Position numbers and translations under genes: made by a program
Notes under the pieces: model-generated
What the model saw: only the letters and a program-made list of their open reading frames with translations
Told to the model about the DNA's origin: nothing
Databases searched by the model: none
Part shown: positions 1 to 41,999 of the stretch, piece by piece
Layout: each line of letters begins with the position of its first letter
Position numbering within the stretch: the stretch's first letter is position 1
From: Desulfurococcales archaeon
GTDB taxonomy: Archaea > Thermoproteota > Thermoprotei_A > Sulfolobales > Acidilobaceae
Assembly (NCBI GenBank): GCA_015521115.1
Contig: WAOT01000029.1
Location: forward strand, 1-41,999
DNA: 41,999 nucleotides
Direction: 5' to 3'

Positions 1-2
1 TC

Positions 3-935
3 CTAGAGGCGGGGGGAGGTATATACTATACTGTGAAGATGACCAGGAAGGCCTCAGCAAGCGAGCTCGCAGACCAGGCATACCCCCGGCTAGTGGTCAT
101 GGCATGGGAGGGGACAGTACATGTAGAGTCCAAGACTGGGTACGGCCTAACGGGGGAGCACGAGCTTAAAATGCTCGAGGCAATGGATCTCCTCCAGGTT
201 ATGGCCCCATACATGGGCATAACCAAAACACTCCTAGCCCATGTCGTCCCCGAGGAGTATGGGGACAGAAGGGAGGAGTACATAGAGCACTTCACAAAAC
301 AACTAATACCGGCGGCGAAGGAGAAGGGCGCCGAGTTCGTAGACGTATTCTGCGACAGGGGCGCATTCACAGTCGAAGAGACCCGGCGGATCCTATCAGC
401 AGCGGCCGCATATGGCATGAAACTGCGCCTCCACTCAGACGAGCTAGCCGACATAGGGTGTAGTAGGCTAGCTCTGGAGTACACGCTATACAGCATGGAT
501 CACCTAGAACACCTTCCACCAACCATCATACCAGCACTCGCCAATACCAGGACTGTGGCAACCCTGCTCCCCACCTCAATGCTCAGCGTCTTCTCAGAGA
601 AGAAACCGCCCGTAGAAGAACTCAAGAAACACGGCGTCTACATAGGGCTAGCGACAGACCTGAACCCGAACAATATGACCCCGAGTATGAGGCATGTAGT
701 GGAGCTCGCCGTATACCTTTACAAGTTAACACCATTAGAGGCGCTAGCGGCGGCAACCGTAAACGCAGCATACAGCCTCGGCCTAGAAGGGGTTCTGGGT
801 AGAATAGTTGAGGGCACAAATCCTGGCCTGATAATCTGGGACTTCGACTCGGTCAAGAAGATAGGATACGAATGGGGTTATGACACGATACTCGCAGTTG
901 TGAGGAGGGATGGAGCAATCGTCTACCACTACTAG
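3..935 (+). CDS. hutI: Imidazolonepropionase (HutI), N-terminus cut off by window edge
   Basis: HutI hydrolyses 4-imidazolone-5-propanoate to N-formimino-glutamate, the third step of histidine degradation, in the cytoplasm. The visible 310 residues carry family landmarks in order: a GGGI block right at the edge (bases 12-23), ESKTGYGL, LLAHVVPEEYG, VDVFCDRGAF, LRLHSDELADIGC, MDHLEHL, TVATLLPTSM and GLATDLNPNN, matching the metal-dependent amidohydrolase fold. A GTG at 33 gives a 300-residue reading, but the frame is open back to base 3 and the GGGI block upstream of that GTG is conserved in the family. The true start therefore lies outside the window, and about 90-100 residues, including the HxH metal site, are missing from view. 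Family members are about 400 residues. No other hut gene is visible, so a complete pathway is inference. Confidence 0.88.
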   Translation, partial: LEAGGGIYYTVKMTRKASASELADQAYPRLVVMAWEGTVHVESKTGYGLTGEHELKMLEAMDLLQVMAPYMGITKTLLAHVVPEEYGDRREEYIEHFTKQLIPAAKEKGAEFVDVFCDRGAFTVEETRRILSAAAAYGMKLRLHSDELADIGCSRLALEYTLYSMDHLEHLPPTIIPALANTRTVATLLPTSMLSVFSEKKPPVEELKKHGVYIGLATDLNPNNMTPSMRHVVELAVYLYKLTPLEALAAATVNAAYSLGLEGVLGRIVEGTNPGLIIWDFDSVKKIGYEWGYDTILAVVRRDGAIVYHY

Positions 936-1054
936 GCGTTGCATCCATACCCTCAGGTATTAGTTGTGGACATGGACTAGAGACATACAACTCGCCCATC
1001 ACCAGCATATTGGTTCCGCCACCCGAAAACAACTAACACGGCGGTGTTCCTCTC

Positions 1055-1375
1055 ATGAAGCTTCAAGTGACCGTCCAGGGGTTCGACGAGAACCTACAGC
1101 CCATGAATTCCTGCGACGAGATAGACTTAGGGATGCTCACAGCAGATGAAGTGATAGGCCTCCTAAAGGGGCTAACAAGGCCTGAGGGCTATGAGGACTG
1201 GGATTGTGGTATCAATTTTAACATAATCAAGGGGCCGCAGAGATGGCTCACAGTGACTTTTAACGAGAAAAATAATTTCACGCTCGTCGAGCAGACCCCC
1301 GAAGACATGCTCGTGGATGATGGGTTAACGTTTGAGGAGGTCGCGGAAGCAATAAGAAAATATTATTTACTATGA
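1055..1375 (+). CDS. Small acidic hypothetical protein (106 aa)
   Basis: I do not recognise this protein. It has no signal peptide or membrane segment and is acidic, with a two-Cys N-terminal half (C20 and C51) and a helical C-terminus (LTFEEVAEAIRKYY). The ATG at 1055 is preceded by GCGGTG at 1040-1045, a plausible Shine-Dalgarno site with about 9 nt spacing. It sits 119 nt after hutI on the same strand and faces the surface-protein gene at 1412 tail to tail. Codon use (AGG, ATA, CTC) matches its neighbours, which supports real coding. Function is unknown. Confidence 0.65.
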   Translation: MKLQVTVQGFDENLQPMNSCDEIDLGMLTADEVIGLLKGLTRPEGYEDWDCGINFNIIKGPQRWLTVTFNEKNNFTLVEQTPEDMLVDDGLTFEEVAEAIRKYYLL

Positions 1376-1390
1376 GATTAATAATTATTA

Positions 1391-1434
1391 TAAAAAATTG
1401 TGGTGTAAAGGTTACCTCCTCCGGGAGAGGAGGT
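1391..1434 (-). terminator. Hairpin plus T-run after the surface-protein gene
   Basis: A perfect 8-bp inverted repeat, ACCTCCTC / GAGGAGGT with a 5-nt loop, spans 1414-1434 and overlaps the last codons and stop of the minus-strand gene. On that strand it is followed about 16 nt later by a run of six T (1392-1397). The AT-rich 1376-1411 gap also follows the plus-strand 106-aa gene, so it may end both transcripts. The hairpin is seen in the sequence; termination is inference. Confidence 0.4.
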
Positions 1435-3586
1435 GTGTGGCTGCAACTGCGGCAGCACTGATTCCAGCCATGCCTCCAACTGCGTAGGCTATTGTGGACT
1501 GGCAGGGGCAGGACCCCCCTGTCCCTGTAGAGTTTCCTTGAGGCCCTGTAGGTTCGTGGTCTGTGGGGGTTTTCGTCGAGTTTATTGGTACTGGTGTTGG
1601 TGCACATACACTCCCGCTCACGTAGAGGCCTGAAACTATGCCTGAGTCTACTACCTTTACTGAGAGCGTGTGTGTTCCTGCTTGTAGTAGTGTCGTGTAG
1701 TTTGACATTGAGTTGAGCGATGTGTTCTGGACTAGTACTCCGTCAACGTAGAGGTACCCAGCGTTGTCAGCTGTCCAGGTCATGTTAAGGATAGAAGGTG
1801 TCTGTAGAGTGAACGTAATGCTATACACCGCGTCCGGGTGTGGGTTGCTGGGTGAATTCACTATCGGTGCACCGTTCGAGTATGTATAGGCGCTTATCCA
1901 CACGGCGTTGGACTGCTGTAGCGTCTGCCATCCTTGGAATGAGGATGCCCTAGCCTGTATATGTTGTGGGCTCACAACTCCCCAGTCCGGATAGTCTGTG
2001 AGCGGGTTCTCTGGTGTTCCAATGGTGTCCGGTGTCCCCTGCGAGGTTGTCCCGGTGCTTATGTCTATACATATCCCCGTGTGCTGTGGGCCGGGCCCGG
2101 TAACCGTTGTAGTTGGGGGTCTCGGAGTTGTTGTCACGTTAGCTGTCGGCCTGCTTGTTGTAACCGTTATCGGTTCAGGTATGAACTCCCCCGTGACAAG
2201 GTAGAGCCCCATGAGGTAGCCCTGTGACTGGTCTATTATCGGGAACCTGTTGTAAACGTTGAACTCCTCATGATAGTATACGGGATCGTGCTTCTGGAAG
2301 TCTATATTTGCTGGAGTGAGGTTTGGCTGTGGGGAGTATGTGAAACTCGACCGTTGGACGACTGTTAGTGTTGAGGGGTATGTGCTGGACATTGACCCGA
2401 CAACGTGGAGCTTCTCTACGGGGCTTACACTGATACTCTTCCCCTCAGCGTTAACCCCCGCATAACTGTATGCCCTGTATAGTGTTCCATTCGAGTGGAG
2501 CTCTCCCAGTAATACTGATGAGGATGTCGACGTTCCATTGTATACTCCTGTGAAGGCTATGTGGGTGTCCTGGACGAACACGTCCTCGACCCTATCCTCT
2601 CCAGCGGTTGATACCATTGTCAGCCATACGACATTTGCCTGTGGTGTTAGGGAGAGGCTTGCTATAAAGCCGTCCAACCCCATCTGACCATTCTTGGCAT
2701 ACCCTCCAACTATTATCTCGTCGCCCATTATGGAAACAGAGGTGGCCACGGAGCTTGTCCCCGTTTCTACAGTGTATGCTGCACTTACGCCCATGGAGTG
2801 GTTTAACACAACTATTAAGGGTCTAGGTGTGGGCTGGTCAAGTAAGTATCCCACCGCCACGATGTAACCATAGTAGGGGCTTGACGGGTCATTGTATACT
2901 GCGACATCGTTTAGGCCGCTAGAGCCCTTAATCGTCATTATAGGCCCACTAATATTGTGGCTTGTAGGGGTTAGTAGCGCAATCATCCCCTGGTCGTTTG
3001 AGGATATCTCGGGTACGAACCAGTCTATACTGTTAGCTGTGCCTACTACGACATAGCTGTTGCCCCTGTCACTGTAACCTATAGACGTTATCCTGGAACC
3101 ATACTCTGTCCCGGGGTCGAAGATCGAGTAAGCCTGCAGCGCTCCCATGCTGGGCTCGAGCGAGACTATCAAGCTAGAGCTCCTCTTGTCCGAAGCGGTA
3201 CTGCCGGCGAAAACATAGTTTGAAACGGAGTTGAACATGGTCTTCCCATACTCGGTCTGGTTTATTATGAGCACGCTCCTATACCACTCGGGCACACCGT
3301 TAGTATACTTAATGGCGTAGAACTGGGTTTCCCCTGTTAGGGGGTCGGCGCCCCTTGCCCACCCCGCTATTATATCGGAGTAGCCTCCCTGCCCGTCAGG
3401 TATGGTCTGGATGCTGTTCAACTCGATCTCTCCTAGATGAAACGATTTCTCCACCTCAAGTCCTGGTACCTGCAGGGCTTGTGCTGGTTGTCCTCCCCCA
3501 GTGTATAGGCTTATGCCCCCGAGGAGGAGGGCTATGGTGAAGGAAATCGTCACTAATCTTTTACTATTCACATTATTCCAACTCAA
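1412..3586 (-). CDS. Secreted propeller-like surface protein with C-terminal anchor
   Basis: This is a 724-residue exported protein. The N-terminus has basic residues followed by a hydrophobic stretch (SFTIALLLGGISLY), a signal peptide. Roughly residues 45-440 hold degenerate repeats of about 50-60 residues alternating GYxxVVG-type strands with D-rich turns, resembling secreted beta-propeller (SBBP-like) repeats. A Thr/Pro-rich linker (about 475-500) follows, then a beta-rich PA14/galactose-binding-like module (about 520-665), and a final hydrophobic segment ending in RRR, suggesting membrane anchoring facing the outside. Many N-x-S/T sequons are present. The listed start is TTG; an alternative is GTG at 3571, which gives an equally good signal peptide. 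The ligand is unknown. No catalytic motif is visible, so a structural, adhesive or S-layer-associated role is inference. Confidence 0.75.
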   Translation of the reverse strand: MSWNNVNSKRLVTISFTIALLLGGISLYTGGGQPAQALQVPGLEVEKSFHLGEIELNSIQTIPDGQGGYSDIIAGWARGADPLTGETQFYAIKYTNGVPEWYRSVLIINQTEYGKTMFNSVSNYVFAGSTASDKRSSSLIVSLEPSMGALQAYSIFDPGTEYGSRITSIGYSDRGNSYVVVGTANSIDWFVPEISSNDQGMIALLTPTSHNISGPIMTIKGSSGLNDVAVYNDPSSPYYGYIVAVGYLLDQPTPRPLIVVLNHSMGVSAAYTVETGTSSVATSVSIMGDEIIVGGYAKNGQMGLDGFIASLSLTPQANVVWLTMVSTAGEDRVEDVFVQDTHIAFTGVYNGTSTSSSVLLGELHSNGTLYRAYSYAGVNAEGKSISVSPVEKLHVVGSMSSTYPSTLTVVQRSSFTYSPQPNLTPANIDFQKHDPVYYHEEFNVYNRFPIIDQSQGYLMGLYLVTGEFIPEPITVTTSRPTANVTTTPRPPTTTVTGPGPQHTGICIDISTGTTSQGTPDTIGTPENPLTDYPDWGVVSPQHIQARASSFQGWQTLQQSNAVWISAYTYSNGAPIVNSPSNPHPDAVYSITFTLQTPSILNMTWTADNAGYLYVDGVLVQNTSLNSMSNYTTLLQAGTHTLSVKVVDSGIVSGLYVSGSVCAPTPVPINSTKTPTDHEPTGPQGNSTGTGGSCPCQSTIAYAVGGMAGISAAAVAATHLLSRRR

Positions 3587-3596
3587 CTGTTATTGT

Positions 3597-3620
3597 CCCC
3601 TATCAGAGCATGTATAGGGG
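3597..3620 (-). promoter_or_regulatory. Leader inverted repeat covering a possible ribosome-binding site
   Basis: CCCCTAT and ATAGGGG form a perfect 7-bp inverted repeat with a 10-nt spacer. It lies just upstream of the TTG start (3586) of the surface-protein gene. In the minus-strand mRNA the 3-prime arm contains the only purine-rich GGGG within Shine-Dalgarno range. If the leader is transcribed, the hairpin would mask that site. Alternatively it is a DNA operator. Function is inferred. Confidence 0.3.
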
Positions 3621-3637
3621 AGTATGTACTTCTTCAA

Positions 3638-3680
3638 TCTAATTAAATAAATTTTAAATAAATAACTAAATATAAATTGT
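3638..3680. promoter_or_regulatory. AT-rich divergent promoter region
   Basis: The 216-nt gap between the divergent surface-protein gene (minus) and RlmI-type gene (plus) contains a 40-nt stretch made almost only of A and T, with overlapping TATA-box-like elements in both directions (TTTAAATA, AATATAAA). It is the most AT-rich intergenic stretch near here. It is well placed for the surface-protein transcript, but would leave a leader of about 100 nt for the gene at 3803. Confidence 0.4.
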
Positions 3681-3802
3681 TTGGTCGAACAGAGATCACC
3701 CCATACCCAACTAGGCCGCCACTTGACACCATACTCTCCAATCTTCCAGTCTTAACCGGTAGGGAGTGAGCGCTAGCCGCCTATTATAGCCTTGCTGGTC
3801 TC

Positions 3803-5023
3803 ATGCTCACGGGGGTGCTGAGAGGGGTGCCTTTAAGGAGGGTAAGTGTAAGGGGCGAGGGTGTTGAGCATCTCAGAGTAGGTACGGGTATAGTCTATAG
3901 GAAATGGGTAACTCTACCTGAAGGTACCCCTACACCCGGCGAGCTTGTGCGAGTCGAGGCAGATGACTATGTGGGGTGTGCCCTCTGGGAGCCCATCGGC
4001 CCGGTCGCTCTGAGGATGGTGAGTCATTGGGACTGCCCGTATAGGACGCCCCGCGAGGCCCTCCGCGACAGGATCCAGGCCGCCTATCGTGTCCGGGAGA
4101 GGGCGGGACTGGCTAGGACTGGGAGCTATAGGCTGGTCAATAGTGACGGTGACCTCCTCTCAGGCCTTATAGTAGACGTCTTCGGGGGGGAGATAGCTGT
4201 ATTACAGAGCAGTAGTTTAGCCGTAGATAGGCATATCGAGGTGATAGCCGGAATAATAGCGGACTTGACAGGGGTAGGCCACGTCTATGAGAAGAGTGTC
4301 CAGAGGAGCCGGAGAGCTATAGGGCTGGAGCCCAGGAGGAGGTGGATAATCGGGGGGAAGAGGAGGACTATCATAGAGGAGGGAGGCGCCCGCTTCATTG
4401 TGGATGTGGAGATGGGCCAGAAGACAGGCTTCTACCTCGACCAGCGGTTTAACCGTTTGGAGCTCCGAAAGTATGTCCATGAGGGGGCGAGGGTTCTAGA
4501 CTTGTTCTCCTACACTGGGGGCTTCGGAATACATGCTGCCCTCGAGGGGGCTAGGTACGTTCTCTTCGTAGAAGAGGATCCCCAAGCAGTGTCCCTTCTC
4601 AGGGAGAACCTAAGGCTTAACGGTATCAGGAACTATGGCATTGTTAACTCGAGTGTATGGGAGGTCGTGGACAGGAGGTATGAGCCCCCCTTTGATGTCG
4701 TCGTAGTTGACCCGCCCGCCTTCATACAGTCAGGGGATGAGCCTAGTGTTAGGAGGGGGTTGAGGGCGTACTTCCGCTCGTACAAGTGGGCTACAAGTCA
4801 GGGCTCGGAGGAACATGTTGCGTATCTGAGCAGTTGCAGCTACTTCCTAAGGAAGGACATGTTCGTGAGGCTGATAAGGGATGTTATGGCATCGATTAGG
4901 GCAGACTACTGGATGCTTGGGAGCCTAAGAGGGGCCGCCCCGGATCATGTGCACAGGGCTGCGGAGTATCTCGACTACCTGAAGGGTGCCTTCTTATATG
5001 TGAGGAAAAAGGGTGGGGCCTAG
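3803..5023 (+). CDS. RlmI-type rRNA (cytosine-C5)-methyltransferase, PUA plus Rossmann domain
   Basis: This 406-residue protein belongs to the COG1092 class I SAM-dependent methyltransferases that make m5C in rRNA. The N-terminal 80 residues form a PUA-like RNA-binding domain. A linker domain contains EKSVQRSR and GQKTGFYLDQR. The catalytic domain has the SAM-binding motif LDLFSYTGGFG near residue 230, an acidic VEEDPQA, the DPPAF motif near 305, and SCSYFL near 343 carrying the expected catalytic Cys. Length is typical (about 390-400). ATG at 3803 is the first start. Its TAG stop shares the palindrome CTAG with the stop of convergent fumB. The exact target base cannot be read from sequence. 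Confidence 0.88.
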   Translation: MLTGVLRGVPLRRVSVRGEGVEHLRVGTGIVYRKWVTLPEGTPTPGELVRVEADDYVGCALWEPIGPVALRMVSHWDCPYRTPREALRDRIQAAYRVRERAGLARTGSYRLVNSDGDLLSGLIVDVFGGEIAVLQSSSLAVDRHIEVIAGIIADLTGVGHVYEKSVQRSRRAIGLEPRRRWIIGGKRRTIIEEGGARFIVDVEMGQKTGFYLDQRFNRLELRKYVHEGARVLDLFSYTGGFGIHAALEGARYVLFVEEDPQAVSLLRENLRLNGIRNYGIVNSSVWEVVDRRYEPPFDVVVVDPPAFIQSGDEPSVRRGLRAYFRSYKWATSQGSEEHVAYLSSCSYFLRKDMFVRLIRDVMASIRADYWMLGSLRGAAPDHVHRAAEYLDYLKGAFLYVRKKGGA

Positions 5024-5646
5024 TGTTCTAGCTTGGAGAGGAGCTCCTCCTTTACCTTCTCAGCCCTCTCCCTGACCTTAGCCATTTGCTCCTCATAGAA
5101 GTTGTTCCCTTGTGCGTCAATCGTTACAACTAGTGGGCCGAACTCTTCGACCTCGAAGACCCAGACAGCCTCTGGTATGCCTAGCTCCTCGAGCCAGTAC
5201 ACGTCTATTACCCTCTTAATCCTGCTGGCTGCGAGTGCTCCCGCTCCGCCTGTGAATACTGCGTATACTGCTTTGTGCTTTTTCATGGCCTCTGCAGTCC
5301 TCGGGCCCATTCCACCCTTCCCTACGACCACCTTAACGCCAGTCTTTTCTATGAACTCTGCCTCCACGCTCTCCATCCTCATGCTCGTCGTAGGCCCGGC
5401 TGCAACCACTTCCCATGTACCGTCGGGCCTCTTCCTGACCACGGGCCCGCAGTGGTAGAGTACTAGTCCATGGAGGTCTATTGGGAGCTTCTCCCCCTTC
5501 TCGAGTGTCTCTAGGATCTTCTTGTGGGCCTCGTCTCTCGCTGTGACCATTATTCCTGTTATATATAGTATGTCCCCGACACGGAGCTTCTCGATCTCCT
5601 CATCGCTGATGGGCGTCTTGAGGTGGAACACCCTTGCCTCCGCCAC
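5020..5646 (-). CDS. fumB: Fumarate hydratase class I, beta subunit
   Basis: This is the C-terminal-type subunit (208 aa) of the two-subunit, oxygen-labile 4Fe-4S fumarase that interconverts fumarate and malate. Recognisable blocks are LRVGDILYITG, ARDEAHKKI near residue 37, LHGLVLYHCGPV, AAGPTTSMRME, VVGKGGMG and AVFTGGAGALAA, which are typical of the beta fold. The GTG start at 5646 is preceded by GGGGGGTGAG, and the gene lies 14 nt after fumA, so the two form a clear operon encoding one enzyme. The last bases overlap the stop of the convergent methyltransferase gene. Confidence 0.93.
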   Translation of the reverse strand: MAEARVFHLKTPISDEEIEKLRVGDILYITGIMVTARDEAHKKILETLEKGEKLPIDLHGLVLYHCGPVVRKRPDGTWEVVAAGPTTSMRMESVEAEFIEKTGVKVVVGKGGMGPRTAEAMKKHKAVYAVFTGGAGALAASRIKRVIDVYWLEELGIPEAVWVFEVEEFGPLVVTIDAQGNNFYEEQMAKVRERAEKVKEELLSKLEH

Positions 5647-5660
5647 TACTACTCACCCCC

Positions 5661-6575
5661 CTACTTTATGACGCACTTATCGCCCTCTCTCCTTAGGTGT
5701 CTAGTGAGTACCTGGAAAGAACCGTCAGGGGAGATCTTAATTGAGCCCCGCCTCGTTGCCCAGCAGCTCGTTATTATTCCGATCGCGAACGTCGCAGGGT
5801 GCCTGTGGGCGTATTCGAACTTCACGTCTAGAGCAGTGTACTTGCCTCCGAAGCCGTGTGGGCCTATGCCCAGCTTATTTATCGCCTCTAACAGCTCCTC
5901 CTCGATCTTTGCGGCCTTCGGGTCTGGGTGCCTCTCGCCTATGGGCCTTAGTAGGGCTTTCTTCGCCAGGCTCATCACTATGTCTGCGCCCGCGCCTATT
6001 GCGACACCAACGATCACGGGTGGGCAGGGGAGGGGCCCGGCCCTGACTATTGCGTCGATAACCCCCTTGTACAGGTTCTCGAAGCCCTTCAGGGGGGTCG
6101 ACATGATTAGGGTGCTCGGCGCCTCGCTCCCGCCGCCCTTGAACATTAGGTTTACTTTCAACTCGTTGCCACGTTTGGGCTCGAAGTGTATCCATGGTAT
6201 GAAGCGGCCGGTGTTGTCGCCACTATTCTTGGCGTAGAGTGGGTCTACGGCGTTAGGCCTGAGGTAGCCCTCTTTTGTCGCCCTCCTCAGCGCTGCTATG
6301 AAGGCCTCCTCTACGTCGAGTGGTTTGATGGGGAACTCTTCGCCTATTTCAATCCAAAGGTATGGTGTCCCTGTGTCCTGGCATATTGGCCTCGTCTCCT
6401 TGCATGCGACCTCCATATCCTCTAGGATCGCTTTCAGCTGCGTCTTAGCTACAGGGTTCTCCTCGGTCTCGTACGCCTTCCTTATGGCATTGTATACGTC
6501 CTCCGGTATCCCGGTGGCCACGGTCAGTATGAAGTTGTAGAAGATCTCCTCTAGCTTCTCCCTCGATAGAGACAA
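5661..6575 (-). CDS. fumA: Fumarate hydratase class I, alpha subunit
   Basis: This is the iron-sulfur subunit (304 aa) of class I fumarase. The three expected cluster cysteines lie in ICQDTGTPYLW, PCPPVIVG and ITSCWATRRG. Other family blocks are GGSEAPSTL, GVAIGAGADI, KKALLRPIGERHPD and GIGPHGFGGKYTALDVK. It starts at TTG with GGGTGAG a few bases upstream and is divergent from hom, separated by 147 nt. It is co-transcribed with fumB. In this setting the enzyme would serve the C4 segment of central metabolism together with the malic enzyme at 26 kb (inference). Length is slightly above the usual 280-300. Confidence 0.94.
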   Translation of the reverse strand: MSLSREKLEEIFYNFILTVATGIPEDVYNAIRKAYETEENPVAKTQLKAILEDMEVACKETRPICQDTGTPYLWIEIGEEFPIKPLDVEEAFIAALRRATKEGYLRPNAVDPLYAKNSGDNTGRFIPWIHFEPKRGNELKVNLMFKGGGSEAPSTLIMSTPLKGFENLYKGVIDAIVRAGPLPCPPVIVGVAIGAGADIVMSLAKKALLRPIGERHPDPKAAKIEEELLEAINKLGIGPHGFGGKYTALDVKFEYAHRHPATFAIGIITSCWATRRGSIKISPDGSFQVLTRHLRREGDKCVIK

Positions 6576-6695
6576 GGTCTCACCCTCTAATCCAGTGACG
6601 CTCTCGGAGGGTGCTAGCCCTCCAGTTGGATTGATAGTCTCAACGCCGGCATTATACGGTTAATTCATAAAACAGTAATAGCCTAGACCCCCAGG

Positions 6696-6704
6696 GCATA
6701 TAAC
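6696..6704 (+). promoter_or_regulatory. TATA-like element for hom, suggesting leaderless start
   Basis: GCATATAAC is centred about 23 nt upstream of the hom ATG at 6723, and there is no good Shine-Dalgarno sequence before that ATG. With the usual archaeal TATA-to-start distance, the transcript would begin at or next to the ATG. Leaderless mRNA is therefore inferred. Confidence 0.4.
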
Positions 6705-6722
6705 AGTCTTGGGTCGATCGAT

Positions 6723-7703
6723 ATGGCTACAGCTTTCCTATTCGGTTTTGGTAAGGTCGGTAGGGAGCTAGTCAAGCTCCTATTGGGGACTGACCAGGAT
6801 ATAGAACTGGTCGGCGTAACCTCAAGCCGTGGCACCGTTCTCACTGAAGGGCCTAGGGATAAGGCCGAGCTCCTACGCCTAGCCAGAGAGGGCAGAAAGC
6901 TCCACGAACACCCATCGTTTATTCCGGGACTACTAGCACCTGACTCCGCAGTCGCGGTAAAGCCGGATATCGTCTTCATAGCGATACCGCCAAGCTACGA
7001 GACAGGAGAACCGAACAGGACAATATACAAGGCGCTAGTCGAGGAGGGGATAAACATCGTAACGGCCGATAAGACAGTCCTAGCACTACATTATAACTGG
7101 ATTAAGGGTAAGGCGGAGGAGAACGGGGCGCTCCTAGGGTATAGGGCTACCGTGGCGGCTGGAACACCAGCTATAGACGCTGCCCGGGCACTCAGATATA
7201 GAGGGGTTGAATCGTTAAGAGCGGTTCTAAACGCCACCTCGAACTACGTGCTAGGCCTCGTCGAGCAGGGGCTAAGCCTCAGCGAGGCCATAGAGAGGAG
7301 CATAAAAGATGGTCTAGCAGAGCCTGACCCCTCAATAGACCTCCATGGCTGGGATGCTGCTGCGAAGCTAACGATACTAGCCAACGAGTTGGGACTGGAG
7401 GCGGCTCTCAACGATGTGGACAGGGTTCCACTGACTGAAGAGGCAATAGGGTCTCTAGCCGGGGAGAAGGCGAGGGTTAAGCAGGTCGCATCCCTCAGGG
7501 TTGAAGAGGGTAAGGCGGTGTTGAGGGTAGCGCCTGAGGCCGTCCTGCCCGGTGATCCGCTGTATTATGCTGAGGGGGAGCGTAATGTTATCCTATACTA
7601 CCTCGAGGGTGATATGATAAGGTTGGAGGGCCCTGCAGGCCCCGCTTGGAGGACTGCCCGTGTCATGCTTGCTGATGCCCTCGAGATCCTCAGGGCTTCC
7701 TGA
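6723..7703 (+). CDS. hom: Homoserine dehydrogenase
   Basis: This enzyme reduces aspartate-4-semialdehyde to homoserine, en route to threonine and methionine. It has 326 residues, near the size of stand-alone archaeal enzymes, and no ACT regulatory domain or aspartokinase fusion. An N-terminal Rossmann motif FGFGKVGREL is followed by VTADKTVLA, TVAAGTPAIDA, NATSNYVLG and the substrate-site block EPDPSIDLHGWDAAAK, whose last Lys matches the catalytic lysine region. No other threonine or methionine biosynthesis gene is adjacent. The 3-prime end overlaps the convergent gene at 7690 by 14 nt. Confidence 0.93.
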   Translation: MATAFLFGFGKVGRELVKLLLGTDQDIELVGVTSSRGTVLTEGPRDKAELLRLAREGRKLHEHPSFIPGLLAPDSAVAVKPDIVFIAIPPSYETGEPNRTIYKALVEEGINIVTADKTVLALHYNWIKGKAEENGALLGYRATVAAGTPAIDAARALRYRGVESLRAVLNATSNYVLGLVEQGLSLSEAIERSIKDGLAEPDPSIDLHGWDAAAKLTILANELGLEAALNDVDRVPLTEEAIGSLAGEKARVKQVASLRVEEGKAVLRVAPEAVLPGDPLYYAEGERNVILYYLEGDMIRLEGPAGPAWRTARVMLADALEILRAS

Positions 7704-8271
7704 GTATGATCGAGCCCCCTGCCTCGGAGGGGACTGCGACCCTTTTCCACCCCAGCTCCTCCATTACTTGGAAGAAGTCTTCCGTCGGTCTTGGGAAGAA
7801 TATGTTGTGGAACACAGCGTAACCTCCACTCACTAGCCTGTCCCTAGCTAGTCTTAGTATCTCGGCGTACTGGTGCTTCTCTATGTCGACGAAGAGTAGG
7901 GCGATATTGTTAAGCCCCTCGACAACTGTTAGGGCGTTATCGTTGATAGCATCTATATCAACGTAAGCGGCCAGCTGATCCGCGGTCGATCTCAGGTGCT
8001 TGAAGAGCCTACCATCGTACTCTATGGCGACTACACGGCACCTCCTACCGCTACCTACAGCCCCCAGCACTATCCAGGCAGTGGAGAACCCTATACCCGC
8101 GCCCGCATCAACTAGGATCCCGTTAACGCTAGTGCAGGCGGCAAACGCTGTGGCGGCGAGGAGTGTGCCGTCTTCACGGGCTATGCTTGGGATAAGGAGG
8201 TTGTTCGAGTCCTCCTCTAACTGGTCGATTAGGCCATACAGCCTGTCTAGGGAGCCCTTTGTCGTGGGCAT
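7690..8271 (-). CDS. Small SAM-dependent O-methyltransferase-like protein
   Basis: This is a Rossmann-fold methyltransferase-like protein of about 193 residues. The glycine-rich motif VDAGAGIGFST, the acidic end of strand 2 (VVAIEYD), IALLFVDIEKHQY and LVSGGYAVFHN resemble the COG4122 O-methyltransferase group. The chosen ATG (8271) has AGGTG 5 nt upstream, overlapping the end of the ABC ATPase gene; a GTG two codons earlier (8277) is possible. It sits downstream of the Fbp-type permease and ATPase in the same direction and is probably co-transcribed. The substrate is unknown, and a link to transport is only positional. Confidence 0.65.
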   Translation of the reverse strand: MPTTKGSLDRLYGLIDQLEEDSNNLLIPSIAREDGTLLAATAFAACTSVNGILVDAGAGIGFSTAWIVLGAVGSGRRCRVVAIEYDGRLFKHLRSTADQLAAYVDIDAINDNALTVVEGLNNIALLFVDIEKHQYAEILRLARDRLVSGGYAVFHNIFFPRPTEDFFQVMEELGWKRVAVPSEAGGSIILRKP

Positions 8272-8279
8272 GATCACAC

Positions 8280-9338
8280 CTACACTTGTAGTGCTACGAT
8301 CCTATCGGGTGGGATGTGGATTTTTACCTTATCACCCTTTGCGAGGCGCATAGTGTTTGGCATGTATGCTATCATACTGGCCCCACCTACTCTCAGTCTT
8401 ACCTCGAGCTTGTCGCCTAGGAACATGACGTTCTCTACCTCAGCATCGAACACGTTCTCGATGACATCGAACCCGGCCGTCTGGATGCCTTCCGGCCTCA
8501 CAACGATCTTGACGCGCCCCCTTATCATGTTATATGTGCTAGCAACAATATCTGCTCCAAGATCCGGAACCCTCACGAGAACCTTGTGGGGCTCTAGTAC
8601 CTCAATGACCTCGCCGTCGAGGATGTTACTCCTACCGAGGAAGTCCGCGACAAATAGCGTGGCCGGGCGGAAGTATAGCTCGTCTGGCTTTCCGACCTGT
8701 AGGATCTTGCCTTTGTTCATGACCGCAATCCTATCGCTCAAGCTGAGGGCCTCTATCTGGTCGTGAGTAACGTATACAGTAGTAATGTTCAGCCTCCTCT
8801 GCAGGTTCTTAAGCTCCTCCCTCATTTCAACCCTCATCTTCGCGTCCAGGTTGCTCAGGGGCTCATCGAGGAGTAGAACCTGCGGCTCGACGACCAGTGC
8901 TCTAGCAAGTGCAACCCTCTGCTGCTGCCCACCGCTCAGCTGTAGGGGGTACCTGTTCTCTAGGCCCTCTAGGCCCACCATCTCTAGGACTTCCTTTACT
9001 CTCCTCCTGATCTCGTCCTCGCTGAACTTCCTGAGGCGGAGGCCGTAGGCTACATTCTCGAAGACGGTCATGTGGGGCCAGAGGGCATAGTTCTGGAATA
9101 CCATTGCGGTGTTCCTTTCGTACGGCTTCTTAAACGTTACATCCACGTCATCGAAGTAGACGTGGCCCTCCTCCGGCACTTCGAACCCTGCTATGACCCT
9201 GAGGGTTGTGCTCTTACCACACCCGCTCGGCCCTATTATTGTGAAGAACTCCCCCGACTCGATGTCTAGGCTTACGTGGTCTACCGCCACTACTGGGCCG
9301 AAGACTTTTGTCACATTTTCGAGCCTTATCCTCGTCAT
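8280..9338 (-). CDS. ABC importer ATPase, Fbp/Pot/MalK type
   Basis: This 352-residue ATPase energises import. The nucleotide-binding domain shows Walker A GPSGCGKST (residues 36-44), Q-loop VFQNYALWP (Q82), signature LSGGQQQR (134-141), Walker B LLLDEP (D158) and the switch His in VYVTHDQ. The C-terminal 120 residues are a TOBE-type regulatory region as in FbpC, PotA and MalK. ATG at 9338 has GGAGGTG upstream. It follows the double permease by 28 nt, so the two form one transporter. Substrate could be ferric iron, polyamine, thiamine or similar; the sequence does not decide. Confidence 0.92.
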   Translation of the reverse strand: MTRIRLENVTKVFGPVVAVDHVSLDIESGEFFTIIGPSGCGKSTTLRVIAGFEVPEEGHVYFDDVDVTFKKPYERNTAMVFQNYALWPHMTVFENVAYGLRLRKFSEDEIRRRVKEVLEMVGLEGLENRYPLQLSGGQQQRVALARALVVEPQVLLLDEPLSNLDAKMRVEMREELKNLQRRLNITTVYVTHDQIEALSLSDRIAVMNKGKILQVGKPDELYFRPATLFVADFLGRSNILDGEVIEVLEPHKVLVRVPDLGADIVASTYNMIRGRVKIVVRPEGIQTAGFDVIENVFDAEVENVMFLGDKLEVRLRVGGASMIAYMPNTMRLAKGDKVKIHIPPDRIVALQV

Positions 9339-9366
9339 ACCCTCACACCTCCAGGCTTGGAGGGGT

Positions 9367-11649
9367 CTAGGCCCCTATGAAGGCGTAACTCTGTTTCAGC
9401 CCGACTACTATTAGCAGTATTGCGGCCAGCTGTATTAGTATTAAGAGTAATCCCATAGCCGCTGCTATCTGGATCCCCTCGAGGTGCCCTCCCTGGAAGA
9501 CGTCCATCATGTAGAACGTCATTGGGGCCTGGTCGGGTCTTAGGCCTCCGATCGTTATGCTTGTGCTAACCTCTGTGCTCACATAAATGAACCCTACGAC
9601 TGCACCGCTGACCAGGTATGTTATGATCAGGGGGAGCACGATGCCGAATACCGTCCTCCTCCTGGTGGCTCCCAGGTTCATGGCCGCCTCCTCTAGGTTC
9701 TCGTGAACCTGTTGTAGCCCTGCGTACACGCTCCTGAGGACGAAGGGCATCTTCCTAATCGTGTACGCGGTGATCAGGACTACCCATGCCTGGAATGTTG
9801 TGGGGCCGGAGAGCGGGTCTAGGGCTGTTCCGGTGAACAGCCTGTGGAAGAAGTAGAAGTATCCCAGCGCCACTACGAGTCCTGGGATGGCGAGTGGTAT
9901 AGTTCCTAGGGCGTCCAGCGTCTGCGAGAGCACTCTGATCCTGCCCCTTGAGACGCTGTAGGCCACCATTATCGATATGACTACTGCAAATACGACTGCC
10001 GTCAGGGCGTATGTCACCGTGTTCTTCACGTAGATGAATACGTCGGGATTCTTGAAGAGGGAGAGGAAGTACTTGAGCGTCGCCCCCTCCAGGCTAGGTT
10101 TGAAGGCGTTTGCTGGGGTCATGTTTAGGGCCATCATTATCACTGTCAGCTGGGGCATCATAGTCCAGATGATCAGGGGTAGAAGGAGGAAGTACACCAG
10201 TATTAGCCCGACCGGGCCCAGCTTCCTCTCCCTAGACTTCCACCTACCACCTTTAGCCACCATCGCATAACTCCTTAGCCCGACGTAGCTCTTAATGGCT
10301 AAGAACCCTACCACCGCTAACGCTAGCATTACGAACGCTAGGGCTGCGGCCTCGGGGAGAGTCGTGCCTATCTCGGTAGTGAAGGTCTGGTATATCTTAT
10401 AGCTCATCAGCCTCTGCTCCTGGAATACTATGGGGGCACCGAGATCCTCGAGGCTGAATATGAAGACTATTATGCTGCCAGCGGCTATGCCTGGGAGAGC
10501 TAATGGCAGGGTCACCGTCCTGAATAGGCGGAAGCCCTTCGCACCTAGGTTCTCCGCTTGCTCCTCAAGCGTGGGGTCAACTCCGAGGAAGCCTGCGTAG
10601 GCGTTTAGGTAGACTATCGGGTAGAACGCCATAATCTGTGCGATTGTGACACCCGCTAGCGCTCGGATCTCAACATCGAACCCGAAGAGCCTCTCGGTAA
10701 CCCATGATATAGGCCCTTGGGCGCCGAATAGGAGCCTCACAGCGTAGCTGTTGACGAAGGGTGTGACGAACAGTGGCACGACTGCTAGTAGTCTAATGAC
10801 CCCCTTACCGGGGAACCTGTAGCGGGCTAGGACGAAAGCTACCAGGACGCCGAGGAGTGTTGCTACTGTAGTTACTATCACGCTGTTTATGAGGCTGTTT
10901 AGTAGGATGCCGTGGTTCACTCCAGTTATTACTAATGTCTTATAACCTGTCTCGGAGGTTACAAATGTCCAGGGCTTCTCTGTTGCGAACCTGAAGAGGC
11001 TCACATACTTTCTGGCTGTGAACACTCTTTTGAAGTTGGCGTAGAAAGGTTCTCCTACTGGTGGTGTGAACGCGTTTAGTAGTATGAGTACAACGGGGAC
11101 GAGTAGGAAGACTACCAGTATAGTTGTACCGAGGGTTATGAATACGATGAGGAGGGCGTCGAGGCGGAAGAGGGCCGTCCTAACCCTCTTAGAGAATGGA
11201 GTCTTTATACCTACAGCCCTACTAGCCTTAAAGTTCCGCCAGAACTCGTCGGCCGAGTACAGGAATGAAGCGGCCAGCAGGGAGCTTAGGAGGATCGCTA
11301 CAGCTCTTGGTAGCCCCGGGATGCGGAGGAGCAGTATCATGGGGACATATATGTATGAGATTATCGACAGGAAGCTCCAGGAGAAGCTGAATTTCACTTT
11401 CGAGTAGTCCGCACCCTTGTAGAAGATGAGTACTGGGAATAGTAGTGCTATGAGCCACGCGATATACTCCGGGCCCCCTATACTACCGTAGCGGGCTCTT
11501 GGTAGGGGGGTGTTGGGCGCTGTTATCTCGTATGCGATATAGTATATGACGGCGGCTATGAGGCCGAAGAACAGGGCGTGACTCAGGCTATAGCTCCTAA
11601 CCCCGGCTTCAGCGTCCTGCGAGCTATTACTGGTAAGGCGGGGCTTCAT
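9367..11649 (-). CDS. ABC importer fused double permease, FbpB/ThiP type, with extra N-terminal membrane region
   Basis: This 760-residue membrane protein contains two complete permease units in one chain. Each has the cytoplasmic EAA-type loop that docks the ATPase: EEQAENLGAKGFRLFRTVTL near residue 355 and EEAAMNLGATRRRTVFGIVL near 655. FbpB and ThiP relatives are usually 500-560 residues. Here an extra N-terminal stretch of about 170 residues with three to four hydrophobic segments precedes the first canonical unit. ATG at 11649 has GGGGGTG about 10 nt upstream and a TATA-like element at 11703. The likely binding protein is at 18441, on the far side of the Liv operon. Confidence 0.9.
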   Translation of the reverse strand: MKPRLTSNSSQDAEAGVRSYSLSHALFFGLIAAVIYYIAYEITAPNTPLPRARYGSIGGPEYIAWLIALLFPVLIFYKGADYSKVKFSFSWSFLSIISYIYVPMILLLRIPGLPRAVAILLSSLLAASFLYSADEFWRNFKASRAVGIKTPFSKRVRTALFRLDALLIVFITLGTTILVVFLLVPVVLILLNAFTPPVGEPFYANFKRVFTARKYVSLFRFATEKPWTFVTSETGYKTLVITGVNHGILLNSLINSVIVTTVATLLGVLVAFVLARYRFPGKGVIRLLAVVPLFVTPFVNSYAVRLLFGAQGPISWVTERLFGFDVEIRALAGVTIAQIMAFYPIVYLNAYAGFLGVDPTLEEQAENLGAKGFRLFRTVTLPLALPGIAAGSIIVFIFSLEDLGAPIVFQEQRLMSYKIYQTFTTEIGTTLPEAAALAFVMLALAVVGFLAIKSYVGLRSYAMVAKGGRWKSRERKLGPVGLILVYFLLLPLIIWTMMPQLTVIMMALNMTPANAFKPSLEGATLKYFLSLFKNPDVFIYVKNTVTYALTAVVFAVVISIMVAYSVSRGRIRVLSQTLDALGTIPLAIPGLVVALGYFYFFHRLFTGTALDPLSGPTTFQAWVVLITAYTIRKMPFVLRSVYAGLQQVHENLEEAAMNLGATRRRTVFGIVLPLIITYLVSGAVVGFIYVSTEVSTSITIGGLRPDQAPMTFYMMDVFQGGHLEGIQIAAAMGLLLILIQLAAILLIVVGLKQSYAFIGA

Positions 11650-11702
11650 CTGATTAGAGCACCCCCTCCAGGCGCACCCCTAAGACCTGTTCTGTCCTCG
11701 CC

Positions 11703-11712
11703 CTATAATAAA
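11703..11712 (-). promoter_or_regulatory. TATA-like element for the permease-ATPase operon
   Basis: On the minus strand this reads TTTATTATAG, about 55 nt upstream of the permease ATG at 11649, which would give a leader of about 30 nt containing the GGGGGTG ribosome site. It separates this operon from the Liv genes, which end at 11772. Confidence 0.45.
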
Positions 11713-11771
11713 CGATGGAGGGTTGGGAGAGTATTGACTTATTTTCGAATGTGGGACGGTTTCGGCGCATG

Positions 11772-12497
11772 CTATATTCCTAGATAGGCTTCTCTCACCC
11801 TCGGGTTCTCCTCGAGCTCCTCGACTGTCCCTTCAAGGACGATCCTACCGTTTTCCATTATGTAGCCGTAGTTTGCGATCTGGAGGCTCATATGGACGTT
11901 CTGCTCTACTAGGAGTACGGTGAGGCCCAGCTCATCCCTTAGCTTGGCTATCGTGGAGGCTATGTCCTGGACGAGCTTGGGGGCGAGGCCGAGGCTCGGC
12001 TCATCGAACATTAGCATCTCAGGGTTAAGCATGAGCCCCCGGGCTATTGCCAGCATCTGCTGCTCTCCACCGCTTAGCGTACCAGCTTTCTGCTTCCTCC
12101 TCTCCTTAAGTCTGGGGAAGAGCGAGTAGACCAGGTCTAGGAGCTCTTCAACCTTGTTCCTAGACCTCGGCGTCTTAGCTGCGAGTGTCAGGTGCTCTTC
12201 TACTGTCAGGTTGGGCCATAAGCGTCTACCCTCAGGTACAAGGACTAAGCCCATGGTCGTCTTCTTATGGGGTGGGACGTGTGTGACGTCTTCCCCCTTG
12301 AATAGTATTCTGCCCTTCCAGGGGTCGATAACCCCCATTATTGACCACAGGGTTGTACTCTTGCCGGCACCGTTGCTCCCCAGTAGGGCCGTTATCTCCC
12401 CCTTCCTCACCTTAAGGTTGACCCCAAAGAGGACTTGGGTCTCACCGTATCCGGACTCGAGATCTTCTACCACGAGCATGTACTCCTGACCGGCCAT
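11772..12497 (-). CDS. livF: Branched-chain amino-acid-type ABC importer ATPase LivF
   Basis: This is the second ATPase of the Liv importer, 241 residues. It has Walker A GSNGAGKST, Q-loop region LVPEGRRLWPNLTV, signature LSGGEQQMLAIARG, Walker B LMFDEPSLGLAPK and the H-loop region LLVEQNVHMS, all typical of LivF. The start codon lies 7 nt after livG; an internal ATG six codons later is possible. It is the last gene of livKHMGF. The family imports leucine, isoleucine, valine and, in some members, other amino acids or amides; specificity cannot be read here. Confidence 0.93.
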   Translation of the reverse strand: MAGQEYMLVVEDLESGYGETQVLFGVNLKVRKGEITALLGSNGAGKSTTLWSIMGVIDPWKGRILFKGEDVTHVPPHKKTTMGLVLVPEGRRLWPNLTVEEHLTLAAKTPRSRNKVEELLDLVYSLFPRLKERRKQKAGTLSGGEQQMLAIARGLMLNPEMLMFDEPSLGLAPKLVQDIASTIAKLRDELGLTVLLVEQNVHMSLQIANYGYIMENGRIVLEGTVEELEENPRVREAYLGI

Positions 12498-12504
12498 CCT
12501 GCTC

Positions 12505-13275
12505 TCACCTCCTCAACCTCTTAACGAATTTGAGTGCCATCTCCGGGTCTCCAAGGTAGGCTGCAACGACCTCCGGGTTTGTTGCGACCTCTTCGGGCGT
12601 GCCTTGCGCTATGAGCCTACCGAAGTGGAGTACTACTATCCTGTCTGCGAGGTTCATGACAGCATGCATTACGTGCTCTATCATGATCATCGTTATCTTC
12701 TTCTCGTCCCTAACCTTCCTCAACAGTTTAATCATTTTAGCGACCTCACTCGGGTTGAGGCCCGCTAGAACCTCGTCAAGTAGTAGCAGTTCAGGCTCCT
12801 GGGCTAATGCCCTGGCCAGCTCCAGCCTCTTCTTCTCCTGGATGTTTAGGAGTCTCGCTGGCATCTCCGCCTTGTCCCTTAAGCCTACGAACTCCAGCAC
12901 GCTCAAGGCGATCTCTCTGGCTTCATCCTCAGTAATTGTATCATGCCTGGGCCCGAACAGGGCCCCTATCATTGTGTTCTCGAGGACTGTCAGGTCTCCG
13001 AAGGGCTTTACTATCTGGTGCGTCCTACTGATGCCGAGTCTCGCGATCGAGTGCGGCTTCATCCCTGTAATATCCCTACCCTTGAAATAGACCCTGCCCT
13101 CCTCCGGCTTGTATACTCCGGTGATGACGTTGAACATCGTGGTCTTCCCTGCCCCGTTCGGGCCTATGAGGCCTAAGATCTCCCCCTCGTTGACGTAGAA
13201 GGAGACATGGTCTAAGGCCAGGAGGCCGCCGAACCTCTTCGTAATGTTCTCCACCTTAAGTATCTCCCGGGCCAT
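12505..13275 (-). CDS. livG: Branched-chain amino-acid-type ABC importer ATPase LivG, variant signature loop
   Basis: This 256-residue ATPase pairs with LivF. Walker A (GPNGAGKTT), the Q-loop area (ISRTHQIVKPFGDLTV), Walker B (LLLLDEVLAGLNP) and the H-loop (MIEHVMH) are intact. The ABC signature is replaced by LLNIQEKKRLELARAL, with no LSGGQ. A similar loss of SGGQ occurs in part of the LivG subfamily, so it need not mean inactivity. The C-terminal ATNPEVVAAYLGD is a LivG hallmark. It is tightly packed between livM (12 nt gap) and livF. Confidence 0.93.
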   Translation of the reverse strand: MAREILKVENITKRFGGLLALDHVSFYVNEGEILGLIGPNGAGKTTMFNVITGVYKPEEGRVYFKGRDITGMKPHSIARLGISRTHQIVKPFGDLTVLENTMIGALFGPRHDTITEDEAREIALSVLEFVGLRDKAEMPARLLNIQEKKRLELARALAQEPELLLLDEVLAGLNPSEVAKMIKLLRKVRDEKKITMIMIEHVMHAVMNLADRIVVLHFGRLIAQGTPEEVATNPEVVAAYLGDPEMALKFVKRLRR

Positions 13276-13287
13276 TTCAGATCACCT

Positions 13288-14292
13288 CTAGATCAGGTAC
13301 TCCCTGAGCTGCCTGTACTTCGACTTGATGAGGCCTGCGACACCCTCTGGGAAGACGCTTACTACTATGATTACGATGGCGCCAACGATGATGTATGCGA
13401 GATCCTTTGCGTATAGCTGTGTGGCCTTTATTATGACGTAGTAGATGAGAGAGCCTATTATTGGCCCGTTGAACGTTCCTAGGCCTCCTATCACGTTCAT
13501 CACTATCATGTCAACGCTCTTGCTGAGGCTGAAGAAGTCCGGGAAGATCCCGCTCGTCCTCCAGCTACTCAGGCTACCCCAAAGGGCAGCCATCGCCGCG
13601 GCTATCGCGAACGCCTGAACCTTGTACCTGTAAGTATTAACTCCTAGGACTTCCGCAGCGTCCTCGTCCTCTCTTATTGCTGCCAGCCCGTAGCCGAACT
13701 TTGAGACCCTAATGATGTACGCTATCAGTACCGTCAGTATAAGCCCCGCAAGGTAAAGGAAGTAGGTCTTCTCGAGGAACCTCTCATACCCGATGTACAT
13801 GTAGTCGCTCCCGCCAGTGGCGTAGAGTGACTCGAGGTAGAGTATGACGTAGTCGAGGCCTATTGTGGCTATAGCGAAGAATGCCCCCCTAAGACGGAGT
13901 ACTGCGGCGCCAACAGTTACAGCTAGGAGGACTGCTAGGGCCATTCCTAGGAGGGTGCCGACCACAAGGATTGCATAGCTGTGCCCGTGTAGGAAGCTTA
14001 GTACTCCAGACTCACTTGCTAGCCTGTTGAAAGTGTATACGAGAGTCCACCCGCCCACGCCATAGAACACTACGTGGCCGAAGCTAACGTATCCCGCATA
14101 GCTCATTATGATAGCCATGCTCAGGGCTATACCGATATAGTACATGGCGTCCATGGCGTATCCTGGGATGTTCGCGCCTATCCTGCCGTACCAGAAGAGT
14201 ACACCTATTACTATGAAGACCGCTAGGAGGGCTAGTGAGAGGTAGAAGCCTTTCCTCGTAAAGGCCAGCATAAGACCTTTACCCGGCGCCAT
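13288..14292 (-). CDS. livM: Branched-chain amino-acid-type ABC importer permease LivM
   Basis: This is one of two membrane subunits of the Liv importer, 334 residues, with about eight to ten hydrophobic segments. Family features include SYAGYVSFGHVVFYGVGGW, a GAFFAIATIGL block, the ATPase-docking loop around AAIREDEDAAEVLGVN and VIGGLGTFNGPIIGS. The ATG at 14292 is preceded by GGAGGTGAT, placed inside the end of livH, so translation of the two is probably coupled. Confidence 0.93.
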   Translation of the reverse strand: MAPGKGLMLAFTRKGFYLSLALLAVFIVIGVLFWYGRIGANIPGYAMDAMYYIGIALSMAIIMSYAGYVSFGHVVFYGVGGWTLVYTFNRLASESGVLSFLHGHSYAILVVGTLLGMALAVLLAVTVGAAVLRLRGAFFAIATIGLDYVILYLESLYATGGSDYMYIGYERFLEKTYFLYLAGLILTVLIAYIIRVSKFGYGLAAIREDEDAAEVLGVNTYRYKVQAFAIAAAMAALWGSLSSWRTSGIFPDFFSLSKSVDMIVMNVIGGLGTFNGPIIGSLIYYVIIKATQLYAKDLAYIIVGAIVIIVVSVFPEGVAGLIKSKYRQLREYLI

Positions 14293-14298
14293 ATCTTA

Positions 14299-15231
14299 TC
14301 ACCTCCCGAATAGGCCCTTCGGCCTCACTATGAGGATTATCAGGAGGATGGCGAAGGCGACGCTGAGGCTTATCTCGCTATGGCCCGTGAGGGCTAGTGT
14401 TATATTGTATGTGAGACCTATGATCAGCCCCCCGATAAGTGTCCCGATCAGGCTCCCAAGGCCTCCTAAGACTACTATGACGAAGCTGAGGGGCGCTATT
14501 TGCGATTCCAGCCCTACACTTATCCCGCTTGATAGGTAGATCGCGTACAAGGCCCCGGCTATCAACGCCATAATCGTAGATATTATTGTCGTCAAAAGCT
14601 TGACCTTGACCGGGTCGTAACCGGTCAGGGCAACAGCCCTAGAGTCCTCCGCTACCGCACGAATAGCTAACCCCCAGACTGTTTTCCTGAGGAATAGCTC
14701 AGTTACGAGGACAAGCACTACCCCAAGGCCTGCTCCGAGAAGTTTCGTGTATTCAAGGTGTGTCCCCGCGACCTCGAGATATGTTTTACCGTGTATCGAT
14801 AGTGTCCACCCTGAGAGGCCCTCGTTAGACAGGATCCAGCCCCTGTTGACGGCGAACGTTATGATCCCTAGGATGAGTATTCCGAACCCGAAGGTGCTCA
14901 TCAGGCTTGACATCTCAATCTTCAAGGTCATAGTCTCGGCTTTACCGATTATGAGGTGAAGGGATGAGTAGTAGAATGCTATCCCTACTAGTGCCCCTAT
15001 AACGAAGGCGAGAGCGGGTGACAGGGTTGGTGAGACGTTTAGGATGTACTTGTAGAAGATGACACTAGTTAGCATACCGGTTACCACGAGGTACCCATGG
15101 CTTAGGTTGACGACCTTCATAACACCCCAAATCAGGGTAAGACCGCTGGCCAGGGCGCCGAGCATTAGGCCATATACTAGGCCCGAGAGTGTGTTTGAAA
15201 CGAGCAGTTGAGAGCTTAACTCAACGGCCAT
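14299..15231 (-). CDS. livH: Branched-chain amino-acid-type ABC importer permease LivH
   Basis: This is the partner membrane subunit to LivM, about 310 residues. Family blocks include SGLTLIWGVMKVVNLSHG near the N-terminus, the cytoplasmic loop AIRAVAEDSRAVALTGYD and VLGGLGSLIGTLIGGLIIG. A GTG at 15246 is possible, but the ATG at 15231 has GGGTGG 5 nt upstream and starts with a more usual LivH N-terminus, so I chose it. The gene begins about 150 nt downstream of livK, beyond a terminator-like hairpin. Confidence 0.92.
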   Translation of the reverse strand: MAVELSSQLLVSNTLSGLVYGLMLGALASGLTLIWGVMKVVNLSHGYLVVTGMLTSVIFYKYILNVSPTLSPALAFVIGALVGIAFYYSSLHLIIGKAETMTLKIEMSSLMSTFGFGILILGIITFAVNRGWILSNEGLSGWTLSIHGKTYLEVAGTHLEYTKLLGAGLGVVLVLVTELFLRKTVWGLAIRAVAEDSRAVALTGYDPVKVKLLTTIISTIMALIAGALYAIYLSSGISVGLESQIAPLSFVIVVLGGLGSLIGTLIGGLIIGLTYNITLALTGHSEISLSVAFAILLIILIVRPKGLFGR

Positions 15232-15324
15232 ATATTCCACCCACACCTCTCTAGCGCTGGTTTATCCCACGGTTTACACACTAACCCCTTGTACTTTAAC
15301 TAAGCCTGTCCTGCTTGGGGGATT

Positions 15325-15346
15325 AAAAAAGGCGGGGGATCCCCCC
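15325..15346 (-). terminator. GC palindrome plus T-run between livK and livH
   Basis: GGGGGATCCCCC (15334-15345) is a perfect 12-bp palindrome. On the minus strand it is followed after three bases by six T (15325-15330), the layout of an intrinsic terminator. A second T-run lies closer to livK (around 15365). It sits between the binding-protein gene and the permease genes and could lower downstream expression. Confidence 0.5.
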
Positions 15347-15382
15347 AATATTTGTGGGAGATATTTTAAAAAACAATAAATT

Positions 15383-16690
15383 TTAGCTCCACCAGTTAGG
15401 CGGCGCTATTAGTGGTTGGGCTTCAGCGACCTCTGGCGGGTAGACTACGACTAGCTTTAGTTCCCCGTTGATCTTCTGCCATTGGATTACGACCATCTCG
15501 TGTGCGACCTGCTTACCCGTCTGCGGGTCGATCTTGAGCTTTCCGAAGAACGTGTAGAGGGCTAGGTCGTTCATAGCATCCCTCACCGCGGTGCTGTCTA
15601 GGCTGTTGGCCTTCTTGATAGCCTCCACGAGGAACACTATAGAGGCACCGGCCTCTGCAGCCTGATAGGCCGGGGCCTCTATGCCCTGGCAGTCCTTGTA
15701 GTTCTTTGTCAGGTTCTGGAACTCGCTAAGCCACTCATCCGTCGTCGGGCCGGCCCATGTGTAGCCGGAGGGCACGTTGTCGGGGCTGTAGTTCACGCTA
15801 GGCGCCCACTGCGCTGGGGCTGCCACCCCTATTGCTGCATCCTCTCCAACGGCATCAGGGAAGTTCGGCTGTGCCGGCGCTACAAGTATGGAGATGAACT
15901 TTAGCTTCCATCCCAGGTTCTTAGCAGTGCTTATGAGGTGCTGTCCGTCGTCGAAGTGGCCTCCGCCTATTAGGACGTTAGCCCCAGCCTGCATCGCCTG
16001 TTGGACGTATGGTGTGAAGTCTGTGGTACCCTTAGGGTAGCTCTGGTTGTAGACCACCTGGAGTCCGAGCTCCTGTGCCTTCTGTGCTGCACCCTTGATG
16101 ACGGACTTGCTGAACTCGCTGCTCTCCCATATAAATGCGATCTTAGCGTCAGGGACGTTCTCCTTCACGATCTCGAGGGAGCTGGCGAAGTACTTGCTGG
16201 CGGGTGTCAGCACCTGGACGATGTAGTGGTATCCCTTCTCGAAGATCGCGTCACTAGCGCCTCCGTGGCTGATCATTACGATCTTGTACTGCTCTGCTAT
16301 AGAAGCTGCAGCCGATGTCAGGCCGCTACTGTAGGGGGCGAGGAGGAACTGGGCGTGATCGCTTGTGATAAGCTTAGTGTAAACGCTCTGGACTCTGTCC
16401 CTCTGCGACTGGTCGTCGTAGTAGATGAGTTTGAGCTTATAGGTCTTCCCACCGACAGTGATGCCTCCATGCTTGTTATACCAGTTTACAGCCGCGAGAG
16501 CGCCACACAGTGCTTGGTGGCCCTCGTCCTGGAATTTGCCGGTCAGGCTGATGCTCATGCCTATCGTTATTGTTCCTACCTGCTCACCTCCGCCGCCACC
16601 GCCTCCGCCGCCTCTCATGAGGGCCCAGGCGGCTCCGGCGATAATTATTATTATGATAATTATTGCCGCAAGTGCCGCGTTCCTACTCAC
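15383..16690 (-). CDS. livK: Branched-chain amino-acid-type substrate-binding protein with N-terminal tether
   Basis: This is the extracellular binding subunit of the Liv importer, 435 residues, a periplasmic-binding-protein type 1 fold (IGMSISLTG, YYDDQSQRDRV, GGHFDDGQHL). The N-terminus is unusual: after MSRNAALAA come eight Ile, then AGAAWALM, then nine consecutive Gly (residues 27-35) before the folded domain. There is no lipobox Cys at a cleavage site. I read this as a membrane anchor plus flexible glycine linker, although cleavage by a class III-type peptidase cannot be excluded. It starts at GTG and is first in livKHMGF. Confidence 0.92.
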   Translation of the reverse strand: MSRNAALAAIIIIIIIIAGAAWALMRGGGGGGGGGEQVGTITIGMSISLTGKFQDEGHQALCGALAAVNWYNKHGGITVGGKTYKLKLIYYDDQSQRDRVQSVYTKLITSDHAQFLLAPYSSGLTSAAASIAEQYKIVMISHGGASDAIFEKGYHYIVQVLTPASKYFASSLEIVKENVPDAKIAFIWESSEFSKSVIKGAAQKAQELGLQVVYNQSYPKGTTDFTPYVQQAMQAGANVLIGGGHFDDGQHLISTAKNLGWKLKFISILVAPAQPNFPDAVGEDAAIGVAAPAQWAPSVNYSPDNVPSGYTWAGPTTDEWLSEFQNLTKNYKDCQGIEAPAYQAAEAGASIVFLVEAIKKANSLDSTAVRDAMNDLALYTFFGKLKIDPQTGKQVAHEMVVIQWQKINGELKLVVVYPPEVAEAQPLIAPPNWWS

Positions 16691-16762
16691 GAAACCACAC
16701 CCCGCATGTTACACTCCATAGATCGATTTGTGTCCTCACGGTGGGACTAACGGCTGAAGACC

Positions 16763-16775
16763 ATTTAAAAAGTTT
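16763..16775 (-). promoter_or_regulatory. TATA-like promoter element for livK
   Basis: On the minus strand this reads AACTTTTTAAATG, with purines and A upstream as in a BRE-TATA pair. It lies about 75 nt before the livK GTG at 16690, implying a leader of about 50 nt. It is the best promoter candidate in the 162-nt divergent gap. Confidence 0.4.
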
Positions 16776-16852
16776 TAGGTAAATCCGCTACAGGTACATA
16801 AACGGGGAGGGGTATTCCTTAACCTTAACCATAGCCTATCAAAGAAATTTAG

Positions 16853-18400
16853 TTGAGCATTAAGAACGCTGGGAGAGCAGGTGGCCATACGGTGTCATCA
16901 GATCTCCTCTCAAGGGTTCACACGTCATTAAGGAGTAAGATCATGGATCCCAGCACTACAGCCCGCCTCTTGCGAGAGAGGCTTAGTGAGAAAGGGGTAA
17001 TCTCGATCGGCACCAGCGGCTTCGGGAGTGTAGGCTATCCAAAGACGTTTCCAAGGGCACTTGCTGACCTAGCAGCGGAGGAGGATCTCAAGCTGATAGT
17101 ACTCACAGGGGCGAGCGCATATGCCATGGACGACTATATGGCCGAGAAGGGGGTTGTTGATAGGAGGTACCCATACCAAAATAACCCGAAGATGAGGAAG
17201 TTGATCAACGAGGGCGTTGTTAACTTCATGGATTACCACTTAGGTGAGTGGCCCTCTCTAGTCGAGAACGGCTGGCTGTATAGGTTCATGCCAGAAGGCC
17301 TTGACGTTGCAGTAGTAGAGGCTGCAAAAGTGTTAGAAGATGGTTTCATCCCGACAGGGAGCGTTGGTGCGGTTCCCGCATGGGTCGAACTAGCTAAGTA
17401 CGTCATAATAGAGGTGAACCTAGACGTTAGTGAAGCGGTCGAGGGAATACACGACATCTACAGGCCAAAGCATGGAGAGCCCATCCCAATAAGGAGGGTC
17501 AGCGACAGGATAGGTGCCCCTAAGGTTAAGGTGCCACCAGGGAAGATCCTAGGTATAGTGGAGTCACACGGAATAGACCATGGCGGAGAGCCCGCCGAGC
17601 CCGGTGATGTTGAGAGGAGGATAGCTGAGAACCTCGTCAACTTTCTCCTAGAGGAGGTAAGCCGGGGACGCCTACCGCATAACCTATATCCGCTCGAGAG
17701 CGGTGTCGGAGTGGTAAATGATGCTGTATTCAAGAACCTTAGAGAGGCAGGCTTCAAAGGGCTTACTGCATGGACTGAGGTGGTTCAGGACAGCCTCCTA
17801 AACCTGTATGAGGAGGGAGTTATGGATGCGATGAGCTGCACAAGCCTTATGCTGACACCAGGAAATTTAGAGAGGTTCTATGCGGGTGAGTACGATAGGA
17901 GTAGGATAATCCTGAGACCACAGGATGTTACTAACAACTGGGAGGTCATACGCCGGTTAAGGGTTATTGCCGTGAACACTGCTGTTGAGTTCGATATTTA
18001 CGGTAATGTCAACTCTACCCATATACTGGGCTCAAAGATAATAAACGGGATCGGGGGGAGCGCAGACTTCTCTAGAAACGCGTATCTCAGCATATTCATA
18101 GCTCCGAGCACTAGGAAAGGCGGTAGGATATCGACCGTTGTACCCATGGTGTCTCACGTAGACACCATAGACCATGACGTTGACGTTATCATAACCGAGC
18201 AGGGCGTATGCGATTTGAGGGGGCTGAGCCCTAGGGAGAGGGCTGAGCTCATAATAGAGAGGTGTGCACACCCCGACTTCCGGGACGCCTTATGGTCATA
18301 CTATAAGAGAGCACTGGGTAGGGGAGGCCATATACCCCACATGCTGGAGGAGGCTTTCTCGTTTCATATTAGATTGTTGAGGAGTGGGTCGATGAAATAA
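16853..18400 (+). CDS. Acetyl-CoA hydrolase / CoA-transferase family protein
   Basis: This 515-residue class I CoA-transferase (ACH1/AarC/Cat1 family) moves CoA between acyl-CoA and a carboxylate such as acetate or succinate, or hydrolyses acetyl-CoA. Landmarks are ISIGTSGFGSVGYPK, a GSVGAVPAWVELAK block, ESGVGVVNDAV, the probable catalytic Glu in WTEVVQDS, GIGGSADFSRNAYLS and IITEQGVCDLRGLSPRERA. The TTG start at 16853 lacks a ribosome site. An ATG at 16943 has AGGAG 7 nt upstream, but family members also conserve the LRSKxM segment just before it, so a GTG at 16892 is a compromise. It is divergent from livK. The role in acyl-CoA catabolism is inferred from neighbours. Confidence 0.9.
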   Translation: MSIKNAGRAGGHTVSSDLLSRVHTSLRSKIMDPSTTARLLRERLSEKGVISIGTSGFGSVGYPKTFPRALADLAAEEDLKLIVLTGASAYAMDDYMAEKGVVDRRYPYQNNPKMRKLINEGVVNFMDYHLGEWPSLVENGWLYRFMPEGLDVAVVEAAKVLEDGFIPTGSVGAVPAWVELAKYVIIEVNLDVSEAVEGIHDIYRPKHGEPIPIRRVSDRIGAPKVKVPPGKILGIVESHGIDHGGEPAEPGDVERRIAENLVNFLLEEVSRGRLPHNLYPLESGVGVVNDAVFKNLREAGFKGLTAWTEVVQDSLLNLYEEGVMDAMSCTSLMLTPGNLERFYAGEYDRSRIILRPQDVTNNWEVIRRLRVIAVNTAVEFDIYGNVNSTHILGSKIINGIGGSADFSRNAYLSIFIAPSTRKGGRISTVVPMVSHVDTIDHDVDVIITEQGVCDLRGLSPRERAELIIERCAHPDFRDALWSYYKRALGRGGHIPHMLEEAFSFHIRLLRSGSMK

Positions 18401-18440
18401 TAGATTGTTTAAACAAAAATAAAAGTTATTGTTTATGAAT

Positions 18441-20150
18441 TTACTTTTTCAGTATCACGTAGGCGGCTGCAACAATTATGATGACTCCGACAACGATTAC
18501 TGCTATCTTCCCTGTATTGAACTTAGTGCCCCCGCCGGAGGGTGTCGTACCGGTCTGTGTCTGGTTCCCGGTAGCGGTGCCTGCCTCCTTGTTCTTCTGT
18601 ATCGTGTTTACTAGCTGGTCGTAGACGTTGAGGTACTTGGCGGAGGCGGCGTCAGTCCACTCCTGTTGTAGTGTCTGGAGTATTGAGGCGTTAGATATGA
18701 GTAGGTCGTTGATCTTCTCGGCGTACTCTAGCGTGAAGGTGGTGTTCTGCCCGGTGAGCGGGTCTCTGAACTCTATCGGGGCTGTTAGGTTGTCAACAAG
18801 CCTCTCAAACTGCTCCTTGGTTATAGAGCCGTTCAGGTACGCTTTGACTAAGAGGGCCCACACGTTCTGGAGGTCTTCGTGGGCCTCTACTAGGGTCGCG
18901 GCGAAATAGCTCTTCATAGCGGCCTCAGTCCTGCTGGCCAGGGTCTCATTGAACTCTATGTTCCTTGCAGTGGCAGCTGTCTGGAACGCCTCTTTCAGGT
19001 CAGGCCTCTCCTGTCCTGCAGTGGTGTTGAAGACCTTCGGGTTTATTGGGAGCCTGTTGACCTCCTTGTTTAGCCATACGGACTGCCCTCCATACTCGCT
19101 TAGAACCCATGCGACAAAGCCAGCGGCCTGTACAGGGTGTGGTGTGCCTTTGATAATTGCTATGGGGTCAGCGTTAACTATCGTCTCGCCCTCGGGGAGG
19201 ATGTACTTACAGTAGGGGCTCTGGGCCTGTGCTATGTAGCCGTAGAAGTCTATTGTGATCCCGACAGCAATCTCCCCTATTATGACCGCATCCCTAACAC
19301 CACTACTGCTGTCATAGATCTTGGAGTTAGCTGCCAGGAGTGTGAGCACCTTCCAGCCCTTATCCCAGCCGTATGCCTGCAGTATTATCTCGTACATCCT
19401 AGTGTTGCTCGTGCTCTTCCTCGGGTCTGCGATCCCGACTAGCGGCTTGTCGGGCAGGTACTTGCCGAACTCGGGCCTTGTGAGATCTGACCAGTTCTTG
19501 GGTGTCGGGAGGTTATACTTCTGTATCATTGAAGTGTTAATTGTGAAGCCGAAGCTGCTTATTGCTGAGCCGACCCAGTGGACGTAGCCGTCGTCCCCGA
19601 CCTTGTATGTTGGTACGCCTGCGATAGTGTCTGGGATCTTCTGCATCTCATATAGTATAGCGTAATATGCGGGCTGGGCCTGAGGGTTCAGGGGCTCGAG
19701 TAGGCCGTACTGGTCTAGGAGGTTGAAGAGGGTGGGCCCACCACCCCAGGCTACGTCTATGGGTACCCTCGAGTTCTGAATATAGTAGACCCACTGTGTA
19801 GGTGAGACTCTAACGTAGGTTACCTGGGATATCCCAAGCTTCTCGGCTACTGGGCTGTTTAGGAATACCTCGTTCGCAACGGATGTTAGCGTGTTTTCGT
19901 GCCTCGTTATCACTATGAGCCTGACGTTAGTCTCATTCGTCATGTTAGCTAGATAATCGAGCCAGGGGAAGGGCTCCGGCTTATTCCCCCAAGGCCACTG
20001 CTGATCCTCAGCCTTAGCAACTGCGGTAGAGGGTGCCTCCACGTTCTCGCCTCTGGTCGGGTGCGGAGTTAGGGCGGCTGCTGCTGGGACTACGAAGAGC
20101 ACAACAAGTAAGAGTCCTGCTACCGCCTTCGCTAGGCCGGACTTAGCCAA
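18441..20150 (-). CDS. ABC importer substrate-binding protein (Fbp/Pot type) with C-terminal anchor
   Basis: This is a 569-residue exported binding protein. The signal peptide is MAKSGLAKAVAGLLLVVLFV followed by PAAAA. The body (about 60-400) is a type 2 periplasmic-binding fold of the ferric-iron/thiamine/putrescine group (VDVAWGGGPTLFNLL, DPRKSTSN, YDSSSGVRDAVIIGEIAVG, ADPIAIIKGTPHPVQAAGFV). A helical extension (about 400-530) is absent from bacterial relatives, then a Thr/Gly linker, then a C-terminal membrane segment ending in LKK. The TTG start has GGGGTG 6 nt upstream. The likely partners are the permease and ATPase at 8280-11649, which have no adjacent binding protein. Substrate unknown. 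Confidence 0.87.
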   Translation of the reverse strand: MAKSGLAKAVAGLLLVVLFVVPAAAALTPHPTRGENVEAPSTAVAKAEDQQWPWGNKPEPFPWLDYLANMTNETNVRLIVITRHENTLTSVANEVFLNSPVAEKLGISQVTYVRVSPTQWVYYIQNSRVPIDVAWGGGPTLFNLLDQYGLLEPLNPQAQPAYYAILYEMQKIPDTIAGVPTYKVGDDGYVHWVGSAISSFGFTINTSMIQKYNLPTPKNWSDLTRPEFGKYLPDKPLVGIADPRKSTSNTRMYEIILQAYGWDKGWKVLTLLAANSKIYDSSSGVRDAVIIGEIAVGITIDFYGYIAQAQSPYCKYILPEGETIVNADPIAIIKGTPHPVQAAGFVAWVLSEYGGQSVWLNKEVNRLPINPKVFNTTAGQERPDLKEAFQTAATARNIEFNETLASRTEAAMKSYFAATLVEAHEDLQNVWALLVKAYLNGSITKEQFERLVDNLTAPIEFRDPLTGQNTTFTLEYAEKINDLLISNASILQTLQQEWTDAASAKYLNVYDQLVNTIQKNKEAGTATGNQTQTGTTPSGGGTKFNTGKIAVIVVGVIIIVAAAYVILKK

Positions 20151-20204
20151 AGGTCACACCCCATCCCGGTATTCTGCCTCGGGGGTAAACCGGGTTGCAC
20201 AGGC

Positions 20205-20214
20205 AAGTTTAAAC
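20205..20214. promoter_or_regulatory. TATA-like TTTAAA element in the binding-protein / surface-protein gap
   Basis: AAGTTTAAAC contains a symmetric TTTAAA core, so it could act in either direction. On the minus strand it lies about 55 nt before the binding-protein start at 20150, giving a leader near 30 nt. In the plus direction it would start transcripts near 20238, far from the gene at 20433 but just before a 39-codon ORF. The rest of the 282-nt gap shows no other clear element. Confidence 0.35.
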
Positions 20215-20432
20215 GTGTTAGGAGGCAAGGAGCAGCCCAACTCAATGTTCATGTTATCTTGGAAAACAGGAAAAGGTATTATCATGTTGTATTACCGATA
20301 CCAGGGGAAGCCGCTGATCCAGGGGTTTTACAGGTATTTGCATGTTTTCGCCATGATGAGGTAAACTGATTTAACCCAGAGGAGCGGGCCTCGAGTAGAA
20401 GTAGAGAGCTAGTCCCGTATGGGTGAGGTGTA

Positions 20433-21740
20433 ATGAGAAAATACATGCTGCTTGCAGCCCTCGGGCTTATAATGCTCATGGGCCTAGCGGCCATACCAAC
20501 AACTCATGTGGCCCATGCTCAGGGTCAGACGATTACAGTTGCGGTCGACCTCGGCCACGGGGAGTCAGACAAGTATCTTAACTACATAATGAGTAATATC
20601 ACGTTTGTCAACTGGGTCGTCATAAACACAACACTCAACGAGTCATCCCTCGATGGGGTAGATGTATTCATCATAGGCCAGCCTACTGCAGGCTTTACCC
20701 CCGACGAGATGGACATAATATACAACTGGCTCCAGCAGGGTAACAAGGTTCTCTGGGTAGCCGGGGACAGCGACTACGGTAGTGGTAACGAGACCCAGAA
20801 GTTCTGTAACGCCCTCCTCGAGTACATCGGGGCTAAGCTGAGGATCGAGTACGCCAGCGTTTACGACGACGTCCACAATGCCCAGAGGTTCTACAGGGTA
20901 CTGTTCCGGGTATACCCAGACAATATCGAGGAACTGAACACCAGTATCATATCCTATAATATAACGAAGCCCATACTCGGCCACGGCCCAGCCCCACTAA
21001 TATGGCAGGACGAGAACGGTGACTACCACGATATAGTGAACGAGACGTTCCCCGGGCTAGTCAGGATAGCCTGGAGCTATGACACAGCATACATCGGGGA
21101 CAACAACCCGCCACTCCCACTGGTGTACGACCCAATCCTCTACGGACAGGGGACTGGCAACCATACCTTCGTGTTCATAGCTGCTGAGTACTGGTCAGAT
21201 CTCAACGACCTCATAGTAGTGAGCGGAGAGTCACCATACGGTGACTACGAGCCGACTTGGAGCCCAGAGTACTATGGCGTGCCCCTAGACGGGCCTCAGT
21301 TTGTGACAAACATGATAACGTGGTTTAAGTGGATCCTATCGAACCTCTCACCAGGACAGGTAACACCCCCAGCACCCCCAGCAGGCTTCCCATGGGCTGT
21401 AACAACAACCCCACCGGCCAACACGACGAACACTACTACGACCCCGCCCACCACGACAACCACCCCGCCAACGACCACGTCTCCAACAACCACCACCCCG
21501 CCAGCTACGACCACTACCACGACAACCACGACAACCACCCAGCAAACCACCACCACTACGACCACTACCACAACACAGAACCAGACATCCACTCAGACCG
21601 GCGGTGGAGCTGGAGCTGGCAAGACCGGGACAACTGGAACGACAACCCCACCTAAGCAGGGCCCAAGTAAGGCCCTAATAGCAACAGTAATAATAATCAT
21701 AGTGGTAATTGTAGCGGCAGCCCTATTCCTCAAGGGCTAA
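20433..21740 (+). CDS. Surface-anchored GATase1/DUF4350-like protein with Thr-rich stalk
   Basis: This 435-residue exported protein has a signal peptide (LAALGLIMLMGLAAI, then THVAHA) and a globular domain (about 35-300) with the alpha/beta layout of class I glutamine-amidotransferase-like DUF4350/IFT52-type modules: LDGVDVFIIGQPTAGFTPDE, IIYNWLQQGNKVLWVAGDS. No nucleophilic Cys-His-Glu triad is evident, so it is probably a binding rather than catalytic domain. Residues about 323-400 are a Thr/Pro stalk with uninterrupted runs of Thr, then a Gly-rich hinge and a C-terminal membrane segment with a KG end. ATG follows GGTGAGGTG. It shares the stalk-anchor plan with the next gene, 132 nt downstream. 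Precise role unknown. Confidence 0.72.
   Translation: MRKYMLLAALGLIMLMGLAAIPTTHVAHAQGQTITVAVDLGHGESDKYLNYIMSNITFVNWVVINTTLNESSLDGVDVFIIGQPTAGFTPDEMDIIYNWLQQGNKVLWVAGDSDYGSGNETQKFCNALLEYIGAKLRIEYASVYDDVHNAQRFYRVLFRVYPDNIEELNTSIISYNITKPILGHGPAPLIWQDENGDYHDIVNETFPGLVRIAWSYDTAYIGDNNPPLPLVYDPILYGQGTGNHTFVFIAAEYWSDLNDLIVVSGESPYGDYEPTWSPEYYGVPLDGPQFVTNMITWFKWILSNLSPGQVTPPAPPAGFPWAVTTTPPANTTNTTTTPPTTTTTPPTTTSPTTTTPPATTTTTTTTTTTQQTTTTTTTTTTQNQTSTQTGGGAGAGKTGTTGTTTPPKQGPSKALIATVIIIIVVIVAAALFLKG
21400..21655 (+). repeat. Thr-codon-rich low-complexity tract (stalk of the gene at 20433)
   Basis: This is a tract of ACN codons mixed with CCN, encoding runs of up to eleven Thr. It is similar in base composition to the tract in the next gene. 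Such tracts can change length by slippage or recombination. Confidence 0.7.
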
Positions 21741-21749
21741 TCAGCATAG

Positions 21750-21760
21750 TTTTTCCCCTT
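21750..21760 (+). terminator. T5C4T2 element after the GATase-like gene
   Basis: TTTTTCCCCTT begins 10 nt after the stop codon at 21740. The same layout recurs after several plus-strand genes in this window. It fits a T-rich archaeal termination signal. The recurrence is seen; function is inferred. Confidence 0.45.
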
Positions 21761-21820
21761 CCTATATTTCTATTCTAAACGATTTTAGTTAAATTTTATG
21801 TGATTTCAGCACCTGACGGT

Positions 21821-21830
21821 GCATATATAA
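21821..21830 (+). promoter_or_regulatory. TATA-like element for the metallophosphoesterase gene
   Basis: GCATATATAA lies about 45 nt before the GTG at 21873, giving a predicted leader of about 20 nt. It indicates the gene is transcribed separately from the upstream surface-protein gene. Confidence 0.45.
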
Positions 21831-21872
21831 CTCGGACAGCCACGGAGAGTTAAACCGAAGCAACTTCCGGGG

Positions 21873-24146
21873 GTGCTATGGGTGGAGAGGCGGATCCACC
21901 TATTGACCGCACTTGTGCTTGTAGCTCTAATGGTGATCCCTGTTGCAGCAGGCCTCTACACATCATACGGTGTGAAGGCACAGCACGATAACACTTTAAC
22001 CCCATTGTCCTCCCAGAGCGAATATAGTCCTGTCATACCAGATATCAACAAGGTCGCCTTCAAGAACCCGGCATTAAATATCGGGCCCGGCTTCCCCTTC
22101 ATATGGATATCAGGGAACGGTACTGTTAACATGACGGTTATACTGAAGAGCCCCATAGCGCATAACATTACAAAGGTGTACTTAGGCCACGCAATTATAC
22201 TGAACGGGCAGGTCGAGTACAGGCAGAGCGAGCACGGGTTCTACGTTCTCAACGACACCGCAATCAAGGTGGTAGCCCTACACGGTGACGGCCCAGGCCT
22301 CTATGACCTGATACTAGAGCTAGACAACGGGACAGTCCTTATATCACCACAGTCCGTCTGGCACGTAGACCTACAGGCAATAAACAACACGTTCAGGTTC
22401 ATACACATGAGTGATGTCCACTTCGGTGCAGGGACTCCTAACGAGACAATAGGTCAGAACAGGAGGTTCGCAGGCTACCTCCTAGCGAACCTGCTCGGTG
22501 TCGATGCAATCCTCAATACAGGGGACGAGGCTGATACTGCGAGCGCCAACCAGTATAAGAATAGTGTGGCTTTCCGTTACGACTTCGCTTACGGTATACC
22601 CATGTTCCTAAACCCCGGAAACCACGACTACCCGAATAGAAACTTCATCAAGTATTACGGTGAGACCACTAGGTATGCCGTCATTGGCGGTAAGATCCTA
22701 ATAGTAACGCTGAACACAGATGGAGAGGTGGGGCATGCCGACGTGGCTAATATGACTTGGCTTAAGAACGTGCTTGAAGAGTACAAGGACGTCCCAATAA
22801 AGATCATAATGATGCACCACCCGATCTTCTACTACCAGGGCAGGCTGTACCTGAGCTATGATAGCAACAGCAGCCTGCTGAGCGACCCCAACGAGAACAG
22901 GGACAGTGCTCTCAGCTTCTACTGGGGCTCCGACCTCAACATGACACGCTGGTTCCTCAAGCTTGTAGAGGACTATAACGTTACAATGGTGCTCGCAGGA
23001 CACATCCATAGGGATCAGTATGTAGAATACCACTCAACGAGAACCGGCACTGTAACATACTTCGAGACGACAACCACCCTCGCCCACGGGACAGGCACCT
23101 ACCAGGGCCTCCAAGTGGTCGACCTAAACCTGACGTCAGGCATACCCTCATACCCCTTCGCTCCATCATGGTTCATAGGATACGAGAACCACAGCAGGAG
23201 GAGCGTCTACAACAGTATACCCGTCACCATGCCACAGTACAGCCAGCACTGGAGGAGCGACTTCAACGATAACTACTACTACGGCTGGTACTCGGAGGGC
23301 AAGACGGGGATAGTTTTCACCCTATACAATATGATGCCAACCCTCAACATTAACAGGACAGTAATAATCAGCCTCCCATGGCCTGAGAGGAGTGAGGGAG
23401 TACCGTACACGCCGCACCTAGAGATGATTAACGCTGAGAACGCTAGCGTAGAGCTCCTACCTACCTCAGCATACGCATACGGCCACATATACCTAGGACT
23501 CCACTTCAACCTCCCACCAAAGAGTGAGATAGAATTCGTCATATACACCGAGAACGACTACGACCCCCCCAACATCACACTAAAACGAGTACTCCCGAGG
23601 AACCCCGAGGTGAATAAGCCTGCGAAGGCATACATAACAGTATCAGACGACGGGTGGGGCATTGCTAATGTTAGTGCAGAGGCACACGTCGACTCAGGGA
23701 CATTGGAGGAGTTCAACTTCCACCTCTTCAGCGGTAACACCTACATAGCAGAGTTTAAGGTGAACAGCACGACTACAACTAACCTCACGATAACAGTCAC
23801 GGCCACCGACTACGCGGGCAACACCAGGACGAAGAACATTGTGATCACACTAGCAGGCCCCACCACTCCACCTCCAGAGAACACGACCACGGCCCCGGCG
23901 AACACGACCACTACTCCGCCAACAAATACGACCCAAACCACCACGACAACCCCTCCACAGACTACCCAAACGACCACCTCTTCGACAACCACGACTCAAA
24001 CAACAACAACCCCGACCGGAACACCACCCACTTCATCAACCACGACAACCCCACAGCCCCAGAAGAGCAATACTGGCCTAATAGCAGCAGTAGTGGTGGT
24101 AATCATAATAATAGTTGTAGCAGGTGTAATATTCGCCAGAAAGTAG
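21873..24146 (+). CDS. Surface-anchored calcineurin-type metallophosphoesterase
   Basis: This 757-residue exported phosphoesterase has a signal peptide (residues about 7-30), a beta-rich N-terminal domain (about 40-165), then the two-metal catalytic domain with all blocks in order: HMSDVHFG (near 180), NTGDEAD, NPGNHDYP, MMHHPIF and LAGHIHRDQ (near 380). A further beta domain, an Ig-like module (about 565-660, VTATDYAGN), a Thr-rich stalk and a C-terminal membrane segment ending ARK follow. Family members hydrolyse phosphomonoesters, phosphodiesters or nucleotides; the substrate is not readable. The listed start is GTG at 21873; GTG at 21882 is possible. It may liberate phosphate or nucleosides at the cell surface (inference). 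Confidence 0.88.
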   Translation: MLWVERRIHLLTALVLVALMVIPVAAGLYTSYGVKAQHDNTLTPLSSQSEYSPVIPDINKVAFKNPALNIGPGFPFIWISGNGTVNMTVILKSPIAHNITKVYLGHAIILNGQVEYRQSEHGFYVLNDTAIKVVALHGDGPGLYDLILELDNGTVLISPQSVWHVDLQAINNTFRFIHMSDVHFGAGTPNETIGQNRRFAGYLLANLLGVDAILNTGDEADTASANQYKNSVAFRYDFAYGIPMFLNPGNHDYPNRNFIKYYGETTRYAVIGGKILIVTLNTDGEVGHADVANMTWLKNVLEEYKDVPIKIIMMHHPIFYYQGRLYLSYDSNSSLLSDPNENRDSALSFYWGSDLNMTRWFLKLVEDYNVTMVLAGHIHRDQYVEYHSTRTGTVTYFETTTTLAHGTGTYQGLQVVDLNLTSGIPSYPFAPSWFIGYENHSRRSVYNSIPVTMPQYSQHWRSDFNDNYYYGWYSEGKTGIVFTLYNMMPTLNINRTVIISLPWPERSEGVPYTPHLEMINAENASVELLPTSAYAYGHIYLGLHFNLPPKSEIEFVIYTENDYDPPNITLKRVLPRNPEVNKPAKAYITVSDDGWGIANVSAEAHVDSGTLEEFNFHLFSGNTYIAEFKVNSTTTTNLTITVTATDYAGNTRTKNIVITLAGPTTPPPENTTTAPANTTTTPPTNTTQTTTTTPPQTTQTTTSSTTTTQTTTTPTGTPPTSSTTTTPQPQKSNTGLIAAVVVVIIIIVVAGVIFARK
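23857..24072 (+). repeat. Thr-codon-rich low-complexity tract (stalk of the phosphoesterase)
   Basis: This is a second ACN/CCN codon tract, about 2.4 kb from the first, coding for a Thr/Pro/Ser/Gln stalk with several N-x-T sequons. Both tracts sit directly before a hydrophobic anchor. Confidence 0.65.
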
Positions 24147-24200
24147 ATTTAAGCTCTCCAAGGAAGGGCGCCTGCCTGTATATGTAGGGCTGAAGAAAAA

Positions 24201-24212
24201 CCCCTTTTTCCC
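24201..24212 (+). terminator. C4T5C3 element after the phosphoesterase gene
   Basis: CCCCTTTTTCCC lies 55 nt after the phosphoesterase stop and before the promoter-like element of the acyl-CoA synthetase gene. It is a variant of the T/C element seen elsewhere in the window. Confidence 0.35.
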
Positions 24213-24242
24213 GTGAAGCTCCCACCTATATTCCATGACGTT

Positions 24243-24251
24243 ACATATAAG
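24243..24251 (+). promoter_or_regulatory. TATA-like element for the acyl-CoA synthetase gene
   Basis: ACATATAAG lies about 35 nt before the ATG at 24282. It falls downstream of the GTG at 24213 that would start a longer reading, which argues for the shorter protein. Confidence 0.45.
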
Positions 24252-24281
24252 AATCGTACTTGTAGGGAAGGGGTGCATGCT

Positions 24282-25952
24282 ATGGGCCTACCTGAAAAGG
24301 TACTCGAGAGACCCGGCTATAACGTCACAATCCATATGATATATCATCACGCCAACACTATCTTTAAAGACATGGAGATCGTTAGCAGGACAAAGAAGGG
24401 GATCCTAAGGTACAAGTGGAGTGATGCAGCCGCAAGGATCGAGAGGCTGGCAGCGGCCTTAGCAGCTATTGGAGTTGGGAGGCTCGACAGGGTCGCAACA
24501 ATGGACTGGAACACGCACTGGCACTATGAAACATACTTCGCAGCCCCAATGATGGGTGCAGTCCTCCACCCGATAAACATCCGTCTCGCACCCAGTGAGA
24601 TAGTCTATATAATGAACCAGGCAGAGGACAAGGTGCTCATTGTTAACAGCGACTTCCTCCCACTAGTTCAGGCTATAGCACCTAAGATTAAGAGCCTCGA
24701 GCACATAATTGTAGTTGACACTGACAGTGTTCCAGACAAGATCGCAGGCATACCGGTCTACCACTACGAGGATCTCCTAAAGGAGAAGGGTGGAAGCTTC
24801 GAGTGGCCTGAGGTGAGCGAGGATCAGCCGGCTGCGATGGGCTATACGAGCGGGACAACAGGGCTCCCTAAAGGTGCCTACCACAGTCATAAGATGATTG
24901 TCCTCCACGCTATGAGCGGTGCCCTCTACCTCGCTACGGCCAGCGACTTCGTAACGATCAAGAGTTCGACAACCATCCTCCACATAGTCCCCATGTTCCA
25001 CGTATACAGCTGGGGCCTACCATATATCGTTACACTCCTAGGAATGAAGCAGGTATACCCCGGCAAACTAGACCCAGCCGTCCTACTAAAACTGATACAC
25101 GAGGAGAAGGTCAACTTCACCGCCGGCGTCCCGACCATCCTCTACATGCTCCTCACACACCCCGACGCTAAGAAGTACGATCTAAGGGGACTCCTATTCG
25201 TAAACGGAGGAAGCGCCCTGCCGAGGGGACTAGCAGAGCTAGCTATGAAGATGGGTATAAGGGTCATGGTAGGCTACGGGATGACAGAGACCGCCCCGAT
25301 CCTAACTCTCGCAGCACCGCCCTCCCATCTCGGAGTCACCGAGGAGAACTACCTCGACTACGCGCTAAGAACCGGCTGGCCGATCCCACTAGTACACCTA
25401 CAGGTCGTAGACCCAGAAGGAAAGCCAGTGCCCAAGGACGGTAAGACGATGGGCGAGATAGTCGTGAGGGCCCCATGGATAACGCCAGAATACTACATGG
25501 CCCCAGAGAAGACCGAGGCGGCATGGAGGGACGGGTGGTTCCACACGGGAGACATAGCCGTATGGTTCCCCGACGGCAGTATAGTAATACAGGACAGGGA
25601 CAAGGACGTCATAAAGAGCGGGGGAGAGTGGATAAGCAGTGTTAGACTAGAAGACGCCATAAGCCAGCACCCAGGCGTAGCCCAGGTTGCGGTCATAGCA
25701 GCTAAACACCCCAAGTGGCAGGAGAGGCCTGTCGCGATCATAGTCCCCAAGCCCGGGTGGGAGGACAAGATCACAACCGAGGAGATCCGCAACTTCCTAA
25801 TGAAGAACTATGTGGAACCCGGCCACATCCCGAAGTGGTGGCTACCCGATAAGGTAGTACTAGTCGAGCAGCTACCTATGACGAGCGTTGGGAAGATAAA
25901 TAAGAGGGTACTGAGAGAGAAGTTTGCCAACATCCTACTCGAGGAGGGCTAA
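24282..25952 (+). CDS. Acyl-CoA synthetase (AMP-forming fatty-acid/carboxylate-CoA ligase)
   Basis: This 556-residue member of the ANL adenylate-forming family activates a carboxylic acid to its acyl-CoA through an acyl-AMP. It has the P-loop motif YTSGTTGLPKG, PMFHVYSWG, GYGMTETAP, HTGDIAVW, the DRDKDVIKSGGEWIS hinge and the catalytic Lys near the C-terminus in SVGKINKR. It resembles medium- or long-chain acyl-CoA synthetases more than acetyl-CoA synthetase. I chose ATG 24282 because GGGGTG lies 6 nt upstream, a TATA-like element precedes it, and family members begin near MxLPEKVL. A GTG at 24213 would add 23 residues. Chain-length preference is not readable. Confidence 0.92.
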   Translation: MGLPEKVLERPGYNVTIHMIYHHANTIFKDMEIVSRTKKGILRYKWSDAAARIERLAAALAAIGVGRLDRVATMDWNTHWHYETYFAAPMMGAVLHPINIRLAPSEIVYIMNQAEDKVLIVNSDFLPLVQAIAPKIKSLEHIIVVDTDSVPDKIAGIPVYHYEDLLKEKGGSFEWPEVSEDQPAAMGYTSGTTGLPKGAYHSHKMIVLHAMSGALYLATASDFVTIKSSTTILHIVPMFHVYSWGLPYIVTLLGMKQVYPGKLDPAVLLKLIHEEKVNFTAGVPTILYMLLTHPDAKKYDLRGLLFVNGGSALPRGLAELAMKMGIRVMVGYGMTETAPILTLAAPPSHLGVTEENYLDYALRTGWPIPLVHLQVVDPEGKPVPKDGKTMGEIVVRAPWITPEYYMAPEKTEAAWRDGWFHTGDIAVWFPDGSIVIQDRDKDVIKSGGEWISSVRLEDAISQHPGVAQVAVIAAKHPKWQERPVAIIVPKPGWEDKITTEEIRNFLMKNYVEPGHIPKWWLPDKVVLVEQLPMTSVGKINKRVLREKFANILLEEG

Positions 25953-25965
25953 CATACAATCCAGG

Positions 25966-25978
25966 TCTTTCCCCTTAT
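25966..25978 (+). terminator. T3C4T2 element after the acyl-CoA synthetase gene
   Basis: TCTTTCCCCTTAT lies about 15 nt after the stop at 25952 and matches the recurring T/C element. It is followed by a TATA-like CATAAATAT near 26013 that could serve the malic enzyme gene. Confidence 0.4.
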
Positions 25979-26053
25979 CTCCTTCGCCATACACTGGCCC
26001 ATACCAGCTTATCCATAAATATTTCGTCGCGAGCCTGATAGAAGACTCGACAA

Positions 26054-27427
26054 TTGGTGAAAGGGGCGAGTAGGTTGAATGAAGAGTCTAAAGGGAAGGT
26101 AGACTGGTACAGGCTTAGCGTAGAGCTACACCGCTTCTACACGGGCAAGATCGAGACCATACCAAAAGTCCCGGTCAGGAGGATCAAGGACTTCGCCATA
26201 TGGTACACGCCCGGAGTGGCCGAGCCAAGCAGGAGGATAGCACAAGATCCGGATCTCAGCTTCGAGCTGACGAACAGGTGGAACTTCATAGCAGTCGTCA
26301 GTGATGGGACTAGGGTTCTCGGTCTAGGCAAGATAGGCCCAGAGGGAGCATACCCTGTAATGGAGGGGAAGTCCCTCATATTCAAGTTCCTAGGAGGCGT
26401 CGACGCGATCCCCCTAGTGCACAGGGCGAGGGATCCCGAGAAGTTCCTGGAGCTTCTAGAGACGATCGAGCCGACCTTCGGAGGAATAAACCTAGAGGAT
26501 ATCGAGAGCCCCAAGTGCTTTTACATTCTCGACGAGGCCAGGAAGAGGCTTAACATACCTGTATGGCACGACGACCAGCAGGGCACGGCTGCGGTCACAC
26601 TAGCGGGCCTCATAAACGCTTTCAAGATCGTCGGTAAGGATATACGGAAGAGCAGGATAGTACTCTTCGGTGCCGGAGCGGCGAACATAGCGCTCTACAG
26701 ACTCCTCAAGGCCTACGGAGTACCCCCAAGCAATCTAGTAGTCCTAGACAGTAAAGGAGTCCTCCACCCCGACAGGTGGGACATAGACAAGCTAATGGTC
26801 AAACACCCATGGAAATACCAGATAGCCATCGAGACAGGCGGAGGAGGGCTGAAGCCCGGCGACCCTGTGGAGAAGGCAATGGAGGGAGCCGACGCATTAG
26901 TAGCCGCTAGCAGGCCGGGCCCCGGAGTGATAAAGAAGGAGTGGGTCGCTAAGATGGCTAAGGACGCCATCGTATTCGCGGAGGCGAACCCCGTCCCAGA
27001 GATATGGCCTTGGGAGGCGAAAGAGGCGGGAGCCCGCGTCGTCGCCACAGGCAGGAGCGACCTACCAAACCAGGTCAACAATAGCCTAGTATTCCCAGGA
27101 GTATTCAGGGGAGTCCTAGACGTGAGGGCTAAGACAATAACGGACACAATGGCCATAGCAGCAGCAGAGGAGTTGGCAAAGTTCGCAGAGGAGAAGGGCA
27201 TACACGAGGAGTATATTCTACCGACTATGGAGGAGTGGGAAGTATATCCGAGGGTTGCGGCAGCGGTAGCAGTGAAAGCAGTTGAAGAGGGGCTGGCGAG
27301 GAAGACAACTACGTACAAGGAAGAACTTGAAAGGGCTCGGAGGATCATAGGGATGACCAGGGAGAAGTACCAGCTGCTCTGGGAGAAGGGCTACATCCCC
27401 CGCCCTCCCGTAGACTATGAGGCATGA
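26054..27427 (+). CDS. NAD(P)-dependent malic enzyme
   Basis: This enzyme oxidatively decarboxylates malate to pyruvate. It has 457 residues, a little longer than minimal archaeal and bacterial forms. The catalytic Tyr is in WYTPGVAEPS and the Lys in MEGKSLIFKF; metal-site and substrate blocks are GGINLEDIESPKCF and VWHDDQQGTAAV. The nucleotide fold is FGAGAANIALYRLL, followed by EANPVPEIWPWEA and LPNQVNNSLVFPGVFRG. No phosphotransacetylase fusion is present. The start is uncertain: TTG 26054 and GTG 26057 have no ribosome site, while TTG 26075 has AAAGGGGCGAG upstream. It lies next to the acyl-CoA synthetase gene and may route C4 acids made by fumarase to pyruvate (inference). Confidence 0.94.
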   Translation: MVKGASRLNEESKGKVDWYRLSVELHRFYTGKIETIPKVPVRRIKDFAIWYTPGVAEPSRRIAQDPDLSFELTNRWNFIAVVSDGTRVLGLGKIGPEGAYPVMEGKSLIFKFLGGVDAIPLVHRARDPEKFLELLETIEPTFGGINLEDIESPKCFYILDEARKRLNIPVWHDDQQGTAAVTLAGLINAFKIVGKDIRKSRIVLFGAGAANIALYRLLKAYGVPPSNLVVLDSKGVLHPDRWDIDKLMVKHPWKYQIAIETGGGGLKPGDPVEKAMEGADALVAASRPGPGVIKKEWVAKMAKDAIVFAEANPVPEIWPWEAKEAGARVVATGRSDLPNQVNNSLVFPGVFRGVLDVRAKTITDTMAIAAAEELAKFAEEKGIHEEYILPTMEEWEVYPRVAAAVAVKAVEEGLARKTTTYKEELERARRIIGMTREKYQLLWEKGYIPRPPVDYEA

Positions 27428-27433
27428 CCCCTA

Positions 27434-27443
27434 TTTCCCCTTT
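27434..27443 (+). terminator. T3C4T3 element after the malic enzyme gene
   Basis: TTTCCCCTTT begins 7 nt after the stop codon at 27427. It is another instance of the recurring T/C element. Confidence 0.4.
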
Positions 27444-27470
27444 AAGGCGTGCGTCTGGAAGGTGATTTGA

Positions 27471-27944
27471 ATGTACGAGCCGGGTATTGTGATTAGGAGG
27501 CCCCTCCCGGAGGAGGCGGAGGAGCTGGCAGGCCTCATTATAAGGTTCTACAGGTTCAACGAGGAGTTCGACCCAGCATGGAGCGTTATCAGAGATGCTG
27601 AGGACAAGGCGCGTGAGGTTGCCAAGAGCTATATCGAGGGTAACGGCTTCACGCTCGTAGCGACAAGTGGGGAGAGGCTGGTAGGCTATCTCCACGCAAT
27701 CACGAGGGAGTATCCAATGCTTGAGAAGAGCGTTCAGGCCGTGATAACCGAGCTCTACGTCCTCCCAACCCACCGTGGGAAGGGGATTGCCACCAAGCTC
27801 GTGGAGGAGGCGATAAAGGAGCTCGCAAAGCAGGGAGTCGGGGTGGTCACTAGCGAGTTCCCAACAGCGAACTTCGTAGCCGAGAAGTTCTACAAGTCGA
27901 GAGGGTTCAGGCCCTACACTAGCATATACCTGAAGGAGGTGTAA
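27471..27944 (+). CDS. GNAT-family N-acetyltransferase, copy 1
   Basis: This 157-residue GCN5-related acetyltransferase uses acetyl-CoA. The acetyl-CoA-binding motif A is intact: ITELYVLPTHRGKGIATKL, with the RxxGxA loop at residues 102-107. The C-terminal motif B region is EKFYKSRGF. ATG follows GGAAGGTG. It is immediately followed (5 nt) by a paralogue with the same layout (RFxxxNEExDP near residue 30; VITExYVLP), so the two arose by tandem duplication. The target could be a protein N-terminus or a small molecule. Unknown. Confidence 0.85.
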   Translation: MYEPGIVIRRPLPEEAEELAGLIIRFYRFNEEFDPAWSVIRDAEDKAREVAKSYIEGNGFTLVATSGERLVGYLHAITREYPMLEKSVQAVITELYVLPTHRGKGIATKLVEEAIKELAKQGVGVVTSEFPTANFVAEKFYKSRGFRPYTSIYLKEV

Positions 27945-27949
27945 GAGGG

Positions 27950-28432
27950 ATGGTGGTTAGGATATCGGTTAGGGAGGCCACTCCTAACGATCTAGAGCAG
28001 GTGTCTGCGCTGATCGCTAGACTAAAAATGTTGAACGAGGAGCTAGACCCCCATTACAAGGTAGTGGAGGGCCTCCAGGAGATAGCGAAGGAGTACGTAG
28101 AGGAGAAGATCAAAAGCGAGAAGTCCCGCGTAATAGTTGCGGTCAACGAGCAAACCGGCGAGATCGCGGGCGTACTCGTCTACGATATAGTTGATAGAAG
28201 GTTCTATATGCCGAGGATAAAGGCTGTGATAACTGAGTTCTATGTGCTGCCAAGGTATAGGAGGAAGAGGATAGGCACCCTCCTACTAGAGAAAGCTGAA
28301 GAGCTAGCTAGGGCGGACGGAGCTGGGATGCTCACAGTAATCTACCCATCAGGCAACACGCTAGCGGATGCGTTCTACAAGGCTAAGGGGTTCATAGACC
28401 TAGCCTACGAAAAGTATAGGAGCCTCCTCTAG
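27950..28432 (+). CDS. GNAT-family acetyltransferase-like protein, copy 2 with altered acetyl-CoA loop
   Basis: This 160-residue paralogue of the preceding gene shares MLNEELDP, VITEFYVLP and AFYKAKGF. Its loop reads RYRRKRIG where copy 1 has HRGKGIA, so the central Gly of RxxGxG is Arg (R107) and the preceding Gly is also Arg. This could weaken pyrophosphate binding or change the cofactor mode. It is otherwise intact, without a frameshift, and has a ribosome site (GGAGGTG) within the end of copy 1, so the pair is probably translated together and may form a heterodimer (inference). Confidence 0.82.
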   Translation: MVVRISVREATPNDLEQVSALIARLKMLNEELDPHYKVVEGLQEIAKEYVEEKIKSEKSRVIVAVNEQTGEIAGVLVYDIVDRRFYMPRIKAVITEFYVLPRYRRKRIGTLLLEKAEELARADGAGMLTVIYPSGNTLADAFYKAKGFIDLAYEKYRSLL

Positions 28433-28440
28433 CACCCAAA

Positions 28441-28453
28441 TTTTTCCCCTTTT
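28441..28453 (+). terminator. T5C4T4 element after the GNAT pair
   Basis: TTTTTCCCCTTTT begins 9 nt after the stop at 28432, in the short gap before the convergent NAD kinase gene. It is the longest example of the T/C element in the window. Confidence 0.5.
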
Positions 28454-28475
28454 GTGCCGTCTCACGGGACAGCCG

Positions 28476-29315
28476 TTATATGTATGAGTATATCCTCGTG
28501 TATATCTTCTCGAAATGGCTCTCCCACCACTTGAACCTCGCGATCCTCGCGGGTCTCGGGCACTTCTGGATAGATACAATGTCGCCGGGTAGGATGTCTA
28601 TCACTATCTGGCCGTCAAGGCTTAGGTATAACGGGTTGCTGCTATGGGATATTATGACTCTCACCGTCGAGTCAGCCCTCGTCACTATAGGGCGGAGGTG
28701 GAGCTGTACAGGGTTTAGTGGTGTTATGAGGATCACGTCCATGTTCGGGTCAACAATCGGCCCGCCAGCGCTGAGGCTATACGCCGTTGAGCCGGCAGTC
28801 GTGGCGATAATTACACCGTCGCCGTCTAAGTTCATAGCCCTCTGTCCATCCACGTCAACGCTGAGTGATACAAGCTTCGACTTGTTAGATATGAACACCG
28901 CATCATTTAGCACGCACGTCCTCTTATGCTGTGGCGGTCTGACCTCGAGCCTCATATACTCCTTCAAAACATAGTTTCCCTCGAGGAAATCGTGAACCCT
29001 ATCCTCCACCTCATAGGGCTCAACGTCAAGTAGGAACCCCCTCTTTCCGGCCCTCACAGTCATAATGGTGGCGTCGGGTCTCCCGAGGAACATTACAGCC
29101 CTTAGAAGGGTGCCGTCTCCCCCGATCACGATCACCTTCTCAGGAGGGTCTTCGAGTGAGAACGGCTTGTAATCTCGGAGCGTCGGGTATTTAGCTCTAC
29201 TAGTCTCCTCTATAACGGGCTCTACACCACGTTCCACTAAAGCCTTAACAACACGCCTAGCTACGTCCTCAGCCTTACTACTGTCGGGCTTAACAATTAC
29301 ACCTACCCTCTCCAA
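28476..29315 (-). CDS. nadK: NAD kinase
   Basis: This enzyme phosphorylates NAD to NADP. It has 279 residues, normal for archaeal PpnK. The family GGDGT motif is at residues 65-69, followed by the conserved LNDAVF (NE/D motif), IIATTAGSTAYSLSAGGPIVD and LSLDGQ. The TTG start at 29315 has GGTG just upstream. It is divergent from the Trm5-like gene, with a 12-bp palindrome in the shared gap. It supplies NADP for biosynthetic reductases such as homoserine dehydrogenase. Confidence 0.93.
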   Translation of the reverse strand: MERVGVIVKPDSSKAEDVARRVVKALVERGVEPVIEETSRAKYPTLRDYKPFSLEDPPEKVIVIGGDGTLLRAVMFLGRPDATIMTVRAGKRGFLLDVEPYEVEDRVHDFLEGNYVLKEYMRLEVRPPQHKRTCVLNDAVFISNKSKLVSLSVDVDGQRAMNLDGDGVIIATTAGSTAYSLSAGGPIVDPNMDVILITPLNPVQLHLRPIVTRADSTVRVIISHSSNPLYLSLDGQIVIDILPGDIVSIQKCPRPARIARFKWWESHFEKIYTRIYSYI

Positions 29316-29397
29316 CCTCTACACCATGTGTTGAGGGTGGCGGGTTGGCATAGATTATAGTATTTCTTAGCAGCTACTGTGTCCCCCCGAGTTATTA

Positions 29398-29409
29398 CGT
29401 AGTACTACG
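29398..29409. promoter_or_regulatory. 12-bp perfect palindrome in the nadK / trm5-like gap
   Basis: CGTAGTACTACG is identical to its reverse complement and sits in the 131-nt divergent gap, nearer the Trm5-like gene. A dimeric regulator site is possible, but a palindrome this size can occur by chance. Confidence 0.25.
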
Positions 29410-29446
29410 CCTGTTACCCTGGGGCTTGCTGGATAGGAGTGGCCCG

Positions 29447-30457
29447 ATGCGGTGGGACGGGTTGGAAGTGCAGTGCGTGTCAGTTCCGGCGAGAGACGCA
29501 GAGAGGGCCCGGCGACTGCTAGCGGGTAGTGGTCTCCTGGTTAAGGGGTTAAAGCTGGTGAGGGCCGGTTCTCGTGTGCTAATCCCGGTAGGCGACGGTG
29601 AGAAGGCGGTCTCTGTACTCTCCAGGGAGGGTATAGAGGCTGAGGTCTGCACCTCCGAGTTCCCCAGGTATCGGAGGCCCTCCCGGCTGTCTACACCTGT
29701 CAAGTCCTATAGTGTCTACGGGGATGTCGCAGTATTCAGCTACACTGCAGGAATCCCACTCGAGGACTATGTCAGGGCGGCTAGGATCTTAGTTGAGGAG
29801 CACGGCTACAGGGCTGTTTATCTAAAGGTAGGGACGGAGGGCCCCTATAGGCTGCCATCATTAAGGCTGCTCTGGGGTCAACCGGGTACTGAGGTAACCA
29901 TTAAAGAGTACGGTCTCAGGATTATGCTCGACATATCTAAGGCCTACTATAATGTGAGGCTCGCCGGCGAGAGGAGGAGTGTGTCCGAGAGCGTAAATGA
30001 TGGGGAGAGAGTGCTTGACATGTTCGCAGGGGTGGGCCCCTTCTCCCTCCACATCGCGTCCCTCCGGAGAGCCTCCGTCGTAGCGGTGGACATTAACCCA
30101 TACGCTGTCTACTATATGATTGCTAACATCAAGCTCAACAGTCGCCGCCTTAAAGGATGCATTACCCCAGTTAGGGGCGACTCGTCCAGACTTAGCAAGA
30201 TCCTGAAGCCGGTGTTCAATAGGATAATCATGAACAACCCCACTATGACCCCTCAGTTCCTAGGAGAAGCCTGCGGCATATCCGTGAAGAACGCGGTAAT
30301 CCACTACTACAGGTTACACGGTTCCTGTGAAGGCGCCATAAAAGAGGCACTACACGAAGCACCCTCATGGTGTGGGCTCCAAGTGGACGGCTGTAGAGAG
30401 GTTCTAGAGCATAGCCCTACAAAGAGGATCTACAGGATTGATCTAAGGAGGGTGTGA
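29447..30457 (+). CDS. Trm5-like tRNA methyltransferase (m1G37 / wyosine pathway type)
   Basis: This is a class I SAM methyltransferase of the Trm5/Taw family, about 336 residues. The N-terminal D1-like region (VQCVSVPARDAERARRLL...) is followed by the SAM motif DMFAGVGPFSLHIA, VVAVDINPYAVYYM and NIKLNSRR. The motif IV position reads MNNPTMTPQFL where Trm5 usually has NLPE and other tRNA methyltransferases NPPY, which is unusual. The ATG at 29447 has AGGAGTGG 5 nt upstream; a TTG at 29426 would add seven residues. It probably methylates tRNA position 37. Whether it is m1G37 synthase or a Taw-type paralogue is unresolved. Confidence 0.83.
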   Translation: MRWDGLEVQCVSVPARDAERARRLLAGSGLLVKGLKLVRAGSRVLIPVGDGEKAVSVLSREGIEAEVCTSEFPRYRRPSRLSTPVKSYSVYGDVAVFSYTAGIPLEDYVRAARILVEEHGYRAVYLKVGTEGPYRLPSLRLLWGQPGTEVTIKEYGLRIMLDISKAYYNVRLAGERRSVSESVNDGERVLDMFAGVGPFSLHIASLRRASVVAVDINPYAVYYMIANIKLNSRRLKGCITPVRGDSSRLSKILKPVFNRIIMNNPTMTPQFLGEACGISVKNAVIHYYRLHGSCEGAIKEALHEAPSWCGLQVDGCREVLEHSPTKRIYRIDLRRV

Positions 30458-30459
30458 CA

Positions 30460-30921
30460 ATGCCCGAGTACCGGGAAGGCTGGTTTATCTTCAAGGCTAA
30501 GGGACACCATAACGTGAGGGCACTCCACAGGACTACACTGGAGATAACGAAGGAGAGCCACCTAACACCTAGGGGTGACTGCATAATCGGTATTGAGAGT
30601 GAGGCTGCCCTAGCAGATCTCCCAGAGGAGCTCAAGGAGTCCATTAGGAGGGGGCTGATAACGGTCGTCGTCTTCTGCGCAGGGGGAGTTTGTGATAGCG
30701 TTGTTGGTAGCGGGCACCCGGGGCTGACCCTGGAAGATCCTGTTAGGATGATCATAAGGAGGAGCAGGCATATAGATGGTAAGACGTTAATGATCTGCTC
30801 AAACAAGGCTGCAAGAGATGTGGACAGGAGGATAATTGAAGCCCTGAAGAAGGGTGAGACCCTCATGGCCGCTATTAGCGTTCTCCCGCTACCCCACCCC
30901 TGTTCGCAGGTGAGGGTGTAG
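30460..30921 (+). CDS. DUF371 archaeal protein
   Basis: This 153-residue protein matches the archaeal DUF371 family: GHHNVRALHRTTLEITKE, then LTPRGDCIIGIES, SGHPGLTLEDP and MICSNKAARDVDR. Function is unknown; conservation across archaea suggests a housekeeping role. The ATG at 30460 has AAGGAGGGTG about 5 nt upstream, and that site overlaps the stop of the Trm5-like gene, so the two are translationally coupled and may act on RNA together (inference). Its 3-prime end overlaps the convergent dphB gene by 33 nt. Confidence 0.82.
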   Translation: MPEYREGWFIFKAKGHHNVRALHRTTLEITKESHLTPRGDCIIGIESEAALADLPEELKESIRRGLITVVVFCAGGVCDSVVGSGHPGLTLEDPVRMIIRRSRHIDGKTLMICSNKAARDVDRRIIEALKKGETLMAAISVLPLPHPCSQVRV

Positions 30922-31752
30922 CTTGCAGGCGTTCTCCGTTGGGGGCGTCCACCCCTGTAGAACTCTCGCAACATTAATTGGGAGGAGCTCGAGCTCATAT
31001 CTAGCCGCCCTGCCTGGGACGACAAGGCTTGCAGGCCCCCTCGGGGGGTCTAGGCCGCATACACCCTCTACTCCAATTGTGGCCTCAACCCTCTCACCCT
31101 CCATGCACGCCCTATCAACGAGTATGAAGGGGATCCCGTCCAAGAAGCCTTCAACACCCATCTCAGCCTCCAGCTCTTGGATCATCCGGAGGCCCTCGCA
31201 CGGCCTGAGTTGATCGCCTGTTCCGGGGTGTATGTCTAGAAGCAGGAGTGTGTGGAGGCCGGAGCAAATGTTTACTGCTACCCCCTCTAGGACGCTGTAG
31301 GGTTTAACCCTCCTCCACGGCCCTGGAAGGGTTATGGTCTTACCGAAGAGGTAGTAGTCAAGCCCGCTCCGGGTCTTGGCGCAGCAGACCCCCGAAATTC
31401 CGGGTATGATCTCGACGTGAACTCCCATCTGCCGGGCTAGGGGTATCAGGGATCTATGTGTTGTCGCGATTAAGGGGTCTCCCGGCGTGACCACTAGGAT
31501 CCTCTCCTTCCGGGCCTCATCAAGGAGCGTGTATGCGTAATCCTCTAGGGCGCTCCTATCCGCCTCCACCACCCTGCCGCCTACGATGCGTGAAAGCTCA
31601 TCCACTATCCATTTACTGCCAGGTAGAGTGTACGTTTCAACGAGAACCTTATCAGCACACTCGGCGAGCTCGATGAGCCTCCTTGTCAGGTGTCCCCTCT
31701 CTAGCCCCGCACCGGCAAGTGCGAGCCAGGCCTTATCACTGCATGAGACCAT
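30889..31752 (-). CDS. dphB: Diphthine synthase (DphB)
   Basis: This is a SAM-dependent tetrapyrrole-methylase-fold enzyme that trimethylates the modified histidine of elongation factor 2 to make diphthine. It has 287 residues against a usual 255-270, with a slightly longer N-terminus. Motifs are LALAGAGLERGHLT, VLVETYTLPGS, LVVTPGDPLIATTHRSL, IIPGISGVCCAKTRSGLDYY, FGKTITLPGPW, LLLLDIHPG and CGLDPPRGPASLVVPG. ATG has GGGTGG 7 nt upstream. The enzyme is typical of archaea and eukaryotes and supports an archaeal host. Confidence 0.93.
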   Translation of the reverse strand: MVSCSDKAWLALAGAGLERGHLTRRLIELAECADKVLVETYTLPGSKWIVDELSRIVGGRVVEADRSALEDYAYTLLDEARKERILVVTPGDPLIATTHRSLIPLARQMGVHVEIIPGISGVCCAKTRSGLDYYLFGKTITLPGPWRRVKPYSVLEGVAVNICSGLHTLLLLDIHPGTGDQLRPCEGLRMIQELEAEMGVEGFLDGIPFILVDRACMEGERVEATIGVEGVCGLDPPRGPASLVVPGRAARYELELLPINVARVLQGWTPPTENACKLHPHLRTGVG

Positions 31753-31855
31753 TAGGAAGCCACCCCTCTCCTCCCGGGTTAGACTTTAGATTTCCTCCTG
31801 GAGCCCCCTATAACTGGTATGAGAAAAGCGTGCCGCAGGTGTCGGGGCGCCGGTA

Positions 31856-33109
31856 ATGAGTGAAGACCTAGGAGACCTCATAGAAGCTCTGAGGAGGTTC
31901 GGGCTCGCGAGCGAGGTGGAGAAGGGGTCTATTATTGTTAAGAGGAGGGAAGTGATTATAGCGTCGGGTAGAAAGGGGGCAATACGCCTCAAGCTCAAAG
32001 GCAACACTATAATGCTGGAGGACGGGGGGCTGCTGAGGAGTAGGAAGTATGAAGTACCACGCGATGCTAGGGGGCTAGAGACTCTGGCACCTCTCATCTA
32101 CTATAGCTGGGTCGAGGCGAACAGGGGGCTGCAGTCGAAGCTCTCAGGCTACCTTGTGAGGGCCGCTAGGCGGGCTAGGGCGAAACGGGGGTGTGTGTCC
32201 CTCTTCGAGAGGCTTGGCCTAGAGTATCACGAGGGGGACTGCACGAGGCTGGCCTCTCTCCTCGCGTATGGCATCTACAAGTATAGGGTTCTGGCCGGTA
32301 TTTCGATTGATAGCGTTAACTTGGACGGCGTCTACTTCCCCCCTAAGGCCGATGAGGAGGTCTATAGCCTATTATCCTCGTACCTAAGCCTCCTAAGGAC
32401 GTTCGCGGATGAGCTGGAGAACGTTGATGAGGTGGTCTCAGCGGGTAACAGCCTCTTCGAGAGATACGGTTACATGCCAGACGCTCTAAAGATAGACTTA
32501 GACCTCTCCTCCTACCTTGACAGGCTCACATACGGCTGGCGAGTCTACCTTGTAGCTCTCTCGGCTTTAAGCAAGGGGGTGCGCCTGTCGAGGCCCCCCC
32601 ATAGTGTGGCGTTGACCGAGGCAGCACTCATGGGCGAGACCCTCTGGGCTAGGACGGGTAACGGTACGGTCGCAGTGGAGCCTAATACTCCAGTGAGCTC
32701 GGGGCTCGCCCTCGTCCACTATAACCAGACGGGCTCAAAGCTGTCAATAATCCCCAGGGGCTCAGGGAATAGGGGGCTGAAGTGTGTAACGAGGGGTTCT
32801 CCCTCCTGCCGTGACACGAGCATAGTAGTAGACCCGGGTTACGACGCCCTCGAGAGCGCACTAACAGCGGCTAAGACGGGGGAGGCAGGCGTAGAGATCG
32901 TGTACTACTCTGAGAGGCCTCTAGTGATAGTCATCAGCAGGTGTTTGGAGAGGCTTTCGATCGGGAGCATAGGAATGGGGGGTAGGATATCGATGGTGGA
33001 CTCCCTCTTCCCCGAAAAACTTGTTAGCTGGAAGAAAGGCGTCCCGAGGCCGGATGCCAGGCCGGGGGATCTAGGGCTTTATAGTAAGGCCTTGGGGGTC
33101 ATTGGCTAG
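31856..33109 (+). CDS. Hypothetical protein (417 aa), crenarchaeal type
   Basis: I do not recognise this family. The protein is soluble-looking. It starts with a short helix-plus-beta-meander domain (LGDLIEALRRFG, then EKGSIIVKRREVIIASGRKG; about 1-85), followed by a helical region with two Cys (CVSLFERLGLEYHEGDC), a central helical stretch (about 165-240) and a beta-rich C-terminus (IEIVYYSERPLVIVISR). No signal peptide, membrane segment or clear catalytic motif is visible. It is divergent from dphB and overlaps the acyl-CoA dehydrogenase gene by 11 nt at the 3-prime end. Codon use matches the neighbours. Confidence 0.68.
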   Translation: MSEDLGDLIEALRRFGLASEVEKGSIIVKRREVIIASGRKGAIRLKLKGNTIMLEDGGLLRSRKYEVPRDARGLETLAPLIYYSWVEANRGLQSKLSGYLVRAARRARAKRGCVSLFERLGLEYHEGDCTRLASLLAYGIYKYRVLAGISIDSVNLDGVYFPPKADEEVYSLLSSYLSLLRTFADELENVDEVVSAGNSLFERYGYMPDALKIDLDLSSYLDRLTYGWRVYLVALSALSKGVRLSRPPHSVALTEAALMGETLWARTGNGTVAVEPNTPVSSGLALVHYNQTGSKLSIIPRGSGNRGLKCVTRGSPSCRDTSIVVDPGYDALESALTAAKTGEAGVEIVYYSERPLVIVISRCLERLSIGSIGMGGRISMVDSLFPEKLVSWKKGVPRPDARPGDLGLYSKALGVIG

Positions 33110-34262
33110 GCCATACTGCTTTTACCTTTCCTAGTAGGCTCTTCACTATAACCATTCTCTGAACCTCGTTCGTCCCGTCTCCTATCTCGATCATCTTGAT
33201 GTCCCTGTAGAGCCTCTCCACAACGCTCTCCTTGCTGTAGCCTATCCCTCCAAGTACCTGCATGGCCAGCCTAACCGCCTCCACCCCACTTGTGGCGGCG
33301 TGTAGTTTTGCAAGGCTACTCCAATATGGTAGGTCAGGGCTCCTCTCGTCAGCCTTCTCCGCGGCCTTATAGATCATGAGCCGGGATGTCTCGACGAGCC
33401 TCGCGATCTCCGCAACCATATGCTGCACCATCTGGTGCTCAATGATAGGCTTGCCCATACTCTCCCTCTGCTGGGCGTAGCTTAGTGCCTCCTCTAGTGC
33501 GGCCTGCATTATCCCCAGCCCGGTGGCCGCGGTGGCGATCCTACCCTCGTTCAAGGCCATCATGACCTTCTTGAACCCAGAATTCTCCTCGCCAATGAGG
33601 TTCTCCGCCGGCACACGGCAGTCGTTGAACTTAACGATGCTAGTACCACTCCCCCTATAGCCCATCATTTCCAGCTTGTTGACCTCAACGCATGGCTTCT
33701 TATCGACGATGAACAGGCTCACGCCCCTATGCCTGTCCTCAACCCTTCCAGTCCTCGCGGCTACAAGGAAGAAGCTGGCGTAGGGGGCGTTTGTGATAAA
33801 CACCTTCTCCCCGGTGATAATGTACTCGTCCCCGTCCCTAACGGCCCTAGTCCTAACAGCAGCGGCATCAGTCCCACAGCAGGGCTCTGTTAGGGCGAAA
33901 GCACCGATCTCCCCCTTAGCGAGCCTACTGAGATACTCCTCCTTCTGCTCCTCACTCCCATATAATGCGATAGGGAATGCAACCATGTCCCCGCTCACGG
34001 TAGCCATTATACCGACAGCACTACTTACGCGGGACAGCTCCTCCACGACAACAACACTCTCCAACAAGCTAAGCCCCGGCCCACCATACTCCTCCGGGAC
34101 GCGGAGGGCAAAGTAGCCCATCTCAGCAACACTCCTTATGATATCATCGGGCACAATATTCTCCCTATCAATCCGGGCCGCCACAGGCCTAAGATACTTC
34201 TCGGAGAACTCACGCACACTACTTCTCACAAGCTCGATATCCACACCCGACAACGCGACCAC
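33099..34262 (-). CDS. Acyl-CoA dehydrogenase
   Basis: This 387-residue flavoenzyme introduces a double bond into acyl-CoA. N-terminal helical domain, then the FAD/substrate blocks GAFALTEPCCGTDAAA and GEKVFITNAPYA, YRGSGTSIVKFNDCRVP, and the C-terminal IRYxKE-type VLGGIGYSKESVVERLYRD. The probable catalytic Glu is in KMIEIGDGTNEVQR, the position used by short/branched-chain members. The start is GTG 34262, with nearby TTG/GTG alternatives. Electron-transfer flavoprotein partners are not in the window. It may act after the acyl-CoA synthetase at 24 kb or in branched-chain amino-acid breakdown (inference). Confidence 0.93.
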   Translation of the reverse strand: MVALSGVDIELVRSSVREFSEKYLRPVAARIDRENIVPDDIIRSVAEMGYFALRVPEEYGGPGLSLLESVVVVEELSRVSSAVGIMATVSGDMVAFPIALYGSEEQKEEYLSRLAKGEIGAFALTEPCCGTDAAAVRTRAVRDGDEYIITGEKVFITNAPYASFFLVAARTGRVEDRHRGVSLFIVDKKPCVEVNKLEMMGYRGSGTSIVKFNDCRVPAENLIGEENSGFKKVMMALNEGRIATAATGLGIMQAALEEALSYAQQRESMGKPIIEHQMVQHMVAEIARLVETSRLMIYKAAEKADERSPDLPYWSSLAKLHAATSGVEAVRLAMQVLGGIGYSKESVVERLYRDIKMIEIGDGTNEVQRMVIVKSLLGKVKAVWPSQ

Positions 34263-34374
34263 CCTCTATCCAGGGTTTAATAGGAAGCTCGTGTCAATGA
34301 CTAAAAGTCTAAGATTACGACGGACATATAAATGGAAAACCCGGTGATAATGGGGGCTACTACATGTATCCTTG

Positions 34375-35400
34375 TCAACCAATGTCGAATATTTCATTTA
34401 TGTATATTTTTGGTTTATTATCATAACATTTAATTCTTATCTCCAGTAGACTATATAGATCCGGCCGGAGGTCGTAGTGGTCAGCTATCTGCCTGACCGT
34501 ATCCGGGATATTCAAGCCTCTTTCTACCTTAAGAGAGACAATTATAGGATAAATCCTGTTTTTAGCTAATTTAAACGCTTTTCTTAATGAATATACATAA
34601 TAAGAAACTTGGTCTACAGAGCTCCGCAGTTCCCTGTCTCTTTGAAGTGCCCTCTTAACCTCAATGACGGCGAACCAAGTCGGTTTAGAGCTGTACACTG
34701 CTATGTCAAGGTATCTTCGGCTATAAACGTAGACGCCCGTGGCTATCAGGGAAGTGTTCGGAGCAGGTATTAGGCTGGAAGCGAAATCCGTGTCCCTAGC
34801 GATGGAGGCCTCAATAAGATACTCAGGAATAGATCTGAATAGCTTCTTCGTGTTTTCAAGACTTTCTAGACTGTTGCAGACATATTTGTCCAGTGCAATG
34901 TCCCCTTCCCGTGTTGGAGTCCATCGACTAGTAGTGTTAACATTGTACAGTTTTAGGAGATTGTCTAATGATATGAAAGTCGCCGAATCCATGAACCCTT
35001 CGAAAAAGTTCTGCGCTTCCTCATAAATCACAGTATGGATCCAATAGGTTATTAGCGTCATTGGGTCTCTTAGGCTAAGCCTCCCTCTCTCAACGATAAG
35101 GTCTGTTAGCCTCCTTCCTTCAACAACACCTATCTTTATGCTTGACGGTTTCAAGCCTATTACGAAGTTCCACTTAGTATTGGGCCAGAGGGTGTCACTA
35201 GTATGGAAAGGCCCCGTCCGTACAATGAATGGGCCCATTAGGCGTCTATTTTCCATGTCGAATAGGAGGGCAAAATCCCCTTTACGTGCTGAGAGCAGGC
35301 CCCTCTGTTCGGGCCTACTTATATCGGCTCCATACGCCATATTTTCGAGAACTATCTTGAGATTTTCCTTTTTGGTCGACAAAATAAAAAGCTTGTTCAA
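34375..35400 (-). CDS. Putative PD-(D/E)XK nuclease with PUA-like (DCD/EVE-type) N-terminal domain
   Basis: This 341-residue protein is AT-rich compared with its neighbours. The N-terminal 100 residues resemble DCD/EVE-type PUA-fold modules (FILSTKKENLKIVLENMAYG, RKGDFALLFDMENRRLMGPF, then WPNTKWNFVIGLKP). A helical linker follows (about 110-200). The C-terminal region has a nuclease signature: E197, D232 in RRYLDIAVY, E247-x-K249 in WFAVIEVKRAL and Q264-x3-Y268 in SVDQVSYYVYSL, in the order seen in NucS/RecB-like PD-(D/E)XK enzymes. TTG start with GGTGGAG 6 nt upstream. It lies 40 nt behind truD. A modification-dependent restriction or repair nuclease is inference; it could instead act on RNA. 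Confidence 0.68.
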   Translation of the reverse strand: MNKLFILSTKKENLKIVLENMAYGADISRPEQRGLLSARKGDFALLFDMENRRLMGPFIVRTGPFHTSDTLWPNTKWNFVIGLKPSSIKIGVVEGRRLTDLIVERGRLSLRDPMTLITYWIHTVIYEEAQNFFEGFMDSATFISLDNLLKLYNVNTTSRWTPTREGDIALDKYVCNSLESLENTKKLFRSIPEYLIEASIARDTDFASSLIPAPNTSLIATGVYVYSRRYLDIAVYSSKPTWFAVIEVKRALQRDRELRSSVDQVSYYVYSLRKAFKLAKNRIYPIIVSLKVERGLNIPDTVRQIADHYDLRPDLYSLLEIRIKCYDNKPKIYINEIFDIG

Positions 35401-35440
35401 AGCTTACTCCACCATTTACTATACCGCCTGGGAGAGACCC

Positions 35441-36544
35441 CTAATTTCTCTTTCTTCGGGTTAACATCCGGGCTGCTAGGAGCCGGGTGCACTCGCTGAC
35501 CCAGTCTAGAGCGTATTTCTCTCTCAGCATTACTGTGGCGTATGAGCCCCGTGGTAGTGTGAAGGTGTGGACATGTGCCCCCTGGGGCTCTACGACCTTA
35601 ATTGTGTGCGTGCATGGCTCCGCAGTAGCTAAGCGGGGTGAAGGCTTGAGCCCCCTTAAGGTCTCCCACTCGAGCTCCTCCCGCTCGAGGTGGTACTCGA
35701 CAGTCTCCCTCCACCACTTCGGCTCCCCCATCCTCCGGGATGGGAGCGGGAGTAGGGGGTGTTTCCTCGTCTCAGAATGCTTCGGGCATACTGGTCTTGC
35801 CCTCTCCTTCACCCGCTCTAGGAGGTTCTCCCTTATTGCAGTAGAGAGGGCCTTATTCCAGATGTAGGCTTGGAGCGCCTGTAGGGCCAGTCTCTCCACC
35901 ATACTATTTAGGGCGTCTCTTCTTTTCCGCGGAGGTTCTAGGGGGTATCTCGAGGCTAGCTCTTCTCGGAGGCCTTCGTCGTCGTGCTTCGCAAGATATA
36001 AGCCTATTATGTGCGTATTAGGCCTGCAGACCCCAAACCTCTGGGGGCCGTAGTAGTTTGGGAACGTCCACCCCGGCCGTGGGGGATCCGTGGGGGACTG
36101 GGGTAGGAGTGTTATGTTGAAGGAGTTCCAGCCGTGTAGTCCTTTGACCGGCTGGCCTACTCCATCTGCTATTAGCCACGCCTCGACAGTCCAGCCTCTC
36201 CCCGACAGGATGATGTGCCTGGGCTTCTGCTCCGGCCTTAGGAGGGCTATTGACTGGTACGCGATCGCCTGGCTGTCCTTTAACCCGTAATATGAGTACT
36301 TCTTCGCCCCCAGCCCCCATGCCAGTATTCTTGCCGCCTTCTCGGTGGGGATGTCCTTCTTTCTAATGTAGTAGAGAGTCCATCCACCGCTCCAAGTGAG
36401 GGGGCGTGGCTCCGCCACTAAGAACCCGTTGGGTCTAGGGATGACGGCCTTGGGCCTCCCACCGGGTTCTAGCCATTCGAGGGTGCCCCACAGTTCTTCG
36501 AGGATATCGTTCACCCTCCACCTAAGACTCCAGGGGCGCTCCAT
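35441..36544 (-). CDS. truD: TruD-family tRNA pseudouridine synthase
   Basis: This enzyme makes pseudouridine in tRNA (position 13 in the family). It has 367 residues. The catalytic Asp is D90 in YYGLKDSQAIAYQ; the second TruD block is FPNYYGPQRFG, and the N-terminal FLVAEPRP corresponds to the FxVxE region. The protein is somewhat short for archaeal TruD, with a compact insertion domain in the middle (about 190-320). ATG at 36544 lies 18 nt after pth2, so the two RNA-related genes form an operon, with the nuclease gene behind. Confidence 0.88.
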   Translation of the reverse strand: MERPWSLRWRVNDILEELWGTLEWLEPGGRPKAVIPRPNGFLVAEPRPLTWSGGWTLYYIRKKDIPTEKAARILAWGLGAKKYSYYGLKDSQAIAYQSIALLRPEQKPRHIILSGRGWTVEAWLIADGVGQPVKGLHGWNSFNITLLPQSPTDPPRPGWTFPNYYGPQRFGVCRPNTHIIGLYLAKHDDEGLREELASRYPLEPPRKRRDALNSMVERLALQALQAYIWNKALSTAIRENLLERVKERARPVCPKHSETRKHPLLPLPSRRMGEPKWWRETVEYHLEREELEWETLRGLKPSPRLATAEPCTHTIKVVEPQGAHVHTFTLPRGSYATVMLREKYALDWVSECTRLLAARMLTRRKRN

Positions 36545-36562
36545 CTCTTTGCCCTCACAGGT

Positions 36563-36937
36563 CTAGTAGAGTTTGAGGTGGCCTGTTATCCTGTCTACCC
36601 TATCCGATGGGGCTGGGCCTACCGCCACGGCAGTCCTCGTCCCGGGTGGTAGCTGGGTGTGTCCCGCATCTGCGACGATACTAGCCGGTAGCCCCTCTTC
36701 CAGTGCTCTCCTCAGGATCTCGAGGAGTTCCTTCTCACTATCCACGCGCAGGACAACCTTCTTCTGCCCCTGTATCCTCCACTCGTCAAGCCAGGCCTTC
36801 CACCTCGGGTGCCCCCCGTATATGATCTTGAAGACTGCCTCGCAACTCGCGTGTGCTGCCTGTGCTGCCGCCTTGCCCCTCCCCATTTTGAGGTCTCTAC
36901 GTATCACTATTGCCTGCTTGACTTCCCCGCCCACCAC
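36563..36937 (-). CDS. pth2: Peptidyl-tRNA hydrolase, archaeal Pth2 type
   Basis: This enzyme releases peptides from stalled peptidyl-tRNA. Pth2 landmarks are KQAIVIRRDLKMGRGKAAAQ, AHASCEAV, KVVLRVDSEKELLE, SIVADAGHTQLPPGTRTAVA and GPAPSDRVDRITGHLKLY. I chose the GTG at 36937 (124 residues), because GGAGGGG lies about 8 nt upstream and Pth2 proteins begin just before VKQAIV. An upstream GTG at 36988 gives 141 residues, with an extension that does not look like the family. It is first in a pth2-truD operon. Confidence 0.92.
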   Translation of the reverse strand: MVGGEVKQAIVIRRDLKMGRGKAAAQAAHASCEAVFKIIYGGHPRWKAWLDEWRIQGQKKVVLRVDSEKELLEILRRALEEGLPASIVADAGHTQLPPGTRTAVAVGPAPSDRVDRITGHLKLY

Positions 36938-37035
36938 TACTCCCGCCCCTCCAGGGTAACTTACACGGTAATGGTTGATGTGGGCCACGCTTTTTTCCCT
37001 GCCTTTGCGTCCTCCTATAGTTGAAGGACTCGCAT

Positions 37036-37875
37036 ATGGGGGTGGACGTGGTGTTCCCCATTGTCAGGCCTGAGGGCGTGAGCGCTCACGTGGGAATTAT
37101 CGGGGGCTCCGGCCTATATGACCCAGGTATTGTTGAGGAGCCAGTTGAGGTTAGGGTCTACACGCCCTACGGGGAGCCGAGCGACTTCATCGTTGTCGGG
37201 AAGGTTAAGGGTGTACCGGTAGCCTTCCTCCCCCGTCACGGGAGGGGCCATAGGATACCCCCGCACATGATAAACTACCGGGCTAACATTTGGGCTCTTA
37301 AGACGCTGGGGGTGAAGTGGGTTGTCAGCGTCTCAGCAGTAGGCTCGCTCCGCTGGGATTATAGGCCTGGGGACTTCGTGGTGCCGGATCAGTTCATAGA
37401 CATGACTAAGGGGAGGAAGTACACGTTCTTCGACGGCCCGATAACCGCGCATGTAAGCATGGCAGATCCCTTCTGTGACGACCTCCGCGAGAAGATCATT
37501 GACACTGTGAAAGGCCTCGGATACCCGGTTCACGGGAAGGGTACATACGTCTGCATAGAGGGGCCCAGGTTCAGCACTAGGGCGGAGAGCAGAGTGTGGA
37601 AGGAGGTTTTCAAGGCCGACATCATAGGGATGACACTAGTGCCTGAAGTGAACCTCGCGTGCGAGGCCCAGCTCTGCTATGCGACCCTAGCAATGGTAAC
37701 AGACTACGACGTCTGGGCCGAGCACCCAGTCACTGCAGAGGAGGTGGAGAAGATAATGAAGCAGAACACTGAGAGGGCCAGGAAGGTATTATACGAGCTC
37801 ATACCAAAACTAGCGGGTGAACCGGATGAGAAGAAGTGCAGCTGCTGCAAGAGCCTCAGCTACGCTATCGTATAG
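37036..37875 (+). CDS. mtnP: S-methyl-5'-thioadenosine phosphorylase with CxC tail
   Basis: This enzyme cleaves methylthioadenosine, a by-product of polyamine synthesis, to adenine and methylthioribose-1-phosphate. Family blocks are [63 protein letters not shown] and [19 protein letters not shown]. The C-terminus carries a Cys cluster (CSCC), like the CxC disulfide motif that stabilises hyperthermophile MTA phosphorylases. I chose ATG 37036, with AAGGA 7 nt upstream; TTG 37021 is the alternative. The end overlaps the next gene by about 50 nt in another frame. It fits with the SpeH-family decarboxylase gene 1.4 kb downstream. Confidence 0.93.
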
Positions 37876-38698
37876 CGAGGCCGAGAGGAGATACCACCAG
37901 GCAGTAAACACTGCCCGAGGCCTCCCGAGGGCCCGCCTCTCGGACGATACAGTAATTGTTTCAACATACGACGCCGTTCCCCCAGCTAGAATTCTCTATA
38001 CCAACTGCCTCCACGCGGGGCTGAGGTGCAGCCTCCTCGAGCCGAGCTATGCAAGTGTGAGCTTAATCCCCTACAGGGAGACCGGGAACATAGTCATATT
38101 CACAAGAAACCCTAGGAGCCTAAGGGTCGTCAACCTAGCTGAGGCCTCAAGCCTCTTAGGGCTGGAGGTAACAGTAGTCACACCACCACCCCACCCGGCC
38201 GTCCGGGAGAGGTTGGAGAGTGTTGGGGCGGAGATCATCGAGGTGGGGGAGCCTAGTCTCCTGGTCATGAGCATAGCGTCAACACTATGGACACCCAAAC
38301 TGATGGGAGCCAGGGAGGAGAGGGTGAGGGCTGAACTAGAGGATCTCCCAACAGCCCTACGGTGGGTTGAGGAGAGGGTAAGGGTGAAGCTCCCCTCTCT
38401 ACGAGAGGTAAACCCACGGCCTCCACTCTACACGCCAATAGCAGCGCCGGGGGCGTACTACCACTGTCTAGCCCTGCGCTGCGGTGCCCCTCTCCCAGTC
38501 GAGGCCGTGCTCTCCGTAGATCTCGAGCCCAGCGTCATATACCTGAATAGCGTGGAGTTACATGACTACCGAGACCTCCTGACAATCCCGAGGAAGGGTA
38601 TTGATAGGGGCCTTATAGTCGAGATAAACGCGGATCCAGTAACTTCGGGCTTATACTCTGTGCTGGCCGCAGTCCTAATCACTGGGAGGATAATATAG
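37826..38698 (+). CDS. SIS-domain-like protein overlapping mtnP
   Basis: This protein of about 290 residues has an alternating alpha/beta pattern. The stretch [20 protein letters not shown], then [14 protein letters not shown] and AEIIEVGEP, resembles a sugar-isomerase (SIS) phosphosugar-binding fold, but no decisive motif is present. C-terminal strands include [21 protein letters not shown]. The frame offers only ATG 37826 (GGGTGA about 5 nt upstream) or GTG 37817. No usable start occurs for a long way downstream, so the gene must overlap the last 50-59 nt of mtnP, where the bases encoding the mtnP Cys tail also encode [10 protein letters not shown]. The function is unknown. Confidence 0.62.
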
Positions 38699-38712
38699 GG
38701 GGTCGATGGGAC

Positions 38713-39258
38713 ATGAAAGGGGAACACCACAGACACCACGGGGAACACATGCATGGTACTCTGAGGGTCGCACTGGTGGTAACTAGTGATAGGGTCAGTA
38801 AGGGCCTGGCTGAGGACAAGTTGACACCCCTAGTGCGCTCTGCCGTGGAGGAGGAGGGCCACGTCCTAATCTGGTCAACTATAGTCCCCAACAAGCCCCA
38901 CGATATAAGGAGAGCAGTCCTCGAGGCAGCATCATGGGCCAACATAGTGCTGGTAACAGGCGGGACGGGCCCTGGCCCAAGGGACTTGAGCGTGGAGACC
39001 GTGAGGGAGGTAGCGGAGAAGGAGCTCCCCGGTCTGGGCGAGTTGCATAGGCTAGAGAGCAGGGAGAGCGTCGGCCACGCCGCCTTCCTCTCCCGGACGA
39101 CAGCGTTTGTTGTCGGCGAGAGCCTGGTAATGGTCTCACCGGGCAGTCCTGATGCGGTCGAGAAGGCACTCAAAATACTGTTAGATATAGGCTCCCACGC
39201 TGTCGGGGCTGTTAGGGGAAGGTCTAGGTGGGATAAGGGTTCATGTGCTCCCAATTAG
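38713..39258 (+). CDS. moaB: Molybdopterin-biosynthesis MoaB/MogA-family protein
   Basis: This 181-residue protein belongs to the family that adenylylates molybdopterin before insertion of molybdenum or tungsten. The core starts LRVALVVTSDRVSKG, then LVTGGTGPGPRDLSVETV (the MoCF motif GGTG-x-x-x-RD) and LVMVSPGSPDAVEKAL. The N-terminal 15 residues are His-rich (KGEHHRHHGEHMHG), which is unusual and could bind metal. ATG follows GGGGGTCGATGGG and lies 14 nt after the SIS-like gene, so the two are probably co-transcribed. It would serve tungsten or molybdenum enzymes not visible here. Confidence 0.88.
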   Translation: MKGEHHRHHGEHMHGTLRVALVVTSDRVSKGLAEDKLTPLVRSAVEEEGHVLIWSTIVPNKPHDIRRAVLEAASWANIVLVTGGTGPGPRDLSVETVREVAEKELPGLGELHRLESRESVGHAAFLSRTTAFVVGESLVMVSPGSPDAVEKALKILLDIGSHAVGAVRGRSRWDKGSCAPN

Positions 39259-39322
39259 AAGAGTTTAAAACCCCCGGCTTAGACCCCCTCAACCGCAATA
39301 GTGGCCCCCGAGGTGAAACGCA

Positions 39323-39694
39323 ATGGCTGAGGAGTACATCGTTGGAAAGCACGTTTACGGGAACCTCTATGGGATAGACAGGAGGGCCGCAACCAATGAG
39401 GCCTACCTGAGGGAGCTAATAGTAAAGGCAGTGGAGGCAGCGGGGGCCACACTCTTAGACCTGAGGAGCTGGATAGTCCCCGGGAAGAAGGGGGGCGTGA
39501 GCGTAGTAGCCATAGTCTTAGAGAGCCACATCGCCGTACACACGTGGCCAGAGTACGGTTATGCAACGGTAGACGTATACACATGCGGAGAAAACACCGA
39601 CCCATGGAAGGCCTGGGAGGTAATCCTAGAGGGGTTGAAACCTAGGAAGTACACAGTCCACTACAGCGATAGGAGCCAGCTGCCGCCCGACTAG
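39323..39694 (+). CDS. speH: SpeH-family pyruvoyl decarboxylase proenzyme (arginine or S-adenosylmethionine decarboxylase)
   Basis: This 123-residue self-cleaving proenzyme would split between E67 and S68 in VLESHIAVHTWPEYGYA, with S68 becoming the pyruvoyl group. H73 and C88 match the catalytic His and Cys of the AdoMet decarboxylase family. In Crenarchaeota this family includes both AdoMet decarboxylase and an arginine decarboxylase derived from it. The N-terminal GKHVYGNLYGID, KKGGVSVVAIV and C-terminal HYSDRS look to me closer to the arginine decarboxylase branch, from memory of family patterns. Either way it feeds polyamine synthesis, and nearby mtnP recycles the methylthioadenosine formed. 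Confidence 0.88.
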   Translation: MAEEYIVGKHVYGNLYGIDRRAATNEAYLRELIVKAVEAAGATLLDLRSWIVPGKKGGVSVVAIVLESHIAVHTWPEYGYATVDVYTCGENTDPWKAWEVILEGLKPRKYTVHYSDRSQLPPD

Positions 39695-39713
39695 CCGGTA
39701 CACGGGGTGGCCT

Positions 39714-40967
39714 ATTATTCCCCTCATATTAGACCCGCTCCTAGCGTTCATAGCGGGGTACACAGCACTCGTCATCGTCAGCAGGGCGGGCGGTAAGGCG
39801 TATACTAGTATTCTAGCGATGATCCTAGTGTATGCCCTCCTTGGGAGCACTCCAGCAGAGTGGTCTGATGCTTTCAACCGCCTCCTCAGCTGGAACGATA
39901 TCAGGGTGTTCATTTACATCTTCTTGAGCCTAACACTAGCGGGGCTTATGAGGGAGAAGGGATATCTAGACGAGCTCGTGAAGAGTACCGGAGCCCTAGG
40001 ATGCAAGTTCAGCGTTACAAGCGTCCCAGCGCTAATAGGGCTAATACCCATGCCCGGCGGCGCTCTTGTTAGTGCTATAGCCCTGAAGAAAAGGTTCTTC
40101 GAGGAGGCCCGTTTGAACCCGGATGACGCTACATACATAAACTACTGGTTCAGGCACCTCTGGGTCCCCTCCTGGCCCCTGTTTCAGAGCGTCGTGATAA
40201 CCGCCTCAGTGTTCGCCCTAGACCCCCTTCAAATAGTCTCACACACATGGCCCGGGACGGTTGCAGCTATCGCGGGCGGACTAATAGTGTCTTACCCGGT
40301 ACTCAAGGCTCTAAGATGCCCCTCCCCGAATAAGCGTGGGGCGGCAGCGGCCTTCGCTAAGAGCATCTGGCCCCTCCTCCTACTAGCGGCTCTCTTCCTA
40401 TTCTCCCGGCTCAGGGCGGACGTTGTGGCACGCATGCCCTATGTGGGTAGGGAGCCTCTACTCGTAAGCCTGGCACTCGTGATATCCCTATTCGCCCTCG
40501 CTACCAGGCCCGGCGTGAGGGACTGGCAGGGTGCTCTAAGGCTGGCCACAAAGCCGACGATACACGCTGTACTCCTTGAAAGCCTGATCTTCAAGGATCT
40601 AATACTGGCGGGCTCGGCGGCGGAGAGTGTCTCCCGTCTCACGGCGTCCGGACTTATCCCGGTACTGGCCGTGATCCTCATAGTACCCTTCATCCTGGGC
40701 CTTGCAGCAGGGGGTGAGAACTTCTTCGCCTCTACAGCGATGCCCCTCCTAGCACCATACATTGCCTCATCCGCCATGAACTGGAAGCTCCTCACACTAG
40801 CATACCTCTCCGGCTACCTGGGCGTCATGGCCAGCCCAGTCCACCTTTGCCTCGTTCTGACTGTGGAGTACTACCGGGCGGATATGGGGAGGGTTCTCGC
40901 CAAGGTGATTGTAACGGTGGCTGTAGCGTTCCTTCTCGGGGCTCTCCTCATAGAGGGATTATATTAG
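39714..40967 (+). CDS. DUF401-family integral membrane protein, probable ATT start
   Basis: This is a polytopic membrane protein with about ten hydrophobic segments, resembling DUF401 (TIGR00529-like, related to ion-transporter folds): PALIGLIPMPGGALVSAIAL, GGENFFASTAMPLLAPY and the late signature MASPVHLCLVLTVEYYRAD. The first ATG is at 39819 (382 aa), but the same frame upstream encodes LILDPLLAFIAGYTALVIV, a typical first membrane segment. The frame is open back to 39639 with no ATG, GTG or TTG. ATT codons at 39714 and 39717 follow GGGGTGG (39704-39710), so I place the start there (about 417 aa). A sequencing indel is the main alternative. Substrate is unknown. Confidence 0.78.
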   Translation: MIPLILDPLLAFIAGYTALVIVSRAGGKAYTSILAMILVYALLGSTPAEWSDAFNRLLSWNDIRVFIYIFLSLTLAGLMREKGYLDELVKSTGALGCKFSVTSVPALIGLIPMPGGALVSAIALKKRFFEEARLNPDDATYINYWFRHLWVPSWPLFQSVVITASVFALDPLQIVSHTWPGTVAAIAGGLIVSYPVLKALRCPSPNKRGAAAAFAKSIWPLLLLAALFLFSRLRADVVARMPYVGREPLLVSLALVISLFALATRPGVRDWQGALRLATKPTIHAVLLESLIFKDLILAGSAAESVSRLTASGLIPVLAVILIVPFILGLAAGGENFFASTAMPLLAPYIASSAMNWKLLTLAYLSGYLGVMASPVHLCLVLTVEYYRADMGRVLAKVIVTVAVAFLLGALLIEGLY

Positions 40968-41117
40968 GCTATGAGGTATTAGCAGATTCCTCCCACATGT
41001 CAGTAGCCTCGGCTCCAAATCCCCATTAATGGAATAGTAAGGGTGATAAGCATCAGATAAACACACTATTAAACCGACAGGACTATTAACCCGAAGTATG
41101 GAGAGGTGCGTGCAGGG

Positions 41118-41999
41118 TTGGTATTAGACAAGTTCGGTAAGATCCTGGGAAAGGCTGCTACAGGTCTTGGTGAGAAGAAACCTTACGTGATCAAATGGCC
41201 CGAACACCTAGACCCGGAACAGTACATCGCCTGGCGTTATCCCCACACTGACATCCCGTTCCTTAGCGTTGTGATAGTGGATGAGGCCCAGAAGGCCCTG
41301 TTCTTCAGGGACGGTAAGCTCATGGGAGTCCTCGACAGCGGGAGGCACACTCTAGACACGCAGAACATCCCATTCCTGAGGGGGCTTGTTGAGGGAGCTT
41401 ATGGGGAGACCATATTCAAGGCGACGATCGTGTTCGTGAACCTGAGGCAGTATCATGAGAATTTCGGTGGGAGGGCCTTCGTGGACGCGGTTGGAGTCCA
41501 CCTCCTCTTCAACGGTACATACTACTACACGGTAGATGAGAACAGGCTCGAGCTCTTCTATGTCCGCCTCATGGGCACGAAGGACGAGCTTACAAAAGAT
41601 GACGTCAAGGCAAAGGTAACCCCATTCATAAACAGGAACCTCATAGAGCTCTTCGGCGAATACGCTGTCGAGCAGATGAGGCAGGGCAGGTATATCCAGA
41701 ACGTGAGCGACTTCATGGCAATGCTATCAGAGTTCGGGGAGGGGGTCAAGGCGAAGATAGCCCAGAGAGTGAACGACTACTTCGGCCTCAAAATAACAGA
41801 CGTGCTAATAGAGACCCTAGACATTAGCGAGGAGGACAAGAGGATCCTCCAGATGAGCGGCCCAAGGGCGTTCGCAGCAATGTATGAGAGAGACTGGGCC
41901 GGTAGGGAGGCTATATCCAAGAACCTAGCCCAGGCCAAGGGAACTGCAGGTACTGTGGCACCGTTCATGATGTTCCCGTGGATGATGTACCCGCCATAC
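41118..41999 (+). CDS. SPFH-domain (stomatin/prohibitin-like, virion-core-protein-type) protein, cut by right edge
   Basis: This reading frame is open to the window end, so 294 residues are visible and the C-terminus is missing. It resembles COG4260 SPFH proteins: an N-terminal region with YIAWRYPHTDIPFLSVVIV and EAQKALFFRDGKLMG, VLDSGRHTLDTQNIPFL, a long middle (AVGVHLLFNGTYYYTV, TPFINRNLIELFGEYAVEQM), then FGLKITDVLIETLDISEEDK and a linker turning Met/Pro-rich (FMMFPWMMYPPY). Members often end with zinc ribbons, which would lie outside. TTG 41118 has GAGGTG about 9 nt upstream; GTG 41106 is possible. The role is probably membrane or stress associated; precise function unknown. Confidence 0.8.
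   Translation, partial: MVLDKFGKILGKAATGLGEKKPYVIKWPEHLDPEQYIAWRYPHTDIPFLSVVIVDEAQKALFFRDGKLMGVLDSGRHTLDTQNIPFLRGLVEGAYGETIFKATIVFVNLRQYHENFGGRAFVDAVGVHLLFNGTYYYTVDENRLELFYVRLMGTKDELTKDDVKAKVTPFINRNLIELFGEYAVEQMRQGRYIQNVSDFMAMLSEFGEGVKAKIAQRVNDYFGLKITDVLIETLDISEEDKRILQMSGPRAFAAMYERDWAGREAISKNLAQAKGTAGTVAPFMMFPWMMYPPY

What the first reader, a model, noticed from the sequence alone, without database searches (positions are those of the whole stretch)
34375..35400. AT-rich gene pairing a PUA-like reader-type domain with a PD-(D/E)XK nuclease: candidate new modification-dependent nuclease
The sequence shows a D232 ... E247-x-K249 ... Q264-x3-Y268 series with an upstream E197, the layout of NucS/RecB-like PD-(D/E)XK nucleases, joined to an N-terminal region resembling DCD/EVE PUA-fold modules. 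PUA-fold domains such as EVE are known to be fused to nucleases in systems that recognise modified bases. Composition differs sharply from neighbours: only 10 of 60 bases in 34381-34440 are G/C by my count, while flanking genes are clearly GC-rich. The gene trails the housekeeping pth2-truD operon, a place where an acquired gene could settle. I do not know a described system with this exact architecture in Crenarchaeota.
Basis: partly seen in the sequence, partly recalled or inferred. Interest (0 to 1): 0.72.

Follow-up and report, generated by a model that had tools for sequence, protein, structure and literature searches.

The report
Acquired gene: DNA-mark reader plus nuclease
One rare, apparently acquired archaeal gene joins a domain of the kind that reads chemical marks on DNA to a DNA-cutting domain, most likely to cut marked viral DNA; this general design has already been described, so it is a new, divergent member rather than a new kind of system.

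Summary
A 341-aa TTG-start gene (35400-34375, minus strand) carries E197, D232, E247-x-K249 and Q264-x3-Y268 at the stated positions. It is markedly AT-rich (43% GC; 28 other window ORFs 55%, about 5.4 SD away).

The N-terminal ~135 residues are an EVE-type PUA domain. hhalign gives probability 96 against archaeal EVE proteins; 200 column shuffles reached at most 3.2. Intermediate sequences match solved EVE proteins PH1033 and MJECL36.

The C-terminal half is a RecB/NucS-like PD-(D/E)XK domain. This rests on sub-threshold Pfam hits to two different PD-(D/E)XK families and on profile scores above all shuffles. AlphaFold gave no usable model.

Only one relative turned up: a disrupted copy in another genus of the same family (Acidilobaceae), at an unrelated locus, with all motif residues conserved. 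Related genomes keep pth2-truD without the gene. It looks like a rare, acquired accessory gene.

The likeliest function is NTP-independent, modification-dependent DNA cleavage (type IV-like), by analogy with VcaM4I. Bell et al. 2020 already described EVE-PD(D/E)XK and DCD-PD(D/E)XK fusions as putative type IV enzymes. It is a divergent new member of a known kind; substrate and activity are untested.

The parts
34375..35400 (-). Whole gene, 341 aa, TTG start, single-chain EVE-like/PD-(D/E)XK protein
   Evidence: GC and GC3 outlier
34996..35400 (-). Residues 1-~135: EVE/DCD-type PUA-like domain (predicted base-reading module)
   Evidence: hhalign vs archaeal EVE set prob 95.9-96.1, E 3-6e-9; vs DCD set prob 86.6; column shuffles at most 3.2 and 9.6; reversed 0.7 and 0.3. 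Intermediates L008 and L023 match PDB 1wmm and 2p5d
34831..34995 (-). Residues ~136-190: variable inter-domain linker; boundaries approximate
   Evidence: Lies between the two assigned domains; gapped between the two copies; boundaries inferred
34378..34830 (-). Residues 191-341: PD-(D/E)XK nuclease-like domain
   Evidence: Pfam HSDR_N_2 E=0.016 at 227-292; relative hits PDDEXK_1 E=0.011; hhalign scores 29.9 vs HSDR_N_2 set and 31.2 vs NucS set, shuffle maxima 18.7 and 19.5
34705..34707 (-). Codon of D232, predicted metal-binding Asp
   Evidence: present and conserved in the relative
34654..34662 (-). Codons 247-249 (E-V-K), predicted E-x-K catalytic motif
   Evidence: E and K conserved in the relative (E-I-K)
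34597..34611 (-). Codons 264-268 (Q-x3-Y), RecB/NucS-type motif
   Evidence: conserved in the relative
34810..34812 (-). Codon of E197, candidate helix-1 Glu of the nuclease core
   Evidence: conserved in the relative
35407..35413 (-). Shine-Dalgarno-like GGTGGAG six bases before the TTG start (by eye)
   Evidence: Sequence; not tested statistically
35441..36544 (-). truD (tRNA pseudouridine synthase D), upstream same-strand neighbour; not part of the system
   Evidence: Pfam TruD E=4e-26; kept in relatives without this gene
36563..36988 (-). pth2 (peptidyl-tRNA hydrolase), upstream neighbour; not part of the system
   Evidence: Pfam PTH2 E=5e-41

Best explanation
This is a horizontally acquired accessory gene for a single-chain, NTP-independent, modification-dependent (type IV-like) endonuclease. 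Shown by sequence comparison: an N-terminal EVE-type PUA domain and a C-terminal RecB/NucS-like PD-(D/E)XK domain with an intact D...ExK...QxxxY series. Inferred from the EVE-HNH enzyme VcaM4I: the N-domain flips a modified base out of the DNA into its pocket, the linker and N-domain hold the nuclease inactive until then, and the nuclease domains, probably dimerised, cut nearby DNA. Also inferred: the target is modified viral or plasmid DNA, and the host's own methylation pattern is not recognised. The domain assignments are about 0.85-0.9 likely; the modification-dependent DNA restriction function about 0.55.
For: N-domain: hhalign probability 96 to archaeal EVE proteins and 87 to DCD proteins, with 200-shuffle and reversed controls far below; structural anchor through L008/L023 to PH1033 (1wmm) and MJECL36 (2p5d). 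C-domain: two homologues independently give sub-threshold hits to different PD-(D/E)XK Pfam families; profile scores to HSDR_N_2 and NucS sets exceed all shuffles; motif conserved in both copies. Accessory-gene behaviour: 2 of 229 genomes of the class, a different locus in each, GC more than 5 SD off, absent beside truD in relatives. Known class: EVE- and DCD-PD(D/E)XK as putative type IV enzymes (PMC7641849). VcaM4I has the same order and similar sizes: EVE 1-147, helix 148-178, nuclease 179-309 (PMC7897488).
Against: No defence-gene neighbours: flanks are truD/pth2 and an acyl-CoA dehydrogenase gene. No PADLOC or NCBIfam match. AlphaFold confidence too low to show either fold. C-domain probabilities are modest (22-30%). 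The near-invariant EVE start 'YW/VW' is K-L/K-V in both copies, so the pocket may differ or bind something else. The only relative has a broken N-domain. The host encodes two adjacent N4/N6-type methyltransferases, so any N4mC/N6mA reader would need sequence selectivity.
Confidence: 0.58

Rival explanations
1. A structure- or damage-specific DNA nuclease that acts like NucS, with the EVE-like domain serving only as a DNA-binding platform rather than a modified-base reader.
For: The best C-domain profile score is to archaeal NucS (31.2, shuffle max 19.5), and the order helix-E...D...ExK...QxxxY matches NucS_C. The EVE-typical N-terminal Trp is missing.
Against: The genome already has an ordinary NucS on another contig. 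Sporadic distribution and foreign composition do not suit a repair gene. The N-domain matches EVE, not the NucS N-domain (winN vs NucS prob 0.2).
Confidence: 0.14
2. A nuclease that recognises and cuts modified RNA, or a toxin-like abortive-infection effector using an EVE/YTH-type RNA reader.
For: PUA-superfamily EVE and YTH domains were first associated with modified RNA (PMC7897488 introduction), and EVE domains occur in toxin-antitoxin contexts (PMC7641849).
Against: PD-(D/E)XK domains of the RecB/NucS/HsdR type act mostly on DNA (established knowledge); no partner antitoxin gene adjoins it.
Confidence: 0.1
3. A recently acquired gene that is no longer functional or is decaying.
For: The only relative has a stop and a frame-breaking deletion inside the N-domain.
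Against: The window copy is one intact 341-codon frame with a plausible ribosome-binding site and all predicted catalytic residues.
Confidence: 0.12
4. The gene is not an EVE/PD-(D/E)XK fusion and the similarities are chance.
For: No single library match passes its curated cut-off, and the AlphaFold models are poor.
Against: Two independent domains each beat all shuffles, and motif residues are conserved between two divergent copies.
Confidence: 0.05

Closest known systems
EVE-PD(D/E)XK and DCD-PD(D/E)XK fusion proteins, putative type IV restriction enzymes (Bell, Wolf and Koonin 2020, PMC7641849)
   Same: Same core architecture, a PUA-type EVE/DCD reader fused in one chain to a PD-(D/E)XK nuclease; DCD mostly in archaea and hyperthermophilic bacteria.
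VcaM4I (EVE-HNH modification-dependent endonuclease, PMC7897488)
   Same: N-terminal EVE reader, linker, C-terminal nuclease, about 310-340 aa, no NTPase.
   Different: HNH instead of PD-(D/E)XK; its pocket residues P24, W82 and Y130 cannot be mapped with confidence onto this protein.
Archaeal NucS (NucS_C, PF01939)
   Same: Similar D...ExK...QxxxY series; best C-domain profile score (31.2).
   Different: No NucS N-domain; the genome carries a separate canonical NucS on contig C35.
Standalone archaeal EVE proteins PH1033 (1wmm) and MJECL36 (2p5d), UPF0310
   Same: PUA/EVE domain linked to the N-domain through L008 and L023.
   Different: No nuclease domain; the window domain was not matched to them directly by sequence.
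EVE plus C-terminal D...ExH/ExQ-like domain proteins in other Thermoproteota (L045-L050, L056)
   Same: Same size and order; C-domain has an 'R-V-D-V-A-F-F ... V-V-E-V-H' series.
   Different: The catalytic Lys position is not Lys, and they do not align as orthologues (EVE part prob 5, C part prob 3.5).

Membership tests
EVE/DCD-type PUA domain proteins | Significant profile similarity to EVE/DCD domains over the barrel | tested here: met
   hhalign prob 96 (EVE set) and 87 (DCD set); shuffles at most 3.2 and 9.6
EVE/DCD-type PUA domain proteins | Direct match to Pfam EVE (PF01878) or Dev_Cell_Death (PF10539) over the cut-off | tested here: not met
   No match (searches list no hit in G000); the domain is a divergent relative
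EVE/DCD-type PUA domain proteins | Conserved N-terminal 'YW/VW' and aromatic base pocket | tested here: inconclusive
   First aromatic replaced (K-L/K-V); W72, W77 and the T-Y-W-I-H block at 118-122 could supply others, but the alignment there is uncertain
EVE/DCD-type PUA domain proteins | PUA-fold barrel in three dimensions | tested here: inconclusive
   AlphaFold pLDDT 32
PD-(D/E)XK nuclease superfamily | D ... (D/E)-x-K catalytic series | tested here: met
   D232, E247, K249, conserved in the relative
PD-(D/E)XK nuclease superfamily | Profile similarity to known members | tested here: inconclusive
   Sub-threshold Pfam hits to two different member families; hhalign above all shuffles but prob only 22-30
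PD-(D/E)XK nuclease superfamily | Core alpha-beta-beta-beta-alpha-beta fold | tested here: inconclusive
   Order of predicted elements agrees, with D, ExK and QxxxY on the expected ones, but pLDDT is 33
NucS | NucS N-terminal domain plus NucS_C over cut-off | tested here: not met
   No Pfam NucS_C match; N-domain vs NucS set prob 0.2
Type IV (modification-dependent) restriction enzymes | Reader domain fused to a nuclease in one chain | tested here: met
Type IV (modification-dependent) restriction enzymes | No dedicated adjacent methyltransferase | tested here: met
   Neighbours are truD, pth2 and acyl-CoA dehydrogenase genes
Type IV (modification-dependent) restriction enzymes | Cleaves modified but not unmodified DNA | not testable with these tools
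   Needs a biochemical assay

The most novel reading that the evidence does not exclude
A separate, thermophile-specific branch of EVE-like readers without the usual N-terminal aromatic, which senses a base modification (perhaps one used by hyperthermophilic archaeal viruses) that no described reader-nuclease recognises.
Probability: 0.12. Interest if true: 0.6.

Novelty: new member of a known kind. Interest (0 to 1): 0.3.

Why it matters
If active, it would be a compact, presumably heat-stable, modification-dependent nuclease with a reader that standard libraries miss. It would show that such enzymes circulate in Acidilobaceae and would hint at modified bases in the DNA of their viruses, about which little is known. 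The kind of enzyme itself is already described.

Tried and rejected
Direct library searches (Pfam, NCBIfam, PHROGs, PADLOC) and a direct search of solved structures gave no over-threshold match. Scans of viral contigs, plasmids and phages found no homologue, and the pattern scan of genome contigs found only the known relative. L003 is the reverse frame of a malic-enzyme-like gene and L010 overlaps unrelated genes, so both were dropped as chance. L045-L050 were considered as close orthologues and rejected: hhalign prob 5 for the EVE part and 3.5 for the C part, and no ExK. Both AlphaFold runs failed (pLDDT 32 and 33), so no fold search was run on them. No convincing direct repeats and no tRNA genes mark an insertion boundary.

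Full report
WHAT IS THERE. The window holds an open reading frame at 35400-34375 on the minus strand: 341 aa, TTG start. It begins two codons after an in-frame TAA, so TTG is the only reasonable start, and a GGTGGAG motif lies six bases upstream. The 28 other ORFs measured average 0.551 (SD 0.022) and 0.656 (SD 0.037), so this gene is the clear outlier, more than 5 SD below. Upstream on the same strand, 40 bases away, is truD and then pth2; downstream on the same strand is an acyl-CoA dehydrogenase gene.

RELATIVES AND MOBILITY. Among 214 genomes of the order, and 229 of the class searched with the two-row profile, only one real relative was found: a contig of G072, same GTDB family. The genome-contig scan returned what appears to be the same 16,020-base contig, titled 'Acidilobaceae archaeon'. 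The relative aligns at 37% identity overall. It lies between a respiratory-complex-type membrane subunit gene (my reading of the sequence) and a pyridoxal-dependent decarboxylase gene, not beside truD. Its N-terminal frame ends in a stop after 'VFLMG', and about 62 bases are missing between the parts that match residues 47 and 76, which breaks the frame. It is therefore probably a degraded copy, though the assembly has low coverage (about 2.9x by its title). Its nuclease half is open and keeps E197, D232, E247, K249, Q264 and Y268. The MoCF / 37817 / phosphorylase / pth2 / truD cluster, or large parts of it, is kept in several relatives without this gene next to truD. No homologue was found in viral contigs, phages or plasmids. 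Together with the base composition, this points to a rare acquired accessory gene.

N-TERMINAL DOMAIN. The two-row profile weakly pulled out an EVE-like protein, L008 (E=0.0018), and a DCD protein, L009 (E=0.0175). I collected archaeal EVE and DCD proteins and compared profiles. The window N-domain against the EVE set gives hhalign probability 95.9, E 6e-9; against the DCD set, 86.6. The accepted EVE-DCD relationship gives 94.8 with the same data. In 200 column shuffles the largest values were 3.2 and 9.6, and reversed profiles gave 0.7 and 0.3. With residues 1-145 the probability is 96.1, and a loosened realignment runs to residue 135. Two of the intermediate proteins match solved structures: L023 to PH1033 (1wmm, E=2e-15) and MJECL36 (2p5d, 1e-11), and L008 to the same two (8e-4, 4e-3). 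The EVE start 'YW' or 'VW' is K-L in the window and K-V in the relative, so the base pocket may differ from the known one.

C-TERMINAL DOMAIN. Pfam gives one sub-threshold hit, HSDR_N_2, E=0.016 at 227-292, precisely the motif region. The relative independently gives PDDEXK_1 at E=0.011. Profile comparison scored 29.9 with a set of HSDR_N_2 proteins (shuffle maximum 18.7) and 31.2 with a set of archaeal NucS proteins (maximum 19.5). The probabilities are only 30 and 22, so this is supporting, not conclusive, evidence. For calibration, the HSDR_N_2 and NucS sets score 77 with each other. A strict motif (hydrophobic-hydrophobic-D ... E-x-K ... Q-x3-Y) occurs in 0 of 20,000 and 1 of 20,000 shuffles of the two proteins. 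The pattern was written after seeing the sequence, so this only shows that composition alone does not produce it. The low-confidence AlphaFold run on this half (pLDDT 33) shows helices, then three strands, a helix and a strand, with D232, E247/K249 and Q264/Y268 on the expected elements. I treat this only as consistent.

WHAT IT MOST LIKELY DOES. The order and sizes (reader ~135, linker ~55, nuclease ~150 residues) match VcaM4I: EVE 1-147, linker helix 148-178, HNH 179-309. VcaM4I flips 5mC or 5hmC into a pocket, is held inactive by the linker helix, and its nuclease domains dimerise (PMC7897488). By analogy, I infer a single-chain, NTP-independent nuclease that cuts foreign DNA carrying modified bases. 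The domains are shown by sequence comparison; base-reading, auto-inhibition, dimerisation and defence are inferred.

WHAT IS KNOWN. [quoted passage not shown] VcaM4I's authors describe PUA-superfamily reader plus nuclease as the common layout of such enzymes. The window protein is therefore a divergent new member of a known kind. Its reader is divergent enough to escape Pfam EVE and DCD, which is the main point of interest.

Noticed in passing
L045 1470-2384 (-), L046 1980-2873 (+), L047 1449-2402 (-), L048 1416-2381 (-), L049 1983-2939 (+), L056 1959-2828 (+): Thermoproteota proteins of 290-322 aa with an N-terminal EVE domain and a C-terminal domain with a 'RVDVAFF...VVEVH'-type series: possibly PD-(D/E)XK domains in which the catalytic Lys is replaced (for example by His or Gln), not named by Pfam.
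   Followed up: partly
L064 2032-2995 (G072 contig C140): The only relative of the window gene is disrupted inside its reader domain (stop and about 62 missing bases), while the nuclease half is open and all motif residues are kept. For VcaM4I, loss of reader plus linker gives a toxic nuclease, so what this copy makes is an open question.
   Followed up: partly
L119 2-1015 (-) and 1185-2135 (+), own genome contig C5: Two adjacent, oppositely oriented N4/N6-type DNA methyltransferase genes near a contig end, with a gene that resembles a CRISPR-associated regulator downstream.
   Followed up: no
L012 550-1848 (-), L013 526-1830 (-): DCD domains fused to methyltransferase-like regions (as described by Bell 2020) in other Thermoproteota.
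   Followed up: no
L008 1309-1893 (-) and 1928-2368 (-): A standalone EVE-like protein directly follows a PIN-domain-like gene, a possible toxin-antitoxin-like pair.
   Followed up: no
window 31856-33109 (+) and 37817-38698 (+): Two sizeable genes without any Pfam match; the second is kept next to the phosphorylase gene in several relatives.
   Followed up: partly
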